Below are positions 1-64,000 of a DNA stretch of 64,000 nt, one piece after another. The notes beneath the pieces are model-generated. The model had not been told where the DNA came from. It ran no database searches and saw only the letters and a program-made list of their open reading frames with translations. Source of the DNA: an uncultured Elusimicrobia bacterium (GTDB taxonomy: Bacteria > Elusimicrobiota > Endomicrobiia > Endomicrobiales > CAIRNS01). The position numbers and the translations under genes are program-made. The stretch lies in NCBI GenBank assembly GCA_903880015.1, contig CAIRNS010000009.1, positions 1-64,000 of the forward strand, given 5' to 3'. The first letter of the stretch is position 1. Each line of letters begins with the position of its first letter.

Positions 1-44
1 ATCTAATACATGTGTGCCTTTTTTCAATTATTCATTCAAGGAAT

Positions 45-73
45 GCGGGCGGACGCGAGGCCCGCCCCTACAA
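45..73. repeat. Dispersed GC-rich palindrome, copy 1
   Basis: The stretch starting GCGGGCGGACGCGAGG and ending CCCGCCCCTACAA can fold through GGGCGG pairing with CCGCCC. Close copies lie at 27596-27623 and 36375-36401, and a diverged copy lies inside the transposase remnant near 36207-36230. This one lies about 20 bases beyond the stop codon of the small membrane protein gene on the minus strand. It may act as a 3' hairpin, but there is no T-tract to call it a terminator. Confidence 0.8.
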
Positions 74-91
74 CACCAATGCTGGGTTCAA

Positions 92-256
92 TTATCGGGT
101 AAGTTTGTAGGCGAGCCAGATGCCGAGAATGCCGCCGGCGCCGCTGGTCAATAGGGATGTAAAGGAAAATGAATCGACGCCGAAAAGCACGGGGAGATAT
201 CCGCCGATAAGCGAACCGACGGTCATACCTATCAGGATAATCTTTTTTTGCGGCAT
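92..256 (-). CDS. Small two-helix membrane protein, 54 residues
   Basis: I do not recognise the family. The product is 54 residues, beginning MPQKKIILIGMTVGSLIGGY and ending GIWLAYKLTR. Two hydrophobic stretches (about residues 6-26 and 35-50) joined by a short polar loop predict a small inner-membrane hairpin protein. Glycine is spaced as in closely packed helices (GMTVGSLIGG and SGAGGILG). The ATG is preceded by GAGAGGT at good distance, and only five bases separate it from the stop of the DUF3820 gene, so it is the last gene of the efflux operon. Real coding is supported by the ribosome site, spacing and membrane pattern. The function is unknown; a small accessory subunit of the pump is possible but is inference only. 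Confidence 0.72.
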   Translation of the reverse strand: MPQKKIILIGMTVGSLIGGYLPVLFGVDSFSFTSLLTSGAGGILGIWLAYKLTR

Positions 257-261
257 AAAAT

Positions 262-498
262 TTACCTCTCGGGCGTTTCTTTTCCCCGCAGCGGGGCGAA
301 CAGGTGTTCAAGACCGTTGACCTTTATTTCATAGACAATCTGCAGCATATTTCCCAGCTCGCCCGCTGGAAATCCTTTTTGCTTAAACCAGACGACATAC
401 GGCTCGGGCAAATCAATCAACAAGCGGTTGGCGTATTTGCCAAACGGCATTCGCATCCGTGAAAGCTTAAGAAAATAAGCGCGGTCAGCTTCGCTCAT
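262..498 (-). CDS. DUF3820 family protein
   Basis: The 78-residue protein starts MSEADRAYFLKLSRMRMPFG and carries the DUF3820 hallmark: an MPFGKYANRLLIDLPEPYV-like segment followed by WF and a C-terminal helix. The family is small and cytoplasmic; some members are annotated as putative quorum-sensing-regulated virulence factors, but no biochemical role is settled. The start overlaps the end of the RND pump gene by 14 bases, so translation is probably coupled. A longer open frame upstream of this ATG is only a shadow of the pump gene. Its place inside an efflux operon is unusual, and nothing in the sequence shows a transport role. Confidence 0.8.
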   Translation of the reverse strand: MSEADRAYFLKLSRMRMPFGKYANRLLIDLPEPYVVWFKQKGFPAGELGNMLQIVYEIKVNGLEHLFAPLRGKETPER

Positions 499-3400
499 TG
501 TTTTTTGAGAACTCTTCCAAAGCATTGTGCACATCCGCCCGGTGCTTGGAGCTTTCAAGCCCCGAAACCAAACTGTACACACAGGGAACAACGATAAGGG
601 TAAGCAGGGTGGACACAATAACACCGCCGATGACGACCACCGCCATGGGCACGCGCGTTTCGGCGCCGGGCCCGAGAGCCAGCGCAGGGGGTACGGCAGC
701 CGCAACCGTGGCAACCGAGGTCATCAGTATGGGGCGCAGGCGTATCGGGCAGGCAGCCATCAGCGCTTCACTAACATTGAGGCCCTCGTTACGCCGCTGA
801 TTGGTAAAATCAACCAGCAGAATCGAATTCTTTTTGACGATACCCATCAGCAATATGACACCGATTGCGCTGTAGATATTAAGCGATTGGTGCGTAATGA
901 GCATGGCAACCACCGCGCCGGAAACACTAAACGGCAACGCCAGAAGCACGGTGAAAGGATGGACGAAACTGTTAAATTGCGTCCCCAACACCATATAGGC
1001 AACAAATATGCCGAATATCAGCGCGATATATAAACTGCCGAATGATTCTTTATAGGTTTGAGCACTACCTGAAAAAACAAGTTTGTACCCATCAGGAAGA
1101 TTTTTCTTGCCAAGCATCTCCACGGCTTTCAACGCTTCCCCCTGAGATTTGCCGGGAGCAACATTGGCAAACATACGGATAGCGCGTTCGCGGTTTTTAC
1201 GCGTAATCGACAACAGCGATGGTTTTTCAACCAGCGACACCACATCGGCAAGACGGATAATCTCGCCGCGGTTGTTACGCACATATATCTTGCCGATATC
1301 CTCAACGCGGTTGCGGTCAGATGAAACCAGTTGAACGCGAATATCATATCGACGCCCACCCTTGGTGAACTTCCCAACACGAACGCCGCCGATCATGGCA
1401 TTGATAGTATCGCCTATAACCGCGATGCTGACGCCCCGCTGTGCCGCTTTCGTTCTGTCCGGCACAACTTTCACCTCCGGCATCCCCAATTCATAGTCAG
1501 AATCAACATCGACCATCAACCCCGATTTTTCCATCCCATCCGCCAGCTGGCCGCTGAGAGACGCAAGCGTACCCCAGTCGGAACCGGTGATGGTGTATTC
1601 AACCGGAAATCCCCGTTTGGCGGTAAACCCCATCAGAGACGGGTCCTGCACAACAACCTTGGTCACACCCGGGACAAGCTTCAATTCTTTGCGGATAAGT
1701 GGCATCAATTCCTGTTGAGTCATCGGGCGGTGTAGTTCTGCGATGACGGGGCGCTCTTTAAGCGGCTTGAGGGTAATCATAACGCTGGCTGTATTGACCA
1801 GATCGCCGCCGACATTGCTGAGGTAACTGCTTACCTCAGCATGTTGTAAGAGTACTTTTTCCACTTCTTTTGCCACCCCATTGGTCGTATCAAGCGCAGT
1901 ACCTATTTTTGTCTCTATTTTCACCATCAAACGGCTCTGGTCCTGCGCGGGAACGAATTCCTTTTTTAGCAGCGCGAACAATCCCAATGAACCGAAAAAT
2001 AGCGACAAAGACAGTATAATCACCGTCCAGCGGCGTTCCAAACAAAATGCAAGCGCCACCGTGTATTTCACTTTGATCCACGCCATAAAACTATCCATGA
2101 CCTTGCCAATACCCGTAGTATGTCCAATGGAAAGAAATTGCGAACTAAACATCGGCGTCAGCGTGAGGGCGCCCAGAAGCGAGATCATCACCGCGACAGA
2201 AATGGTGACGCCAAACTGAAGAAAATATTTCCCGATGACCCCCTGCATAAATATCACGGGAACAAATATTGCCAGAATCGCCACGCTCGCGGCAATGGCA
2301 GCGAAAGTAATTTCCCGAGCGCCCTTGATTGCGGCTCGTATCTTGGTCTCGCCCTCTTCGCGGTGACGGGCAATATTTTCGAGCATCATGATGGCGTCGT
2401 CAACAACGATACCGATGACTAGCGAGAGTCCCAACAGGGTAAAAGCATTCAAAGTAAAACCCAACACATAAATGACAAAAAATGTGCCGCAAATAGACAA
2501 AGGAATAGTGAGGAAAATATTCAAGGCAGAACTAAACGACCCCAAAAACAGCCAACAGACCACCGAGGTAAGAATAACGGACAACAGCATGACAAAATTC
2601 ATGTCTTTAATGGATTCCTCGACAAAGGTGGTCATGTCGAAGCGAATCTCAAGCTTAACATCAGCCGGTAAATATTTTTGTATCTCGACAATGCGTTTTT
2701 TTACCGCCTGCGCCACTTCAACAGCGTTGGTTCCGCGCTGTTTGCGTATGCCCAATCCGACTGCGGTGGTACCCATGGTGCGGGATATCCGGCGGATGTT
2801 TGCCAGTCCGTCTTCGACTTCAGCAACATCGCCGATAGTAATTTTTTTCCACATCGGCGAATCCTGGCGCGCGGGGATAATCAGTGATGCAAATTCCGCC
2901 GTCGAGGCGGCTTCGCCGACAACCCGAACATTGGTCTCGCTCTTTCCTGAATCGATATACCCCGCCGGCACTTCAGCGTGTTCCGACGCGATAGCGGCAG
3001 TAATATCGTTCACCGTCAATTCATTTTGACGCATTTTGTCGGCATTGAGCCAAACGCGGAGATTAGGGTCAACATACCCGCCCAGCATCACATCGCCCAC
3101 CCCGGGCACCGTCGTAAACTGGTCCTGCAAATAATCACGGGTATATGACATCAAGAAATTGAGCGGACGATTACCGGAAAGCGTCAGCCAAATAATCGGC
3201 TGGTCTTCGGGATTGCTTTTCCTGATGACCGGCGGGTCCATGTCGCGCGGGAGGATCCGCTGAGCGCGCGCAATACTGCTTTGCACTTCCTGCAAGGCAA
3301 CATCAATATTCTTACTGAGGTCAAACTGAACGGTTATATCGGATTGTCCCTGGCGCGATGTTGATATGACTTCCTGAACACCCTGGATGCCCATCACCGC

Positions 3401-3607
3401 GCCTTCCAGAGTATCGGTTACTTCAGTCTCCATAACTTCCGGCGCAGCACCCTCCCAGGTGGTCGATATGGAAAGAACCGGGAAATCGACATCCGGCAGC
3501 TGGCTGACCCCCAACCGGTAAAACGCCGTCATCCCGAACACAATTATCCCAATCATCAACATCCACGCAAACACCGGATTTTTAATAGATGTATCTGACA
3601 ACGACAT
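485..3607 (-). CDS. RND-family multidrug efflux pump inner-membrane subunit (AcrB/MdtB-like)
   Basis: A 1040-residue proton-driven exporter of the HAE1 type, full length for the family. The N-terminus reads NPVFAWMLMIGIIVFG (first membrane helix), followed by the porter domain. The fourth-helix motif LVIGIVVDDAIMMLEN carries the paired aspartates of the proton relay near residue 405, and the second half has the matching GIVKKNSILLVDFTN segment with the relay lysine. The two large periplasmic loops and twelve helices follow the AcrB plan. It works as an inner-membrane trimer that passes substrates to a periplasmic adaptor and an outer-membrane channel. The channel gene is directly upstream, but no adaptor (HlyD/AcrA type) gene is present. 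Substrates cannot be told from sequence. The gene overlaps the DUF3820 gene downstream. Confidence 0.96.
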   Translation of the reverse strand: MSLSDTSIKNPVFAWMLMIGIIVFGMTAFYRLGVSQLPDVDFPVLSISTTWEGAAPEVMETEVTDTLEGAVMGIQGVQEVISTSRQGQSDITVQFDLSKNIDVALQEVQSSIARAQRILPRDMDPPVIRKSNPEDQPIIWLTLSGNRPLNFLMSYTRDYLQDQFTTVPGVGDVMLGGYVDPNLRVWLNADKMRQNELTVNDITAAIASEHAEVPAGYIDSGKSETNVRVVGEAASTAEFASLIIPARQDSPMWKKITIGDVAEVEDGLANIRRISRTMGTTAVGLGIRKQRGTNAVEVAQAVKKRIVEIQKYLPADVKLEIRFDMTTFVEESIKDMNFVMLLSVILTSVVCWLFLGSFSSALNIFLTIPLSICGTFFVIYVLGFTLNAFTLLGLSLVIGIVVDDAIMMLENIARHREEGETKIRAAIKGAREITFAAIAASVAILAIFVPVIFMQGVIGKYFLQFGVTISVAVMISLLGALTLTPMFSSQFLSIGHTTGIGKVMDSFMAWIKVKYTVALAFCLERRWTVIILSLSLFFGSLGLFALLKKEFVPAQDQSRLMVKIETKIGTALDTTNGVAKEVEKVLLQHAEVSSYLSNVGGDLVNTASVMITLKPLKERPVIAELHRPMTQQELMPLIRKELKLVPGVTKVVVQDPSLMGFTAKRGFPVEYTITGSDWGTLASLSGQLADGMEKSGLMVDVDSDYELGMPEVKVVPDRTKAAQRGVSIAVIGDTINAMIGGVRVGKFTKGGRRYDIRVQLVSSDRNRVEDIGKIYVRNNRGEIIRLADVVSLVEKPSLLSITRKNRERAIRMFANVAPGKSQGEALKAVEMLGKKNLPDGYKLVFSGSAQTYKESFGSLYIALIFGIFVAYMVLGTQFNSFVHPFTVLLALPFSVSGAVVAMLITHQSLNIYSAIGVILLMGIVKKNSILLVDFTNQRRNEGLNVSEALMAACPIRLRPILMTSVATVAAAVPPALALGPGAETRVPMAVVVIGGVIVSTLLTLIVVPCVYSLVSGLESSKHRADVHNALEEFSKNNERS

Positions 3608-3663
3608 ACCGTTACCTCTTTCTAATGAAATAATTTAAAGCGTCAAAAAATCTTTTCTTTTTT

Positions 3664-3699
3664 CTCCCCCTTTGACAAAGGAGGACACAGGGGGATTTG
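3664..3699. repeat. Solo end unit of the CAAATCC/GGATTTG hairpin repeat
   Basis: CCCCCTTTG and CAAAGGAGG pair around a single central A, followed by ACACAGGGGGATTTG. This matches the right-hand end of the arrays at 25144-25357 and 41479-41627. It fills part of the 115-base gap between the TolC-like and RND genes. No second end is visible here. Confidence 0.85.
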
Positions 3700-3722
3700 C
3701 CGTGCACCGAAATCTTTTCTTA

Positions 3723-4982
3723 TTATCGTACCGCTTCTTCCAAGAGGGCTTTGTCCAGTTTTACCTGGATAAGCGCGGTATCCATGTTTTGTTTAACATC
3801 CAACATACTCAACAACGCCTGAATCACATCCAGATTATTTACCAGACCGTACTGATAATCCCGCAACTGCATCTGATAACTTTTTGACGCTTTTTCAAAG
3901 GCGTCGGTATAGGCCGTTGCCTGTTTTATCGATGACGCCGCCGCTTCATAGCGGGTACGGAGCAGCGAACCAGCGGCGCGGGTCAACAGCGACACCGTTT
4001 GTTCCGCTTCGCGCAGGCGCGCCTTTTCCTCGTTCACCCTGCCGCGCGCGATGCCGCCCTGAAACAAAGGAACATCCAGCGACAACAGTGCCTCCCACGA
4101 AGAATTGGCAAGCGAACCGCTGCGCAGGGTGTACCATGAACCGTTAAAATCCAAAGTCGGCAGGAGTCCACCGGCGACAATGCCCACCCTCAGCGACTGC
4201 GATAAAAGTGATTGCTGAGCTGACTGAATATCGGCTCGGTTATTTAATTTCTCGGTAAATGATGTCATCGCCGGGAGTTCGCGTATCGTTGCATGGTCGT
4301 CCTGTACGGTCAATCCCGCGGCGGGGACATCGGTCAGAAATGATACTGCTTCCACCGCGCCCGCACGATCGCCGCCGGATTTTTCATTTTGCGCGTACAG
4401 GGCAGCCAGCTGTGATTCCGTCATCAGCACTTCGCTATCGCGGGATTTTCCCAGTCGAACGCGGTCGCCCAACTCTTTGAGACGGACAGACATCGATTGC
4501 GCGGTGGTTTGAATGTTCACCCGCACAGCGTCAATCGCGGCGAGCGTGTAAAACGCCCGAATAACCTGCTCCCGCACATCCCGATTTATATCGGCATAAT
4601 TATAGTTCTCTTTTGTCAGCTCGCTTTTCGCCAAATCTATGCCTTGTACGCGCCGAAAACCGGAAAACAAGGGTTGAGTCACCGCAAAACGGGAATCGGT
4701 CTGATCGCCCGCAACGGTATTCCCCGCTGAATCTCTGAGAGTTTTTGCGACTTTAAACCGAACATCCGGCAGAACACCCCCGCGCGCCTGCTTCAGACGG
4801 GCAGCCGCCTCATCCTGCTTGCCCACCTGGATGCGCAGCATTTCGCTCCGCGCCTGCGCCCGGACAAGACAGTCCTGCAGGGTCAACTGCCCCGAAAAAC
4901 CATCAGCGGCACACACACCACTCGATAAAACCACCGTCATCATCAATCCCACACCAGACAACAAAAGAAATATATTCCTCAT
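3723..4982 (-). CDS. TolC-family outer-membrane efflux protein
   Basis: A 419-residue outer membrane channel subunit of the OEP family. The ATG at 4982 opens a clear signal peptide (MRNIFLLLSGVGLMMTVVLS, cleavage near ...VCAADG). The earlier in-frame start would put 39 non-signal residues in front and overlap the previous gene, so I rejected it. The mature protein shows two similar halves rich in long amphipathic helices, with segments such as LTLQDCLVRAQARSEML and RADIQSAQQSLLSQSLRVG typical of the two OEP repeats. Such proteins form trimeric barrel-tunnels that pair with RND pumps. The gene lies between the Spy/CpxP-like gene and the RND gene and is very likely the exit duct for that pump. 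Confidence 0.93.
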   Translation of the reverse strand: MRNIFLLLSGVGLMMTVVLSSGVCAADGFSGQLTLQDCLVRAQARSEMLRIQVGKQDEAAARLKQARGGVLPDVRFKVAKTLRDSAGNTVAGDQTDSRFAVTQPLFSGFRRVQGIDLAKSELTKENYNYADINRDVREQVIRAFYTLAAIDAVRVNIQTTAQSMSVRLKELGDRVRLGKSRDSEVLMTESQLAALYAQNEKSGGDRAGAVEAVSFLTDVPAAGLTVQDDHATIRELPAMTSFTEKLNNRADIQSAQQSLLSQSLRVGIVAGGLLPTLDFNGSWYTLRSGSLANSSWEALLSLDVPLFQGGIARGRVNEEKARLREAEQTVSLLTRAAGSLLRTRYEAAASSIKQATAYTDAFEKASKSYQMQLRDYQYGLVNNLDVIQALLSMLDVKQNMDTALIQVKLDKALLEEAVR

Positions 4983-5043
4983 TACCACGCTACCCCCACA
5001 GAATGTACCGTTCAATGCACTGATTATATCATAAATATTTACG

Positions 5044-5535
5044 CTAATAATCCATCTTTGGCGGCATGAATCCAGGGCCGTGCGGCATTCTTTTTGCATT
5101 TTTCTGAAACACGGCCTTAAACCGTAGCCGCTGGTCGGCGGTTAAGGTTTTGCTGAATGCAAGTGAATGCTCGAATATAGTTTTTTCCAGCTGAATCTGC
5201 AGGGGGGCTATCTCGCCGATAATGCGGTCTATCGCGGCGACATCCGCCGTGCCTGAATCTATCAGCGAAAACAATGCGGCGCGTTTTTCTTCCAATTTCA
5301 GTTTAACAGGTTCTATCATTTTCTGCATAGCTTCCCAATCCGCATGCATTTTCTGCGCCTGGGGCTCGGTCAACTGAAGCATTTTTTGCATGCGTTTTTG
5401 ATGCCGCTCGATTTCTGTGGCCGGATGGCGTTCAAACGCCCGGTGCCTGAGCCAGTGATGGCCCATGGTAACGAGCACTCCCGCATTAAATCCCAGCGAA
5501 ATAATCATCAGTACGATTACCGCTTTTTTATTCAT
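5044..5535 (-). CDS. Spy/CpxP-like periplasmic sensor or chaperone
   Basis: The 163-residue product has an N-terminal membrane anchor or uncleaved signal (MNKKAVIVLMIISLGFNAGV) and an all-helical domain rich in charged residues with LTEPQAQKM and LTADQRLRF. These are the two LTxxQ-type motifs of the Spy/CpxP and CnrX-like 'periplasmic heavy metal sensor' group. Those proteins bind misfolded proteins or metals and signal to envelope regulators. The ATG at 5535 has GGGGGAAAG just upstream and overlaps the anti-sigma gene by eight bases. Its place between an anti-sigma gene and the efflux genes suggests it senses the envelope signal that releases the sigma factor, as CnrX does for CnrY/CnrH. That parallel is inference. 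The tail is histidine/methionine/proline rich (MPHGPGFMPPKM), possibly metal binding. Confidence 0.82.
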   Translation of the reverse strand: MNKKAVIVLMIISLGFNAGVLVTMGHHWLRHRAFERHPATEIERHQKRMQKMLQLTEPQAQKMHADWEAMQKMIEPVKLKLEEKRAALFSLIDSGTADVAAIDRIIGEIAPLQIQLEKTIFEHSLAFSKTLTADQRLRFKAVFQKNAKRMPHGPGFMPPKMDY

Positions 5536-6001
5536 AGTTCTTTCCCCCAATTAAATCAGTATACGCTGTTTCAACCTGTTCGCCCGGAATATCGTTGAAA
5601 GCCCGCGTTTCCCAGCCGGCAACCGTAGCCGACGAGGCGGGCAGGATGCTTCCGGTGCAATACATGCCCGCCAGGGACATACATGCCAAGAGAGAAAGGA
5701 CCACGGTCGCATTCAGCACGCGTCCCCCGTGAAAGATGAAAAACAAGTCCTTGAAACTGAAACTCCGGTTGTCCGCTCTCCTGAGTTCCCATTGCCGCCG
5801 TATATCGGCCCAGAGTGCGGGCGGTGCGGCAACAGCAGGCATTTCTCTCAACTGGGTCACCAGCGTGCGGGATGCTTCAAAAACAGAACGGCAATCGCTG
5901 CAGGCGGACAGATGGCTCTCCACTGCCTGACGGGCGGCATCGTCGAGCTCATGATCAATGAAATCCGTCATAATCAGACCGCGCATCTCTTTACAGTGCA
6001 T
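5528..6001 (-). CDS. Zinc-finger anti-sigma factor (membrane-anchored)
   Basis: A 157-residue protein with an N-terminal zf-HC2 domain: C3 and the ZAS motif HLSACSDC (His-x3-Cys-x2-Cys at about residues 30-37). One membrane helix follows (about residues 94-115, LNATVVLSLLACMSLAGMY), then a short periplasmic tail. Such proteins hold their partner ECF sigma factor at the inner membrane until a periplasmic signal arrives. The gene overlaps the end of the upstream sigma gene by 11 bases, the usual arrangement for a cognate pair, and the Spy-like gene downstream overlaps its end. Confidence 0.9.
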   Translation of the reverse strand: MHCKEMRGLIMTDFIDHELDDAARQAVESHLSACSDCRSVFEASRTLVTQLREMPAVAAPPALWADIRRQWELRRADNRSFSFKDLFFIFHGGRVLNATVVLSLLACMSLAGMYCTGSILPASSATVAGWETRAFNDIPGEQVETAYTDLIGGKNYE

Positions 6002-6602
6002 ATTTCTCCCTCTGGAGCAGCAAGTTTTCCCGTGCCCGTTTCAACCGCGAGCGGACCGTATTTATATTAATACGCAGTATCTGCGCAATTTCTTCGTACC
6101 GCAATCCTTCCATGTCCCTGAGCACCACGCACGCACGCTGGTCGTCACCCAGAGTATCCAGCAGTAGCTGAACTGTTTGCGCACTACTTGCTGAGGTGGC
6201 ATGGCGTTCAACGGGGCTCTCGGACAATGATTCAAGCGTCTCATCAAACGCAACGCGCCGGTGATTGAGCATCCGATTCTTTTTCCGGGTATTGAGCGCC
6301 GTATTCACCGTGATACGGTATATCCATGTCTTTAACGAAGATTTAAACTTAAATTGATCGAGGTTCTCAAGTATTTTTATAAAAGTTTCCTGGGCGATTT
6401 CATAGGCGTCATCCTCGTTGCCCGCCATCCCCAGGGCGACATGAAACACAAACCCGTGCGCCGCCGCATACAGGGCTTCTCCTGCTTGCGCATCACCTTG
6501 AGCAGCCATCCTTATCAGTTCGTCAGACAAATCCTGGATATCCATGTCTTTCATTTGATTAGACAATGCGCGCGGCAAGAAAGTTCCCTCAGTGCTCGGC
6601 AA
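5991..6602 (-). CDS. ECF-type RNA polymerase sigma factor
   Basis: The product (203 residues from the TTG at 6602) has the two ECF domains. Region 2 contains DDAYEIAQETFIKILENLDQF and KTWIYRITVNTALNTRK. Region 4 contains LGDDQRACVVLRDMEGLRYE followed by the helix-turn-helix ININTVRSRLKRAREN. It directs RNA polymerase to a small regulon, almost certainly including this operon, under control of the adjacent anti-sigma factor. The start is uncertain: TTG at 6602 has AAAGG six bases upstream, whereas ATG at 6554 (MKDMDIQD) gives a more typical N-terminus but has no ribosome site. I kept the longer form. Confidence 0.92.
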   Translation of the reverse strand: MPSTEGTFLPRALSNQMKDMDIQDLSDELIRMAAQGDAQAGEALYAAAHGFVFHVALGMAGNEDDAYEIAQETFIKILENLDQFKFKSSLKTWIYRITVNTALNTRKKNRMLNHRRVAFDETLESLSESPVERHATSASSAQTVQLLLDTLGDDQRACVVLRDMEGLRYEEIAQILRININTVRSRLKRARENLLLQREKYAL

Positions 6603-6616
6603 TAACTGCCTTTCTA

Positions 6617-6645
6617 TTTACACCTGACTGCAATTTATATATACT
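6617..6645 (+). promoter_or_regulatory. Sigma-70-type promoter of the rubrerythrin-like gene
   Basis: TTTACA and TATACT separated by exactly 17 bases, about 38 bases before the ATG at 6684. It sits in the 81-base divergent region between the sigma-factor operon and the rubrerythrin-like gene. I could not pick out a convincing ECF-type promoter for the opposite strand. Confidence 0.65.
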
Positions 6646-6683
6646 GGCAAAAGCTGTCTCATTTCCCATCGCAGGAGGATACC

Positions 6684-7373
6684 ATGAAAACCGTCAGCCG
6701 TACAATGTCGTTCTTTGGTATGATTGCCGCAGGCGCGGCAGCAGTAATCGTTCTTGCCGGCATCGCCGGTGCAGCCGAACAACAGCCGGCAGCCGCACCC
6801 GCCGCACCAGTAGCGACCACAGCTATGACACCCGCCTCAACAACACTGGCCAACCTCTTGGATGCCTTCAACAGAGAATCAAATGTCAGAGAATACTATC
6901 TCGCGTGCGCCAAAACTGCGGATAAAGAAAAATACCTCAAAGTTGCCGAACTTTTCAGAGGGGCCGCAAAATCAGAAGAAGTGCACATCAAATTTTATGC
7001 AAAGAATATCACCAAACTGGGGGGGACGCCCACCGCTGACATAAAAACTCCCATGGTCAAAACCACCGGTGAAAACCTTGCGGCAACGATAACCGAGATA
7101 AACAACGAGACCATGACGCTCTATCCGCAATACCTCGCCCAAGCCCAGGCGGCAGCTGTGCCCGAGGGGACCAGGGCATTCGGTTCAGCCATAAAGATAC
7201 GCGGCAATCAAAAAATCATCTTTGAAACCGCAGCGTCAAATCTTGCTTCATGGAAACAGTCAGCCGGCGGATTCTATGTCTGTACGGTCTGCGGACAGCT
7301 CGAGCAGAAACTTGATTTTGCAAAATGCGTTGTCTGCGGTGCGTCGCTCAATGAATTTGTGCAGGTAAAATAA
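6684..7373 (+). CDS. Exported rubrerythrin-like protein with C-terminal rubredoxin knuckle
   Basis: A 229-residue protein with a signal peptide (residues 1-30, ending AGIAGAAEQ), an Ala/Pro linker, a four-helix ferritin-like domain and a C-terminal rubredoxin-type site with C200xxC203 and C215xxC218. Rubrerythrins reduce hydrogen peroxide in anaerobes through a diiron site. Here E65, E98, H101 and E138/E142 can be matched to metal ligands. The last helix has ETAASNL where the family has a Glu-x-x-His-type pair, so one side of the diiron site looks altered. Cytoplasmic rubrerythrins lack signal peptides, so this is an envelope version. A consensus AGGAGG lies at 6673-6678. The gene is divergent from the efflux/sigma operon, hinting at shared oxidative or envelope stress control (inference). 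Confidence 0.85.
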   Translation: MKTVSRTMSFFGMIAAGAAAVIVLAGIAGAAEQQPAAAPAAPVATTAMTPASTTLANLLDAFNRESNVREYYLACAKTADKEKYLKVAELFRGAAKSEEVHIKFYAKNITKLGGTPTADIKTPMVKTTGENLAATITEINNETMTLYPQYLAQAQAAAVPEGTRAFGSAIKIRGNQKIIFETAASNLASWKQSAGGFYVCTVCGQLEQKLDFAKCVVCGASLNEFVQVK

Positions 7374-7442
7374 TCTTCCGTTGTTGCAATACGGCCTTTT
7401 CTCCGGACATGAGCCGGGAATAGTTGATTGGCAGACCCGCCG

Positions 7443-8465
7443 TCAGGATACAATAGCGCGCTGCAGCGCATGGTGGATTATTTTTTCGGTAAGATCTTCG
7501 TAGCTAATCCCGTCTTTCTCGGCTGAAGCGGCAAAATCTTCCCCCCGGGCAAGTTCGGGGTTCGCGTTGGCTTCGATGATATAGACATCGCCCTGCGGAG
7601 TCAGGCGGAGGTCAAAGCGGACATAACCGTCTATATGCAGGACTTTGAACGCTTTCTTGCAAATATCGGTTATCTTCTCATCAACGCCGTCAGGCAGAGG
7701 GCCCGCACATTCGTTTTTTATACCCCATTTTTCCCGGTAGTTATCATCCCATTTCGCCTTGTAAGTGGCTATTTTCGGTTCATTATCCGGCACGCGGGTA
7801 AACTTCAGTTCCCAGACCGGCAGCACTTTTATATTTCTGCCGCTGCCGATAACACCGACATATAATTCCCTGCCGTCAATATATTCTTCCACCAGTGCAT
7901 CCTTGCCGAGATTTTCATGGATAAAACAAATGCGTTCACGGCACTGTTCTTCAGTTTCGGCGAGCGAGCGCTGAGCAATCCCCATCGACGCCTCTTCCCG
8001 CAGCGGCTTTACAAAAAAAGGCGGGCAGAACGCGGCAGGGAATTTGACCGTTTCCCCGATACGGAACACACAAAACCGGGGAACTTTAATTTCATGATAC
8101 ACCAGAATTTTTTTGGTCAGCGCCTTGTGATTGCAAATCATCAGACCCATCGGCCCGCATCCGGTATACGGGATTCCCAGCAGTTCAAGCAGCGAAACAA
8201 TATTCTTGTCGTTTTGATATTCGCCCATCCACGCTTCGGCAAGATTGAACACCGCGTCGGGACGGCGGGCGTTTACCGCGTCTATCAGCGGTCTGACATC
8301 GTCGTAAATGCCGACAAAACGAATTTCATGCCCCCGTGCTTTCATGGCCCGGTAAATCGATATTTCAGTACTCCACTCCGGCGTTTTTTCCAGCGCGCTG
8401 AAATCTTTTTCATCCGGCAATGGCTCAATACCGTCATGGAGCATCAGGATGTCCAGTTTTTTCAT
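7443..8465 (-). CDS. ATP-grasp ligase, D-alanine-D-alanine ligase-like
   Basis: The 340-residue enzyme has the ATP-grasp plan of Ddl: an N-terminal alpha/beta domain ending GIPYTGCGPMGLMICNHKA, a central FFVKPLREEASMGI nucleotide-binding loop, LVEEYIDGRELYVGVIG, and a C-terminal metal site VRFDLRLTPQGDVYIIEANANP. It is clearly separate from the true ddl at 32789-33706: it lacks the usual N-terminal Ddl signature and has a long insert around residues 230-260 (TYKAKWDDNYREKWG). It probably forms an amide bond between an acyl-phosphate and an amine of a small substrate that I cannot name. It overlaps the upstream metallopeptidase by ATGA, so the two are translated together. Confidence 0.86.
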   Translation of the reverse strand: MKKLDILMLHDGIEPLPDEKDFSALEKTPEWSTEISIYRAMKARGHEIRFVGIYDDVRPLIDAVNARRPDAVFNLAEAWMGEYQNDKNIVSLLELLGIPYTGCGPMGLMICNHKALTKKILVYHEIKVPRFCVFRIGETVKFPAAFCPPFFVKPLREEASMGIAQRSLAETEEQCRERICFIHENLGKDALVEEYIDGRELYVGVIGSGRNIKVLPVWELKFTRVPDNEPKIATYKAKWDDNYREKWGIKNECAGPLPDGVDEKITDICKKAFKVLHIDGYVRFDLRLTPQGDVYIIEANANPELARGEDFAASAEKDGISYEDLTEKIIHHALQRAIVS

Positions 8466-9496
8466 TTTTTCCTCCGGTATCTGCCCGTATGGATATAATT
8501 CATGATAAGACTGGTTATATAGGCCGTAACGCGCATGACCGGACTGGCATCGTTGGCCCCTGATACCAGAGCCCGCTCGCGGCAGCGTTTTATAAGCCCC
8601 TTGAGGAGCCGATTGATAATGTATTTTCGTTCTCCCGTCCAGTAGGCTACATTATCGACGATATCTTTTTTATATTTAGTAAGCGTGCGGTACGCCTTTC
8701 CCGGCGCGGCGGACCCCGGCGCAGGAAATATCCGGGCAAGATGAGCATCATGGAAATCCGGGGAGTATTCGGCGTAAAATTCGGTTTTGCGTTTGTAATG
8801 GGTTTTGAGGGTTGTCTTGAGAGTGGTGATATTCCAGTGTTTGCGCCCGGTTTTTTTAAGCGGCTCTTTTGCGCCTATCTCCCGCATCAGGGTGTCGACA
8901 TAGGCAAGCTTATCGAGCGCCTTCCATCCCTGGTAGCGTTGCTGCCAATTTGAATCCGGGCACAGCCAGACGGCGAATGTTTCGGCAAAATCTTCGTCGG
9001 GATGGTACTGGGCGTACCAGTCATCGAGATGCAGAACAAACGACCGGCTGTACGGCCGGTATTTATAACGGTCGGGATACTCGTCGGAAAAACGACCGAA
9101 CAACTGTTTCCAGCGCTTGCGGGTATGCAGCCGGTAGGCATAGTTAAGCGCATGACCGGTTTCATGGCGGAGCAGTTTCATGCAGGAAGTTTTATCCCCG
9201 CCTTCAATCTCATGCATCATGCGCTGTTCAAGTTCCCGGAGCCGGGGATGGGCAAGATAAAAGGCAATGCCGACCACGGGCTCAGTATCCGGAGCCAGCC
9301 ATTCGTCGGCAAGATAATAATGCGGTTTGAAACTCAGTCCGTGCGATTGAAGTTCAGCGTATAACGCATCGACACATTCTTCAAGCCATGTGCCTTTGAT
9401 AGTGATGCCCAAATCACAGAACCGCAGTTTCAGCAGTTTCTCTTCGCTTATTGCGGTCAAATCAACTGGGCGCTTGCGGAGCATAGTGTCTGTCAT
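8462..9496 (-). CDS. Putative zinc metallopeptidase (HExxH, Peptidase_Mx-like)
   Basis: A 344-residue protein with no signal peptide or membrane helix. The zinc motif HETGH is near residues 111-115, and a conserved downstream DEDFAETFAVWL offers a third acidic ligand about 60 residues on, as in gluzincin-type enzymes. The closest match I recognise is the 'putative zinc-binding metallo-peptidase' group, whose substrates are unknown. The C-terminal third is basic and helical (many K/R/Y). ATG at 9496 is preferred over GTG at 9499 because GAGG lies five bases upstream. It is the first gene of a two-gene operon with the ATP-grasp ligase, joined by a 4-base overlap, so the two probably act on the same molecule. 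Confidence 0.8.
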   Translation of the reverse strand: MTDTMLRKRPVDLTAISEEKLLKLRFCDLGITIKGTWLEECVDALYAELQSHGLSFKPHYYLADEWLAPDTEPVVGIAFYLAHPRLRELEQRMMHEIEGGDKTSCMKLLRHETGHALNYAYRLHTRKRWKQLFGRFSDEYPDRYKYRPYSRSFVLHLDDWYAQYHPDEDFAETFAVWLCPDSNWQQRYQGWKALDKLAYVDTLMREIGAKEPLKKTGRKHWNITTLKTTLKTHYKRKTEFYAEYSPDFHDAHLARIFPAPGSAAPGKAYRTLTKYKKDIVDNVAYWTGERKYIINRLLKGLIKRCRERALVSGANDASPVMRVTAYITSLIMNYIHTGRYRRKK

Positions 9497-9599
9497 CACG
9501 CCTCAATAATCAGGGAATATCTTTTCGTGTTATGCTTAGGTTATTCTATATCTTTCAGGCGGGACAATCAAGCAACTATCGATACGCAAAAGTAACGGA

Positions 9600-11687
9600 T
9601 TATTTTACTTCCCGCTTAAAATTAAATTTCTCGGTCCCGGGAATATTTTCCTGCAAACGATAGGCGCTGAGCAGGGACTGCCAGATTTTTTTATTGGGTT
9701 TGATAAAGCTCAGGTCAATGCCGAAGGCGCTGATGCCGCATTCCTTAAGCTTTCTGCGGGCGGTAAAAATACCGACCGGTTTTTCCGGTATCAACACGAC
9801 CAACTCGGACTCATTGACTGCAGTAAACGCCGCCGGGACAGCCGGTGATTCCGCGAGCACATGCTCACGAATCGGCTCGTGCCCCAGGGTGTCCCCGGGT
9901 AAAAACCGCGACCGAACAACCGGGATAAACCCGTATAAATAGACGACAACATGGCGACCCAGTCCGGGCGCGCACATTTTTCGAATATTGAGAAAATCAT
10001 CTTCCCAGGCAGTGACTACCTGTGTAACGCCCTTGGTTGCCAGAAACGCCGCCGTGTAGGCATTCCACACGCCAAACTGATGGCCAGCGGTAAGCTCGCA
10101 CTCGCGGCCTTCAAAAAAAGCAAACTGCGAGACATTGTTGAGCACCCATCTGCGCACCCCCCGGGCGATGAGAGCATCGATACAACGCCGATAGTGATCT
10201 GTATCCCTCTGCCCTATAAACGGCGGAAGTTCTCCTGCGATGTGCGGCATGAGGGCTTCGGGCAAAGCGGCGCAGAGATGCAGGTTGTCTTTTTTGATAT
10301 AAAATACATACTGGGTATGTTTGTCAGGCGGCGGCAAAACTTCCAGCCACGCCGGCGTATCAAAGGTGACCCATAGCGTATCCTCATCCGGACCGACGGG
10401 AACACTTTTTTTTGTTTCTTTCCATATGTTTGAGATAAGCGCCGTATAGCCCTGAGATACTTGAAACTCCGCTTTTCGGAGCGGTCCGCGACGGCGCGCA
10501 TAGTTTTCATATATTGCATCTATGTCGCATTCAAGATTTTTCTGGTCAAAGGCAGCATCTACCGTTTTATATACCGGGTTGCCCGGCTTAAATTCAGCGG
10601 CCCGGGTGAACGGGATACGATGCAGCAATCCTTCGATTGAAAATTCCTTAACCTTAAAGGCAATCGTGGTATCGGTGACGGGATTGGACACCCGCAAACG
10701 GTCCCCCTCGCGGATCTCGATACTGGCGCCATCGCCTTCGATTAAGAGTGCCTCGTCACGGGACGCAACGACGGTGCCGATGCGATTACCGAGGCATTGC
10801 GCCTTGTGCGGTTCAAAAAGAGCGGCGTCGCGGCCGGCAAAAAGTCCGGCCGTCTTTGCCCGTGCGGCGTCCCCCGACAACAGCATGCGGGCTTCCACAA
10901 GAACTCTGTCAAAATCATGTTCAGACGCGTCGATAAGCATGCGGTACGCACTAACAACCTTGTACACATACTCACTGCTGCGCATGCGCCCTTCTATTTT
11001 AAGTGAAGCAATCCCGATTTTTTTTAGTGCGCCGATATGCGGAGCAAGTTCGAGGTCCCGCGGCGAGAAAATATATCCCTGCTTTTTCCCCTGGTGCCAG
11101 AGCCGGCGGCAGGGCTGGGTGCACCGCCCGCGGTTCCCGCTGAGCCCCCCGATGAAACTTGAAAAAAGGCACATCCCTGAGACGCAAAAGCACAGCGCCC
11201 CGTGAACAAATATCTCTATGGGCAGGGGCGCCCCTTTGGCAATAATCTTGAGCTCGGAAAATGACAGTTCACGCGCCAGAATGGCGCGCGCAAACCCCTC
11301 GCGCGCCAGGAAATCAACGCCCATCCGGTTATGCACCGCCATCTGCGTGCTGGCGTGTAAAGGGATATGCGGAAAATATTTTCGCACTATGCTGGCGACG
11401 CCTAAATCCTGAACAATGAGCGCATCCGGAGCAAACCGGTCAATGCGGGCGATATTCTTTACGACGGCGCTGATTTCCTCGTGTTTTATAAGGATGTTAA
11501 GGGCAAGAAATACCGTAACCTTTTTTTCGCGGGCGTGGTCAATCATGACCTCAAGATCGTAAAAATTGATGGAAGCAGCGGATACCCGCGCGTTAAAGTC
11601 CGGAACGCCGACATACACCGCGTCCGCCCCCGCGCGAATAGCCGTAATAAATGATTCTTTTGATCCAACCGGTGCAAGAAGTTCCAT
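9600..11687 (-). CDS. Peptidase U32 family protein (RlhA/TrhP-like RNA hydroxylase group)
   Basis: A 695-residue member of the U32 family. Despite the name, studied relatives (RlhA, TrhP, UbiU/V) hydroxylate RNA bases or ubiquinone precursors using prephenate- or O2-linked chemistry. The TIM-barrel-like N-terminus (MELLAPVGSKESFITAIRAG) is followed by the cysteine set C166, C173, C189, C193 in GALCFCVSGMCLF and GNRGRCTQPCR. SLKIEGRMRSSEYVYKVVSAY is also family-specific. The length and long C-terminal region resemble RlhA, the 23S rRNA cytidine C2501 hydroxylase, but the C-terminus is too diverged for a firm name. It starts 17 bases after the PAS sensor gene, with no strong ribosome site, so it may be co-transcribed with it. 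Confidence 0.85.
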   Translation of the reverse strand: MELLAPVGSKESFITAIRAGADAVYVGVPDFNARVSAASINFYDLEVMIDHAREKKVTVFLALNILIKHEEISAVVKNIARIDRFAPDALIVQDLGVASIVRKYFPHIPLHASTQMAVHNRMGVDFLAREGFARAILARELSFSELKIIAKGAPLPIEIFVHGALCFCVSGMCLFSSFIGGLSGNRGRCTQPCRRLWHQGKKQGYIFSPRDLELAPHIGALKKIGIASLKIEGRMRSSEYVYKVVSAYRMLIDASEHDFDRVLVEARMLLSGDAARAKTAGLFAGRDAALFEPHKAQCLGNRIGTVVASRDEALLIEGDGASIEIREGDRLRVSNPVTDTTIAFKVKEFSIEGLLHRIPFTRAAEFKPGNPVYKTVDAAFDQKNLECDIDAIYENYARRRGPLRKAEFQVSQGYTALISNIWKETKKSVPVGPDEDTLWVTFDTPAWLEVLPPPDKHTQYVFYIKKDNLHLCAALPEALMPHIAGELPPFIGQRDTDHYRRCIDALIARGVRRWVLNNVSQFAFFEGRECELTAGHQFGVWNAYTAAFLATKGVTQVVTAWEDDFLNIRKMCAPGLGRHVVVYLYGFIPVVRSRFLPGDTLGHEPIREHVLAESPAVPAAFTAVNESELVVLIPEKPVGIFTARRKLKECGISAFGIDLSFIKPNKKIWQSLLSAYRLQENIPGTEKFNFKREVK

Positions 11688-11704
11688 AGGGTAAGTGCCG
11701 CTGT

Positions 11705-13120
11705 TTACGCTCTCCCGCTTAAATCCCTGATAATCGCCTGATAAAATTCATTCCATTCAATGATGAAATGCTGTAAGCTGATTTCAACGGGGAATATCGT
11801 GCCGTCTTTTCGCTTGTGCGTTGTCGTAAATAAGATATTGCCCTTCTGCGCGACCACATCCAATGATGCAGTAAGATCGGGTATCGCTTCCGCAGACTGC
11901 AAATCTTTTAAATTCTTTTTTGTAATTTCAGGCAGTGAATATGCATACGCACCGAGAGCCTTATCGTTAGCTTCTATAACCTTTAAATCCTTGTTGAACA
12001 TAATGATTATATCGTTGGCGAATTTTATCAGATAATCGTATTTTCGCGTCAGGGTCCGATGCTCAGCTTCGGCAGCGTATTGTTTCTGGTAAAAACTTGC
12101 TATCTGGCGATACCACACAAAAGCCAGCGACGCGCCTATTAACCCGAGAAAAAACAGCACAATCAACGACACCGCCATTGCCCTTCGGTTTACAAAAGCG
12201 TTTACTTCTTCCCGATCCATTTTAACAATCAGTATCCATGACGAATCGGGGATGTCCGTAACTGATGCAATGACCGAAACACCGCGATAGTCATCGCACT
12301 CCACGATGCCTCGGACGCCACGGACAGCCATCGCTTCGCATTGTTTGCCACTGAAGGGGCTATCATTCAAAGAAAGAGCGCTATCTTTTAAGTACTTCAG
12401 ATTGTTAAGAAAAAATGCCTTGTCACCTTCTTTCCTGATAATATAAGTTTCGCCGGTCGTGTTCATCCCGAGATTGGCTTGCATAAACGGATAGAGAAAT
12501 TTTTCGGGATATATCTTCAAAACAATCAATCCGACAGCTCTTGTTTCCGGCGTATCTATGGTCTGCACGGGAATATAAATATCAAGGTCAATGGTATGAT
12601 CAAATTCATTGCGATACATATCTGAAAACACTATGCGCTTTTCTTTGAGGGCCTGTAGCGCCTGGAGAGCCACAGACGCGCTCAAGGGCTGGGTTTTTCC
12701 GCCGCTATCCAACGAGGTGATTTCTTCCAGGGCGGGGCCATATACGCTGGCGCCTTCATATTCGGGATTTTTCAGGAAGTCGCTGGTCCATTGAGAAAAC
12801 ATCTCCTGTCGCTTTATTCTATCCCGGGTTTCGGTAAGACGGCTTAATTTTCCCGCATCGATAAAAACAGGAGAAAGAGTGAACGCATCGGAAAACCGCT
12901 CCCGGCGCCAGTTGGTTATCTGCCCTCCCTTGAGTTCAGATATGATAGATAAGGTGTTTTTCGCTTCGCGAACAATGATTTTCTCTTGTCTTTGAAAATA
13001 AGAATACGCCGTAGCGAAAACTATGGCTACCAGCAGCAGGTAGAGCGCCATGAACCTGAGAAGTGTCTTTCTAAGATTGGTATCGTTCGCAACAAGGTGT
13101 AAAAATGTTTTATTGACCAT
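11705..13120 (-). CDS. Membrane PAS-domain sensor lacking an output domain
   Basis: The 471-residue protein has an N-terminal helix (about residues 22-43, FMALYLLLVAIVFATAY), a periplasmic sensor of about 270 residues with dCACHE-like features (VGLIVLKIYPEKFLYPF and GMNTTGETYIIRKEG), and a second helix (VSLIVLFFLGLIGASLAFVW). One PAS domain follows from about residue 365 (YLIKFANDIIIMFN...). The protein stops right after the PAS core, at ...RDLSGRA. Proteins of this build normally continue into a histidine kinase, GGDEF or similar output; none is encoded before the U32 gene. It may relay through a partner or be a shortened remnant. AGGGGG lies before the ATG. Confidence 0.86.
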   Translation of the reverse strand: MVNKTFLHLVANDTNLRKTLLRFMALYLLLVAIVFATAYSYFQRQEKIIVREAKNTLSIISELKGGQITNWRRERFSDAFTLSPVFIDAGKLSRLTETRDRIKRQEMFSQWTSDFLKNPEYEGASVYGPALEEITSLDSGGKTQPLSASVALQALQALKEKRIVFSDMYRNEFDHTIDLDIYIPVQTIDTPETRAVGLIVLKIYPEKFLYPFMQANLGMNTTGETYIIRKEGDKAFFLNNLKYLKDSALSLNDSPFSGKQCEAMAVRGVRGIVECDDYRGVSVIASVTDIPDSSWILIVKMDREEVNAFVNRRAMAVSLIVLFFLGLIGASLAFVWYRQIASFYQKQYAAEAEHRTLTRKYDYLIKFANDIIIMFNKDLKVIEANDKALGAYAYSLPEITKKNLKDLQSAEAIPDLTASLDVVAQKGNILFTTTHKRKDGTIFPVEISLQHFIIEWNEFYQAIIRDLSGRA

Positions 13121-13168
13121 CGTACCCCCTAAACCGCGTTCTTGTGCCGGAGAATTGTCTCACTATCT

Positions 13169-13196
13169 CTTATAGTATATCAAAATATCTCGACAA
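13169..13196 (-). promoter_or_regulatory. Candidate promoter of the PAS sensor gene
   Basis: Read on the minus strand, TTGTCG and TATAAG are separated by 16 bases, about 48 bases before the ATG at 13120. An overlapping TATACT is an alternative -10 with a shorter spacer. It lies just past the glutamine synthetase terminator, where a new transcript would be expected to begin. Confidence 0.4.
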
Positions 13197-13220
13197 GAAA
13201 GATACCGGCGCATTATCCGC

Positions 13221-13273
13221 CAAAAAAAGGACTCGGAAGCATTCCTCACAAAAAGAATTACTTCCGAGTCCTT
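13221..13273 (-). terminator. Intrinsic terminator of glutamine synthetase gene
   Basis: On the minus strand a perfect 13-base stem (AAGGACTCGGAAG with CTTCCGAGTCCTT, arms 13261-13273 and 13227-13239, loop 21 bases) is followed at once by a run of seven Ts (13222-13228 region). It begins 30 bases after the glnN stop codon. Confidence 0.87.
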
Positions 13274-13302
13274 ATAACGGCAATAGCGTGCTCGTGCAAT
13301 AG

Positions 13303-15405
13303 TTAATAAATAAACAGCATTTCTGCGTATGTCGGCAACGGCCAGAGATCGCGGGGAACGACTTCTTCCAGCGAATCTATAACAACGCGCAGTTCAACCA
13401 TCCCGGCAAGCATCGATGAGAGCGAATGCCCCTCATAGACAACTTCCAGCTTTTTCGCCGTGGTAAAGGCCTGATCGATCAGGGTGGAAACCTTCTCCAG
13501 CATCACGCCGGTTTGACCGGCCTGGCGACCGGCATCCTTCAAGCTTGCCACCGTCTGGGATAAATCGTTCTGATAGCGTATGGCGGCGGGAATGAGAAGT
13601 GTTTTCGCCATATCCAGAGCCACGCCCGTTTCGAACTTTACGATTTTCTCGTATTGTTCTTTGTAAATTTCGTAGCGTGACATGATTTCTGTGCGGGACA
13701 GTACTTTGTGTTTCCCTAACAATGCGATTGCCGGTTCTTTGATGGTTTCCGCCAGCGCCTCAGGCGTTGTCTTGAGGTTCGGCAAGCCGCGTTTTGCCGC
13801 TTCCGCATGCCATTCTTCGGTATAGTTATCGCCGTTATAGATCACGCGCTTATGTTTCTTGACGAGTTTCTGAAGAACTCCTTGCAGGGCCACATTAAAC
13901 TTTTTACCGGCTTTGACAGCGGCTTCCAAGTCCGTGCAGATATCAGCGATAGCGTCGGTTACGATCGTGTTAAGCATGATATTCGGGCCGGCACAGTTCT
14001 GGTTTGAACCCACGGCGCGGAACTCGAATTTGTTGCCGGTGAACGCAAACGGCGAAGTCCGGTTGCGGTCCGTCACATCTTTTGCCAGTTGCGGCAATGA
14101 CGAAACACCCACTTCGAGCACGCCTTTTCCCTTGGAGCTGGTGGCGCCGCCTTTTTCGATCTGTTCAATGATATCCGCCAGCTGATCGCCGAGGAATATG
14201 GATATAATCGCCGGCGGGGCTTCGTTGGCGCCGAGACGATGGTCGTTGCCGGCAGTGGCAACGCTGGCGCGGAGAAGACCGGCATTGGTATCAATGGCCT
14301 TCATCAGCGCGCAGACGGTCGTGATAAACACCGCGTTGTCATGCGGGGTGTCGCCCGGGTTGAGCCAATTTTTACCGTCAGGCCCGACTAACGCCCAGTT
14401 GTTGTGTTTTCCGGAACCGTTGATGCCGGCAAACGGTTTTTCGTGCAGGAGACACACGAATCCGTGCTTGTCCGCCACCTGGCGCAGCGTTTCCATCACC
14501 ATCATGTTATGGTCAACGGCGAGATTGAGTTCTTCGAACACCGGGGCAAGTTCAAACTGCGCCGGGGCAACTTCATTATGGCGGGTCTTGGCGGGAATAC
14601 CCAATCTCCAGAGTTCATCATCAAGGTCTTCCATGAACACCAGAACGCGGTTCTTTATGGCGCCGAAATAATGATCTTCCATCTGCTGATGCTTTGCGGG
14701 ACGGCGGCCAAACAGCGTGCGCCCGGTTTGGATAAGATCAAGGCGCTGAGCGTAGTACTCTTTATCAATCAAAAAATATTCCTGTTCCACGCCCATGGTC
14801 GAATACGGGCGAACTCCCTTTGAGGTAACGCCAAAGAGTTTCGCCATACGGTTGACCTGCGCGGCCAGAGCGTCAATAGAACGCAACAACGGCGTTTTCT
14901 TGTCAAGCGCTTCGCCGTGATAGGAATAAAATGCGGTGGGGATACAGAGAACCGAGGTGTTCTCGGCTTCCTTAATGAAAGCGGGGCTGGTCGGATCCCA
15001 TGCTGTGTACCCGCGCGCTTCAAAGGTTGCCCGCAAACCGCCGGACGGGAAGCTGGACGCATCCGGCTCGCCCTGAATCAACTCTTTGCCGGAAAATTTC
15101 ATTTCCACGCCGCCCTTATAATCAGGGGTAATAAATGAATCGTGTTTTTCCGCTGTCGTGCCGGTCAACGGTTGGAACCAGTGAGTAAAATGGGTAGCAC
15201 CTTTGGACATGGCCCATGTGAGCATCGCGCCGGCAACTTCATCGGCTATTTTGGGATCAAGCGGCAGGCGGTTGTTGATAGTCGCCGACAAGATAGCGAA
15301 GGTTTTCGGGGTAAGATACTTTTTCATCGTCTTCAAACTAAATACATTTTCACCGAACATTTTTTCTACGGCAGAACCATTCTTCTTTTGCGTAACATTT
15401 TTCAT
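13303..15405 (-). CDS. glnN: Glutamine synthetase type III (GSIII)
   Basis: A 700-residue ATP-dependent glutamate-ammonia ligase of the large GSIII class. It carries GSIII markers including MSKGATHFTHWFQPLTG, the ligand segments TMGVEQEYFLID and RHNEVAPAQFELAP, and INGSGKHNNWAL in the catalytic half. GSIII forms a dodecamer and assimilates ammonia in the cytoplasm. ATG at 15405 follows AAGGGGAAG at ideal distance; the 23 residues of open frame before it have no ribosome site. The gene stands alone, with a strong hairpin on either side. No PII or ntr gene is adjacent, so its nitrogen control is not visible here. Confidence 0.96.
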   Translation of the reverse strand: MKNVTQKKNGSAVEKMFGENVFSLKTMKKYLTPKTFAILSATINNRLPLDPKIADEVAGAMLTWAMSKGATHFTHWFQPLTGTTAEKHDSFITPDYKGGVEMKFSGKELIQGEPDASSFPSGGLRATFEARGYTAWDPTSPAFIKEAENTSVLCIPTAFYSYHGEALDKKTPLLRSIDALAAQVNRMAKLFGVTSKGVRPYSTMGVEQEYFLIDKEYYAQRLDLIQTGRTLFGRRPAKHQQMEDHYFGAIKNRVLVFMEDLDDELWRLGIPAKTRHNEVAPAQFELAPVFEELNLAVDHNMMVMETLRQVADKHGFVCLLHEKPFAGINGSGKHNNWALVGPDGKNWLNPGDTPHDNAVFITTVCALMKAIDTNAGLLRASVATAGNDHRLGANEAPPAIISIFLGDQLADIIEQIEKGGATSSKGKGVLEVGVSSLPQLAKDVTDRNRTSPFAFTGNKFEFRAVGSNQNCAGPNIMLNTIVTDAIADICTDLEAAVKAGKKFNVALQGVLQKLVKKHKRVIYNGDNYTEEWHAEAAKRGLPNLKTTPEALAETIKEPAIALLGKHKVLSRTEIMSRYEIYKEQYEKIVKFETGVALDMAKTLLIPAAIRYQNDLSQTVASLKDAGRQAGQTGVMLEKVSTLIDQAFTTAKKLEVVYEGHSLSSMLAGMVELRVVIDSLEEVVPRDLWPLPTYAEMLFIY

Positions 15406-15479
15406 AACACTTCCCCTTTCAGTATAACCTGCGGATATATCGTTGCAAAAATATTTCTGAATCTTTGACGCCACACATG

Positions 15480-15526
15480 AAAATGACGTCCTCAGAGCAC
15501 TTCATTATGCTTTTGAGGACGTCATT
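15480..15526 (-). terminator. Hairpin after rpsI, probable terminator
   Basis: AATGACGTCCTCA (15482-15494) pairs perfectly with TGAGGACGTCATT (15514-15526) around a 19-base loop. On the minus strand it follows the rpsI stop by about 73 bases and has only a short TTTT after it. It lies before the glutamine synthetase start, so an alternative role as a regulatory hairpin in the glnN leader cannot be excluded. The geometry (13-base stem, ~20-base loop) is like the glnN terminator. Confidence 0.6.
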
Positions 15527-15598
15527 GTCCTGGACTGACTATAAAGAATCGATATGCAACAGTTACAGTATATCGTTTCGTGTTTTTCTTGTCAAGGT

Positions 15599-15997
15599 TT
15601 AGCGCTTGGAGAACTGGAACCGCTTGCGCGCCTTGGGTTGACCTGACTTTTTGCGTTCGACCATGCGGGGATCGCGCGTCAACAACTCTTCTTTACGCAG
15701 AACCTGTTTTGTGGTCGGGTCCAACTGCAGAATCGCCCGTGCAATACCGTGTCTGACAGCTCCCGCCTGGCCCGTAATGCCGCCGCCGGTCGTCGTTACC
15801 AAATAATCGTACTGGTTGCTGGACGCGTACACTTCCAGCGGTTTAAGAACTTGTTTTTTGTGACGGTCAAGCCCGTGAAAATAATCGTCAAGCGGTTTGC
15901 CGTTGATAGTTATCTTGCCGTTGCCCGGAACCATTTGGACCCGCGCTGATGCATCTTTGCGCCGTCCTGTCCCGCGATACAAATTTGTTTGTTCCAT
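15599..15997 (-). CDS. rpsI: 30S ribosomal protein S9
   Basis: The 132-residue protein is full length. It starts MEQTNLYRGTGRRKDASARV and shows the S9 core GGGITGQAGAVRHGIARAL-like segment and the basic C-terminal tail ending in RKRFQFSKR, which reaches the ribosomal P site. It lies 47 bases downstream of rplM in the universal rplM-rpsI operon. A hairpin follows the gene. Confidence 0.98.
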   Translation of the reverse strand: MEQTNLYRGTGRRKDASARVQMVPGNGKITINGKPLDDYFHGLDRHKKQVLKPLEVYASSNQYDYLVTTTGGGITGQAGAVRHGIARAILQLDPTTKQVLRKEELLTRDPRMVERKKSGQPKARKRFQFSKR

Positions 15998-16044
15998 ACA
16001 ATGATTCTCCTCTGGCTGTGAGATTATTTATTAACTGATGCTAT

Positions 16045-16485
16045 TTATTCCGCGGCGCCGGCTATTTGCGCGCTGTGCGGATGCTCTTTGCCGCGATACA
16101 CTTTAAGACGGGTAATCTGACGGGCTGCCAGCTTGTTCTTGGGCAACATTCCCTTGACTGCCATGCGTATGGCCTTCTCCGGGCTGTCAATCATCAACCG
16201 CGCATACGGCGTATAGGTGTCTCCGCCGGGATATCCGGAATGACGAAAAGCAATTTTCTGATTTATCTTATCACCGGTCAACACAACTTTGCTGGCATTG
16301 GTCACCACCACAAAATCACCGCAATCGATGGAATTACAATAGATCCGTTTAAGTTTGCCGCGCAGCGTATCGGCTACCATGGTTGCCAGACGGCCCAGCA
16401 CTTTGCCGTTAGCGTCGACTATATGCCATTTCCGTTTAACTTGTCCCACTTTTGGGAGATAGGTTTTTGCGTTCGCATTAATCAT
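16045..16485 (-). CDS. rplM: 50S ribosomal protein L13
   Basis: A 146-residue protein with the L13 signatures KRKWHIVDANGKVLGRLAT, GDFVVVTNASKV and the YRHSGYPGG-like FRHSGYPGGD, plus AVKGMLPKNKLA near the end. ATG at 16485 has GAGGGG eight bases upstream; the longer open frame starting eleven residues earlier would sit inside the promoter leader. It is the first gene of rplM-rpsI, with a near-consensus promoter directly upstream. Confidence 0.98.
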   Translation of the reverse strand: MINANAKTYLPKVGQVKRKWHIVDANGKVLGRLATMVADTLRGKLKRIYCNSIDCGDFVVVTNASKVVLTGDKINQKIAFRHSGYPGGDTYTPYARLMIDSPEKAIRMAVKGMLPKNKLAARQITRLKVYRGKEHPHSAQIAGAAE

Positions 16486-16516
16486 AAATTTACCCCTCTT
16501 TGATTTTGAGCTGTCC

Positions 16517-16545
16517 ATTATAAGAAATTATTGCCCCCCCGTCAA
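16517..16545 (-). promoter_or_regulatory. Near-consensus sigma-70 promoter of rplM-rpsI
   Basis: On the minus strand, TTGACG (16545-16540) and TATAAT (16522-16517) are separated by exactly 17 bases, about 31 bases before the rplM start. This is the best housekeeping promoter in the window, as expected for ribosomal protein genes. Confidence 0.88.
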
Positions 16546-16574
16546 GTGGCTTGCAATGATTTGTCTCTTATACC

Positions 16575-16693
16575 CCTGCGAAGCTCGCTGCATAGGGATA
16601 CTGCTTAACGGCGGCAGAGCAAGCTCTGCGGCTACAACGGCACTGTCATTGCTTTTGATTGCCCTTTGTAGCTGCGAAGCTTGCTTCGCCGCA
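16575..16693. repeat. Cluster of palindromic repeats (GCAGAGCAAGCTCTGC / GCGAAGCTTGCTTCGC type)
   Basis: Three palindromes lie in the gap between the peptidase gene and the rplM promoter: CTGCGAAGCTCGCTGCA near 16576, GGCAGAGCAAGCTCTGCGGCTACAA near 16613-16637, and TTTGTAGCTGCGAAGCTTGC running to about 16693. The last two are in opposite orientation (CTACAA outward of one, TTGTAG of the other), like the two ends of a small mobile palindrome. This fills most of the 160-base space that holds no gene. Confidence 0.75.
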
Positions 16694-16704
16694 GTTGGGT
16701 GTGG

Positions 16705-19506
16705 TTAGAAATTCGTTGTGACGGCGAAATACGTGACGCCGTCATTCTGGTCAAGGGGCAGGGCGTATTGCAGGGTTAACAAAAGGGGATATTGCTGCAA
16801 TACGAAGGTGTAGCAACGCAGAGACAAACCGGCGCCGGTTTTCCAGTCATCACCGCTCAGACGGCTGAACTGGTTGTCTTCATTAAAGGAGAACCCGGTA
16901 TCAACAAATAATCCGCCATATAATGATTTAAAGAACAATCCGGGGAATATATAGTACATATCATAATTGAGGTTATATGCCAGAGGAAACCGCCATTCAA
17001 GGGTGTTGACCAGCACTTTTTTCGCCATAATATCTGATGAAGATATCCCACGCAAACGGTCAATGCCACCCAAACTGAATGTTTCGGCATCAGCGCCGTA
17101 ACTACCATTGCCGACGACCCGCCACAAAAGAGTGTGCTCTTTGCCCAGAGGGATAAAAGTATTTGTTTCACCGGAAACGGATTGGTAGCGGTAGTCGCCC
17201 CCCATAAATATATCCGAAACCTTTGCGGCAGCCGCGGCGCGGAGCCCTGCCGTTGTTTCAAGATACGCCCCCGTGGTGGTGTCGTGCGTTGCCGTCACCC
17301 CGACGCTATTCTCGCGGGTGCGCATTTCCGGCGCCGGCCCGGTTACTGCCCGTTCGCGGCGGTCTATCGTCTCAATAAACAATCCGGCACTTTGGAACCG
17401 GTTAAGCGGATACAACACGGTGACTGTTTGCGCGTACCGTTGTCGTTTGATGGTCCGGTCAACATCACGAAAATCATCGGTGCCGCTGGCGCTGATGTAC
17501 ACCTGCGGACGGTATGCGAGAAACCCGTAATTGACCCGGTAATCAGTGTACTGCAACCCGCTGATGTGCGTGGCGACTGCCTGGACTTGATGATTGCCCA
17601 GCATGTCGGACGCCTGCCAGTAGCCGGCAAAATACCATCCGTCAACCGAGGTATAGAACAGTAAAGGGAATATAAGATCTGTTGAAGCGCGGCATGTATA
17701 TGGTTTTGAAGGAGGGGGCGGTTGCCCACTCTGTTTTCCAACATCAAATCCCCCTTTGTCCCCCTTTGTCAAAGGGGGATAACTTTCTACGGAAGAGTGT
17801 GACAGCATCATAGAAAGATCGGCAAGATATAGGTGTTTTTCGCCGGCGCGGAATGAGGAAAAGAGAAGATTTTTACCGTCAGGGGACGCCTGCGGTTGAA
17901 AATTGCCACCAATAACAGCGGTCAGCAGGCGGGGAGCGGCACTCCCGGGAGCAAGAGCGTAGAGGTCAAACACTCCGTCGGGATCGGCGGTGTAGACAAT
18001 ACTACCGTCCGGCAGGAACGCAGGATAGCGTTCATCGCACGGAGCGCCGGTTATATAGTGTTTTGTTTTCAAACCAAGATCAACGCGGCACAGATTATAG
18101 TGCAGGCGGCCCGAACCGTTGTCTCTCTCGGATGAAACAATCAACGATTTTCCGTCAGGCGACAGGCAGGCATCTATATCGTCGCCCGCATCGCCGGTCA
18201 ATGGCGTCGTTTCGCCCGTTGCAAGCCGGTACTCATATATGTCGCGGAACCCGCCGCGGATACCCGAGAAATACACCAACGACCCGTCGGCTGAAAACAC
18301 CGGCGAGTCGACCGATGTCACAGAGGGATAATGAAGCACGAGGCGACGGCTCCGCACATCAAACAGGGCGATACAGTCGCGTTGCTCCTTTTCCGCCGCA
18401 AAAACCAGATAGTTCCCATCTCGGGAAAAGCAAAGCCCCCGGCCGTCGGTATGTATATTTTCAACAGTAATTGAACGGGTCAAACTCCAAAGACGCTCCG
18501 TTGCACCGGTGGCAAGATCATAGAGGTATATCTCTTTTATCCCCCGGTCATCAGCTATATAGGCGACTGAGCGACCGTTGGGCGAAAAAATGGCGGATTC
18601 GTTAAATCGGGGATACATACCCGGGCGGGTTAGGGGGCGGCCGTACGCCACGGGCTCTTCCCGTCCATGGACAGCGCGCGAATATATATCTTCCAGATGC
18701 TCACGGAATTTCTTGTCGAGAGTCGTCAGGTCCGTTCCCGCCGCCTCGTGAAGCACCGTAGTTGAGTCAAAATATTTTTTGTAGAGACGCAATAAACTCG
18801 GCAATGTTTCTTCGCCATACTCGTCAGCGATGAAACGGATGCACGCTTCACTCTCTTTATAGGCAAGCGTCACCTGATGGGGCAGGAGGTGGTTAAAGTT
18901 TTCCAGGTGGCCCAGCGGCAACAGGCGCCCACTGGTCGCCGCGTCACGCAGATACATCTCGCGTGTCGTTGCTTCCAGGTCGCCGGTAGAATATTCGGCA
19001 AGCCCTTCCATCATCCAGTTGGGATATATCAGAAATTTAATGATACTCAGTGACCGCCAGAACCCGCCAAACAGATAGTCAAATTCCACTTCGTGCGTAA
19101 ACTCATGGCATACCACATACCGCAAAAACCGTTGCGACCCGGTGTTCCCGACAACCAGTCGGTCTTTAAAAACTTCCGTAACGCCGCCAATACCCTCGCT
19201 GATAGCGACAATATTTGATTGTTCAAAATCATTATGAGTGTTATACACAAAGAGAGGATATTTAGCGGAGGGGTTATCGGGAAGAAAATGCGTCACACGC
19301 CGGAAAGCGTCTTCAGCATAGGTAAAAACAAGTGGCAGCAGCGTTTGTCCGGCCGACTCATAATGATATATATCAAAATGATCGGAGGACGATATCTGCC
19401 AGTTGAATTTTTTGGTGATTACTTTATTGGCGGCGCCGATAGGGCTACAACACAAGAGCGCCGCGAGAAGGATGATCCCGGATTTTCTTACCTGATGCAC
19501 TATCAT
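16705..19506 (-). CDS. Exported peptidase-MA / TolB-type propeller / beta-barrel protein
   Basis: A 933-residue exported protein. ATG at 19506 follows GAGGGA and opens a signal peptide (MIVHQVRKSGIILLAALLCC). Domain 1 (about 30-280) is a gluzincin-like metallopeptidase with HEFTH at about 134-138 and the downstream WMMEGLAEYSTG supplying the third ligand. Domain 2 (about 300-570) has repeated PD40/TolB propeller blades such as FSPNGRSVAYIADDRG, FSRDGNYLVFAAE and LSPDGKSLIVSSERD. The last third (about 600-933) is rich in aromatic beta-strands and ends in FAVTTNF, with a C-terminal aromatic residue as in outer-membrane barrels. It probably sits in the outer membrane with peptidase and propeller in the periplasm. 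A repeat-derived in-frame insert lies near residues 575-587. I know no assigned function for this combination. Confidence 0.84.
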   Translation of the reverse strand: MIVHQVRKSGIILLAALLCCSPIGAANKVITKKFNWQISSSDHFDIYHYESAGQTLLPLVFTYAEDAFRRVTHFLPDNPSAKYPLFVYNTHNDFEQSNIVAISEGIGGVTEVFKDRLVVGNTGSQRFLRYVVCHEFTHEVEFDYLFGGFWRSLSIIKFLIYPNWMMEGLAEYSTGDLEATTREMYLRDAATSGRLLPLGHLENFNHLLPHQVTLAYKESEACIRFIADEYGEETLPSLLRLYKKYFDSTTVLHEAAGTDLTTLDKKFREHLEDIYSRAVHGREEPVAYGRPLTRPGMYPRFNESAIFSPNGRSVAYIADDRGIKEIYLYDLATGATERLWSLTRSITVENIHTDGRGLCFSRDGNYLVFAAEKEQRDCIALFDVRSRRLVLHYPSVTSVDSPVFSADGSLVYFSGIRGGFRDIYEYRLATGETTPLTGDAGDDIDACLSPDGKSLIVSSERDNGSGRLHYNLCRVDLGLKTKHYITGAPCDERYPAFLPDGSIVYTADPDGVFDLYALAPGSAAPRLLTAVIGGNFQPQASPDGKNLLFSSFRAGEKHLYLADLSMMLSHSSVESYPPLTKGDKGGFDVGKQSGQPPPPSKPYTCRASTDLIFPLLFYTSVDGWYFAGYWQASDMLGNHQVQAVATHISGLQYTDYRVNYGFLAYRPQVYISASGTDDFRDVDRTIKRQRYAQTVTVLYPLNRFQSAGLFIETIDRRERAVTGPAPEMRTRENSVGVTATHDTTTGAYLETTAGLRAAAAAKVSDIFMGGDYRYQSVSGETNTFIPLGKEHTLLWRVVGNGSYGADAETFSLGGIDRLRGISSSDIMAKKVLVNTLEWRFPLAYNLNYDMYYIFPGLFFKSLYGGLFVDTGFSFNEDNQFSRLSGDDWKTGAGLSLRCYTFVLQQYPLLLTLQYALPLDQNDGVTYFAVTTNF
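17745..17779. repeat. Hairpin repeat end unit inserted in frame within a gene
   Basis: CAAATCCCCCTTTGT followed by CCCCCTTTG-T-CAAAGGGGG matches the left end unit of the arrays elsewhere in the window. Within the minus-strand gene it is read through as YPPLTKGDKGGFDV without breaking the frame, in a linker between the propeller and the barrel. Confidence 0.88.
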
Positions 19507-19604
19507 CTCACATCCCTCTTCTAACAAGAGCAGTGTGAATTTTTCCCCGCTTGAAAACGGGGTCCCGGGGAATTTTCCGTGTAAGCATACCGCTCAGCCG
19601 CCTA

Positions 19605-19820
19605 TCAGTGACGGCAGCAGGAAGAACAATTATGGTCTGATCCGCACCCGGGTCCGGCGGAAGTGTCTGACGGACAGCTGGAGCCATGGGGTGAGAATAC
19701 CGACAACAACCGCTCAAGGTCCTGTCCCTGGCAATGCGGGCATACGGCCTTTTCCCCGCTCAGGACAAGCACTTCTATTTTCTTATCGCATTTCCGGCAA
19801 CGATATTCATAGAGCGGCAT
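19605..19820 (-). CDS. FmdB-family zinc ribbon protein
   Basis: The 71-residue protein starts MPLYEYRCRKCDKKIEVLV, with the two CxxC pairs (CRKC and CPHC) that define the small FmdB zinc ribbon, and ends in a cysteine/histidine-rich tail (GPGCGSDHNCSSCCRH) that may bind another metal. FmdB was named as a putative regulator of formamidase/amidase genes, but the general role is unknown. Its ATG overlaps the rpsA stop by one base (TAATG), so it is translated with rpsA. Confidence 0.9.
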   Translation of the reverse strand: MPLYEYRCRKCDKKIEVLVLSGEKAVCPHCQGQDLERLLSVFSPHGSSCPSDTSAGPGCGSDHNCSSCCRH

Positions 19821-21553
19821 TAAGATTGTTCCCCTGACTGTTCCTTATGCGCCGCATCCGCGGCGTCTTGGTCGGCAGTTTCGTCCATGAGCATGTCGCC
19901 CAGAGTCGGCAAGCTGCTTTTGTTGACATACTTTTTTATCAACGCCCGTTCCTGTTCGTGATCAAGCTTCCTGATGGATATTTCTATTTTGCGTTCTTTG
20001 GCTTCGCATTTAATTACTTTTGCCTCAACCGTTTGTCCTTCTTTAAGCAAAACGGGGGGCATATCGTCGCGGCGGGCGCTGATCTCTGCGTTGCGCACCA
20101 GCGCCTCAACATCCGGCTCCAGCTCCACAAACGCTCCGAACTCAACGACCCGTTTCACCACGCCCGTCACTGACGCGCCAACCTTATATTTCCGCATCGG
20201 ATCTTCCTGCAGATGTTTCAACGACAGCACCATTTTTTCGTTGCGGGTATTGACTTCCATCACCACCACTTCTATCTCATCTCCCGTTTTGAGCACATCC
20301 TGCGGATGGCGAATCTTTTTTGTCCAGGAGAGATCTGAAACATGAATCAGCCCTTCGATTCCATCGGTCAACTTCACGAACGCACCGAACGGCGTGAGCG
20401 TCATCACCGTCCCCTTTACCCGAGCGCCGGGCGCATAACGCTGCGCTGCTTCTTCCCATGGGTTGGGGAGCATTTTTTTAAGCGACAATGACAATTTCTC
20501 CGCAGTGGGATCAACGCCAATTATCTTTGCTTCTATTTCAGTTCCCACAACAAAGGTCTTCCTCAGATTCGGTTTCTGTTCGTCCCATGAAACCTCCGAC
20601 TGGTGGATCAATCCTTCCAGTCCCGGCTCCAGTTCGACGAAAACACCGAAATCAGCAATGGAAGATATTTTTCCCTTGATGACCAATCCTTCCGGATATT
20701 TATCTTTTGCACCATCCCACGGACGCGGCGACAGATTTTTTAAACTAAATGATATTTTTCCTTTTTCGCGGTCAACTTTGAGTATCTGGACCGTGACTTT
20801 TTGCCCCGGCTTAAGAACATCGGACACCTTTTTGACATGAAACCATGCAATATCGCCGATATGCAGAAGTCCTTCCATACCGCCAATATCGATAAAGGCG
20901 CCAAAATCGGTAATGCCCGTTACCTGCCCGTCAACTACGCTACCTTCGACTAGCCCCGCCAGCACCGTAACCTTACGAACCTTGTCTTCTGCTTCAAGAA
21001 TTTTCTTGCGGGACAACACAACATTGCGCTGACTCTGATCGAGTTCCGCCACCAGGAACGACAGCGTTTTTCCCAAATATTTATCCCCGTCTTTTACAAA
21101 CCGCAACTCAATCTGCGAAATGGGGCAAAATGCGCTTACGCCGCCGACATCGACCGTAAAACCGCCGCGGTTCTTCTGGCGAACTCTGCCTTCAACCGGC
21201 AGGCCGGCTTTATACGCCTCGACAACTTTTTCCCAGGCAGCTTTCTCACGGATCTGCCGATTAGAAAGAATAACATAGCCGCTTTCGGTAAACATTTTAA
21301 CGACCATAACCTGCACCTGCATACCGATCTTAAAAGCGGCCTTTGTTGCTTCGTCGCAATCGCCTATCGGTATCAACCCGTCGGATTTTGTGCCCAGGTC
21401 AACGAGGAAACCATCGGCGTTCTGGCCGATAATCTTAACGCTCAATATTTTCCCGTTCTCCAACTTAATGTCGGGCCCCAAAAGGTCCGCCATCGACATT
21501 TCATCGCCGTTCTTCTCTTCAGCCGGAATATTTAATTCGTTTGAATCTTCCAT
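19820..21553 (-). CDS. rpsA: 30S ribosomal protein S1
   Basis: A 577-residue protein built of six S1 RNA-binding repeats. Typical repeat cores are VTGITDFGAFIDIGGMEGLLHIGD, ISSIADFGVFVELEPGLEGLIH, VMTLTPFGAFVKLTDGIEGLIH and VVEFGAFVELEPDVEALV. The first two repeats are more diverged, as usual for the ribosome-binding end. It draws mRNA to the small subunit. ATG at 21553 is fixed by GGAGG eight bases upstream and overlaps the end of ispH by 35 bases. The order plsC-ispH-rpsA is a known conserved string. Confidence 0.97.
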   Translation of the reverse strand: MEDSNELNIPAEEKNGDEMSMADLLGPDIKLENGKILSVKIIGQNADGFLVDLGTKSDGLIPIGDCDEATKAAFKIGMQVQVMVVKMFTESGYVILSNRQIREKAAWEKVVEAYKAGLPVEGRVRQKNRGGFTVDVGGVSAFCPISQIELRFVKDGDKYLGKTLSFLVAELDQSQRNVVLSRKKILEAEDKVRKVTVLAGLVEGSVVDGQVTGITDFGAFIDIGGMEGLLHIGDIAWFHVKKVSDVLKPGQKVTVQILKVDREKGKISFSLKNLSPRPWDGAKDKYPEGLVIKGKISSIADFGVFVELEPGLEGLIHQSEVSWDEQKPNLRKTFVVGTEIEAKIIGVDPTAEKLSLSLKKMLPNPWEEAAQRYAPGARVKGTVMTLTPFGAFVKLTDGIEGLIHVSDLSWTKKIRHPQDVLKTGDEIEVVVMEVNTRNEKMVLSLKHLQEDPMRKYKVGASVTGVVKRVVEFGAFVELEPDVEALVRNAEISARRDDMPPVLLKEGQTVEAKVIKCEAKERKIEISIRKLDHEQERALIKKYVNKSSLPTLGDMLMDETADQDAADAAHKEQSGEQS

Positions 21554-22385
21554 CTTTGTTTCCTCCAATGGCTTTTGCCACACGGTCTATGATCCAGTCC
21601 GGCGTTGAAGCTCCGGCGGTCAATCCCACGGTTTTTGCTGCGGTAAACCAGCGGGGGTCAAGCTCTTTTTCCGTCTCAATATGATAGGTCGGCGTATCGG
21701 CTGAACAAATTTGAGCCAACCGCCGCGTATTCCCGGAATTCTTGCCGCCGATGACAATCATCACATCCACCTGGCGCGCAAGCTGGCGCGCCGACCGCTG
21801 GCGGTCTTTGGTTGCCTTACATATTGTATTAAAAGTTGCGACATCACCGCAAGTTTTCTTGATCTCGGCGACCACTGCGTCAAAGTTTTCCGGCGTCTGA
21901 GTGGTCTGACTGACCACCCGGACCGGCTTGCTCCCCAGTTTCACTTTTTTGATATCCCGACAGTTATCAACGACTGCCCCGTTATGGCGGCAGTACGACA
22001 CCAGCCCAACCACTTCCGGATGGGTTTTTTCACCAACAATGACGATGTCGACATCATCAACGCTCAGTTTTTTAATTATATCCTGCGCACGCTTAACGAA
22101 AGGACAAGTAGCGTCTACAATATGCAGACTTTTTTGTTCTAATTTTTCCCGCATCTCGCGGGGAATACCGTGCGTCCGCACAATGAGTGTTTCACCGCGC
22201 AGACGACCCGGTGCTTCGATAGAGCGGATACCCGCCTTCGCCAAGCGCTTGACTTCCTGGGGGTTATGGATAAGCGGGCCGTAGGTATACACCCGTTTCT
22301 TGCCGCGCACCGTCTTTTCAGCAAGTTCAATAGCCCGACGAACCCCGAAACAAAATCCCGCGCTTTTGGCAGTAATTACTTTCAT
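21519..22385 (-). CDS. ispH: 4-Hydroxy-3-methylbut-2-enyl diphosphate reductase
   Basis: The 288-residue iron-sulfur enzyme performs the last step of the non-mevalonate isoprenoid pathway. The three cluster cysteines are seen at C12 (AGFCFGVRRAIE), C94 (DATCPFVKRA) and C189 (FNTICKATKDRQ). THGIP and NSGNTRRL line the substrate pocket. It overlaps plsC by ATGA at its start and rpsA by 35 bases at its end. The window also holds ispD and ispF, so three MEP-pathway genes are present. Confidence 0.97.
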   Translation of the reverse strand: MKVITAKSAGFCFGVRRAIELAEKTVRGKKRVYTYGPLIHNPQEVKRLAKAGIRSIEAPGRLRGETLIVRTHGIPREMREKLEQKSLHIVDATCPFVKRAQDIIKKLSVDDVDIVIVGEKTHPEVVGLVSYCRHNGAVVDNCRDIKKVKLGSKPVRVVSQTTQTPENFDAVVAEIKKTCGDVATFNTICKATKDRQRSARQLARQVDVMIVIGGKNSGNTRRLAQICSADTPTYHIETEKELDPRWFTAAKTVGLTAGASTPDWIIDRVAKAIGGNKDGRFKRIKYSG

Positions 22386-22981
22386 GCTTCACCCGGCGCA
22401 TGAAGGTTTTGTACCGCCTGCAGTACCTGCTCGGAAAATTGCTGATATGATGCTTTCGTATATTCGCGGGGCGGATATAGCGGCTTGCCGAAAATCACAT
22501 ACAACTTTTTAAACCCGGCCATGACGGATGAGTTCACGACTCTTGTCGGCACCACCGGCTTCTGGGTATGACAGGCAAGCATCCCGCAGCCGCTGCGCGC
22601 CACGCCGAAAGTCCCGTCTTTTGAACGCGTTCCCTCAGGAAAAACCAACAGGCATTCTCCTGATTCAAGCAAACCTTCGCCGGTCCGTATCGCCGAGATA
22701 TCATTGTGCCCGCGTCGAACAGGAAAAGTATTCGTGCGTTTGATAAGCTGGCCAAGCACGGGTATGTCAAATAATTCTTTTTTTGCCATAAAAAAAAGCG
22801 GGCGACGGGTAGCGGACCCTACCAACGGCGGATCAGCGAAACTGACATGATTAGGAGCAATGATAACTCCGCCCGTCAAAGGAATATTTTCATGCCCGAT
22901 TATCGTCCGACGCCAAATACAACGAAATGTCGCGGCGCACAAAAACCGGCATAGGTAGAAAACCCATGAATTCTTTATCAC
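22382..22981 (-). CDS. plsC: 1-Acyl-sn-glycerol-3-phosphate acyltransferase
   Basis: A 199-residue membrane-associated acyltransferase that makes phosphatidic acid from lysophosphatidic acid. It shows the catalytic NHVSFAD motif (H45, D50), the phosphate-binding FPEGTRS motif and a hydrophobic N-terminus. The start codon is GTG, overlapping the aroA stop as GTGA; the end overlaps ispH as ATGA. In many genomes cmk lies between aroA and plsC; it is absent here. Confidence 0.92.
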   Translation of the reverse strand: MIKNSWVFYLCRFLCAATFRCIWRRTIIGHENIPLTGGVIIAPNHVSFADPPLVGSATRRPLFFMAKKELFDIPVLGQLIKRTNTFPVRRGHNDISAIRTGEGLLESGECLLVFPEGTRSKDGTFGVARSGCGMLACHTQKPVVPTRVVNSSVMAGFKKLYVIFGKPLYPPREYTKASYQQFSEQVLQAVQNLHAPGEA

Positions 22982-24258
22982 AGAAGCCCTTGCAAAGTTT
23001 CCAAAAATCCGGGGAACGATGTGTCAACACAGCCCACATCGTTAATAACGGTCGTGCCCTCGGCAATACAACCCGCAATCGCCAGCGTCATCGCAATCCG
23101 GTGGTCGCCGTGGCTTCTCACCGTCGCCCCGTGTAGTTTCACGGGCCCATGAATTACCAACCCGTCCGGCCGTTCTTCAATGTGTGCGCCCATGGCACCC
23201 AATTCCGCGGCAATAGTTTTTATCCGGTCACTTTCTTTTACACGCAGTTCCGAAGCGCCCGATATCACCGTGACCCCCTGCGCCTGCGTGGCAGCCAAAA
23301 CTACGATCGGCACTTCATCAATAAGCCGCGGCATAATGGCTGCGGAAATCTCAGTCGCCTTCAGTATGGACGGCTCCACCGCGATCATCGCCACCGGTTC
23401 TCCGGAAAGATTGCGCCGGCTGTTAAGGCGTATCCGGGCACCCATATTGTTTAGCACCTCGAGAATACCGTCCCGCGTCGGATTAATGCCGACATCGCGC
23501 AGTTCGATCCACCCTGTTTTTGCGACAAGGCCCAGCACCATAAAAAACGCGGCGGAAGAAATATCGGCAGGGACGGTTAATGTCAAGGGATTAAGACGCG
23601 CCGGCCCGCGCACGGCAACACGGTTACCGTCAACGGATATATCGGCGCCGCACGCCGCCAGCAAGCGCTCCGTATGATCGCGTGATTTGACCGGCTCTTC
23701 AACCGATGTGATGCCTGCCGCCGCCAGCCCCGCAAACAAAACACACGACTTCACCTGCGCGCTGGCAACCGGGCTGACATAGGCGACCGGCTTCAGCATA
23801 CCTGTCCCTGATATATCAAGCGGAAGATAATTATCCTCTATCGCAGTGATCCGCGCACCCATAAGCCGCAAGGGTTCAATAATCCGCTTCATCGGGCGGA
23901 GCGACAAACTTTTGTCACCGCATATCCGCGATGAAAACGGCCGGGAAGCCAGAATCCCGGACAATAAACGCACGGTCGTTCCTGAATTACCCGCATCGAT
24001 GCCGCCGGCAGGAACCGTCAGAGCATTCATCCCATTGCCCCATATCCGCAAAAAACGGCCGGTCGTGTCGATGCGCACACCCATCGACTCAAACGCCTGT
24101 ACGGTACGCATGCAATCTTCCGACGGCAAATAGTTCTCGATAATCGACTCACCAATAGCAAGGGCCCCCAGCATCACAGCCCGGTGGGTGATCGATTTAT
24201 CACCCGGAACAGTGACTGACCCGGCGGCGCGGGGAGAGGGGTTAATGGTCCAATGCAT
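22978..24258 (-). CDS. aroA: 3-Phosphoshikimate 1-carboxyvinyltransferase (EPSP synthase)
   Basis: A 426-residue enzyme of the shikimate pathway, full length. GDKSITHRAVMLGALA binds shikimate-3-phosphate near the N-terminus, DAGNSGTTVRLLSGIL near residue 90 is the second signature, and HGDHRIAMTLAIAG lies near the C-terminus. It joins phosphoenolpyruvate to shikimate-3-phosphate in the cytoplasm. The start overlaps the end of tyrA by 17 bases and lacks a clear ribosome site, suggesting translational coupling. Confidence 0.97.
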   Translation of the reverse strand: MHWTINPSPRAAGSVTVPGDKSITHRAVMLGALAIGESIIENYLPSEDCMRTVQAFESMGVRIDTTGRFLRIWGNGMNALTVPAGGIDAGNSGTTVRLLSGILASRPFSSRICGDKSLSLRPMKRIIEPLRLMGARITAIEDNYLPLDISGTGMLKPVAYVSPVASAQVKSCVLFAGLAAAGITSVEEPVKSRDHTERLLAACGADISVDGNRVAVRGPARLNPLTLTVPADISSAAFFMVLGLVAKTGWIELRDVGINPTRDGILEVLNNMGARIRLNSRRNLSGEPVAMIAVEPSILKATEISAAIMPRLIDEVPIVVLAATQAQGVTVISGASELRVKESDRIKTIAAELGAMGAHIEERPDGLVIHGPVKLHGATVRSHGDHRIAMTLAIAGCIAEGTTVINDVGCVDTSFPGFLETLQGLL

Positions 24259-25123
24259 GCAGATTACACCGTACGCGGTGCCCTTTCTCGAAAAGTTTTT
24301 CGAGTGCGGCAGTATCGTTTAAATTCTTTTTTGCCAGCGATAAATAGCGTATAAGCGCCGTAAGGGTTTTGGTGATCTCCGTCCGGTTTGCCCGGCATAT
24401 CCGGGCCCAGTCGGCAGGACTCGCCGCGGCAACCCGCGTCATATCTTTAAAAGAACCTGCCATCAATTGCACAGCGTTGCACTGTTTCCCCTGCAACGTT
24501 TCAGTCAGTCCGCCAAAACCGTACGCCACCACATGCGGCACATGGCTGGTCATTGCAACGATGGCGTCATGATCTTTCGGATCCAACTCACAAATCCTGC
24601 CGCCGGCACAACGCCACATGCGTTTAACGCAATCAATTTGTGACGCCGAGGCGTGTATCGTTCCGGCAATAACAACGGTTGCATTTTTATAGAGATCGCC
24701 GGTCGCCGCTGCCAAGCCGTTTTTTTCAAGCCCTGCCATGGGATGCGCGCCGACAAAGGCAGGCATCCGGACTGTTCGATTGCGCGGGGTAGACAAAACT
24801 TTTGCGACTTCTTTAATGACAAAACCCTTTACGCTGCCGGCATCGGTGATTACAGCGCCGGGCTTGCAGTGGGCCACAATCTTTTTTATCTGAGAAGCAA
24901 TACTGTCGACGGGGGTACACACAACCACAATGTCGGCGTCGCAAACCCCGCGGGCATGATCTACCGTAAAACTATCAGCGGCCCCTCGTTTTTTTGCCGC
25001 CGCCAATTTCGCATTACTGCGCCCGATGCCTACAACGCGGTACTGCCCAGACCGGCGCAAAGCCATCCCCAGCGATCCACCTATTAAACCAACTCCGATG
25101 ATAGCCACATTTTTTTTATTCAT
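24242..25123 (-). CDS. tyrA: Prephenate dehydrogenase
   Basis: A 293-residue enzyme that converts prephenate to 4-hydroxyphenylpyruvate on the way to tyrosine. The N-terminal Rossmann fold starts NVAIIGVGLIGGSLGMALR, and the active-site GAHPMAGLEKNG segment lies near residue 125. The helical dimerisation domain follows. ATG at 25123 is chosen because the open frame upstream runs into the hairpin-repeat array and encodes only repeat sequence. There is no good ribosome site; the array lies directly in front of the gene, separating it from aroF. No ACT or chorismate mutase domain is fused. Confidence 0.94.
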   Translation of the reverse strand: MNKKNVAIIGVGLIGGSLGMALRRSGQYRVVGIGRSNAKLAAAKKRGAADSFTVDHARGVCDADIVVVCTPVDSIASQIKKIVAHCKPGAVITDAGSVKGFVIKEVAKVLSTPRNRTVRMPAFVGAHPMAGLEKNGLAAATGDLYKNATVVIAGTIHASASQIDCVKRMWRCAGGRICELDPKDHDAIVAMTSHVPHVVAYGFGGLTETLQGKQCNAVQLMAGSFKDMTRVAAASPADWARICRANRTEITKTLTALIRYLSLAKKNLNDTAALEKLFEKGHRVRCNLHALDH

Positions 25124-25143
25124 AGTGTTATAATTCGCTACGG

Positions 25144-25357
25144 CAAATCCTCCCCCACCCTCCTTTGCCAAAGGAGGGAGTTTTCAGCTTATTCTCCTTT
25201 TAAAAAAGAGAGTTTTCCAATTACCCTCTTTTTTCAAGGAAGTGATATTTTAGCTTCCACCCCCATTTGAACATGAGGAATTTCCACATTATCCCTGTTT
25301 GCATATGACCGTTTTCAAATTATCCCCCTTTGACAAAGGGGGACACAGGGGGATTTG
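25144..25357. repeat. Hairpin-repeat array, six units, between aroF and tyrA
   Basis: The element is bounded by CAAATCC (25144) and GGATTTG (to 25357). Six hairpins have centres at about 25168, 25202, 25234, 25269, 25301 and 25333, a spacing of 32-35 bases. The outer ones are perfect (CCCTCCTTTG-C-CAAAGGAGGG and CCCCCTTTG-A-CAAAGGGGG); the inner four are degenerate, for example TCTCCTTTT/AAAAAAGAGA. The two ends are inverted copies of each other over about 37 bases. Related arrays lie at 41479-41627 and 53978-54116. Confidence 0.88.
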
Positions 25358-25361
25358 ACTT

Positions 25362-26399
25362 TTATTTATCATTCTCTATTGTGTTAATCGTTCTTCCCAC
25401 TGCTTCGGCTACGCGGCTGAGTTCCTGCATAAGCACGGCAAACTGAGCGGGCAGCAAACTCTGCGGGCCGTCGGAAAGAGCTTCTTCCGGCTGGGGATGA
25501 ACTTCGATAATCAGCCCATCGGCGCCGGCAGCCACCGCCGCTTTCGCCATGGTACCCACATGCTCCCTGATACCGATACCGTGAGACGGGTCAACGACAA
25601 CCGGCAGATGCGAGAGTTTTTTTAGTACGGGCACGGCATTTAAATCCAGCGTATTGCGGGTTGCATCCTCAAAAGTACGGATGCCCCGTTCACACAGAAT
25701 AACCTGATAGTTGCCTTGGGACATGATATACTCTGCCGACAATAAAAGTTCCTTTATGGTCGTCGCCATTCCTCGTTTGAGCAGTACGGGTTTCTTCTGT
25801 TTTCCGGCAGCTTTGAGCAAATCGTAGTTCTGGACATTGCGCGCACCGATCTGAATAATATCGCAGCTTGCGCCAACAGAAATTATCTGCGCCGCCGTCA
25901 TTGCTTCACTGACGGTCGGTAGCCCGGTTTGCTTTTTTACTTTTTCAAGTATCTTAAGGCCCTTGTCGCCCATGCCCTGAAACGCGTACGGCGAACTGCG
26001 CGGCTTAAACGCCCCAGCCCGAAAAATGGAGGCACCGGCGGCTTTAACCAGGCACGCCGTTTCCATGGTCCGTTCCAAACTTTCAACCGCGCACGGCCCG
26101 GCCATAACCGCAATGCTGTTCCCGCCGATGATTACGCCGGGGGCAACCGTAATAACGGTGTTGCTTTGTTTGAATTCACGGCTCGCTAATTTGTACGGTT
26201 TTTCAATTTCGCTGATGTGGTCGACCACATCCATCGCTTCAAACGAATCACGAAATCGCTCGGCCCGCTCGCCGATCATCCCGATGATGGTCACATCGAC
26301 GCCCTGGGAGACATGGGGAATATACCCCAATTTTTTTATTTTTTTAATTACTTTATCGATTTCCAATTTCGGCGACCGGCTTTTTAGCGTTATTATCAT
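25362..26399 (-). CDS. aroF: 3-Deoxy-7-phosphoheptulonate synthase (DAHP synthase, type I beta)
   Basis: A 345-residue enzyme that condenses phosphoenolpyruvate and erythrose-4-phosphate, the entry to the shikimate pathway. An N-terminal ferredoxin-like regulatory domain (about 1-70, [20 protein letters not shown]) precedes the barrel with [32 protein letters not shown] and VVDPSHGIG. This domain plan is that of the Thermotoga-type enzyme, whose N-terminal domain gives feedback inhibition by tyrosine or phenylalanine. It lies between hisC and tyrA in an aromatic amino acid cluster; the repeat array begins a few bases after its stop. Confidence 0.96.
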
Positions 26400-26447
26400 G
26401 ATATGTGTCCTCTCTTGGGAATGTGCCGTTATCTATGACTGTACGCC

Positions 26448-27572
26448 CTACGCAGTCACTTTTTTCAGGGCGGTCAAAAACATTGTATTCTGTGCAGCTG
26501 TTCCAATAGTTACCCGGATATGGTTGTGAAGATGGTACTCGTCCATGGCGCGGACTATAACGCCCTCTTTCAACAACTGCTTAAAAACATCCGCACCCGC
26601 GCGGGGACTGACATCTATCAGAACAAAATTGGCGGCGGATGCGATGAATGGAATTCCATATCGATCCAACTCCCGACAAACGGATAACTTTCCCTGTTCA
26701 GTCAGCGTTATACTGTGCGGCACTTGATTTTTATCCGCCAAACTCGCCATGGCCGCAACTTGCGCCGCCACATTGATATTAAACGGCGGTCGTATACGGT
26801 CGATAAAATCTACAATCGCCGGCGACGCAAAACCATAGCCGACCCGCAAGCCGGCCAACCCGTAAATTTTAGAAAAGGTCCGCAAGATAATCAGGTTTGG
26901 ATATAGGCTCAACAAACGCAGAGTATCAGGATAGTCCTTGTTGACCCGCGCGTACTCGTAGTACGCTTCATCGACAACCACCAGGGGTGCATTTCCTCCA
27001 AACCGTTTCTCAACTATATCCATGAATTTTTTGAATTCCTGCGCGGTATTATAGGTGCCGGTAGGATTATTGGGGTTTGCAATGAAAATAGCTTTTGTGC
27101 GGGCAGTAACCACCTGCGCCATTGCAACCAAATCGTGCGTATATCCCTCTTTCATGGGAACGGATTTAACGGCGCAACCCATCAGTTTGCCCGCCATTTC
27201 GTAACGGATAAATGCGTGGCGGGACACGACAATATTGTCACCCGGGTTAAAAAACAGCTTCGCGATAAGTTCAATAATCTCATCAGAGCCGGCACCCAAA
27301 ACCACTGATGACGGGTCCACCAAATAAAATTTCGCTAGGGCCTGCTTTAACGCCCATGAATTTGAATCGGGATAGTAATAGGCGTCGGCGGCGGCTTTTT
27401 GTATGGCTGCAATAGCGGCGCGGCAGGGGCCGAGCGGGTTTTCGTTTGAAGCAAGTTTAATCACTTTTTTGAGTCCCAGTTCCCGTTTAATGGTTTCTAT
27501 CGGTTTTCCGGCGCGGTAGGGCTCAAAATCACGGCAATTTTTTCTGATTTGTTTCTGGATGTTAAACTTCAT
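26448..27572 (-). CDS. hisC: Histidinol-phosphate / aromatic aminotransferase
   Basis: A 374-residue fold-type I PLP enzyme of the HisC group. It shows LASNENPLGPCRAAI at the N-terminus, the NPNNPTG motif, VVDEAYYEYA, and RTFSKIYGLAGLRVGYG with the cofactor lysine. HisC-type enzymes act on histidinol phosphate, but many also transaminate phenylpyruvate and hydroxyphenylpyruvate. The location between pheA and aroF/tyrA, with no other his gene in the window, favours an aromatic role or a dual one. That is inference. Confidence 0.93.
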   Translation of the reverse strand: MKFNIQKQIRKNCRDFEPYRAGKPIETIKRELGLKKVIKLASNENPLGPCRAAIAAIQKAAADAYYYPDSNSWALKQALAKFYLVDPSSVVLGAGSDEIIELIAKLFFNPGDNIVVSRHAFIRYEMAGKLMGCAVKSVPMKEGYTHDLVAMAQVVTARTKAIFIANPNNPTGTYNTAQEFKKFMDIVEKRFGGNAPLVVVDEAYYEYARVNKDYPDTLRLLSLYPNLIILRTFSKIYGLAGLRVGYGFASPAIVDFIDRIRPPFNINVAAQVAAMASLADKNQVPHSITLTEQGKLSVCRELDRYGIPFIASAANFVLIDVSPRAGADVFKQLLKEGVIVRAMDEYHLHNHIRVTIGTAAQNTMFLTALKKVTA

Positions 27573-27595
27573 CTTGTGCTCCTTATTTAGTTGAA

Positions 27596-27623
27596 CGGGC
27601 GGACGCTAGGCCCGCCCCTACAA
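27596..27623. repeat. Dispersed GC-rich palindrome, copy 2
   Basis: CGGGCGGACGCTAGG followed by CCCGCCCCTACAA lies in the 57-base gap between pheA and hisC. It matches copies at 45-73 and 36375-36401 with only a few changes. Confidence 0.82.
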
Positions 27624-27629
27624 AAGCAT

Positions 27630-28715
27630 TCAATCGGCGCGGGGGTAGGAACCGAGGACTTTGAGAAACATGCAGTGACGCGTCAATGCTTTGAGCGCCG
27701 TCTGCACCTGCGGTTCGGACACATGTCCGAGAAAATCTATAAAGAATATGTATTCCCACGCTTTTTTCTTAGTCGGACGCGATTCAATCTTCGTCAAATT
27801 GATCCGGTGTTGCTTGAAAGTCATCAGAATATCGTTAAGCGCCCCGACCTTGTCCTTGATAGACAGCATCACCGATGTCTTATCGATACCCGATTTTCCG
27901 GCATAATTGCGGCCGATGACCAGAAACCGGGTAAAGTTCTCGCGGTTGTCTTCAATATTATGCGCCACTGTTTCCAAGCCGTAGAGTTCGCCTGCCGCTT
28001 TTGAGGCAATTGCGGCAGACCCTTCCTCGCGGGACGCCCGGCGGGCCGCCTCTGAAGTCGACAATGTTTCTATCAGAGGAATCCCCGGCAGGTTCATTTC
28101 CAGCCAGGTACGACATTGGGCTAACGGCTGAAGGTGCGAATAAACCTTTTTGATATTTTTCTTCGCACCTGTCAGGGACAAAAGATAGTGCCCGATTGAC
28201 ATGCTTATTTCAGAACAGATCACCAAATCCGATTCAATGAACATATCCAGCGTGTGATTAACCACGCCTTCGGTGGAATTCTCTATCGGGACCACGCCGA
28301 AATCCGCGCGATATTTTTCAACTTCAGTGAACACATCGGCAATCGTCGGGACCGGAATATATGTTGCCGCCACGCCGAAATTCTTGAGCGCCGCCTGATG
28401 GGTATAGGTCGCCTCAGGCCCAAAAAACGAGACCTTCAACCGCGACTCAAGTGAACGGCAGGAATTAAGGATCTCGCGGTAAATTGCTTCGATAGCCACG
28501 GGAGGAAGAATCCCTTTGTTTTTTTTCTGCAATCCCGTGATAATCTTTTTTTCCCGATGCGGAACATAAAAGTCCTGTCCCGTCTTCATCTTGACGCCGC
28601 CAACTTGTTTGACCAACACAGCGCGCCGGCTCAACAGATCGAGGATCCCCTCATCGACGCCGTCAATGTGTCCCCGCAACCGTTCGATTTCTTCCTTGCT
28701 GGATTTCTTTTTCAT
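27630..28715 (-). CDS. pheA: Bifunctional chorismate mutase / prephenate dehydratase
   Basis: A 361-residue P-protein for phenylalanine synthesis. Residues about 1-90 are an AroQ-type helical chorismate mutase (IERLRGHIDGVDEGILDLLSRR). Residues about 95-275 are prephenate dehydratase (VSFFGPEATYTHQAALKNFG and ENSTEGVVNHTLDMF). The C-terminal ACT domain carries the phenylalanine-binding ESRPTKKKAWEYIFFID. ATG at 28715 is chosen for AGGG seven bases upstream; two earlier ATGs lack this. A conserved dehydratase threonine segment (NFTRFLVIG) is present. Feedback inhibition by phenylalanine through the ACT domain is expected. Confidence 0.96.
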   Translation of the reverse strand: MKKKSSKEEIERLRGHIDGVDEGILDLLSRRAVLVKQVGGVKMKTGQDFYVPHREKKIITGLQKKNKGILPPVAIEAIYREILNSCRSLESRLKVSFFGPEATYTHQAALKNFGVAATYIPVPTIADVFTEVEKYRADFGVVPIENSTEGVVNHTLDMFIESDLVICSEISMSIGHYLLSLTGAKKNIKKVYSHLQPLAQCRTWLEMNLPGIPLIETLSTSEAARRASREEGSAAIASKAAGELYGLETVAHNIEDNRENFTRFLVIGRNYAGKSGIDKTSVMLSIKDKVGALNDILMTFKQHRINLTKIESRPTKKKAWEYIFFIDFLGHVSEPQVQTALKALTRHCMFLKVLGSYPRAD

Positions 28716-28798
28716 AATTTTCCCTATCATCCTTTCCATCCTGCCATTCCCCGAATATTTCTATCGGAACTATGGCGTCGAAATGACAAAAGGATGGA

Positions 28799-29458
28799 TT
28801 AAAGTATCAATACCGACATCATTCGTTCCGCAGTACCGGTGCGCCGGTACGAGTAAAAAAGGTTCGTCTCATGATGCGTACAGCGGTTGCAAGAAATAAT
28901 TTCCGTTATGCCGGCCCCGTGCAATTGTCCGAGGGCTACCGCCCCTAAATCGAGCGTCGGACCCGATTGCGCAAATAGCTTCAGCGTGTCCGCGTCAACA
29001 GCGTAACAGCACGGCTGAATATGTGGGCCTATAGCCGCCACTAAGTCGGCTGACCGCACTGCAAATCTCTCGCTGAGCATCTTCACGGTTTCGGGAATAA
29101 TACCCGCCGCCATACCCCGCCATCCGGCATGAACCACCCCACCGCACGAACCATCCTTCGCAGCTAAAAATACCGGCACACAATCAGCGGTAAAAACCCC
29201 CAGGGGAATAGCCGCAACGGCGGTTACCAACGCGTCCGTATCGGGAATCTCCAACCCCTTGTTTGACGAATCAACCACGGCAACCCGGGGCCCGTGCACC
29301 TGCTTACCCACGGTTATAGAATGAACATCGATGTCGCTGCTTGTGCAAAAAACGCGCCTGCGTTCCGCGTCCTTCATGGTGCCTTGGGCAACAGTGGTCA
29401 TCATAACCCTGCAGGGGAACGGCTCAACGACAAAAATAGTATCTTCGTATTTCCACAT
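28799..29458 (-). CDS. yfiH: YfiH/LACC1-family purine nucleoside phosphorylase-type protein (Cu-oxidase_4)
   Basis: The 219-residue protein has the family ligand motifs: KQVHGPRVAVVD, TADCVPVFLA, VVHAGWRGMAAG and IGPHIQPCCYAVD, ending with RCTHHETNLFYSYRRTG. Family members were first called multicopper polyphenol oxidases and were later shown to phosphorylate or deaminate purine nucleosides; E. coli YfiH is also linked to cell-wall editing. It lies directly downstream of ftsZ, a position often seen for this family. No ribosome site is clear before the ATG. Confidence 0.92.
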   Translation of the reverse strand: MWKYEDTIFVVEPFPCRVMMTTVAQGTMKDAERRRVFCTSSDIDVHSITVGKQVHGPRVAVVDSSNKGLEIPDTDALVTAVAAIPLGVFTADCVPVFLAAKDGSCGGVVHAGWRGMAAGIIPETVKMLSERFAVRSADLVAAIGPHIQPCCYAVDADTLKLFAQSGPTLDLGAVALGQLHGAGITEIISCNRCTHHETNLFYSYRRTGTAERMMSVLIL

Positions 29459-29495
29459 GCAGACCGTTACCGTTGAAACCCATTTTCTCCGACCA

Positions 29496-30575
29496 TTAAA
29501 TCAACTTCTTCATCTGCCAATACGTATACGCCGGCCGGATGGGATCAATTTCCAACGACAAATCAATGGGTAATGCTTCTTTCAGCCGCTTCGATTTTTG
29601 TAGCATCGGGCGCGCCGGGAACCCCGTGGCGATGACTGTAATTTTTATGCGGTCATCAAAATTTTCATCTAAAACCAATCCGAAAAAAACATGCGCTTCC
29701 GGTGAAACGGATTCCTTGATAAGGCTCATCGCCTCGTCAACTTCCACCATGGTAATGCCCTTATTTCCCGTAATATTGACAAGGACTCCCCGGGCGCCGT
29801 CAATAGAAATATCGTCGAGGAGCGGACTTACAATGGCCTTTTGCGCCGCTTCAACGGCACGCCCGGGACCGGCACCTTCGCCGATACCCATCAGGGCTTC
29901 GCCTGCCCCCTTCATGATAGTTTTGACATCGGCAAAATCAACATTTATCTGCCCGGGCGTGATAATGACATCGGTTAAGGACTGCACGGACTGCCGCAGA
30001 ACATCGTCGACGATTCGAAACGCATCCTCTATCGGTGTTTTATCGTCAACGATAGTGAATAGTTTTTCGTTGGGGATGACGATCAATGTATCCGTATAGT
30101 TGCGAAGATTCTTTATACCTTCTTCCGCCTGAAGCAAGCGGGCACGGGCTTCAAAATCAAATGGCTTGGTTACCACACCGACGGTCAATATGCCCAGCGC
30201 CCGCGCAATGGACGCCACAACCGGGGCCGCGCCGGTACCCGTACCGCCGCCCATGCCGGCTGTTATAAACACCATGTCAGTCCCTACCAGCATTTCTTTT
30301 ATCCGCTCGCGGCTTTCTTCCGCCGCCTGCTGTCCAATGGCGGGGTTTCCCCCGACGCCGAGCCCCCGAGAGACCTGCTCGCCAATCTGAATGCGAATGG
30401 GCGCAACGGACCGCCGCAACGCCTGAACATCGGTGTTGATGGTGACAAATTCAATGCCCTGGATGGCAGCCTGAATCATGCGGTTGACAGCATTGGAACC
30501 GCCGCCACCGACGCCGACAACTTTAATATGTGCGGGATGATCGTCCGGTTCCGGCGACATTTTTATGCGTGGCAT
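29496..30575 (-). CDS. ftsZ: Cell division GTPase FtsZ
   Basis: A 359-residue tubulin-like GTPase that forms the division ring. The N-terminal VVGVGGGGSNAVNRM and the tubulin signature GGGTGTG at 109-115 are intact, and the T7 loop (DFADVKTIM with NVDFAD) is present. The core ends at VIATGF; only about 40 residues follow, ending PIRPAYTYWQMKKLI. This is a very short linker, and the C-terminal peptide resembles poorly the usual D-P-x-F-L type that binds FtsA. GAGGG precedes the ATG. It is the last division gene of the murC-ftsZ run. Confidence 0.97.
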   Translation of the reverse strand: MPRIKMSPEPDDHPAHIKVVGVGGGGSNAVNRMIQAAIQGIEFVTINTDVQALRRSVAPIRIQIGEQVSRGLGVGGNPAIGQQAAEESRERIKEMLVGTDMVFITAGMGGGTGTGAAPVVASIARALGILTVGVVTKPFDFEARARLLQAEEGIKNLRNYTDTLIVIPNEKLFTIVDDKTPIEDAFRIVDDVLRQSVQSLTDVIITPGQINVDFADVKTIMKGAGEALMGIGEGAGPGRAVEAAQKAIVSPLLDDISIDGARGVLVNITGNKGITMVEVDEAMSLIKESVSPEAHVFFGLVLDENFDDRIKITVIATGFPARPMLQKSKRLKEALPIDLSLEIDPIRPAYTYWQMKKLI

Positions 30576-30699
30576 AATACCCTCGTAATTTTCATAAAAA
30601 ACTTCCTATGAATCGCTGTCATTTTAAATGCTCCCGCACCAATTTTCAGGGGCCAGTGAACTTTCCCCGTTGATAAAGATTTTCGGGGTGTGTCATTGA

Positions 30700-31938
30700 T
30701 TAAAAGGTTCCGTCTACCCATCCACGCACGCGACTGAGCCACGACGACCCTGATTTTCTCGTCCTTTTATCCATCGGCTGACTGAAAGTTGACGACACTT
30801 CGGCCTTGAGCAGTCCGATGGCTGTCGCATAGGACATGTTTGCCACAATCTCTTCCGCCCCCTTGACATCCTGCGGCAGCCCCAGCCGGGCAGAAGAATT
30901 CAAGGCCTGTTCACACGCCTGAAGCATGCCTTCAAGTTTTGCGCCGCCGCCGGTAATAATTATCCCGCCGGTTACGATAGCGTCGGCAAGATTTGATTTG
31001 CGCACTTCGTCGTCAATCATCACCAAGATCTGATCCAACCGCGGCTGGATAACATCAACCAATTGCCGGCGCGCGCATTCTCTGACAGTACGGCCATCGA
31101 CGCCGGTGTACTCAAACTTCGTATCGTCTTTGAGCAAGCTTGCCATAGCGAGCCCGTATTTTTCTTTGATATCCTGAGCGACTGTCTGAGATGTCCGTAA
31201 ATTATGCGAAATGTCTCGGGTAATGAAATCAGACCCGATTTGCAGTTCTTTTGAAAAGCGGATACTGCCTTCGGTATAGATGGCGATACCCGTGGTCAAC
31301 CCGCCGAAATCAATGAGCAAACAGCCCAGTTCTTTTTCTTCCTGGGTAACCACCACCCCGCCGACCGCCAACAACCCGTAAATCGATTCAGATACTTCAA
31401 AACCCGCCTGCGCGGTGGCTTTGTAAATATTGCTCAAATGGCTTGAGGACGCTGTCAGGATATGCACATCGACTTCAAGAAAGTTGCCTTCCATGCCGAC
31501 GGGGTTGGGCACGCCGCGCTGATGGTTCAGCGAGAACTCTTGGGAAATGGTGTGCAGTATCTCGCGGTCAGGCGACAGACGGATAGTTTTTCCGTTCTCG
31601 ATTGCGCCGGAAACATCTTCAGCCGTAATTTCTTTGTCCGTACGGGAAATATTTATCGCGCCGTGCGTGTTCATCGACTCGATATGGTTGCCGCGCAGTC
31701 CCAAATTAATCTGCTGCACGGTAACTGCGGCGCTTTCTTCGACTTTCTCGATAACCTGCTGGATCGCTGTGGCGGTTTCATGCAGATTTATCACCACGCC
31801 GCCTTTGACCCCTCGGCACGGCAGGCGGGCGCCGCCAAGAATCTCGATAACCCCCGTTTCGGCCGTTTGCCGGCCGACCACACAACAGACCTGATTACTG
31901 CCGATGTCTACGCCGGTAATACATTCTTCTTTTGACAT
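30700..31938 (-). CDS. ftsA: Cell division protein FtsA
   Basis: A 412-residue actin-like protein that anchors FtsZ to the membrane. It starts ECITGVDIGSNQVCCVVG (phosphate-1 motif) and shows LLIDFGGLTTGIAIY (phosphate-2; the usual aspartate-glycine pair is DFGG) and ITGGIIITGGGAKLEGM (adenosine motif). The C-terminal basic amphipathic stretch (SWLSRVRGWVDGTF) fits the membrane-targeting helix. GAGGG precedes the ATG. 124 bases without a gene separate it from ftsZ. Confidence 0.96.
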   Translation of the reverse strand: MSKEECITGVDIGSNQVCCVVGRQTAETGVIEILGGARLPCRGVKGGVVINLHETATAIQQVIEKVEESAAVTVQQINLGLRGNHIESMNTHGAINISRTDKEITAEDVSGAIENGKTIRLSPDREILHTISQEFSLNHQRGVPNPVGMEGNFLEVDVHILTASSSHLSNIYKATAQAGFEVSESIYGLLAVGGVVVTQEEKELGCLLIDFGGLTTGIAIYTEGSIRFSKELQIGSDFITRDISHNLRTSQTVAQDIKEKYGLAMASLLKDDTKFEYTGVDGRTVRECARRQLVDVIQPRLDQILVMIDDEVRKSNLADAIVTGGIIITGGGAKLEGMLQACEQALNSSARLGLPQDVKGAEEIVANMSYATAIGLLKAEVSSTFSQPMDKRTRKSGSSWLSRVRGWVDGTF

Positions 31939-31958
31939 GGTTCCCTCTCGATAAAAAA

Positions 31959-32792
31959 TTATGCAGCCGGGACTTTCGCCGCTACAGCCGCGGAACGGGG
32001 TTTAAGCAGAATTCGTCCGTCGTCAAAAAACAGCAGGTTCACATATTCAATGTCAGAAAAACGGGCGGCGCCGTCGGCAAGAACCTGGCGCATGCGCTGA
32101 AGTTTTCCGGAAAAAGCACCGGCGTCCATCGGCCCCCAGAGAATTTTTGTATTCCCCGCCAGCCCCACAATCAATTGATCCCCGTCCAACGATAACCACT
32201 GAGTTTTTGCGAAAATATCGCCTGCCGACCGGGACAAGGTTTTAGCAAATTGCAGCATACCTAAACGCATATCAGGTTCTGCCGCCGATATTTCCGGCAG
32301 AGACGCCGGGGATAACCGCCCCCGCAGAGGAAACGGAATATTGTCTTCATCAAGACCCTGGCGCTGAGCACCGACAGCCATCGTTACCAGAGGAATGCGT
32401 TCCGCGATGTGGACCACCACCGACTTCCACCGGCGGGATATATGAATTGATTTAAGTTCCGGCTTGCACTGCCTGATGTCGTTTTCCGCTTCAGACACCC
32501 CTATCCTGAACATATTATCGCCAACACGAAACGGCAGCAGCGCGCGGATCTCGCTTTGCGTGACATTTTTCCCGCCGCGCACCTCTATGGACCGGATGAC
32601 AAAACAGTCCGCGCAAAACACAAACCGGGACAACGCGTTGTACGCCCACCATCCGCCCACACCTACACCGGCGACGATTGCCAGAACCAGCGCGCGTTTT
32701 CCCCACTGATGATAGCGTTCCTGTTTAAATTTCGAGCGCAGGGTTACCTTGCGCGTATAGTGAATGGAACGGCGTTTTGGTTTATATTTCAT
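31959..32792 (-). CDS. ftsQ: Cell division protein FtsQ
   Basis: A 277-residue bitopic divisome protein. A basic cytoplasmic N-terminus (KYKPKRRSIHYTRKVTLRSK) leads to one membrane helix (about 42-60, ALVLAIVAGVGVGGWWAYNA). Then comes a POTRA domain (IRSIEVRGGKNVTQSEIRAL) and the FtsQ beta-domain, with WLSLDGDQLIVGL and YVNLLFFDDGRILLKP. ATG at 32792 makes a 4-base ATGA overlap with ddl; an ATG nine bases upstream is possible. Neither has a clear ribosome site. Confidence 0.91.
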   Translation of the reverse strand: MKYKPKRRSIHYTRKVTLRSKFKQERYHQWGKRALVLAIVAGVGVGGWWAYNALSRFVFCADCFVIRSIEVRGGKNVTQSEIRALLPFRVGDNMFRIGVSEAENDIRQCKPELKSIHISRRWKSVVVHIAERIPLVTMAVGAQRQGLDEDNIPFPLRGRLSPASLPEISAAEPDMRLGMLQFAKTLSRSAGDIFAKTQWLSLDGDQLIVGLAGNTKILWGPMDAGAFSGKLQRMRQVLADGAARFSDIEYVNLLFFDDGRILLKPRSAAVAAKVPAA

Positions 32793-33706
32793 CGCGAACA
32801 TTCTATAACTTTAAGGACCAAATCAGAAAAACTGATACCCGCAGCGCGCGCCGCTTCCGGATACAACGATGTTTCCGTCATCCCCGGCAGGGTATTGACT
32901 TCAAGGACCCACGAACGGCCGTGAGCGTCGACAATCATATCGATTCGCGCCATCGCGCGGCAACCAAGCAACCGAAAAACGGCAAGTGCCAGTTTCTGTG
33001 CCCGGCGGATGGCCGGTTGCGACAGACGCGGCGGTATCAAATGCGTCGACTGTCCCGGCTGATATTTAGAAGCGTAATCATAAAATGTTCCCCGGGGAAC
33101 GATTTCCACCACCGGGAGGAGCTGATCGCCCAATACACCGACCGTAATCTCCGTACCGGCTATATAACGCTCGACGAGAACGCGGCTGTCAAACCGGAAT
33201 GCGGCGGCAAACGCCGGCAGCAAATCCTTTTTCTTATCGACGATAGAAATACCTATCGCTGAACCCTGCGAGGCGGGTTTGATAACGACCTTGTTTTTCG
33301 CTGACGGGCAAAACAGTTTCGGCACCACTTCGCCCCGGACTACCGTCTGCCAGCGGGGCGTCGGCAGTTTCTGAGAGTCGAGCATGCGTTTGGTCGCTAT
33401 TTTATCCATCGCCAGCGCGCTGGCAAGAACCCCGCACCCACAATACGGTATGCCCATCACTTCAAGCAACCCCTGCATCGTACCGTCTTCGCCCAGCGGT
33501 CCGTGCAAAGTTATATATGCAAAAGTAATGCGATTCTTTTTAAGCTGGAACGCAACATCGGGCCCAGCGTCGATACCTACCGCATCAGCACCGATTCCGC
33601 GCAACGCATTGAGCACGGCATGCCCTGATTTAAGCGATATTTCCCGTTCCGCCGACTGCCCGCCGTAGAGCACACCGATTCGGTTATGTTTAAGCCAATC
33701 ACGCAT
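32789..33706 (-). CDS. ddl: D-Alanine--D-alanine ligase
   Basis: A 305-residue ATP-grasp enzyme that makes D-Ala-D-Ala for peptidoglycan. It has the standard Ddl N-terminus GVLYGGQSAEREISLKSG, the signature HGPLGEDGTMQGLLEVMGIPY, the phosphate loop VIKPASQGSAIGI and the C-terminal VLEVNTLPGMTETSLYP. It sits between murB and ftsQ as in the classical dcw cluster, and is distinct from the Ddl-like protein at 7443-8465. Confidence 0.97.
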   Translation of the reverse strand: MRDWLKHNRIGVLYGGQSAEREISLKSGHAVLNALRGIGADAVGIDAGPDVAFQLKKNRITFAYITLHGPLGEDGTMQGLLEVMGIPYCGCGVLASALAMDKIATKRMLDSQKLPTPRWQTVVRGEVVPKLFCPSAKNKVVIKPASQGSAIGISIVDKKKDLLPAFAAAFRFDSRVLVERYIAGTEITVGVLGDQLLPVVEIVPRGTFYDYASKYQPGQSTHLIPPRLSQPAIRRAQKLALAVFRLLGCRAMARIDMIVDAHGRSWVLEVNTLPGMTETSLYPEAARAAGISFSDLVLKVIECSR

Positions 33707-33723
33707 AGATAGTTAAACCGCCC

Positions 33724-34590
33724 TCAAACTATTTCAATTTCTAATGCAAGTTCAATGCCGAACTGCATCTTTACTTTTTCGCGGATGAGTCCGATAAGTT
33801 GCTCAACATCGCCCGAGGCGGCAGTGCCGGTATTAACGATGAAATTGGCATGTTTATCCGAAACGCGCGCGCCACCAACCTGCAGACCTTTAAGCCCGCA
33901 GAAATCTATTAACCTGCCGGCGCTGTCCCCGGGGGGATTTTTGAACACGCAACCGGCACTTCTATCGCCCAACGGCTGCGTATCTTTACGGCGTTCAGCC
34001 ATTGCACGGATTTGCTCGATAACACTATCATTTTTAACAATTTTTTTCAAGGAAAAATGCACCGCCATAACAACGGTTCCCTGCAGGTTTGAAGAACGAT
34101 AGGAAAACTGCAAAAGCTCCCGCCCGCGGTGCTGAATTTCGCCGGCGGAAGTCAGAACGACAACCTCGGTAACGCAATCGCCGATCCATCCGCCGTTGGT
34201 TCCCGCATTACCAAACACCGCCCCGCCCACCGTTCCCGGAATTCCCCCGCAACCCGCCAGCCCGCCATACCCTCTATCGGCTGCTTCGTTGACCAGTCGC
34301 GCCAAAGACGCCCCCGCACCCGCATGGACCGTGCAGTCGCCGCTTTCATCCCACACAATCTGCGTGAAGGAATCTTCAAGCGTAGCGACTATGCCCGCAT
34401 ACCCCTTATCGCGAAAAAGAATATTCGAGCCGCGCCCGATGACCAGCAAGGGAATATGTTCGGCAACGCTCAATTTTTGCAGCGCGCATAACGCCTCACG
34501 CCCGGGCACCGCAGCGAAATACGCCGCCGGTCCGCCAATATGAAATGTCGTATGACTTTTGAGCGGTTCATTAACCTTGAGACCGGGCAC
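33724..34590 (-). CDS. murB: UDP-N-acetylenolpyruvoylglucosamine reductase
   Basis: A 288-residue FAD enzyme that reduces UDP-GlcNAc-enolpyruvate to UDP-MurNAc. FAD-binding segments are HTTFHIGGPAAYF, VIGRGSNILFRDKGYAG and GCGGIPGTVGGAVFGNAGTNGG; GCVFKNPPGDSAGRLID holds the catalytic serine/cysteine region of type II enzymes. The listed start is GTG at 34590 with AGG upstream; up to ten more residues (through a CTG at 34620) could be included, as the family usually has about 20 residues before this point. Confidence 0.95.
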   Translation of the reverse strand: MPGLKVNEPLKSHTTFHIGGPAAYFAAVPGREALCALQKLSVAEHIPLLVIGRGSNILFRDKGYAGIVATLEDSFTQIVWDESGDCTVHAGAGASLARLVNEAADRGYGGLAGCGGIPGTVGGAVFGNAGTNGGWIGDCVTEVVVLTSAGEIQHRGRELLQFSYRSSNLQGTVVMAVHFSLKKIVKNDSVIEQIRAMAERRKDTQPLGDRSAGCVFKNPPGDSAGRLIDFCGLKGLQVGGARVSDKHANFIVNTGTAASGDVEQLIGLIREKVKMQFGIELALEIEIV

Positions 34591-34616
34591 GATATGCCTG
34601 ATACGCTCGGATAAAC

Positions 34617-35969
34617 TCAGATCAATGTTAATAATTCTTCTCCTGTTTTCCAGACATCACCGGCACCGAGCGTTATCACCACATCGCGGGGACGCAGTTC
34701 ACGCGCCAAAACTTCGGTGTCGGCAAAAAACGATACCGTGCCGCCGCAGTTCTTTACGCTTTCATACACCAGCTTACTGCTCACCCCGGGTATGGGCTGT
34801 TCGCCCGCGGGATAGATTGCCTGTAAAACAACTATGTCGGCGTCTTGAAACGACGCACCGAACTCCTTATGCAGGTGCGCCGTCCGCGAATAGCGGTGCG
34901 GTTGAAAAACCACCACAATCCGCCGGCGGGGCCAACCGCTTTTTACCGCAGCCAGCGTCGCTTTTATCTCCGTCGGATGATGGCCGTAATCGTCGATAAC
35001 CGTGATCCCGTTTTTCTCACCTTTTACTTCAAGCCGGCGCCCGACGCCCGCATAACTGTTGAGCGCCCGCGCAATGACAGAAAATGGAATACCCAGTTCC
35101 AAACCGACGGCGACAGCTGCCAGAGAGTTCAAAATATTGTGTCTACCAGGAACCCGCAGAACCACCTTCCCCTGCTTTTTCCCCTGCACGCATACCGTAA
35201 ATTCCACCCCGCCTTTGACCGCCCGAATGCCCCGTGCGGTAATATCGGGTTTGCCGGAAAAACCATAGCTGAGAATCCGGCGTTTGACCAGCGGCAGTAT
35301 CTCCCGAATATTCGCATCGTCGGTACAAACTATCGCGCACCCGTAAAACGGCACACTGTTGATGTGCTGGACAAACGCCTGCTTGATGTTGTCAATGGTG
35401 CCGTAATAATCCAGATGGTCGTTATCGATATTAGTGACGACCGTGATTGTGGGCGAGAGTTTTAAAAATGACCCGTCTGACTCGTCCGCCTCTGCCACCA
35501 GATAATCACCTTTACCGAGTTTCGCGCCGCTTTTGATATTTTTTAAGCGGCCACCTACAACGATGGTCGGATCTAGTCCGCCCCGTTCAAGCACCAGTGC
35601 CGCCAGGGAAGTGGTGGTGGTCTTGCCGTGCGTGCCGGCAATAGTCACCGCATATTTGAGCCGCGCAATCTCAGCAAGCATTTCAATGCGGGGGATGACC
35701 GGTATTTTTCTTTTTTCCGCGGCGCGCACTTCGGGATTGGTTTTGCTGACTGCTGTGGAGGTAACCACCACCTGCGCGCTGCAAATATTTTTCGCGGCAT
35801 GGCCGATGAAAATCGCGGCTCCGCACTTTTTAAGATGATCAGTCACATCGGTTTTTTTCAGGTCGGACCCGGAAACCTTGTACCCGAGATTGCACAATAC
35901 TTCCGCAATCCCCGACATTCCCGACCCGCCGATTCCCACAAAATGAATATGCTGAATTTTCTTAAACAT
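34617..35969 (-). CDS. murC: UDP-N-acetylmuramate--L-alanine ligase
   Basis: A 450-residue Mur ligase that adds L-alanine to UDP-MurNAc. The N-terminal domain reads HFVGIGGSGMSGIAEVL, the ATP loop GTHGKTTT is at 112-119, and EADESDGSFLKLSP and IDDYGHHPTEIKATLAA are further Mur ligase signatures. GAGAGGAA precedes the ATG. It is the first gene of the dcw-type run here; murG, ftsW, murD, mraY and others are not in the window. Confidence 0.97.
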   Translation of the reverse strand: MFKKIQHIHFVGIGGSGMSGIAEVLCNLGYKVSGSDLKKTDVTDHLKKCGAAIFIGHAAKNICSAQVVVTSTAVSKTNPEVRAAEKRKIPVIPRIEMLAEIARLKYAVTIAGTHGKTTTTSLAALVLERGGLDPTIVVGGRLKNIKSGAKLGKGDYLVAEADESDGSFLKLSPTITVVTNIDNDHLDYYGTIDNIKQAFVQHINSVPFYGCAIVCTDDANIREILPLVKRRILSYGFSGKPDITARGIRAVKGGVEFTVCVQGKKQGKVVLRVPGRHNILNSLAAVAVGLELGIPFSVIARALNSYAGVGRRLEVKGEKNGITVIDDYGHHPTEIKATLAAVKSGWPRRRIVVVFQPHRYSRTAHLHKEFGASFQDADIVVLQAIYPAGEQPIPGVSSKLVYESVKNCGGTVSFFADTEVLARELRPRDVVITLGAGDVWKTGEELLTLI

Positions 35970-35978
35970 GAATTCCTC

Positions 35979-36374
35979 TCAACACAATGATTTTGACAAC
36001 CTATCACCGACACCGAGTTGCTCAGTATCAGGATTGAAAAATATGTATTTCCTAACTTCTTCAAGGCTCGTTAACTGCGGATAACATAGTCATAAAACGA
36101 CCGTTGCCATATTTTCCCGGAAAGATTCAAATTATTGCTTTTGATATACCCGACATAATCCACAACAGTTTTTGACGTAAATGAACAAATAATATCAGAG
36201 ATCATTGGGACTGCCCTGGCGTCCGCCCGCTCATTGTTGCCGTTTTCAATGACAAAAATACCGTGCATATGATTGGGCATAATGGCATAACAATCCAACG
36301 AAACAGCAGGATACTGACGGGGGATATCGTTCCATTGTTTATCTACTAGTTGCCCTATAATTGAAAAAGCGTTT
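35979..36374 (-). pseudogene. Decayed REP-associated tyrosine transposase (Y1_Tnp/RAYT)
   Basis: A broken transposase fills most of the 430-base gap between queF and murC. From 36374 down, the frame reads NAFSIIGQLVDKQWNDI...LDCYAIMPNHMHGIF, containing the HUH metal motif (NHMHG), and ends ...WQRSFYDYVIRS at 36071. A shift of one base there restores the usual C-terminal pattern (SLEEVRKYIFFNP) to a stop at 35979. The N-terminal part with the start is missing: a dispersed palindrome sits exactly at the 5' break. A 75-residue open frame (36071-36298) remains but lacks both ends. These enzymes move REP-type palindromes. Confidence 0.85.
36207..36230. repeat. Diverged copy of the GC-rich palindrome inside the transposase remnant
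   Basis: On the minus strand GCGGGCGGACGCCAGGGC is read in frame as the protein segment ERADARAVP. The first 12 bases match the dispersed palindrome at 45, 27596 and 36375; the second arm is worn. Confidence 0.6.
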
Positions 36375-36401
36375 CGGGCGGACGAAAGGCCCGCCCCTAC
36401 A
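36375..36401. repeat. Dispersed GC-rich palindrome, copy 3
   Basis: CGGGCGGACGAAAGG followed by CCCGCCCCTACA lies exactly between the 5' break of the transposase remnant and the stop codon of queF. Confidence 0.82.
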
Positions 36402-36770
36402 TTATTTTATTTTGTAACCAGCGCGAACGGTTGTTGTTATGCCGCCGCGGACGCCGAAAACCAGTTCGACGCTCATGTTTTGGGGTTTGACGGATTTTAC
36501 TAAATCGTCAAGGATTCGATTGACGACGCTTTCGTGAACCATGCCGACCATGCGGAATGACTGCAGATAATATTTCAATGATTTAAGCTCAACCACCGTC
36601 TTGGCGGGGGTGTAGACAATGCTCACCAAAGCGACATCAGGCAATCCTGTCCACGGACACAGACAGGTAAACTCTTCCGTTTCGATGGTAACCGCGATTT
36701 TCTTTCCCGGATATTCATAGGGCATCGCTTCCAGCAACTGCGGTGAAACCTTGTCAAATATCAGTTTCAT
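36402..36770 (-). CDS. queF: NADPH-dependent 7-cyano-7-deazaguanine reductase
   Basis: A 122-residue tunnel-fold enzyme that reduces preQ0 to preQ1 in queuosine tRNA modification. The catalytic cysteine and aspartate are C38 and D45 in TCLCPWTGLPD; the QueF NADPH motif is ELKSLKYYLQSFR. It is a short type I enzyme. AAGGGGAA precedes the ATG. It lies 25 bases downstream of rlmI; no other queuosine gene and no preQ1 riboswitch-like leader is visible. Confidence 0.93.
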   Translation of the reverse strand: MKLIFDKVSPQLLEAMPYEYPGKKIAVTIETEEFTCLCPWTGLPDVALVSIVYTPAKTVVELKSLKYYLQSFRMVGMVHESVVNRILDDLVKSVKPQNMSVELVFGVRGGITTTVRAGYKIK

Positions 36771-36795
36771 ATTTTCCCCTTAACTTCGATTGGCG

Positions 36796-37962
36796 TTATA
36801 TCACTTGCAGTAGGGCGAATTTCAGATATTCTGTTTCAGGCATCGACAAGAGGACGGGGTGATCCTTCGACTGGGTGCCCCATTCTACCAGGCGGACTTG
36901 TTTGCCGGCCCGTGCGGCGGCTTCTTCGAGCATGTGCCTGAAATCAACCGGACTGAGGTGGTGCGAGCAAGAACTGGTAGCCAACATGCCGCCGACGGGG
37001 AGGGCTTCAAGGGCAACGGTGTTGAGTTTCCGATACGCTTTATATCCCTGGGGATAAAATTTTCTGCTCTTTATCAGGGCGGGCGGGTCGATGTTTATGA
37101 TATCGAAATTTCCGCGGGCTTCCGTCGACAAATAGGTTGACGCATCGGCGACGATTCCTTCGCGGGCAACGGTAATGGCGTTGCGCTCCGTATTGGCAAG
37201 CGCGAGTTCGATGGCGGGACGCGATGAATCCACGAATACCAGCGAAGCGGCGCCGCCTTTTGCGGCGGCAATACCGAAACCGCCGGTGTGGCAGAAACAG
37301 TCCAGCACGCGTTTTCCCGCGCAGTATCGCGCGAATGTCTGACGGTTATCCTTCTGGTCGAGGAAAAAACCGGTCTTCTGACCGGCGGTCATGTCTATGC
37401 TAAACGAACAATTATATTCCTCAATGACCGCTGTCTCGGGAATTTCGCCCCAGAGCACTTCAGTTGACTCAGGCAGACCTTCCAATACCCGCAGGGCTGA
37501 ATCGTTGCGCGCAATAATGCCGGCAGGATTGAGCAATTTACGGGCGGCCGCCACTATAGATTCTTTCTGCGTCTCCATGCCAGCCGCTAAAAACTGCATC
37601 ACCAGATACCGGTCATATGTATCGATAATCAAGCCCGGTAGCCCGTCGGACTCGCCAAACACCAGACGGTACGAAGAAAATGATGGATAAATGGCTGTGC
37701 GGTATGCCAACGCTGCGGCAATCTTTTCCTCAAAAAACGACTGGTCGATATCGCGGCGGACACGCGAAAGAATGCGTACCGCAATCAACGAGCGGGGATT
37801 ATAAAATCCGGTCCCGCGGTACTCGCCACCTACGGAATGAACTTCAACGATATCCCCCGCGGTGGGCTGACCGTCGATAAGTTTAATCTCGTTAGAAAAT
37901 ACCCAGAGATGCCCTGCCAACAAGCGTTTGTCTTCACCGAATTTGAGCGTTATCTTAATCAT
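36796..37962 (-). CDS. rlmI: Class I SAM-dependent rRNA methyltransferase (RlmI-like)
   Basis: A 388-residue enzyme of the RlmI/YccW group. The N-terminal PUA domain (about 1-75, GHLWVFSNEIKLIDG and GTGFYNPRSLIAVRIL) binds RNA. The linker domain contains LVFGESDGLPGLIIDTYDRYL, and the catalytic Rossmann domain carries VLDCFCHTGGFGIAAA (SAM loop) and IINIDPPALIKSRK (target base and catalytic region). RlmI methylates C1962 of 23S rRNA in E. coli. The exact target here is inferred. Confidence 0.92.
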   Translation of the reverse strand: MIKITLKFGEDKRLLAGHLWVFSNEIKLIDGQPTAGDIVEVHSVGGEYRGTGFYNPRSLIAVRILSRVRRDIDQSFFEEKIAAALAYRTAIYPSFSSYRLVFGESDGLPGLIIDTYDRYLVMQFLAAGMETQKESIVAAARKLLNPAGIIARNDSALRVLEGLPESTEVLWGEIPETAVIEEYNCSFSIDMTAGQKTGFFLDQKDNRQTFARYCAGKRVLDCFCHTGGFGIAAAKGGAASLVFVDSSRPAIELALANTERNAITVAREGIVADASTYLSTEARGNFDIINIDPPALIKSRKFYPQGYKAYRKLNTVALEALPVGGMLATSSCSHHLSPVDFRHMLEEAAARAGKQVRLVEWGTQSKDHPVLLSMPETEYLKFALLQVI

Positions 37963-37990
37963 GGGATGTGCCTCGATTTCCTATTTATTT

Positions 37991-39157
37991 TTACGGCCGG
38001 AACTCTGTAGGTTTTTTGCTTCTCATTTTGAAATAGTATGCTACCGCCTGCACGGAACGCACGGCGGCTTTCCCGTCACCATAGGGATTGACGGCATGCG
38101 CCATGCGCTGATACTGGCGCGTATCGCCAATAAGCCGGCATACCTCGTCAAAAACTTTCTTGCGGTTGGTCCCGATAAGCCGCACAGTCCCGGACTTCAC
38201 GGCTTCGGGCCGTTCGGTCACTGCGCGCAAGACCAGTACGGGTTTGCCCAGCGCCGGGGCTTCTTCCTGAATCCCACCTGAGTCAGTGACGACAAAAGAC
38301 GAGCGATACATCGCCGCAGCCAGGTCGGTGTAGTTGACCGGCGGCAAAAGAACGATGTTGGCGGTATGTCCCAGTATCCGGTGAGCGGGCTCCTGCACAC
38401 GGGGATTTAAATGAACCGGATACACGATAGTCATCGCGGGATGAACGCGCGCCGCATCGTTAAGCGCGTGAAACACATTTTCCATGGGAGCGCCGAAATT
38501 CTCACGACGGTGCGAGGTAACCAGCACCAAGGGCGCCGCCGGGCCGAACACGCGACTTGCAAGCAGTTTTTTGAGTATGACATTGGCAACCGGCTTTTTT
38601 TTCGCCAGCGCCATGTGCAACGCGTCAATGACGGTGTTGCCGGTGATGAATATTTTTTCACGAGATATATTTTCTTTGAGAAGCGCGGCCCGGGAAGTTG
38701 CCGTCGGCGCAAAATACAGGTCGCACAGCGCGTCGGTCAACATTCGGTTTGCCTCTTCGGGGAACGGCTGATAACGATCGTATGTCCGCAGGCCCGCTTC
38801 AACATGGGCAACGGGAATTTTCTGGTAGAACGCCGCCAGCGCCGCGGCAAAGGTTGTGGTGGTATCGCCATGCACCAACACCATGTCAGGCTTCTCGTCA
38901 GACAGAACTTTTTCCATGCGGCAAAGCGCGGAAGCAGTTATGTGGTACAGGGTCTGGCCGTCCTGCATGATGTTAAGATCGTAGTCAGGTTTTATCTTGA
39001 AAAGTTCCAATACCTCGTCGAGCATTTGGCGGTGCTGCGCCGTCACACACACGACTGTTTTAAAAAGTGACGACTGCGCTTTAAACGCATGTACCAGCGG
39101 CGCCATCTTGATGGCTTCAGGACGGGTCCCGAATACAAACAACACCTTCTTCTTCAT
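37991..39157 (-). CDS. wecB: UDP-N-acetylglucosamine 2-epimerase (non-hydrolysing)
   Basis: A 388-residue GT-B-fold enzyme that makes UDP-ManNAc from UDP-GlcNAc for surface polysaccharides. Signatures are FVFGTRPEAIKMAPLV, AQHRQMLDEVLELF, VHGDTTTTFAAALAAFY, HVEAGLRTYD and DSGGIQEEAPALGKPVLVLR. It overlaps the stop of the sugar-phosphate transferase gene by one base (TAATG) and has AAGGAG upstream. The pair points to UDP-HexNAc-based glycan assembly on undecaprenyl phosphate. Confidence 0.96.
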   Translation of the reverse strand: MKKKVLFVFGTRPEAIKMAPLVHAFKAQSSLFKTVVCVTAQHRQMLDEVLELFKIKPDYDLNIMQDGQTLYHITASALCRMEKVLSDEKPDMVLVHGDTTTTFAAALAAFYQKIPVAHVEAGLRTYDRYQPFPEEANRMLTDALCDLYFAPTATSRAALLKENISREKIFITGNTVIDALHMALAKKKPVANVILKKLLASRVFGPAAPLVLVTSHRRENFGAPMENVFHALNDAARVHPAMTIVYPVHLNPRVQEPAHRILGHTANIVLLPPVNYTDLAAAMYRSSFVVTDSGGIQEEAPALGKPVLVLRAVTERPEAVKSGTVRLIGTNRKKVFDEVCRLIGDTRQYQRMAHAVNPYGDGKAAVRSVQAVAYYFKMRSKKPTEFRP

Positions 39158-40170
39158 TACACAACTCCTTTAACAACCGTCAGAACAATCGCCCCGATGG
39201 AAAGAATCAGGGTCACCACATATATCAGCAGTACCACTTCGCGGTGCGTCCAGCCGTAGCGGAGCAAATGATGATGGATGTGCTCTTTGTCCGGCGTCAT
39301 AAGCCCCATGCCCTTGCGCATCCGGCGGAACAAAGCCAACGCCACATCAAGTATCGGCAACGCTACAACGGTAATCGGAATAAAAACGGCCATGACTGCC
39401 GTTGATTTCAGTGTGCCCACGACACAGATAACCGCAAGCATGAATCCGAGAAACAGCGCCCCGCTGTCACCCATGAATACCTTGGCGGGATTGAAATTAA
39501 ACAATAAAAATCCCAGACAGGCGCCGCTCAGCATGGCGGCCAATATCGCCGCCAGCGTTAACTGTTTAGACAGCACCAGAATAGCCGTATTGTTTTGCAG
39601 AAGGGCAACCACAAAAAATGTTCCCGAAGCGATGGCGACGATGCCTGCCGCCATGCCGTCCAGCCCATCAGCAAGGTTGATGGTGTTCATAAATCCAATA
39701 ATCCAGAACACCGTCAAAAATTGACCGAGCAGTAGGGGAAACGGATAATACCTGCCGCCAAACGGCAGGGAAAGCCCCGTCATGCGCACACCGAAGTCCA
39801 TAACAATATAGGCCGCGATAATCTGCGTTAATAGTTTTGTGACCGCCCGCACTGAAATTTTGTCGTCAACAAGTCCCAGAAAAAAAACCAGCGTGCCGCC
39901 GACGGCAATACCCGTCAACTGCTTAAAAAGCTCATGGTCTTTAAAGGCAAGCAATCCGCGAAATCCGGGAGAAAAAAGAAGCAGCAACCCGACGGTCAGC
40001 GCGCACCCGCCGAAAATACCGATACCGCCCCACCGTGGCAGGGGCTGGCGGTGCACTTTGCGTGCCTGAGGATAATCCATGACATCGTATTTTTTGGCAA
40101 GCAGAATGGACAACGGGGTTATCAGAGCCGTTCCCGCAAGAGCCAGGACAAATGCCGCAAGATATATCAT
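39157..40170 (-). CDS. wecA: Undecaprenyl-phosphate HexNAc-1-phosphate transferase (WecA/MraY family)
   Basis: A 337-residue polytopic membrane enzyme with about ten helices. Family motifs are NTINLADGLDGMAAG, FMGDSGALFLGFMLA and HIHHHLLRYGW near the C-terminus. It transfers a sugar phosphate from UDP-HexNAc to undecaprenyl phosphate at the inner membrane. It is nearer to WecA/TagO than to MraY because of the long histidine loop and the neighbouring wecB; the exact sugar is not proven. Confidence 0.9.
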   Translation of the reverse strand: MIYLAAFVLALAGTALITPLSILLAKKYDVMDYPQARKVHRQPLPRWGGIGIFGGCALTVGLLLLFSPGFRGLLAFKDHELFKQLTGIAVGGTLVFFLGLVDDKISVRAVTKLLTQIIAAYIVMDFGVRMTGLSLPFGGRYYPFPLLLGQFLTVFWIIGFMNTINLADGLDGMAAGIVAIASGTFFVVALLQNNTAILVLSKQLTLAAILAAMLSGACLGFLLFNFNPAKVFMGDSGALFLGFMLAVICVVGTLKSTAVMAVFIPITVVALPILDVALALFRRMRKGMGLMTPDKEHIHHHLLRYGWTHREVVLLIYVVTLILSIGAIVLTVVKGVV

Positions 40171-40210
40171 ACGGGCATACCCATTGATCTTTCGAGCCGC
40201 GCGCCCCTGC

Positions 40211-41443
40211 TCAGTACAGAGGGAATTTTTCGCACAGTTCTATTACTTCGGCGCGCATGGATGCAAGCGCTGATTCATCTGCGCCTTTTGAGAGCGCCGC
40301 AACGATCCATGCGGCGATCTGCCCCATTTCCTTTTCTTTCATGCCGCGCGTGGTTACTGCCGGGGTACCGATACGGATACCGGAGGTGACCATCGGTTTC
40401 TCCGGATCGTACGGAATAGTGTTTCTGTTGACGGTTATGCCGACTTTTTCCAGAATATTTTGTGCATCTTTGCCGTTGACGCCCAGAGGCCGGAGGTCTA
40501 CCAGAAACATGTGACAATCCGTCCCGCCGGAAACTATGCGCACTCCGCCGGCACTCAGCGCCGCCGCAAACGCCCGGGCATTGTTGAGTACCTGTGTTTG
40601 ATATGCTTTAAAGGAGGGCTGCAGCGCTTCGCCGAACGCTACCGCTTTTGCCGCAATCACATGCATGAGCGGGCCGCCCTGCATACCGGGAAACACCGCT
40701 TTGTCGATAAGTGGCGCATATTTTGCCTGACACATAATCATGCCGCCCCGCGGACCGCGCAGCGTTTTATGTGTGGTTGTTGTGACGATATCGGCGTAGA
40801 GAACCGGTGAGGGATAACATCCGGCTGCTATAAGCCCCGCATAATGCGCGATATCGGCAAAGACATAGGCGCCGACCATATCAGCTATCTGCCGAATCCG
40901 CTGCCAGTCCCAGACGCGGGAATAGGCGCTGGCGCCGGTGACAATCATTTTCGGCCGGTGTTCTTTGGCGAGCCGTTCCATTTCGTCATAATCAATGCAC
41001 TCGGTATCCTGACGCACTGTGTAAGGAATGATCTTGTAGTTTTTCCCGGAAAAATTGACAGGGCTGCCATGCGTGAGATGCCCGCCGTGCGCTAAATTCA
41101 ATCCCATGATGGCGTCGCCGTTTTGCAAAAGAGCAAAATAAGCGGCAATATTTGCCTGAGCCCCGGAATGCGGCTGGACATTGACATGCTCAGCGCCAAA
41201 GAGTTTTTTCGCGCGCTCTATGGCAACCGTCTCCGCCATATCGACAAATTCGCAGCCGCCGTAATAGCGCCTGCCCGGATATCCTTCGGCATATTTATTG
41301 GTCAGCGCCGAGCCCTGCGCTTCCATGACCGCAAGCGAGGCGTGGTTTTCCGACGCAATCAGCTCAAGCGTATTTTTCTGCCGCGAAAGTTCTTTTTGAA
41401 TAATCCCGAAAATTTCCGGGTCCTGCATTTCAACAAAGCTCAT
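40211..41443 (-). CDS. glyA: Serine hydroxymethyltransferase
   Basis: A 410-residue PLP enzyme that interconverts serine and glycine with tetrahydrofolate. It shows [20 protein letters not shown], the [18 protein letters not shown] segment, and [17 protein letters not shown] with the cofactor lysine. AAGGAG precedes the ATG. The gene starts just downstream of the four-unit hairpin array that separates it from tsaC. Confidence 0.97.
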
Positions 41444-41478
41444 GTACGCAACTCCTTTTCGTCAGCCGGTGACGCGGT

Positions 41479-41627
41479 CAAATCCTCCCCCACCCTCCTT
41501 TGCCAAAGGAGGGAGTTAAGGCACCCCCCTTTTCATAGAGATGTGGCAGGACAACGGGAATTATTCTCTTTCAAAAAACTGTGGTATTGCTTCTCCCCCT
41601 TTGACAAAGGGGGCGCAGGGGGATTTG
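41479..41627. repeat. Hairpin-repeat array, four units, between tsaC and glyA
   Basis: The element runs from CAAATCC (41479) to GGATTTG (41627). Outer perfect hairpins are CCCTCCTTTG-C-CAAAGGAGGG (centre 41503) and CCCCCTTTG-A-CAAAGGGGG (centre 41604). Two degenerate hairpins have centres near 41536 and 41571, so the spacing is again about 34 bases. The left end is almost identical to that of the 25144 array. This element fills most of the 206-base gap. Confidence 0.87.
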
Positions 41628-41649
41628 CCGTTATATCCCACCGCTGTAA

Positions 41650-42270
41650 CTAATCACGATTTAAATAGTTTAGCAATGTTTTACTGGGCAAACAACCTTC
41701 CCGGACTACGGTGTACGGGAAATGCGTCATATCAAGAACTGTTGACGGGGCGGCACTTCCGCTGGGTCCGCCGTCAATGATGAGATCAACTTTTGAAAAA
41801 AAATAATTTTTTGCGGCGCCGGCACTGACTGCGCTTGGCTGAGAAGAAGGATTGGCGCTGGTCGTTACCAGCGGACAATTGCAGCCCGCAAGCAGTTTCA
41901 ACACCACCGGATGGTCGGGAATACGGACTCCGGCATCTTTACGGCCACCCATAACCATCTGGCCAAGCGGCGTGGTGGGAACTATCAATGTCAACGGCCC
42001 GGGCCAAAACTTTTTCATTAACCGCCGCGCATCAGCGGAAATAACGCATAAACACTCAGCTGACGGTATATCCGGCGGCATAATGATTAACGGTTTGCGA
42101 TAGCTTCTGCCTTTGAGACGGTATATTTTTTTTTGCGCCGCACGGTCGAACGCGCTGGCTGCCAACCCGTACACTGTATCGGTAGGGATAACAACCACCC
42201 CGCCTTTTTTGAGTATGCCGACAGCTGTTTCGATAGCGCGCAGGGAATCGTCAGGTACGGTAATTCGCAT
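41650..42270 (-). CDS. tsaC: L-threonylcarbamoyladenylate synthase (TsaC/YrdC/Sua5)
   Basis: A 206-residue enzyme making threonylcarbamoyl-AMP for the t6A modification of ANN-decoding tRNAs. It has the YrdC core GGVVVIPTDTVYGLAASAFD, the KGRSYRKPLIIMP motif, and the TSANPSSQPSAVSA active-site loop. The start overlaps the end of argJ by 20 bases. It lacks the extra Sua5 C-terminal domain. Confidence 0.94.
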   Translation of the reverse strand: MRITVPDDSLRAIETAVGILKKGGVVVIPTDTVYGLAASAFDRAAQKKIYRLKGRSYRKPLIIMPPDIPSAECLCVISADARRLMKKFWPGPLTLIVPTTPLGQMVMGGRKDAGVRIPDHPVVLKLLAGCNCPLVTTSANPSSQPSAVSAGAAKNYFFSKVDLIIDGGPSGSAAPSTVLDMTHFPYTVVREGCLPSKTLLNYLNRD

Positions 42271-43489
42271 TTATTTTCACATAATCCAGAGAAAGGTCGC
42301 AGGTATAATAAGTTGCCGAGGCAGTACCGCTGCGAACATCGACCGTGATAGTCAGTTCTTTTTGCTGTAATATTTTCTTGGCTTTTTTTTCAGAGAAATC
42401 GACCGGGGCGCCGTTGCGCGCCACGCTGAGCCCGTCGAAATAAATATCAACGGTGTCGGGATTGATTTTCTCGCCGGACCGTCCGACGGCGGCTAAAACT
42501 CTGCCCCAGTTGGCGTCGGCGCCGAACACCGCTGTTTTGACCAGCGGTGAAGTGGCGATGGTTGCGGCAATTTTTTTTGCCGACGCAGCGGTCGCGGCGT
42601 TGCGTACGGTAACCGTGACCAGATGATTGGCGCCTTCGCCGTCCCGCGCGACCATTTTTGCCAAATCCAGACAAACAGCGTTAAGGGCGGATGAAAACGC
42701 GCGGGCAAGTGTACCGGCAGATATCGGCGTATTGCCCGCCGCGCCGTTAGCAAGAAGAAGAATGGTGTCATTGGTGGATGTGTCGCCGTCAACCGAAACA
42801 CAGTTAAACGATGGGGCAACTGCGGCCTTAAGAGCGCGCTGCGCAAAAGAGGGAGCCAGAGCGGCGTCGGTAAGAATAAAACTGAGCATGGTCGCGTGCG
42901 GGGCGACAAGATCGGGATGAATCATCCCGGCGCCCTTCACACACCCCCATATCGTCACGCGTTTTGCGCCGATATTCAGCGTCCGGGCAACTATTTTTAC
43001 GGCTGTATCCGTCGTCATGATGGCTTTTACGGCAGAAACCGGATTATTTTCCCCGGCTGCGATTTTTTTGCACACCGCGCTGATACCGTTGGTCATAAAC
43101 GACATGGGCAACCGCTTGCCGATAACACCGGTCGAGGCAACCACCACGGCGCGTTCGCCCAGAGAAAGCGACCGGGCAACCATGGCACCCATCGCGCCGG
43201 CATCCTTTTTCCCGGGGACTCCGGTACACGCGTTCGCACACCCCGAATTAGCAATAATTGCATGCATGCCGCAATTTTTATTCTTTTTCAAGTTATCTTG
43301 ACTGATGAGCACAGGGGCTGCTTTCACGAAATTGCTGGTAAACATCCCCGCCGCGACGCATGGTCGATCGGAAAAAAACAGCGCCAGATCCAATTTGTCT
43401 TTTTTCTTCGCGATGCCGCAATGCACGCCATTGACCACAAACCCTTTAGGGAACATATCAATTATCCTTTGTCGCCCGAGCATTTTCAC
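42251..43489 (-). CDS. argJ: Bifunctional glutamate N-acetyltransferase / amino-acid acetyltransferase ArgJ
   Basis: A 412-residue enzyme that recycles (and may make) acetylglutamate in arginine synthesis. It is self-cleaving: the cleavage/nucleophile threonine lies in the VSVDGDTSTNDT region near the middle. Other family segments are ALFFSDRPCVAAGMFTSN, IIANSGCANACTG and GADANWGRVLAAVG. The listed start is GTG at 43489; ATG two codons later (43483) with AGGTG upstream is equally good. It follows argC in the operon. Confidence 0.95.
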   Translation of the reverse strand: MKMLGRQRIIDMFPKGFVVNGVHCGIAKKKDKLDLALFFSDRPCVAAGMFTSNFVKAAPVLISQDNLKKNKNCGMHAIIANSGCANACTGVPGKKDAGAMGAMVARSLSLGERAVVVASTGVIGKRLPMSFMTNGISAVCKKIAAGENNPVSAVKAIMTTDTAVKIVARTLNIGAKRVTIWGCVKGAGMIHPDLVAPHATMLSFILTDAALAPSFAQRALKAAVAPSFNCVSVDGDTSTNDTILLLANGAAGNTPISAGTLARAFSSALNAVCLDLAKMVARDGEGANHLVTVTVRNAATAASAKKIAATIATSPLVKTAVFGADANWGRVLAAVGRSGEKINPDTVDIYFDGLSVARNGAPVDFSEKKAKKILQQKELTITVDVRSGTASATYYTCDLSLDYVKINANYRT

Positions 43490-43535
43490 CTGCCCTGTCA
43501 GCGAATAATTTCACGACGCTCATATTCTTTGGGCG

Positions 43536-44576
43536 TTAATCAAGTCCTTCTTTTTCGTCGAACCCGAACATGATGTTCATGTTCTGAACCGCCTGGCCTG
43601 ATGCGCCTTTAAGCAGATTGTCGATAGCCGATATGACGACCAGCCGTCCGGCCCGCTCGTCGACTTTAAGTCCTATCTCGCAATAATTGGTGTTGGCAAC
43701 ATTTTTTACCGCCGGCAATTGCCCTTCATCCAACACCCGCACGAACGGTTCTGCGGCATACTTCTTTTTGTACAACGCCAGTATATCAGCCGTTGAGTGT
43801 GCGCCCTTGAGATTCATATAAATGGTAGAGATCATACCCCGCTCAATCGGCATGATGTGCGGCGTAAAAGTTATTTTAAGGGGAACGCTGCTGCCGGCTA
43901 GGGCCGTGAGCTCCTGCTCTATTTCAGGCAGATGGCGGTGTCCGCCGGCAATATTGTAGGGCCGGAAGTTGGGGTGCTCCGTCTCAAAATATGCGGCTGC
44001 CGTTTTTCTGCCTGCGCCTGATATGCCGCTTTTCGCATCGACAATAATTGACGCTGCATCCACAATGCCGCCTGCGGAAAGCACGGGAAGGCACCCAAGA
44101 ATGACCGATGTTGGATAACAACCCGGGTTGGCAACCAGCGTTGCCGCAACGAGTTTTTTTCGATACAGTTCAGGCAAACCATAGACGGCCAGCGAAAGAA
44201 GGTCATGCGCCGTGTGGAATTTCGCGTACCATTGTTCGTATGTTTTTTTATCGGAAATCCTGAAATCAGCCGAAAGGTCAATAACCTTGACTCCTGCCGA
44301 GACAAGCGCCGGCGCAATCTCAAAGGATACCGTATGGGGCAGGGCCAAAAACACCACATCGCACGAGGAAACCAGCCGCGCAATGTCGAGCCCCTCGCAG
44401 GAAAGTTTCAGGTCGGCAAAATGCGCATAGATATCTTTGAGTGACCGGACCTCCGCTGCAGACCGGCCCTGCAGGGCGGTCACTGACGCGTGCGGATGCC
44501 GCACCAGAATTTTCAGCAGTTCTTCTCCGGTGTATCCGGTAATACCTATAATGCCCGCCCTAATTTTTTGTTTCAT
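43536..44576 (-). CDS. argC: N-Acetyl-gamma-glutamyl-phosphate reductase
   Basis: A 346-residue NADPH enzyme of arginine synthesis. The Rossmann start is AGIIGITGYTGEELLKIL, the catalytic cysteine is C153 in NPGCYPTSVILG, and the histidine motif HIMPIERGMISTIY lies in the C-terminal domain. The 5' end overlaps rsmI by 17 bases. With argJ it gives two adjacent steps; argB, argD and later genes are elsewhere. Confidence 0.96.
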   Translation of the reverse strand: MKQKIRAGIIGITGYTGEELLKILVRHPHASVTALQGRSAAEVRSLKDIYAHFADLKLSCEGLDIARLVSSCDVVFLALPHTVSFEIAPALVSAGVKVIDLSADFRISDKKTYEQWYAKFHTAHDLLSLAVYGLPELYRKKLVAATLVANPGCYPTSVILGCLPVLSAGGIVDAASIIVDAKSGISGAGRKTAAAYFETEHPNFRPYNIAGGHRHLPEIEQELTALAGSSVPLKITFTPHIMPIERGMISTIYMNLKGAHSTADILALYKKKYAAEPFVRVLDEGQLPAVKNVANTNYCEIGLKVDERAGRLVVISAIDNLLKGASGQAVQNMNIMFGFDEKEGLD

Positions 44577-45288
44577 CGTCTGTTTCTTCCTCTTCCTGTT
44601 CTTCTTTGGCCACGCCTTCCGGTGTGAACATCACCACAAATTCCCCCCGCATTTCCCTGCCCTTAACGGCCTCACTGACGCTTTCCAGCGTACCGCGGAT
44701 GAATTCTTCGAATTTTTTAGTCACTTCCCGCGCCAGCACCACCCGCGTTTGAGGTGGAAAAATGGTTGCGCAATGCGCCAGTGTTTTTACCACCCGGTAC
44801 GGCGATTCATAAAAAACAACAGTCGAGCCCAGTGCGGCGGCAGCAGCCAATTCTTTTTTTAATTTCCCCGCCTTGCGTTTGAGAAATCCCAGAAATATAA
44901 AATTGTCGCTCGGCAGACCTGAGGCCACCAGTGCCGTAACTGCCGCGCATGGACCGGGCAGGGGCACCACGGACAACCCCGCGTCTATCGCCGCACGCAC
45001 CAGATAATAGCCGGGGTCGGAAATACCCGGTGTGCCGCTATCGCTTACCAACGCGTAGTTTTTCCCGGCGGCAATTTCAGCGATAATATGCGGAATACGG
45101 TGTCGTTGATTGTAGGTATAAAAACTGACCAACGGCTTTTTAAAATCAAAATGCGTCAGAAGTTTCATCGTCTGGCGCGTGTCTTCGCACGCGATGACAT
45201 CTACTTCACGCAGCAAGCGCAGAGCGCGCAGGGTAATATCCTCAAGATTGCCGATGGGTGTGGGAATCAGGTACAGGGTCCCTGACAT
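44560..45288 (-). CDS. rsmI: 16S rRNA (cytidine1402-2'-O)-methyltransferase
   Basis: A 242-residue tetrapyrrole-methylase-fold enzyme. It shows LYLIPTPIGNLEDITLRAL, DVIACEDTRQTMKLL, ALVSDSGTPGISDPGYYLV and FYESPYRVVKTLA, all RsmI signatures. ATG at 45288 overlaps the stop of the HD-GYP gene by one base (TGATG); a TTG one codon earlier is less likely. The C-terminal end is very acidic (EEQEEEETDDETKN). Confidence 0.96.
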   Translation of the reverse strand: MSGTLYLIPTPIGNLEDITLRALRLLREVDVIACEDTRQTMKLLTHFDFKKPLVSFYTYNQRHRIPHIIAEIAAGKNYALVSDSGTPGISDPGYYLVRAAIDAGLSVVPLPGPCAAVTALVASGLPSDNFIFLGFLKRKAGKLKKELAAAAALGSTVVFYESPYRVVKTLAHCATIFPPQTRVVLAREVTKKFEEFIRGTLESVSEAVKGREMRGEFVVMFTPEGVAKEEQEEEETDDETKN

Positions 45289-46538
45289 CAATGCACCGGC
45301 TCCGCGTTCTCCTCGTCAAGAATATCGAGAAACACCGCGACAACCTTAGGGTCAAATTGACTGCCGGAACCCTTTTGCAATTCTTCGATAGCCGTGGACC
45401 GCAACAGCGCCTTGCGGTACGGCCGGTCGGAAGTGATAGCATCGTAGGCGTCGATGACTGCCACGATGCGGGCACCCAGCGGAATCTCCTCGCCGCGCAA
45501 CCCTTCGGGATATCCCTTGCCGTTAAACCATTCCTGATGATACAGCACCATCGGCGCAATCGGTGACAAAAATGCCACCGGCGCGAGAATCCGGTTACCG
45601 ATAGCCGGATGTTTCATGATAAGCGTGCGTTCATCCTGCGTCAGCGCCCCGTTCTTATGCAAAATCTGTTCGTCAATACCGATCTTGCCGATATCATGCA
45701 TCAGGGCGGCGTACTCGATGTGGCGGATCATCGGCGCCGGAAGATTGAGCTTATGGCCGATCAGTCGGGCATACCGGCGAGCGCGATCGGCATGTTCGTG
45801 GGTATAGGCGTCTTTTGCATCTATGGCCCGAGCCAGCGTTTGCACCATTTCAAGATAGAAGTCTTGAAGGTTATCGTAAAGATCAATATTTTCCAAGGTA
45901 ATCGCCGCCTGGTCGGCCAAAATCGTCAACAGCCGCACATCTCGTTCCTCGAAGCGCTGTTCGGCTTCAACGGAGTTGACATTGAGCACCCCGATAATCC
46001 GATTTTTTACGCGCAACGGGACAGAAATGAACGAGCGAGAGGTGTAGGTTCCCGCTAACAGAGCATGCTGAAAACGGACATCGGTTCTGATATCCTCGAC
46101 AAATATCCCTTTGCCTGTCTCCGCCACGCGGCCGGCAATGCCTTCGCCGACCTTCAAATGCGTTGCCGCGACGGCTTCCGGCGAGAGACCGCGTGACGCC
46201 ACGACGATTAATTCATTGGTTTCGTGGTTAATCATCATCAACGAACCGGCGTCTGAACGAAGCAAACGGCAGGCGGAGTCAATGACGGAAAGGTTCAACT
46301 CTTCCTTGGAAGCAATACCGGTTGCCGTCATGCCGAACTCGTGTATGCCAACAAGCATAACCAGCAGGTTGTCGAGATCGCCGATATAGAGCTGTAATTT
46401 TTCCTGGGATGATTTTAACCGGCGGGCATGAATAACAGCCAGCTGACGGGCAGCATTGCGCTGGCGAACGATATATATCCAGATAAGGACAAAACTAACC
46501 GTCAGAAGAAAGAGAAGGATATCTTGAAATAATATCAT
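45288..46538 (-). CDS. GAF and HD-GYP domain signalling protein (probable c-di-GMP phosphodiesterase)
   Basis: The 416-residue protein has one N-terminal membrane helix (about 5-24), a short coiled region, a GAF domain (about 80-215, EELNLSVIDSACRLL to DQAAITLENI) and an HD-GYP domain (about 230-400). The metal motif is ALMHDIGKIGID, and the GYP motif reads YHQEWFNGKGYPEGL. The usual second histidine of HHE is Q here, a variant also met in other members, so activity is likely but not certain. It would lower cyclic-di-GMP in response to a GAF ligand. The end overlaps rsmI by one base; a functional link to rRNA methylation is not evident. Confidence 0.92.
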   Translation of the reverse strand: MILFQDILLFLLTVSFVLIWIYIVRQRNAARQLAVIHARRLKSSQEKLQLYIGDLDNLLVMLVGIHEFGMTATGIASKEELNLSVIDSACRLLRSDAGSLMMINHETNELIVVASRGLSPEAVAATHLKVGEGIAGRVAETGKGIFVEDIRTDVRFQHALLAGTYTSRSFISVPLRVKNRIIGVLNVNSVEAEQRFEERDVRLLTILADQAAITLENIDLYDNLQDFYLEMVQTLARAIDAKDAYTHEHADRARRYARLIGHKLNLPAPMIRHIEYAALMHDIGKIGIDEQILHKNGALTQDERTLIMKHPAIGNRILAPVAFLSPIAPMVLYHQEWFNGKGYPEGLRGEEIPLGARIVAVIDAYDAITSDRPYRKALLRSTAIEELQKGSGSQFDPKVVAVFLDILDEENAEPVH

Positions 46539-46589
46539 GCGCGCTTACATACCTTGTACGGGAAAATGCTCAGTCAAGCCCGGCAGTCA

Positions 46590-48179
46590 TTACTCGGCGG
46601 CAAATGCGTGATAGTCGATATTCGGGAAAATATTGTTGCGAAACTCAAGGTCGCCCAAAAAGCCCTCGTCAATAGATTTGCGTTTGATTTGGTCGTGCAA
46701 GGCGGTGAAGTTCGTGATGTGGTCCCGCGTTCTTTTTTCCGCATACTCGACCATGGTGCGCGTGGTCATGATAAACGCCCAATCCGAGGATTGCGCCAGC
46801 AAGAGCTCTCTGGCCGCCTGGTTCAGCGCCCGGCGCCAAATGCCTTCAGCGGAAGGGTTATCCCGAACCAGCTCGCTCATGCGTTCGACGGCCTTGTGCA
46901 GATGGCGGTATATCCAATCGTTCATCCCGTTGAGCCAAACCTCATAATAGCCTTTGTCGCCCCACGATGAAGCCGCCGGCGTGATAACTTGATTCTTGGG
47001 AAACTTCTGCAGATATTCCGTCGGCGTTATCGGTTTGAAAACATCCTGGTCATAGTGTATTTTCCGGAACAGAAAATCGAGGAATTGCGGACCTTCAAAC
47101 CACCAGTGTCCGAACAGTTCCGCATCGTACATGGACACGACGAGCGGCGGCCGCCCTAAAACGCCGGAGAGATGCTCGACTTGCTTTTCCCGGTTAAACA
47201 TAAAATTGCCGGCGTGGGACGCCGCCTTGTTGCGCGCCCATTCGGGATTGTACGGCTGTTTTTCGCTCAAAGGAACCTTGCCGGTAATCCGGTGGTATTT
47301 TAATCCGATGTTGCGGCGTAATCCATCGGAATGGAGATACGGTTGAATATAATCGTAGTCGAGGTCGTAACCCAAATCACGGTAAAATTCGCGATAGTCA
47401 GGATCGCCCGGATAGCCGGTTTCCGCGCTCCAGACCTGCTGCGCCGTTTCCACATCGCGCCCGAACGCCGCTACGCCTGAGGGACAATATACCGGCGCAA
47501 AAACACCAAATCGCGGACGCGGCGTTCCGTACAGGATTCCGTGCGCTTCAAGAAAGAAAAAGCGAATGCCTTCTTTTTTCAACTCTTCATCGATGCCCGG
47601 CTGATAGGCACATTCGGAAAGCCAAATGCCGTTTGGCCGACGGCCGAAATGGCGTTCATAGTCCTCACAAGCAACCTTCACCTGAGCGCGGATAGCCGAC
47701 TTACTGACCTGGCTCGGCAAAAACCCGTGGGTCGCACAACAGGTGATAATCTCAAGTTTGCCCGCGTCTTGCAAATTTTTAAATCCGGTAAGAATGTTCC
47801 CGTGATATTTTTCCCAGATACGCCGGCAATCATAGAGCATCCGCTGATACATCAACGCCGTTGGCTGGAACTCCGGCATACTGCGGGTGCGCCAGACCTC
47901 TTTTTCCGCCAGGTCGATAAGGCCGTTTAAGCGATGATAATAGCGGCTTTGCAGAAGAGAATCGGACAGCATTCCCGCCAGCGATGGGGTAATGGTCATC
48001 GTCAAACGGAAATCAATGCCCTCGACAATGAACTGTTCCAGTATGCCTAAAAGCGGCAGATATGTTTCGGTAATGCCTTCATAAAGCCAGTCCTCTTCCA
48101 GAAAATCAGGATATTCGGGATGACGGACATACGGCAGATGGGCATGAAGCTGCAGACACCAATATCCTTTAGGTTCCAT
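46590..48179 (-). CDS. Glycoside hydrolase family 57 (1,4-alpha-glucan branching enzyme type)
   Basis: A 529-residue GH57 enzyme. It opens with LQLHAHLPYVRHPEYPDFLEE, typical of GH57 branching enzymes. The catalytic nucleophile is E189 (GIWLSECAYQPG), and the acid/base aspartate is D352 (MYDAELFGHWWFEGP). The helical DUF1957 C-terminal domain has SSWGDKGYYEVWLNGMNDWIY. No signal peptide is present, so it acts in the cytoplasm on glycogen-like alpha-glucans. Two bases separate it from the DUF4912 gene upstream. Confidence 0.94.
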   Translation of the reverse strand: MEPKGYWCLQLHAHLPYVRHPEYPDFLEEDWLYEGITETYLPLLGILEQFIVEGIDFRLTMTITPSLAGMLSDSLLQSRYYHRLNGLIDLAEKEVWRTRSMPEFQPTALMYQRMLYDCRRIWEKYHGNILTGFKNLQDAGKLEIITCCATHGFLPSQVSKSAIRAQVKVACEDYERHFGRRPNGIWLSECAYQPGIDEELKKEGIRFFFLEAHGILYGTPRPRFGVFAPVYCPSGVAAFGRDVETAQQVWSAETGYPGDPDYREFYRDLGYDLDYDYIQPYLHSDGLRRNIGLKYHRITGKVPLSEKQPYNPEWARNKAASHAGNFMFNREKQVEHLSGVLGRPPLVVSMYDAELFGHWWFEGPQFLDFLFRKIHYDQDVFKPITPTEYLQKFPKNQVITPAASSWGDKGYYEVWLNGMNDWIYRHLHKAVERMSELVRDNPSAEGIWRRALNQAARELLLAQSSDWAFIMTTRTMVEYAEKRTRDHITNFTALHDQIKRKSIDEGFLGDLEFRNNIFPNIDYHAFAAE

Positions 48180-48181
48180 AC

Positions 48182-49048
48182 TTATTTCGTATCCCTTCTG
48201 ACGATAAAGGTGATGTCCCGTTCCATTGTTCCGTCAGAAGATATTGCATGGATAGGATATTGCTGAACGCCGTCAGGCAGATAGAAGCGCAGGGTAAATG
48301 TGCCGTCAGGCCGCAACGCAACGGGCTGTCCCTGAACGGTAAGTTTCGCATCCGGTTCCGTGGCGCCGTACACGATCACTTCCGTGTCCGCCTTAAGCCA
48401 AAAACCTTTCGGCCGAGTACCCTGTTCAGCGCCGCCGCGGCTGCTCCATGAACTTGCTCCCACCGGCGAAGTCGGCAAGGAAAGGGAAACTATTTCTTCC
48501 CAGCGTTCACGCATGTGCTTAGCGACATCAAACGAAGTATGCCCGATCTTGTCAACACCGGAAAGCTTTAACAACCGTTCAAACTCGACTTGTAAAATAG
48601 CCCATTGTTCGTCATTGACCGACGAGATTCCCTGCCGGGGCATCGCGATGATATTTGAGCGGGTTATAAGAATAAAAGTGCCGTCAGCGGTGACCAGACC
48701 CAAGTCAACGCACCACGACCTGTTTGTTTCGCCTGCATTGACATACCATGACTGCGCGCCTTCAACGGACACATCAAAAAACCGATGGGCGTTCCCGCCG
48801 TCAAAATTGACACCGGTCACATCGTACACGCGCAACACCCAGCGACTCGTTTTGAAAGTATCAACGCCGATACGGGTCCGCATCGCATCCATTACTCCCG
48901 ACGATACTTCCCAATAGGCAAAAAACCACAGCGGGTCACGGGGCAATATAACGATTTTTGTGTCTCCGTACGAGGATGGAAGCCCCGCGGTGTTGATGAG
49001 CCCCTTTGACGAAGAGCCCTGAATTTTTGAACTACTGTTCTCGTTCAT
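48182..49048 (-). CDS. DUF4912 domain protein
   Basis: A 288-residue protein with the DUF4912 domain at about residues 25-150: VILPRDPLWFFAYWEVS, then RVYDVTGV, SWYVNAGETNRSWCVDLG. A low-complexity linker follows. A C-terminal beta-rich domain (about 215-285) contains GFWLKADTEVIVYGATEPDAKLTVQ and resembles a bacterial Ig/big-type or glucan-binding fold. The family's role is not known; it is often beside GH57 enzymes, as here, which suggests a part in handling alpha-glucan. The serine-rich N-terminus is not a signal peptide. Confidence 0.88.
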   Translation of the reverse strand: MNENSSSKIQGSSSKGLINTAGLPSSYGDTKIVILPRDPLWFFAYWEVSSGVMDAMRTRIGVDTFKTSRWVLRVYDVTGVNFDGGNAHRFFDVSVEGAQSWYVNAGETNRSWCVDLGLVTADGTFILITRSNIIAMPRQGISSVNDEQWAILQVEFERLLKLSGVDKIGHTSFDVAKHMRERWEEIVSLSLPTSPVGASSWSSRGGAEQGTRPKGFWLKADTEVIVYGATEPDAKLTVQGQPVALRPDGTFTLRFYLPDGVQQYPIHAISSDGTMERDITFIVRRDTK

Positions 49049-49137
49049 ACTGCCTCCCGAAGGGAATCGATGATAATAGAGTGGTAAAGTCGTTGATAAT
49101 ATGTGCGATTTTAACTTATTAACGAATATTTGTCAAA

Positions 49138-49166
49138 TTGACAGCAGACACCCTTTTTGCTAAACT
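49138..49166 (+). promoter_or_regulatory. Strong promoter of the aroE operon, near leaderless
   Basis: TTGACA (49138-49143) and TAAACT (49161-49166) are separated by exactly 17 bases. The ATG of aroE is only eight bases after the -10 box, so the transcript would start one to three bases before the ATG. No ribosome-binding site is present, which fits a leaderless mRNA. Confidence 0.78.
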
Positions 49167-49174
49167 GACACGAC

Positions 49175-50029
49175 ATGAAAAAAAGTGCTCATCTCATTAC
49201 TCAATCAACGCAGATCACCGGTTTGTTCGGCTATCCGGTCCGCCACACATTGTCGCCCGCCATGCATAATGCGGCTTTTGCGCACACCGGTTTGCCGTTT
49301 GTATATCTGCCGTTTGAAGTTCGGCCGCACGATTTGAAAGCGGCAACAGCGGCTATCCGCGCGCTGGGGCTAACCGGCGTGAATGTAACCATCCCTCACA
49401 AAGAAACAATTATCCCGTTTCTGGACCGCATTGATGCCGCGGCAAAAAAAATCGGCAGCGTCAACACGGTTGTTAATATCAAAGGGAAACTAACGGGGTA
49501 CAACACCGACGCACCGGGATTTTTGATGGATATCCGGCAGTGCGGATGTAATCCATCCAATGCTACTGCCCTGCTGGTCGGCTCAGGCGGAGCCGCGAAA
49601 GCGGTCGCCCGGGGACTGATTGATGCCGGAGCTAAGAAACTTTTCATTACCGGCAATGATGTCCGGCAAGGGACCGCACTGTGCCGCCGACTGCCGCGAA
49701 CAACATTTGTGGCGCTCTCCGCATGGAAAGAAAAGATTGCGCAAGCCGACATCCTCATCAATGCAACGCCCATCGGCATGGAAACAACCGATGCCCCGCT
49801 GGCAAACGCGCACGAATTGCACAACAAACTCTTTGTGTACGACTTGATCTACACGCATACTACCGGACTACTGCAGGCCGCCCGTGCGGCAGGCGCCCGA
49901 TACGCTGATGGATCGGGAATGCTTTTGTATCAGGGTGCTCTTTCCTTTGAGCGATGGACCAATACCAAAGCGCCCGTAGCGGTTATGCGCGGGGCACTGT
50001 TAACCGCCCTTAAGAAACATTCAAAATAA
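49175..50029 (+). CDS. aroE: Shikimate dehydrogenase
   Basis: A 284-residue NADPH enzyme of the shikimate pathway. Substrate motifs FGYPVRHTLSPAMHNAAF and GVNVTIPHKETIIPFLD (catalytic lysine) are followed by LLVGSGGAAKAVARGL and DLIYTHTTGLLQAAR. It joins aroF and aroA on the other strand, so three shikimate steps are coded here. It heads a plus-strand run of six genes. Confidence 0.96.
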   Translation: MKKSAHLITQSTQITGLFGYPVRHTLSPAMHNAAFAHTGLPFVYLPFEVRPHDLKAATAAIRALGLTGVNVTIPHKETIIPFLDRIDAAAKKIGSVNTVVNIKGKLTGYNTDAPGFLMDIRQCGCNPSNATALLVGSGGAAKAVARGLIDAGAKKLFITGNDVRQGTALCRRLPRTTFVALSAWKEKIAQADILINATPIGMETTDAPLANAHELHNKLFVYDLIYTHTTGLLQAARAAGARYADGSGMLLYQGALSFERWTNTKAPVAVMRGALLTALKKHSK

Positions 50030-50065
50030 AATTTCATTCAGCTCGATAAAAGGAAGGTGGCCAGC

Positions 50066-51082
50066 GTGATTATGTGGATTGTTCGAGGTTTGGTACTTAT
50101 CGCCGGACCGCTCATCAGTTATTTTCAGATTTCTCATACCTATCACGGACTGTTTGTCGGACTGCTGATTTCAAGCGTTGTTATTATTGCGGAAATCATC
50201 ATTCAGCGTTTTCCGCTGGATGCCATTGCCGCGGCGGTCGTCGGCATTGTATTCGGGCTTGTCGCCGCACGCCTTATGGACTTTACAGTTTCCCTGACGG
50301 ACAACCAGCGAATCCTCTCGTTCATGAAGGATTATTCTTTGCTGCTCAAAGTGCTCTTGGCGTATATCGGGCTCATCGTTGCCGTCAGCAAAAAATCAGA
50401 GTTGGATTTTCTCAACCGCGACATACTGAAAACCGGCAGGCCCCGGGCATCCAACGATCTCGTTGTTCTTGACGCCAGCGCCATCATCGACGGCCGCATT
50501 GCGGATATCACTGAGGTAAAATTTATTGCGGGAACGGTCATCGTCCCCCGATTTGTTGTGGCTGAAATTCAGGCGCAGTCCGATTCAGCCGACACCTTTA
50601 AGCGCAACCGGGCACGCCGGGGATTGGACATTCTGGCTAAACTTCAGAAAGACCCGGGCATTACGGTCAAGATATCCGACAAGGATTACCCCGCCATTAA
50701 GGGCACCGAAGAAAAACTGGTAGAACTGGCTAAAGACCTCGGCGGAAAGATTGCCACCACGGATTTTAATCTCAATAAAGCAGCTATGTTGCAAGGAATT
50801 ACCGTCCTTAATGTCAGCGACCTGTCCAACACATTGAAACCCGTGTACCTGCCCGGCGAAACCATGCCAATATTTCTGGTGAAAGAAGGCAAAGAAATCA
50901 ATCAAGCCATCGGCTATCTTAACGACGGAACGATGGTGGTCATTGAGGACGGCCGCAAGAATGTCGGAAAACGGATTGATGTCATCGTGACATCCATTTT
51001 GCAGACATCGACAGGCAGGATGGTTTTTGCCAAGACCGCCGGCGGCACATCCCCGCAATCCCAACGCAATGAACAATCCTAA
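50066..51082 (+). CDS. PIN/TRAM domain integral membrane protein (YacL family)
   Basis: The 338-residue protein has four N-terminal hydrophobic helices (about 1-110), a PIN nuclease-fold domain (about 135-255, VVLDASAIIDGRIADI with the acidic site residues; TTDFNLNKAA), and a C-terminal TRAM domain (about 265-330, INQAIGYLNDGTMVVIEDGR) that binds RNA. It is the YacL type, a possible membrane-tethered RNase of unknown target. The GTG at 50066 is chosen because AGGAAGG ends eight bases before it; GTG at 50057 would overlap that site. It overlaps ispD by 14 bases. Confidence 0.9.
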   Translation: MIMWIVRGLVLIAGPLISYFQISHTYHGLFVGLLISSVVIIAEIIIQRFPLDAIAAAVVGIVFGLVAARLMDFTVSLTDNQRILSFMKDYSLLLKVLLAYIGLIVAVSKKSELDFLNRDILKTGRPRASNDLVVLDASAIIDGRIADITEVKFIAGTVIVPRFVVAEIQAQSDSADTFKRNRARRGLDILAKLQKDPGITVKISDKDYPAIKGTEEKLVELAKDLGGKIATTDFNLNKAAMLQGITVLNVSDLSNTLKPVYLPGETMPIFLVKEGKEINQAIGYLNDGTMVVIEDGRKNVGKRIDVIVTSILQTSTGRMVFAKTAGGTSPQSQRNEQS

Positions 51083-51737
51083 CAATGCCGCAATCATCGT
51101 TGCAGCCGGCGCAGGCACGCGCTTAGGCGCCGCAACGCCAAAACAATTTTTAAAACTTAATGGTTTGCCGGTATTCCTGTGGAGCGTCCGCGCCTTTCAA
51201 AAAACGCGGCTATTTTCCCAAATTATTGTAGTGGTTCCGTCAGTATTTGTGCGCCGCCTCACACCGCTTGCGCAACGCAATAACTTTACGCTGATTGCCG
51301 GTGGTCGCGAGCGGCATGATTCCGTCAAGGCAGGGCTTAAGGGGCTCAATGATTCGATACACTATGTCGCTATCCACGACGGCGCACGACCACTGGTAAC
51401 GCCGGAAATTATTACCCGGGGCATTGCAGCCGCCCAACGGCACGGAGCGTCCGTTATAGCCGTTCCCGCGCGGGATACCGTTAAACTCAGCACCAAAAAA
51501 TCCATTGTTTCCAAAACAATTCCCCGCTCATCCGTATGGCTTGCGCAAACGCCTCAGACATTTAAGCGATCTGTCATCGAGCGCGCCTATGCACGACGCC
51601 CCGCAACCGTTACCGACGATGCGCAGGTGGTCGAATCAACCGGGGTGAAGGTAATAATCGTTCCGGGTGATTATTGCAACATTAAAATAACCGACCGCCG
51701 GGATTTTTCAATAGCCCGGCTGTTTATAAAAAAATAA
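51069..51737 (+). CDS. ispD: 2-C-methyl-D-erythritol 4-phosphate cytidylyltransferase
   Basis: A 222-residue enzyme, third step of the MEP pathway. It has [22 protein letters not shown] at the N-terminus (CTP-binding loop), [16 protein letters not shown] and [21 protein letters not shown] at 51069 lies within the end of the PIN/TRAM gene; no ribosome site is seen, so it relies on coupling. It is followed by ispF after 55 bases. Confidence 0.95.
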
Positions 51738-51792
51738 CCGCATCTCCCGATTTCCCTCATTACCGGGTGTTGCATCCGAAAGGAATCCGCTT

Positions 51793-52272
51793 ATGGTTCG
51801 CGTCGGCATGGGATACGATGTTCACCGTCTTAAAAAAGGCCGGCCTCTGGTGCTCGGTGGCGTTTCTATAGCCCACCCGCGGGGGCTGGACGGACACAGC
51901 GATGCGGATGTGCTTATTCACGCTGTGATGGACGCTCTGCTGGGCGCTGCCGGCATGGATGATATCGGACATTGTTTCCCGAACACCGATGCGCGCTACA
52001 AAAACATTTCCAGCGTACTGCTGCTTAAAGAAGTGGCGAAAAAATTGAAATTACAAAAATTCAGTATCAACAATATTGACAGCACCCTGGTGTGCGAACA
52101 ACCGAAAATTGCGCCGCATATTCCGGCAATGAAAAAACATATCGCCGCCGCATTGGGAATACCGCTTGCGCGGGTTGGCATCAAAGCAACAACCAATGAA
52201 ACCATGGGATTCATCGGCCGGAGCGAAGGCATCGCGGCGATGTGTGTGGCTGCATTGAGTACATCTAAGTAG
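51793..52272 (+). CDS. ispF: 2-C-methyl-D-erythritol 2,4-cyclodiphosphate synthase
   Basis: A 159-residue enzyme, fifth step of the MEP pathway. The zinc ligands lie in GMGYDVHRL and [32 protein letters not shown] and [18 protein letters not shown] complete the pattern. GAAAGGA lies before the ATG. It forms a trimer in the cytoplasm. Confidence 0.97.
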
Positions 52273-52290
52273 GTTTGATCTTTTAGCATC

Positions 52291-52358
52291 AATGTCGCGG
52301 GGGTTTTACCCCCTGCACCCCCACTAACTTTTCTTTTGCTTGTACAAAAAGAAAAGTT
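52291..52358. repeat. Palindromic repeats downstream of ispF
   Basis: GTCGCGGGGGTTTTACCCCC and, just after, AACTTTTCTTTT pairing with AAAAGAAAAGTT around TTGTAC. The first part is shared with the palindrome at 54881-54911 (GTCGCGGGGGT and CCCCCTGC). The second may stop transcription after ispF, but its arms are only A/T rich. This is the left half of the 303-base gene-free stretch 52273-52575. Confidence 0.7.
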
Positions 52359-52436
52359 ATAAAAGAAAATATACCACTCCCCTCCGGGGACTCCATGTAG
52401 TTACATAGTGGAAGTCGCAGATGGGCATTTGTTCGC

Positions 52437-52518
52437 AATTTTTCGGAAGCTCCTCAAACTAGTCCGTCGGCTGCGCCAGGACGGACTCAGACAATCGGAG
52501 CTTAATTCCCGAAAAATT
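52437..52518 (+). promoter_or_regulatory. Long structured element before cysS
   Basis: Outer arms AATTTTTCGG (52437-52446) and CCGAAAAATT (52509-52518), then AAGCTCC with GGAGCTT, then an inner stem AGTCCGTC (52461-52468) with GACGGACT (52480-52487) and a GC loop. The stem spans 82 bases and ends 57 bases before the cysS ATG. It could be a leader control structure or a mobile palindrome. No T-box core (AGGGTGG-type) is present. Confidence 0.6.
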
Positions 52519-52575
52519 ACTCATCTCATTGACGCCCAATGGGGAATTTAAAACCAAAGATAGAGGAAAACAAGC

Positions 52576-53967
52576 ATGAGCATACAGGTACATAACACCC
52601 TTTCGGCGAAAAAAGAGGAATTTGTTCCGCTTGACGGAAAGAATGTTTCCATGTATGTGTGCGGGGTTACACCTTATGATGAAGTGCATTTGGGGCATGC
52701 GCGGGCGTATGTTACCTTTGATATTATCCGGCGGCATTTGGAACATGCGGGGTATCGGGTACGATATATACAGAATTTTACGGATGTTGACGATAAGATT
52801 ATTAAACGCTCTTTGGAACGAGGGATTTCGCCCCGGCAGTTGGCTGAGCAGTATATTGGGGACTATTTTACGCAGATTGACAAGCTTTCGGTCAAGCGGG
52901 CTGACGCCTATCCGCGCGTGACTGAAAACATTCCGGCTATCATTGCATTCATCGAAGAACTTATCAAAAAAAAATACGCCTACGCAGTCAACGGCGATGT
53001 ATATTTCAGGGTTAAAGCGTTTAAGGAATATGGCAAGCTCTCAAAGCGAAATATCGACGACCTCAACACTGTCGCCCGTGTTGAAGCCGGCGAACACAAA
53101 AAAGACCCGCTTGATTTCGCCTTGTGGAAAGCGGCCAAACCGAATGAACCGACTGAGGTCACTTGGGACTGCCCATGGGGCAAAGGCAGGCCCGGCTGGC
53201 ATATTGAATGTTCCGTTATGTCAACTAACCTTTTGGGCAGTACTATAGATATCCATGGCGGCGGGCAGGACTTAGTTTTCCCCCACCACGAAAATGAGAT
53301 TGCCCAAAGCGAGGCGCACACGGGGAAACAATTCGTGCGGTACTGGATTCACAACGGATTTGTGACCATCAACCGGGAAAAAATGTCAAAATCGCTGGGC
53401 AATTTTTTTACTCTGCGCGACATTTTTGAGCAATACTCGCCTCGCGTCGTCCGTTATTTCCTTGTTTCTCAGCATTACCGGACTCCCCTGGATTTTTCTG
53501 ATGAAAAACTTCAGGCAGCCGCGGCAACGCTGGAAGGTATCGACACTACTTTGCGCATCATTGACGAAAAGAATATACCCGACACGAAGGATGTACGCCA
53601 CACCGATTATCTTGTTGCGTTTAACGCCGCGCTGGATGATGATTTCAACACCGAGAAAGCACTGGCCGTTGTCCATTCATTAAAGAGTGCCGCAATGGCT
53701 AAGGTTTCTGCGCAAAAATCCGTTGGCGCCGTTGACCTTAACACTGAAAAATCAGAATTACTCATCATGTTAGACCGCCTCGGTATTGCGTTACCCCCAT
53801 CAACGGTCGTCCCTGAAGATATTCAAGCGCTCAAAGCGCAACGGGAACAGGCACGCCGCGATAAAAACTGGGGACTATCCGATGAATTGCGCAAGCAGAT
53901 AGCCGCGCGGGGATACAAAGTCGAAGATACCGCAAACGGCACATCGACTGTTATCAAGAAAAACTAA
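52576..53967 (+). CDS. cysS: Cysteinyl-tRNA synthetase
   Basis: A 463-residue class I synthetase, full length. The zinc cysteine C29 (MYVCGVTPYDEVHLGH), the HIGH-type HLGH at 38-41, VDDKIIKRS, HGGGQDLVFPHHENE and the lysine loop EKMSKSLGN are all intact. AGAGGAAAA precedes the ATG. It lies between ispF and rlmB in an order common in bacteria, but here separated from both by repeats. Confidence 0.97.
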   Translation: MSIQVHNTLSAKKEEFVPLDGKNVSMYVCGVTPYDEVHLGHARAYVTFDIIRRHLEHAGYRVRYIQNFTDVDDKIIKRSLERGISPRQLAEQYIGDYFTQIDKLSVKRADAYPRVTENIPAIIAFIEELIKKKYAYAVNGDVYFRVKAFKEYGKLSKRNIDDLNTVARVEAGEHKKDPLDFALWKAAKPNEPTEVTWDCPWGKGRPGWHIECSVMSTNLLGSTIDIHGGGQDLVFPHHENEIAQSEAHTGKQFVRYWIHNGFVTINREKMSKSLGNFFTLRDIFEQYSPRVVRYFLVSQHYRTPLDFSDEKLQAAAATLEGIDTTLRIIDEKNIPDTKDVRHTDYLVAFNAALDDDFNTEKALAVVHSLKSAAMAKVSAQKSVGAVDLNTEKSELLIMLDRLGIALPPSTVVPEDIQALKAQREQARRDKNWGLSDELRKQIAARGYKVEDTANGTSTVIKKN

Positions 53968-53977
53968 CTCAAAACGG

Positions 53978-54116
53978 CAAATCCCCCTGTGTCCCCCTTT
54001 GCTAAAGGGGGATAAATTAATAATCTATTGAAGAGAGAATTTTGAAATTCTCCTTCATAAGGGAATATTCTCGCCTCTGTTCTCCTCCTTTGGCAAAGGA
54101 GGGCAGGGAGGATTTG
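53978..54116. repeat. Hairpin-repeat array, four units, between cysS and rlmB
   Basis: The element runs from CAAATCC (53978) to GGATTTG (54116). Outer hairpins have centres at 54002 (CCCCCTTTG with TAAAGGGGG) and 54093 (CCTCCTTTG with CAAAGGAGG). Two inner degenerate hairpins lie near 54032 and 54060. The spacing is about 30 bases. It ends a few bases before the ribosome site of rlmB. Confidence 0.87.
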
Positions 54117-54134
54117 ATGTGAAAGGTGTTTATT

Positions 54135-54863
54135 ATGGATGAAATTATTTCGGGTAGAAATGCGGTCAGGGAAATATTGCGGCTGCACCGGGTGACGGTC
54201 AATAAATTGTATATATCTCAAACTGCGCGCGGGTCGGCGGTGGAGGAGATTATTACTCTGGCGCGGGAACAGAAGATTCCCATTCATCATGTGCCGGCGG
54301 AAAAAACAGACGCACTCAGCCCGGATAACAATCAGGGGGTTGTCGCTGAAATTGCAGCGGGCGAATATTTAGAGCTCGACGAACTGTGGAATAGCGTTAA
54401 GGATAAACCCAACCCGCTGCTGGTATTGCTTGATGGCATTGAAGACCCCCACAATCTCGGAGCGATTATACGCAACGCCGTGGCATTCGGCGCGCATGGC
54501 ATAATAGTTGGGAAATGGCGCTGTGCGACGGTTACCAACACAGTACTTAAGACATCTGCCGGCGCCAGCGAGCATATTCCCATCGCCCGCGTTACCAATA
54601 TCGCCGAAACCGTTTCCACCTTGAAGGATTGGAATATTTGGGTAATCGGCACGGATCAAACAGGTTCTTCCATGGCTAAACAAACCTTCGGATTTCCTCT
54701 GTGTATCGTCATCGGCAGTGAGGGTGAAGGGATGCACCGGCTCGTCAAGGAACGGTGTGATGCGGTGGTTGCCATTCCCCAAACCGGGGCTATTTCTTCG
54801 CTTAACGCTTCCTGCGCGTCTGCTGTAATTCTCTACGAAATATTCCGCCGCAATCAAATTTAA
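54135..54863 (+). CDS. rlmB: 23S rRNA (guanosine2251-2'-O)-methyltransferase
   Basis: A 242-residue SpoU-family SPOUT methyltransferase. The N-terminal substrate-binding domain starts ISGRNAVREILRLHR. The knotted domain shows NLGAIIRNAVAFGAHGII, VIGSEGEGMHRL and SSLNASCASAVILYE (motifs 1-3). ATG at 54135 is eight bases after GAAAGG; a GTG three codons earlier overlaps that site. The position after cysS is typical for rlmB. Confidence 0.94.
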   Translation: MDEIISGRNAVREILRLHRVTVNKLYISQTARGSAVEEIITLAREQKIPIHHVPAEKTDALSPDNNQGVVAEIAAGEYLELDELWNSVKDKPNPLLVLLDGIEDPHNLGAIIRNAVAFGAHGIIVGKWRCATVTNTVLKTSAGASEHIPIARVTNIAETVSTLKDWNIWVIGTDQTGSSMAKQTFGFPLCIVIGSEGEGMHRLVKERCDAVVAIPQTGAISSLNASCASAVILYEIFRRNQI

Positions 54864-54880
54864 TTTAAATTGATACCGTC

Positions 54881-54911
54881 AAAGTCGCGGGGGTACGCCC
54901 CCTGCGACTTT
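54881..54911. repeat. Palindrome at the convergent ends of rlmB and comEC
   Basis: AAAGTCGC and GCGACTTT frame GGGGG/CCCCC with one unpaired T; the right end overlaps the comEC stop. It shares its core with 52294-52316. It could stop transcription from both sides, but neither side has a T-run, so I list it as a repeat. Confidence 0.7.
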
Positions 54912-56955
54912 ACTGGGAAAGTTCAATCATCGAGACAGTGTTTGAGGAGACAATGAGGCGGTTTGGGCTGACTTTTTTTAAAAAGGCGGGGGCAATAGGT
55001 TGTTTCCCGTGGCCGGGAACCTGCAGATAATCTGCGACAAGAGTAGCGGTTGATTGGGCGAGACTAATTTGTTCTGACGCACTCGCATCACCGGTAAAAA
55101 GTATTTTTTTGCCATACGCATTCAGTAGCATCACTAAACAATTATCATCAGCATTGGCACCCATGACCGCGGGTGAGAGTACTGTCATAGAACATCCCGC
55201 CACGAAGAATTCATCTCCCGCCCAGATCTCTTTGGCAAATATTTTTTTCCGATTTATCATATCCATTAGCGCGACAAATTTCGGTTCTGCGGATACATCC
55301 GCATTGTATGAGACCGCGCCGACTGGAAAGGTATCGAAAACCGCCGCGAGCCCGCCGTAATGGGCCGGATCAGGATGCGTGATGAATATCCGGTCTATTT
55401 TTCGAACACCGCGCGCCCAGAGATACGGACAAATTATTTTCATACCGCTGTCTCTGCCGGGTTCTCCCCCACCATCAATAAGCCAGTGACGATCCCCGGG
55501 AAACGCAATATGGATAGCGTCGCCGGTGCCGACATCGAGAAAAGTAACCGTTACTTTATCTTTGGTGTGATAGTACTGCGCTGTCTGATATCCTACGAAT
55601 ACCACTATTGCCGCCAGAAGCAAAAAGCGCAGGCGCGGTTTAAATAACAATAGCCAAAATACATAATAGAATACTATCGTTACCAGAGAAGGCGTCGGGA
55701 CATGGATGGTTGCATGCGGCGCGCGGGCGAAAAAATCGACCAGATATTTCAACAGAAGGATCAAGTAATCACAGATAAAAGCACAGGGCACGGCAATCAC
55801 ATGGGCGATTCCTGCGGCGATAATGAGCACCGTACCGGCAACTGTAATTAAACCGGTCAACGGGACAATGAAAAGGTTGCTGAGAAATCCGATTAAAGAA
55901 ATTTTATTGAAATAGTACGCCATCAACGGAAGCACGGCAATCTGCGCTGCCGCGGAAGCGGCAAAAACTGCGCCAATCGCTTGTCCAACCCCAGTAAACG
56001 GCCGTGGAGTTTTTTTAAACGGCACCATAAATATCGGATACAGATACACAATGCCGATAGTCGCGGCGAACGACAATTGAAAACTTGCCGTAAAAAGTGA
56101 TTGCGGGTTGATAATCAAAATGCCGGCCGCCGCCAATGCCAGCGATTGATAAATAAGCGGTTCCCGGGCAAGCGCCAGAGAAAGAATCAGCGTAACGGCC
56201 ATGACCCCCGCCCTGACAACCGGAGGATTACCCCCCGTGACGAGCACATAAAGAATAATACAGGGAATCGTACCCAGTGCAGCGAAACGGCGTTTAAGTC
56301 CGGCGAGGCGGAATAGCCAGAGAAAAATGAGTGAGCAATAGGCGACATTCATACCGCTGACGACCAGCACATGCATGACCCCAGCGTCGATAAACGCTTT
56401 TTTTATTTCCGGCTCAAGCAGTGATGTATCGCCGATAAGCATGGGGACCAGGATTGAAGCGGTATCCTCCCGTACCAGTGCGGCGATGGATTGTACCGTC
56501 CACGCCCTGATGCGCGCGGGCAAGGACTGATACCACGAGACCGACAGATTTTCTGTGACAGTAATCCGGTCCGCGTAAAAAATATAATAAATATTTTGAC
56601 GGGAAAGATACAGGGCATAGTCAAATCCCCCGGGATTACGGCGAGCAGAAGGGTGTTTGAGGATCCCGTGCAAGGTTACGCGACTGCCGGGGGCCAGCAA
56701 CGGCACCGCTCCATAGGCGTTTACTCTGATTGTTGCCGGGGGGAGAACGGATGTGTCGGCATCAAAAACAATACCATACGGTTTTGATTCAGGAGCAGTT
56801 CTGATGACGCACGCGATATCAGTGGGGATGCCAATCTTCAAGAGTAACGGATGGGTTGCGGGTATATGCCAAAATCCGCGCATATCGAGAAATATAAGGA
56901 TGCAACAATAGGCAACCGTAAGCAAAATCAGCGGCCGCCTGATGATATTTTTCAT
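54910..56955 (-). CDS. comEC: ComEC/Rec2 DNA uptake channel protein
   Basis: A 681-residue inner-membrane protein. An N-terminal DUF4131 region with early helices (about 1-180) precedes the competence domain (about 190-460; ALVREDTASILVPMLIGDTSLL, MHVLVVSGMNVAYCSLIFLW). The C-terminal metallo-beta-lactamase-like domain (about 470-680) has VTFLDVGTGDAIHIAFPG, LIDGGG and THPDPAHYGGLAAVF. The motif reads HPDPAH instead of HxDxDH, so one metal ligand differs. It should import single-stranded DNA; no pilin or comEA gene is in the window. ATG at 56955 is chosen since 21 residues upstream show no membrane or ribosome-site logic. Confidence 0.93.
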   Translation of the reverse strand: MKNIIRRPLILLTVAYCCILIFLDMRGFWHIPATHPLLLKIGIPTDIACVIRTAPESKPYGIVFDADTSVLPPATIRVNAYGAVPLLAPGSRVTLHGILKHPSARRNPGGFDYALYLSRQNIYYIFYADRITVTENLSVSWYQSLPARIRAWTVQSIAALVREDTASILVPMLIGDTSLLEPEIKKAFIDAGVMHVLVVSGMNVAYCSLIFLWLFRLAGLKRRFAALGTIPCIILYVLVTGGNPPVVRAGVMAVTLILSLALAREPLIYQSLALAAAGILIINPQSLFTASFQLSFAATIGIVYLYPIFMVPFKKTPRPFTGVGQAIGAVFAASAAAQIAVLPLMAYYFNKISLIGFLSNLFIVPLTGLITVAGTVLIIAAGIAHVIAVPCAFICDYLILLLKYLVDFFARAPHATIHVPTPSLVTIVFYYVFWLLLFKPRLRFLLLAAIVVFVGYQTAQYYHTKDKVTVTFLDVGTGDAIHIAFPGDRHWLIDGGGEPGRDSGMKIICPYLWARGVRKIDRIFITHPDPAHYGGLAAVFDTFPVGAVSYNADVSAEPKFVALMDMINRKKIFAKEIWAGDEFFVAGCSMTVLSPAVMGANADDNCLVMLLNAYGKKILFTGDASASEQISLAQSTATLVADYLQVPGHGKQPIAPAFLKKVSPNRLIVSSNTVSMIELSQ

Positions 56956-56961
56956 GGGACA

Positions 56962-56967
56962 ATTATA
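56962..56967 (-). promoter_or_regulatory. -10 box before comEC, near leaderless
   Basis: A perfect TATAAT on the minus strand ends six bases before the comEC ATG, with no ribosome site between. The -35 side is weak. If used, the RNA would begin at or next to the start codon. Confidence 0.45.
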
Positions 56968-57022
56968 GCACGGGTCCGTTTGATTTTTACCGACTACTTT
57001 GATACCATACCTATTCAAAGTT

Positions 57023-57769
57023 ATGGAAATAATTACTTCTCACGACAATGCCCGCCTTAAGCATCTGCGCAAGCTTATCGACGATAAAGATTATCGCTAC
57101 GCCTGCGGAGAATATGTTGTCGAAGGCCGACGGGCGCTGTCTTCCTGTCCCGGAGTTGCGGTTGTGTTCCTGTGTGCCGGCGCACCGCTACCGGCCGGGT
57201 GCGGCACTCCCGTAGTTGTTGAAGAAAAGTTATTCACCGCTTTGGCGCCGACTGAAAACAGTCAGGGGGTGTTGGCAATTATGCCCCTGCGTATCGGCGG
57301 ACCAACGGACATAAAGAGAACCGGCCGCTATATCTTATTAGATCGTATACAGGATCCGGGCAATGCCGGCACGATCATTCGCACGGCGTTTGCATTCGGG
57401 ATGGACGGCGTCATTGTGACACCGGGCAGTGTTGATCCGTTTTCCCCGAAGGTCGTCAGGTCATCGGCAGGAATGGTCGGCACCATCGATATCATTCGCG
57501 TGGAAGACCTATCATCGCTCGATTCCTACACCGTTCTGGCGCTGGCGGCTGAAGGACAGGATGTGCGCACCGTGCGCTGGCCTGAGGGGTTTGTGCTTGC
57601 CATCGGCAATGAAGCCCAGGGAATTTCGCAGGAATTGCGTTGCAAAGCGCAAACGATTATCGGGATTCCGATGAAAAAACCGGCAGAATCCCTCAATGCC
57701 GCCGTAGCGGCAAGTATTGCGCTGTTTGCGGCATCAAGCCCAGATTGTTTGCCATTACCGAAAATATAA
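57023..57769 (+). CDS. TrmH/SpoU-family RNA 2'-O-methyltransferase
   Basis: A 248-residue SPOUT methyltransferase. The N-terminal domain begins EIITSHDNARLKHLRKLIDD, typical of the TsnR/RlmB-like group. Motifs are DPGNAGTIIRTAFAFGMDGV, AIGNEAQGIS and ESLNAAVAASIALFA. It methylates a ribose in rRNA; the target is not known and differs from RlmB, which is coded nearby. ATG at 57023 is used; the longer frame adds eight residues in the comEC promoter region. Confidence 0.9.
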   Translation: MEIITSHDNARLKHLRKLIDDKDYRYACGEYVVEGRRALSSCPGVAVVFLCAGAPLPAGCGTPVVVEEKLFTALAPTENSQGVLAIMPLRIGGPTDIKRTGRYILLDRIQDPGNAGTIIRTAFAFGMDGVIVTPGSVDPFSPKVVRSSAGMVGTIDIIRVEDLSSLDSYTVLALAAEGQDVRTVRWPEGFVLAIGNEAQGISQELRCKAQTIIGIPMKKPAESLNAAVAASIALFAASSPDCLPLPKI

Positions 57770-57847
57770 ATCTCACCGGAAGATTGTCATTCCCAAGGTC
57801 GTAATCGGGAATAAGGTGTTGGTGTTATTTGCAAGGAACCATAGAAC

Positions 57848-59146
57848 ATGAATCAACAACAACTTCAAAATAATTTTGTTTACATGTCCCAATTGATCGG
57901 CGCCCGCATCGTTGACGCGGTGAGCGGCATTCCTTTGGGATATATTTCGGATATCGCGGCAGGCATGAGGGACATGTATCCCCGCGTAACAGGACTTGTC
58001 GTTCGCCGGCACCTGTTCGGCAAGAGAGTATTTGTCCCCTGGAAAAATGTAAGAAAGATATCCGACAACATGACCATGGGCATCGAACAAACGATTGAAA
58101 TTGTCCCCCTTGAACAACGAATCTTTGAAAATGAAATATTTTTGAAGGAAACTTTCTGGGACCAGCAGATTGTAGACATATCGGGATCGAAAGTGGTCCG
58201 CGTCAACGACCTCCATCTGCTCCGCGAAGATTTGAATTTATGGGTCGTGCACATCGATGTGGGATTTAAGGGGCTTATTCGCCGTATGGGATGGAGCAAG
58301 CCGGCTGAATTTCTTATTCAATGGTTGTTTGCCTACGAGCTCAAGGATCATTTAATCCAATGGAAATTCGTTCAGCCGGTCAGCGCCGACCAGCGTGCCG
58401 GTAATCTGGCGCTAAAAACTACCGGCGCAAAACTGGCCGAACTACATCCCGCGGATGTCGCGGATATTCTCCAAGACTTGGGGACGGACGAGCGGGTGGT
58501 CGTGCTCAATTCCCTGGAACGCGCCGTGGCTGCCGACACCCTGACCGAACTGCCGATGAAGCTTCGTGTGCAGACCGCTGAACTCTTAACCGTCGAGAGC
58601 CTCGCCTCCATCATTCGGGAGATGCCCGTTGACGAAGCAGTCGATCTGATGGCGCATCTGCATAAGAAAAGAGTGCATTCCCTCTATGCGCTTTTACCTG
58701 CAGAAAAAGTCACCCAAATTTCTGATTTACTGGAATTGTCTGAGAAGATCGCGGGCAGTATCATGAATGTTGAATTCATGTCGGCACGCATCACTTTGAC
58801 CGCCGGACAAATTATCGAAAAAATCAAGACCGAATCACAATCAAAAGAAACGGTCTATTACATTTATATCGTTGACGAGAACGATGTCATGGTCGGGACA
58901 ACGACCCTGCGCCAGCTTCTTTTGGTGCCTTTAGATAAACCTGTCGCCGAATTCATGCGTAAGCGTACCGTAAAGGTGCGCATCGACACCGATATTAAGG
59001 ATGTTGCCGAAATATTTTACAAATATGATTTTACGGTTGTTCCTGTCGTGGACAAACAGAATAAACTACGGGGAATTGTAACCATTAAAGACGCTCTGGA
59101 AGCCGTATTCCCTAAAATTCGCGAAGAATCCGAAGAGACCACATGA
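57848..59146 (+). CDS. PRC-barrel / MgtE-N / CBS domain protein, no membrane part
   Basis: A 432-residue cytoplasmic protein. Residues about 12-70 form a PRC-barrel (IGARIVDAVSGIPLGYISDI), and a second similar segment follows (about 105-150). An MgtE N-terminal-like helical superhelix is at about 190-300 (LAELHPADVADILQDLGTDERVVVLNSL, the ExxxEI-like acidic repeats), and a tandem CBS pair is at about 305-425 (MNVEFMSARITLTAGQII; TVVPVVDKQNKLRGIVTI). This is the magnesium-sensing cytosolic part of MgtE without its membrane channel. The end overlaps the NRAMP-type transporter by ATGA, so the two are likely partners, the CBS part gating the transporter in response to magnesium or nucleotide (inference). 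AAGGAAC lies before the ATG. Confidence 0.88.
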   Translation: MNQQQLQNNFVYMSQLIGARIVDAVSGIPLGYISDIAAGMRDMYPRVTGLVVRRHLFGKRVFVPWKNVRKISDNMTMGIEQTIEIVPLEQRIFENEIFLKETFWDQQIVDISGSKVVRVNDLHLLREDLNLWVVHIDVGFKGLIRRMGWSKPAEFLIQWLFAYELKDHLIQWKFVQPVSADQRAGNLALKTTGAKLAELHPADVADILQDLGTDERVVVLNSLERAVAADTLTELPMKLRVQTAELLTVESLASIIREMPVDEAVDLMAHLHKKRVHSLYALLPAEKVTQISDLLELSEKIAGSIMNVEFMSARITLTAGQIIEKIKTESQSKETVYYIYIVDENDVMVGTTTLRQLLLVPLDKPVAEFMRKRTVKVRIDTDIKDVAEIFYKYDFTVVPVVDKQNKLRGIVTIKDALEAVFPKIREESEETT

Positions 59147-60399
59147 AACTTTTTAAACAGCTCAAAGAAAAACCATTTATCAAGAATGCCCTGATATTTA
59201 TGTCTATCATGGGGCCGGGCATTATTACGGCAAATGTAGACAATGACGCCGGCGGCATCACTACGTATTCGCTGGCCGGAGCCAATTTCGGATACACACT
59301 GCTGTGGAGCTTGATTCCAATCACCTTTGCGCTGGTCCTTGTCCAGGAAATGTGCAACCGCATGGGCGTGGTGACCGGCAAGGGGCTTTCTGACCTTATC
59401 CGCGAAAAGTTTGGCGTAAAAATTACTTTTTATCTGATGCTGCTTATTTTGGTAACCAATTTCGGTAATATTATCGCAGAATTTGCCGGGATAGCTGCCA
59501 GCGCAGAACTGTTCGGGATATCGCGCTATGCGGCAATTCCCGTTGCGGCGTTTATCGTATGGTACATGGTGGTGAAAGGGTCCTACCGATCGGTTGAGAA
59601 AATATTTTTGGTAGCCTGTTTATTTTATATCAGTTATCTACTCACCGGATTTATGGTAAAGCCACCGTGGGCGCAGATAGGCCACGAATTCATTCATCCG
59701 GATATAACCTGGCGGACGGATTACTTTTTAATGTTGGTAGCGGTTATCGGGACAACCATCGCTCCCTGGATGCAGTTTTATCAACAGTCATCGGTGGCCG
59801 AAAAAGGCATCAAAATGCAGGATTATAAATATTCAAAAGCCGACACTATAATCGGCAGTATCGGCGTCAATGTTGTTGCGTTTTTTATTATCATTGTTTG
59901 CGGCACAGTCTTGTTCCGCGGCAACGCTTTCCAGCCGATACAGTCTGCCGCTGACGCTGCGCGCTCACTCATGCCGCTGGCGGGCGACCATAGCGCGTAC
60001 CTATTCGCCTTCGGGCTGCTCAACGCCTCGCTGTTTGCGGCATCCATTCTGCCACTCTCAACCGCCTACAGCATGTGCGAAAGTTTTGGCTGGGAGACCG
60101 GGGTAAACAAAAGTTTCTCCGAAGCACCGCAATTTTATATCCTGTATTCCCTACTGATCCTCATCGGGGCCAGCGTCGTTCTTTTCCCCAGCGTGCCGCT
60201 TATCAAGATCATGCTGCTTTCTCAATTTATCAACGGCATGGTTTTGCCGATTGTTCTGGCCGCCATGATTGTCATCATCAACGACAAAAAGATTATGGGC
60301 GAATACATCAACACAAAACTCAGCAATGTCCTCACCGTTTTCACCATCGCATCCATTTCTATCCTGTCATTAATCCTCGTCTACTCAATGGTTTTTTAA
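59143..60399 (+). CDS. NRAMP-family metal transporter, divergent metal site
   Basis: A 418-residue transporter with about eleven helices in the LeuT fold. The start MSIMGPGIITANVDNDAGGITTYS aligns with the NRAMP first-helix motif, but the canonical DPGN reads DNDA (residues 33-36). The sixth-helix M-P-H motif of iron/manganese importers appears as TTIAPWMQFYQQSS, lacking the proline-histidine. So this is not an ordinary Mn/Fe NRAMP; such changes are known in NRAMP-related magnesium transporters and other non-canonical clades. The coupling to an MgtE-N/CBS gene fits magnesium. The start overlaps that gene by four bases. The end overlaps the convergent GT39 gene by 15 bases. Confidence 0.9.
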   Translation: MKLFKQLKEKPFIKNALIFMSIMGPGIITANVDNDAGGITTYSLAGANFGYTLLWSLIPITFALVLVQEMCNRMGVVTGKGLSDLIREKFGVKITFYLMLLILVTNFGNIIAEFAGIAASAELFGISRYAAIPVAAFIVWYMVVKGSYRSVEKIFLVACLFYISYLLTGFMVKPPWAQIGHEFIHPDITWRTDYFLMLVAVIGTTIAPWMQFYQQSSVAEKGIKMQDYKYSKADTIIGSIGVNVVAFFIIIVCGTVLFRGNAFQPIQSAADAARSLMPLAGDHSAYLFAFGLLNASLFAASILPLSTAYSMCESFGWETGVNKSFSEAPQFYILYSLLILIGASVVLFPSVPLIKIMLLSQFINGMVLPIVLAAMIVIINDKKIMGEYINTKLSNVLTVFTIASISILSLILVYSMVF

Positions 60400-62112
60400 C
60401 AAATCATTTTTTCCAACAACCGACTTTTTCCGAGTATACAATGTTGTTATAAAATCTGCATCACGGGCTACGACGCCATGAAAATCCAAAGATGCGATGA
60501 AAGTGTCCCATCGCATGGCGGCACTGTCCCAACTAAATCTCTTATTCGGATCAAGTGCATAACTATTGCTGATGCTCGATTTTGATTTGATCCAATTATC
60601 TTTAATCATTGAAAATGCCAAAGGAGACGGATTGACGCTGACGCAATTTTCGTAGAACACAAAATCAATGGAATCGGTAAATTTTGAACTCTCTATCAAG
60701 GCATCACAAACTTTGTATAACGGAACTTTGGTTACATCCATGCCATACGCATACCACAAATATCCTCCCATAATCCCCTGAAAGCCCATACCCATATCCC
60801 CCGTGCTGGATATAAATAGCATGCTGTATTTTCTCGCACGAAAATGCTCACCATATTCTTCGTGAATGCTTGAATATACCGATTGAGCGATTTGTTTCAA
60901 GCGCTCACTCTTGCTTTTGTTCCAGTAAAGAGAAACTCGCAACCCTTCTCCCGTTTGAAAGTAATTGAATCCATTATAGTTGAATTCATTTATCCGCAAT
61001 AAATCGTATTTGAACATATAGTACTGCGCAATTCCAATGACTACAATTATCACCAAAAATACTTTTCCCCATTTCTTGTTAAAAAACTCGTTCAAACCCA
61101 CAGCAGTAATAAGCGCACATGCGGGTAGCGCCGGAAGAAGATGCCTGGCTGTCTTCCAGTGGGGCATAACAAATAAAATTGTGGTGGGGAGTACTATCCA
61201 GAGAAGAAACATGACCTTGACATCAGTATTGACCTTCTTGATGAAATATATAATACAGGGTATCAGGAGTATAAAAAATGGAGGACTGAGAATACTTTCC
61301 CACCATCCCACAGTAAACAATCTTAGATTTGTAAAACTAAACAGTCCCTCGCCCCCGTATTCCTCTGTTAATCTCCCGTAAAGTTTCCAAGTCAAACTGT
61401 CGCTATAGTAATGAGTCAAAATAAATAATATACAATATATTATGCAACCGCAGATCGAGAAATTGAGTAGTTTTTTGTAACGCTGTTCCCTGACGGCGGC
61501 AAATATTGCCTTTAGCCCCCCCCAAACGAGCGGACCAATCATAAAGGCGCCGTAAGGTTCCTTCATAAGCATCCCGTAACAAAACATGAGCCCCACGAGA
61601 ATGCTCCATCGAGAATCTGAGAAATAATCAGATTTAATTAAACAATAGATATTCATGGTGATTATCGCCATGAGAGGGAAATCAATACAGAACTTATCAA
61701 AAGCCGCATAAGTGAGCGGGTACAACGATACCATAACCGCAGCAATAAGTCCGGTCCGATGGTCAGCAATCAAGTCGCCCAAAAGATATATGAAAACAAT
61801 GAGCAGCGCGAGATAAAACCCGTTATGCACGAAATTCAACAACTGCCATGAATTCCCAATTGCATGAATAATTAGCGCTGATTCAAGTTGATACAGCGGA
61901 GGATAATTGCTGTGGATAAATTCTTTTGTAATGCTTCCGGTAGAGAAAAAAGATTCAACAACCTTATAATAATTTGGTAATGCATCAATAAATCCGCTCG
62001 TACAGCTATCAACGATAAAATGTGCCGATTTTTTTGATTCAACGACTTCATTGAACCCGTAATACCCTATTATAACTGCAATAACTATCAATAAAAGTTT
62101 TTTATTTTTCAT
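60385..62112 (-). CDS. GT39/PMT-type membrane glycosyltransferase
   Basis: A 575-residue membrane protein with about eleven helices in its first 370 residues and a soluble tail. The first loop contains KEFIHSNYPPLYQLESALI, the usual acidic/P-P-L/Y segment of GT39/ArnT-like enzymes, and YPLTYAAFDKFCIDFPLMAI and PHWKTARHLLPALPACALI follow the family. Such enzymes move a sugar from polyprenyl phosphate onto a lipid, protein or glycan outside the inner membrane. The acceptor is unknown. It is 17 bases downstream of the radical-SAM gene and probably in one operon with it. It is more A/T-rich than its neighbours. Confidence 0.85.
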   Translation of the reverse strand: MKNKKLLLIVIAVIIGYYGFNEVVESKKSAHFIVDSCTSGFIDALPNYYKVVESFFSTGSITKEFIHSNYPPLYQLESALIIHAIGNSWQLLNFVHNGFYLALLIVFIYLLGDLIADHRTGLIAAVMVSLYPLTYAAFDKFCIDFPLMAIITMNIYCLIKSDYFSDSRWSILVGLMFCYGMLMKEPYGAFMIGPLVWGGLKAIFAAVREQRYKKLLNFSICGCIIYCILFILTHYYSDSLTWKLYGRLTEEYGGEGLFSFTNLRLFTVGWWESILSPPFFILLIPCIIYFIKKVNTDVKVMFLLWIVLPTTILFVMPHWKTARHLLPALPACALITAVGLNEFFNKKWGKVFLVIIVVIGIAQYYMFKYDLLRINEFNYNGFNYFQTGEGLRVSLYWNKSKSERLKQIAQSVYSSIHEEYGEHFRARKYSMLFISSTGDMGMGFQGIMGGYLWYAYGMDVTKVPLYKVCDALIESSKFTDSIDFVFYENCVSVNPSPLAFSMIKDNWIKSKSSISNSYALDPNKRFSWDSAAMRWDTFIASLDFHGVVARDADFITTLYTRKKSVVGKNDLLKNH

Positions 62113-62129
62113 TGTGGAATGCTATTTAA

Positions 62130-64000
62130 TTACCGAGCCAATACCTCATAGGGGATCTGGGGGAAATATTTCTTTAAGGTACATATTTTTTCTATCCCCC
62201 CCGACACAAGCGCTTCTCGATATCGCATCATATTATTGCCATTCCAAATAGCATCTAAACTTTCAGTATTCAGATTCCCGACACTGTTCCCACATAAACA
62301 ATGTGATTGCGGCATAACAGTCCCATCAGCAGCTATAGAAATATGACTCCAAGGGGCGTAGCAATTAGGGCCAAAACTTCCCGGAGAATCTTTTTTGGTA
62401 GTATTGCCTCTTGTGTCATCAATAGCGCCCCCCCGCACGGAATAATCGACAAAAAGGTCATGCGGGAGGTTATGCGAGAACTGAATATTTTCTTGTTCAC
62501 ACATTGCCTTGGCCACAGCAAGATCTGCATAAACCCGCTGCAAGAGAATATCATCTCGATTAATGGTAAATATATCTTCCTCTGGTATAATCTCAGGGGA
62601 ATACATGTATTGATATCGTACTATGCTAAATTCATGTTTTTGCGCAAAAGAAACAAAATTAATAATTTGATGACAATTTGATCGCATGATGACCATGCAT
62701 ATATCCATTGCATACCCAGGTCGTATGTTCGCCTTAAGCGTATTCATCATAAGCAACTTTTCCTGCAAGGTTTCAAAACTCGCACCATTGCGTATATACT
62801 CATATACTTCCTTCGTCGTTCCATCAATGGAGAAGGTAAGACTTATATTGTTTTCAATGAGTTTGACAGCAATTGTTTCATCGATGAGTAGTCCGTTGGT
62901 GACGATATTTTGTCTGACCCCGTTTCTGACCCCAGCCGACAAAAGCATATCGAAATCAGGATACAGGAACACTTCTCCACCCAACCAGTAAACATCCCTC
63001 ACAAACGGCATAATGGCAAGCAATTCATCCCGTACTTTCTGGGATATATCTTGCGCCGGCCGCGTCACGACGGAACACATCCTGCAGCGTAAATTACATT
63101 TTGTTGTCACCTGAACCGATAACCGGCACACCCGGGCAACAACCATCGTTTTTCCCTGCGCAATCTCCTGCTCGCACAAAAGCTGGTTCTTTTCTGAGCA
63201 CGAAAGCGCTTCCTTCAAGGGAAGCAATAACCCGGTTATAACAAGCGCGCGGGCATGGTCTCCCGCGTTATTGCACCGTTGCGCAATAGTGAGCATCCTC
63301 CGCACAACAGCGGCATATTTTCCGGGGTCAGCCTCCAACACCCTGGAGAGAACTCCCCATCCTTCCCCACGACTTCTCTGTTCCAGTATCCGGTCCAGCA
63401 GATGAATCGCCCCCGCATGGTTCGGCGAAACCGATATCTCCGCCATCGTTTCCTTCAGTGCCTTTTCGGAGTCCCCCAGCATCACATACAGATTGCCCAG
63501 TTTCTCATGCATCCCCAGCGGCAACGCTCCCTGCCGTTCTAACTGCTCTATTGCGGCATGGGCGTTCTCCCGATCTCCCACCCGCAGGCATTCTTGCGCT
63601 GCATTCACCAGGGCTTCATGTAACATCTCCCTCATCGCCTCGCCTGCACACCCTTCTCTCTCTCTATCGTAAGAGGTCAGCGCCGCCCCATACTGCTTCA
63701 TCCCGTGATATATTTTCCCCATCTCGAAATATGCCCCGCTCAGACCCGGATCACATTCGATCGCCTTCCTATACGCCGCAAGCGCCCCATCCGGTTCGCC
63801 CAGTTTACCACGACTCTTGCCCAAGAGCAGAAACGCATGCCCCGATGCCGGGTTAACGGCAATCTCGCGGGCCAACTCTTCAGCCGCCGCCGCATACTGC
63901 TCCTGCGCGTAATGTATCTTGCCTATCTCTAAATGCACACTGACTGCATCCGGCGCTTCTGCCAGCATCTCCAAAAACACCGCAAGCGCTCGGGAATGCT
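62130..64000 (-). CDS. TPR / radical SAM / SPASM protein, 5' end outside the window
   Basis: The frame is open to the right edge, so the N-terminus lies beyond 64000; over 616 residues are seen. The first ~200 residues are TPR units (VHLEIGKIHYAQEQYAAAAEE, GAYFEMGKIYHGMKQYGAALTSY, EKLGNLYVMLGDSEKAL). The radical SAM domain has the cluster motif KCNLRCRMC (codons near 63098-63075). The SPASM-type C-terminus has GPNCYAPWSHISIAADGTV, HCLCGNSVGN and a final cysteine in KICTLKKY. SPASM enzymes commonly modify peptides or carry extra iron-sulfur clusters. With TPRs it may dock a protein substrate. The partner glycosyltransferase gene follows. Confidence 0.88.
   Translation of the reverse strand, partial: HSRALAVFLEMLAEAPDAVSVHLEIGKIHYAQEQYAAAAEELAREIAVNPASGHAFLLLGKSRGKLGEPDGALAAYRKAIECDPGLSGAYFEMGKIYHGMKQYGAALTSYDREREGCAGEAMREMLHEALVNAAQECLRVGDRENAHAAIEQLERQGALPLGMHEKLGNLYVMLGDSEKALKETMAEISVSPNHAGAIHLLDRILEQRSRGEGWGVLSRVLEADPGKYAAVVRRMLTIAQRCNNAGDHARALVITGLLLPLKEALSCSEKNQLLCEQEIAQGKTMVVARVCRLSVQVTTKCNLRCRMCSVVTRPAQDISQKVRDELLAIMPFVRDVYWLGGEVFLYPDFDMLLSAGVRNGVRQNIVTNGLLIDETIAVKLIENNISLTFSIDGTTKEVYEYIRNGASFETLQEKLLMMNTLKANIRPGYAMDICMVIMRSNCHQIINFVSFAQKHEFSIVRYQYMYSPEIIPEEDIFTINRDDILLQRVYADLAVAKAMCEQENIQFSHNLPHDLFVDYSVRGGAIDDTRGNTTKKDSPGSFGPNCYAPWSHISIAADGTVMPQSHCLCGNSVGNLNTESLDAIWNGNNMMRYREALVSGGIEKICTLKKYFPQIPYEVLAR

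Follow-up and report, generated by a model that had tools for sequence, protein, structure and literature searches.

Within the window (the whole 64-kb stretch of DNA that was analysed), a 214-bp element at 25144..25357, to which no strand is assigned, occupies most of a 238-bp gap between two genes on the - strand. Upstream lies an aroF-type DAHP synthase (25362..26399, -; PF00793, E 1.5e-78) with its stop codon at 25364-25362, and downstream lies tyrA, a prephenate dehydrogenase (24242..25123, -; PF02153, E 4.2e-32) with its ATG at 25123-25121. These domain matches bear out the original prediction that the element sits between aroF and tyrA, and its bounds, CAAATCC (25144) and GGATTTG (25357), were both recovered as described. 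The remark that tyrA has no ribosome site of its own likewise held for the close vicinity of the ATG, with the nearest GGAGG found ~20-30 nt upstream, inside the element. Evaluating the same gap in relatives, of which the nearest among the comparison genomes was of the same order, revealed spacings of 2, 7, 2, 32, 91, -4, 0, -1, 85, -1, -1 and 5 bp where the upstream aroF was identified by its C-terminus, and 9 of 12 same-order relatives were scored as having a gap of ≤32 bp. The 238 bp seen here against near-empty gaps in relatives is as an insertion would predict.

At either outer end, the element carries a class II (purine-motif) intrastrand triplex motif that is perfect over nine triplets. 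The class II layout comprises a 5' pyrimidine arm, a purine arm and a 3' reverse-Hoogsteen tail (PMC4666352), which we defined as a pyrimidine arm and a complementary purine arm of 6-15 nt separated by a loop of 1-6 nt and followed, after a second loop of 1-6 nt, by a 3' third strand forming G.G-C, A.A-T or T.A-T triplets with ≤1 mismatch. The left, T-type end (25146..25178, -) carries CCCTCCTTT / AAAGGAGGG / GGGAGGATT and reads 5' to 3' along its purine strand as CCCTCCTTT-GGC-AAAGGAGGG-TGG-GGGAGGATT, while the right, C-type end (25323..25355, +) carries TCCCCCTTT / AAAGGGGGA / AGGGGGATT and reads TCCCCCTTT-GAC-AAAGGGGGA-CAC-AGGGGGATT. Both have 9-nt arms, loops of 3 and 3 nt and 9/9 triplets, all within the class II limits, and in both the tail mirrors the 5' stem arm. 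The perfection of the outer hairpins had been noted before; that they are triplex motifs of a repeat family found in many phyla had been missed. Their description as inverted copies of each other applies to the layout, which is indeed inverted, and fails for the sequence, as the two ends belong to different classes (CCCTCC/GGAGGG on the left, TCCCCC/GGGGGA on the right) with 34-nt arms that are 74% complementary. A pyrimidine-motif triplex appears less likely as the conserved fold: in the G-rich tail the invariant TTT is compatible with purine-motif T.A-T triplets, whereas a parallel pyrimidine motif would have no place for the AAA of the C-rich tail. Searching 40 loci of the same genome for motifs of eight triplets (≤1 mismatch) revealed 64, of which 55 were perfect, and three mononucleotide shuffles of the 64-kb window gave none.

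Like class II elements, the repeat is multicopy and mostly intergenic. When the element was compared by BLAST with the genome that carries it (1.81 Mb, 99.9% complete) and the stretches around matches were read, about 100 pieces came to light in roughly 40 loci, composed of two end modules, the C-type CAAATCCCCCTGTGTCCCCCTTTGTCAAAGGGGGA and the T-type CAAATCCTCCCCCACCCTCCTTTGTCAAAGGAGGGA. These modules formed convergent pairs enclosing 14-269 bp, stood alone, or lay back to back across a linker of about 20 bp, and 18 of 23 elements had no overlap of >30 bp with another called ORF. The focal left-end sequence recurs at many of the other loci, and the right end shares 37 identical nt with the ends at three. 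Interiors, by comparison, are locus-specific, since an all-against-all BLAST found one related pair of any length (L034 557-698 and L041 596-736, reverse complement), whose 142 bp of homology at 92% stops at the element's own bounds. With one element present at two unrelated sites, copying of the complete unit to an unrelated place is demonstrated. Ends and interior of this pair have diverged about equally, so the pair does not demonstrate extra constraint on the ends. At the focal locus, a stretch of 37-39 nt at the ends recurs unchanged in ends at other loci of the genome, whereas the inner units have come to differ by ~30%. If all units began equal, something keeps the ends; selection on them, conversion among copies and replacement of ends could each account for some of their intactness.

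Further copies lie in the window as full inverted pairs (41479-41627 and 53972-54116) and as single C-type ends (17744-17785 and 3662-3699). Another observation concerns a second shared unit of about 95-110 bp and 77-87% identity at L045, L047, L050, L063 and L065, which is laid out back to back as a C-end, a ~20-bp linker and a T-end; the mobile unit may thus have more than one form. A different dispersed repeat (TGTAGGGGCGGGCCTTGCGTCCGCCCGAT and variants) was also found in the interior of L045 and in the flanks of L048 and L065.

Between the ends of the focal element, a hairpin-plus-spacer unit of ~32 bp is repeated in tandem, always in the same direction. Wraparound alignment of the interior to the terminal spacer-plus-core unit TTTTCAAATTATCCCCCTTTGACAAAGGGGGA (25312..25343, +), a query excluded from the tested stretch, ran end to end with a score of 86, while 1000 dinucleotide shuffles averaged 18 +/- 3.5 with a maximum of 40. 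The reverse complement of the unit scored only 30, and all focal units therefore run in the same direction. Four degenerate units at 31-34 bp steps thus separate the ends, and the regular hairpin spacing that had first drawn attention to the locus is not chance. By wraparound alignment and folding, the inner cores comprise ATTCTCCTTTTAAAAAAGAGAGT (25192..25214, +), a decayed, tailless hairpin; ACCCTCTTTTTTCAAGGAAGTGA (25223..25245, +), in which pairing is lost; ACCCCCATTTGAACATGAGGAA (25259..25280, +), a weak residual hairpin; and ATCCCTGTTTGCATATGACCGT (25291..25312, +), where pairing is again lost. Judged by the printed alignment, they are an estimated ~70% identical to the terminal unit. 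The original prediction held that the inner four keep position and pairing; position is kept, whereas pairing is mostly gone, with minimum free energies of -3.2, -1.1, -2.4 and 0.0 kcal/mol in order and only the first folding better than its own shuffles (about p = 0.04).

To place this pairing, the inner cores of six arrays, with boundaries set by hand, were folded together, which revealed a total of -81 kcal/mol, compared with -31 +/- 6 for shuffles and -105 +/- 13 for a neutral simulation in which perfect cores received an equal number of random substitutions. Inner pairing is thus no better than that of a neutrally decaying palindrome, and gives no sign that compensatory change has kept the inner stems. 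We accordingly reject selection on the inner stems, and the residual pairing is ancestry.

Growth by unit duplication, as originally suggested, is supported by significant same-direction tandem structure both here and in six other elements. Testing the 24 interiors of ≥50 bp for internal direct self-similarity revealed seven for which none of 300 shuffles was as good. The focal array shift was 69, equal to two units, and the others were 32 (L044), 43 (L036), 31 (L052), 45 (L046), 31 (L059) and 85 (L037). The arrays are independent in that each has its own spacer and period, the period being core plus spacer. In L046, for example, a 25-bp spacer (TAACATCTATCATTGTCTCTGTGTT) is present twice with a core between the copies, and L044, like the focal element, contains six hairpins, in its case spaced 32 bp apart. 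The CAAATCC tail is missing from the inner cores of those arrays that were read in detail.

Beyond this genome, exact matches to a 31-letter end motif, close variants of the focal right end, were found in at least 102 contigs, a count from which the window's own-genome records may be excluded, and the carriers span Desulfobacterota, Nitrospinota, Nitrospirota, Elusimicrobia, Chloroflexi, Rokubacteria, Planctomycetes, Lysobacter and others. Relatives possessed compact forms only: ends placed back to back, convergent pairs of short length, or a single core that carries two tails. Long arrays were absent among about 40 loci of relatives and among 18 convergent pairs of other genomes, so we do not regard arrays as a general feature of the family, and array growth is seen in one genome only. 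As a separate observation, a single core with a tail on each side occurs in G077 (a Chloroflexi MAG), L304 and L330; this one-core/two-tail form presents a class II motif on both strands with one hairpin in common and is a minimal version of the element.

We next evaluated how tails and stem arms vary together across these genomes. Among parses of 42 own ends and 137 ends from other phyla (overlapping loci included), the tail T position equalled the mirrored 5'-arm T position in all but about 13, and those exceptions were mostly chance matches without a real tail. To sample without bias, 341 genomes of the phylum were scanned with a pattern specifying pyrimidine and purine runs only, which matched in 29 genomes, and a reversed-pattern control was almost empty; 50 genomes of other phyla were also searched for ends. 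In the phylum-wide list, 34 of 51 distinct genome/tail/arm combinations were exact mirrors (permutation 8.6, maximum 19) and only four were direct copies. Adding the ends of four further genomes and permuting arms within genomes gave 44/69 mirrors where 20.9 were expected (maximum 37 in 20000). Position by position, 417 triples were concordant (C/C-G or T/T-A) and 48 mixed, such that the tail had a T at 75 of 88 stem T-A positions compared with 18 of 360 stem C-G positions (Fisher 1e-53, a descriptive value, as the counts include shared descent). Five mirror classes recurred in at least two genomes, and the recurring non-mirror pairs were each one step away. A direct-repeat relation between tail and arm is rejected by the excess of mirrors over copies, and for T at positions 2, 3 and 4 the arm is the mirror and not the copy.

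Judged from these counts, tail and both stem arms co-vary mirror-wise by the triplex code across many phyla, a result that is new as far as we could find. We know of no protein or duplex mechanism that gives mirror covariation; a third strand does. There is perhaps an even chance that selection across phyla has acted to keep the complete three-stranded fold rather than the hairpin alone, and, at the same even balance, that each change of stem C-G to T-A has been matched by tail C to T (third strand G to A) in at least seven tail/arm classes.

Other explanations of the locus are less well placed. A chance origin of the hairpin spacing, with inner units that are unrelated in sequence, could draw on the loss of most inner pairing and on the 17 of 24 interiors without a tandem signal at the 0-of-300 level, but it is refuted by a wraparound score that exceeds every shuffle and is strand-specific, and we regard it as extremely improbable. 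The proposal of a structured RNA of repeated stems, transcribed from the - strand and serving as an attenuator, processing site or stabiliser between aroF and tyrA, has more in its favour: the - strand RNA folds more strongly than shuffles (z -4.4), 17 of 19 elements with both neighbours called (L033-L064 and others) lie between co-directional genes, usually about 11 bp past the upstream stop codon, and the C-end is upstream in 10 of 12 asymmetric elements (p 0.039), a weak orientation bias. Against this stand the neutral-decay level of inner pairing, the locus-specific interiors, and the conserved tail, which follows the purine-motif triplex rule and hence a DNA fold, a type of triplex that does not form in RNA (PMC4666352). 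The region also held no terminator-like site and no Rfam family, with nothing above gathering score and two chance-level matches only, and PIT elements, at least in the work that PMC4666352 cites, are without promoter or terminator activity in E. coli. We therefore think an RNA function unlikely and the element, presumably, largely neutral for aroF-tyrA.

Mobility by known agents fares similarly. If the repeat were a miniature transposon (MITE) of a DDE element, with the array an accident of its interior, one could account for terminal inverted repeats, an intergenic setting, a size of 100-300 bp and the whole-unit copy bounded by its ends at L034/L041. No target-site duplication was seen by eye in any printed copy, however, and no parent transposase lay between end pairs up to about 420 bp apart, and ends that also occur singly, back to back (R-linker-L) or, in other genomes, as one core with two tails are unlike a plain MITE, making this reading improbable. 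Were the repeat of the REP/REPIN type, mobilised by a Y1 (RAYT) transposase to which its hairpin and tail are presented single-stranded, one would likewise expect an inverted hairpin pair with a variable interior, as in REPINs, and whole-unit copying such as that of the one copy pair. PF01797 was moreover present in 46 of 50 repeat-bearing genomes of other phyla compared with 5 of 14 control genomes, although this high frequency possibly reflects the phyla sampled. (Y1_Tnp genes numbered up to 32 per genome in the carriers behind L109-L183.) RAYTs are normally flanked by their own REPs, yet the repeat was in none of 48 Y1_Tnp neighbourhoods from repeat-bearing genomes, and the focal genome, nearly complete as it is, has no PF01797 at E ≤ 10. 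On these grounds we reject RAYT/REP membership; movement by such a transposase is doubtful, and equally doubtful is that the tail-stem covariation reflects transposase guide pairing.

The right frame is instead a known kind of DNA repeat, the intrastrand triplex elements (Hoyne and Maher; Holder et al. 2015, PMC4666352), represented here by a new sequence family. PIT elements and E. coli BoxC (TM_ECO) have the class II layout in common with our repeat, including 9-nt strands and a 3-nt second loop, and PIT elements are likewise multicopy, often in inverted pairs and found in many bacteria (PMC4666352). They differ in sequence, as the present consensus is TCCCCCTTT N3 AAAGGGGGA N3 AGGGGGATT with variants, and its arms, TCCCCCTTT or CCCTCCTTT, do not fit the BoxC / TM_ECO consensus CCCTCNCCC N3-6 GGGNGAGGG N3 GGGNGAGGG; the inner tandem array is a further feature that sets our repeat apart. 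Covariation across classes by the triplex code is absent from PMC4666352, whose text does not contain 'covari', and a literature search by motif letters returned nothing relevant. REP, BIME and REPIN sequences resemble the present repeat as short intergenic palindromes in inverted pairs, often just after stop codons, but the REP tail is a guide tetranucleotide and ours a third strand. MITEs are similarly small, non-coding and dispersed with terminal inverted repeats, and lack its many single or back-to-back ends. The multicopy 'class 4' sites of Geobacter metallireducens, which PMC2700814 interprets as IHF/HU binding sites, are possibly the same family.

Taken together, the most likely account of the focal element is that a mobile DNA repeat of the triplex type was inserted between aroF and tyrA; it is probably a dispersed repeat with two inverted triplex-type ends, an interior that grew by unit duplication and inner cores that are decaying neutrally. 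Each end would consist of a palindromic core and an outward tail that folds back on its own hairpin as a class II triplex, if such triplexes form in the cell. Because the core is palindromic, inverted ends are also direct repeats of each other, and replication slippage or unequal exchange between cores could have duplicated [core + spacer] into the six-hairpin array, helped perhaps by a polymerase-stalling structure. Inner cores without a tail and locus-specific spacers are the outcome expected from slippage or unequal exchange between palindromic cores. Without tails, the inner cores would form no triplex and decay neutrally, while the outer ends would be kept intact, possibly by selection, and the whole element copied to new sites.

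Such arrays offer a simple route from palindromic repeats to regularly spaced structures that resemble designed RNAs. The findings also bear on whether intrastrand triplexes form and act in bacteria. Such triplexes are stable in vitro, but DMS footprinting of one E. coli site in living cells showed no triplex (PMC4666352). PIT elements have a reported link to local genome instability (PMC4666352). The most valuable result here is the three-way covariation, with CCCCCT, CTCCCC, CCCTCT, CCTCCC, CCCTCC, CCCCTC and CTCCCT as sequence classes for testing the rule. Tail-arm covariation in many phyla is independent evidence that the triplex fold is maintained and, if selection has indeed kept that fold, would argue on evolutionary grounds that intrastrand triplexes form in living bacteria and matter there.
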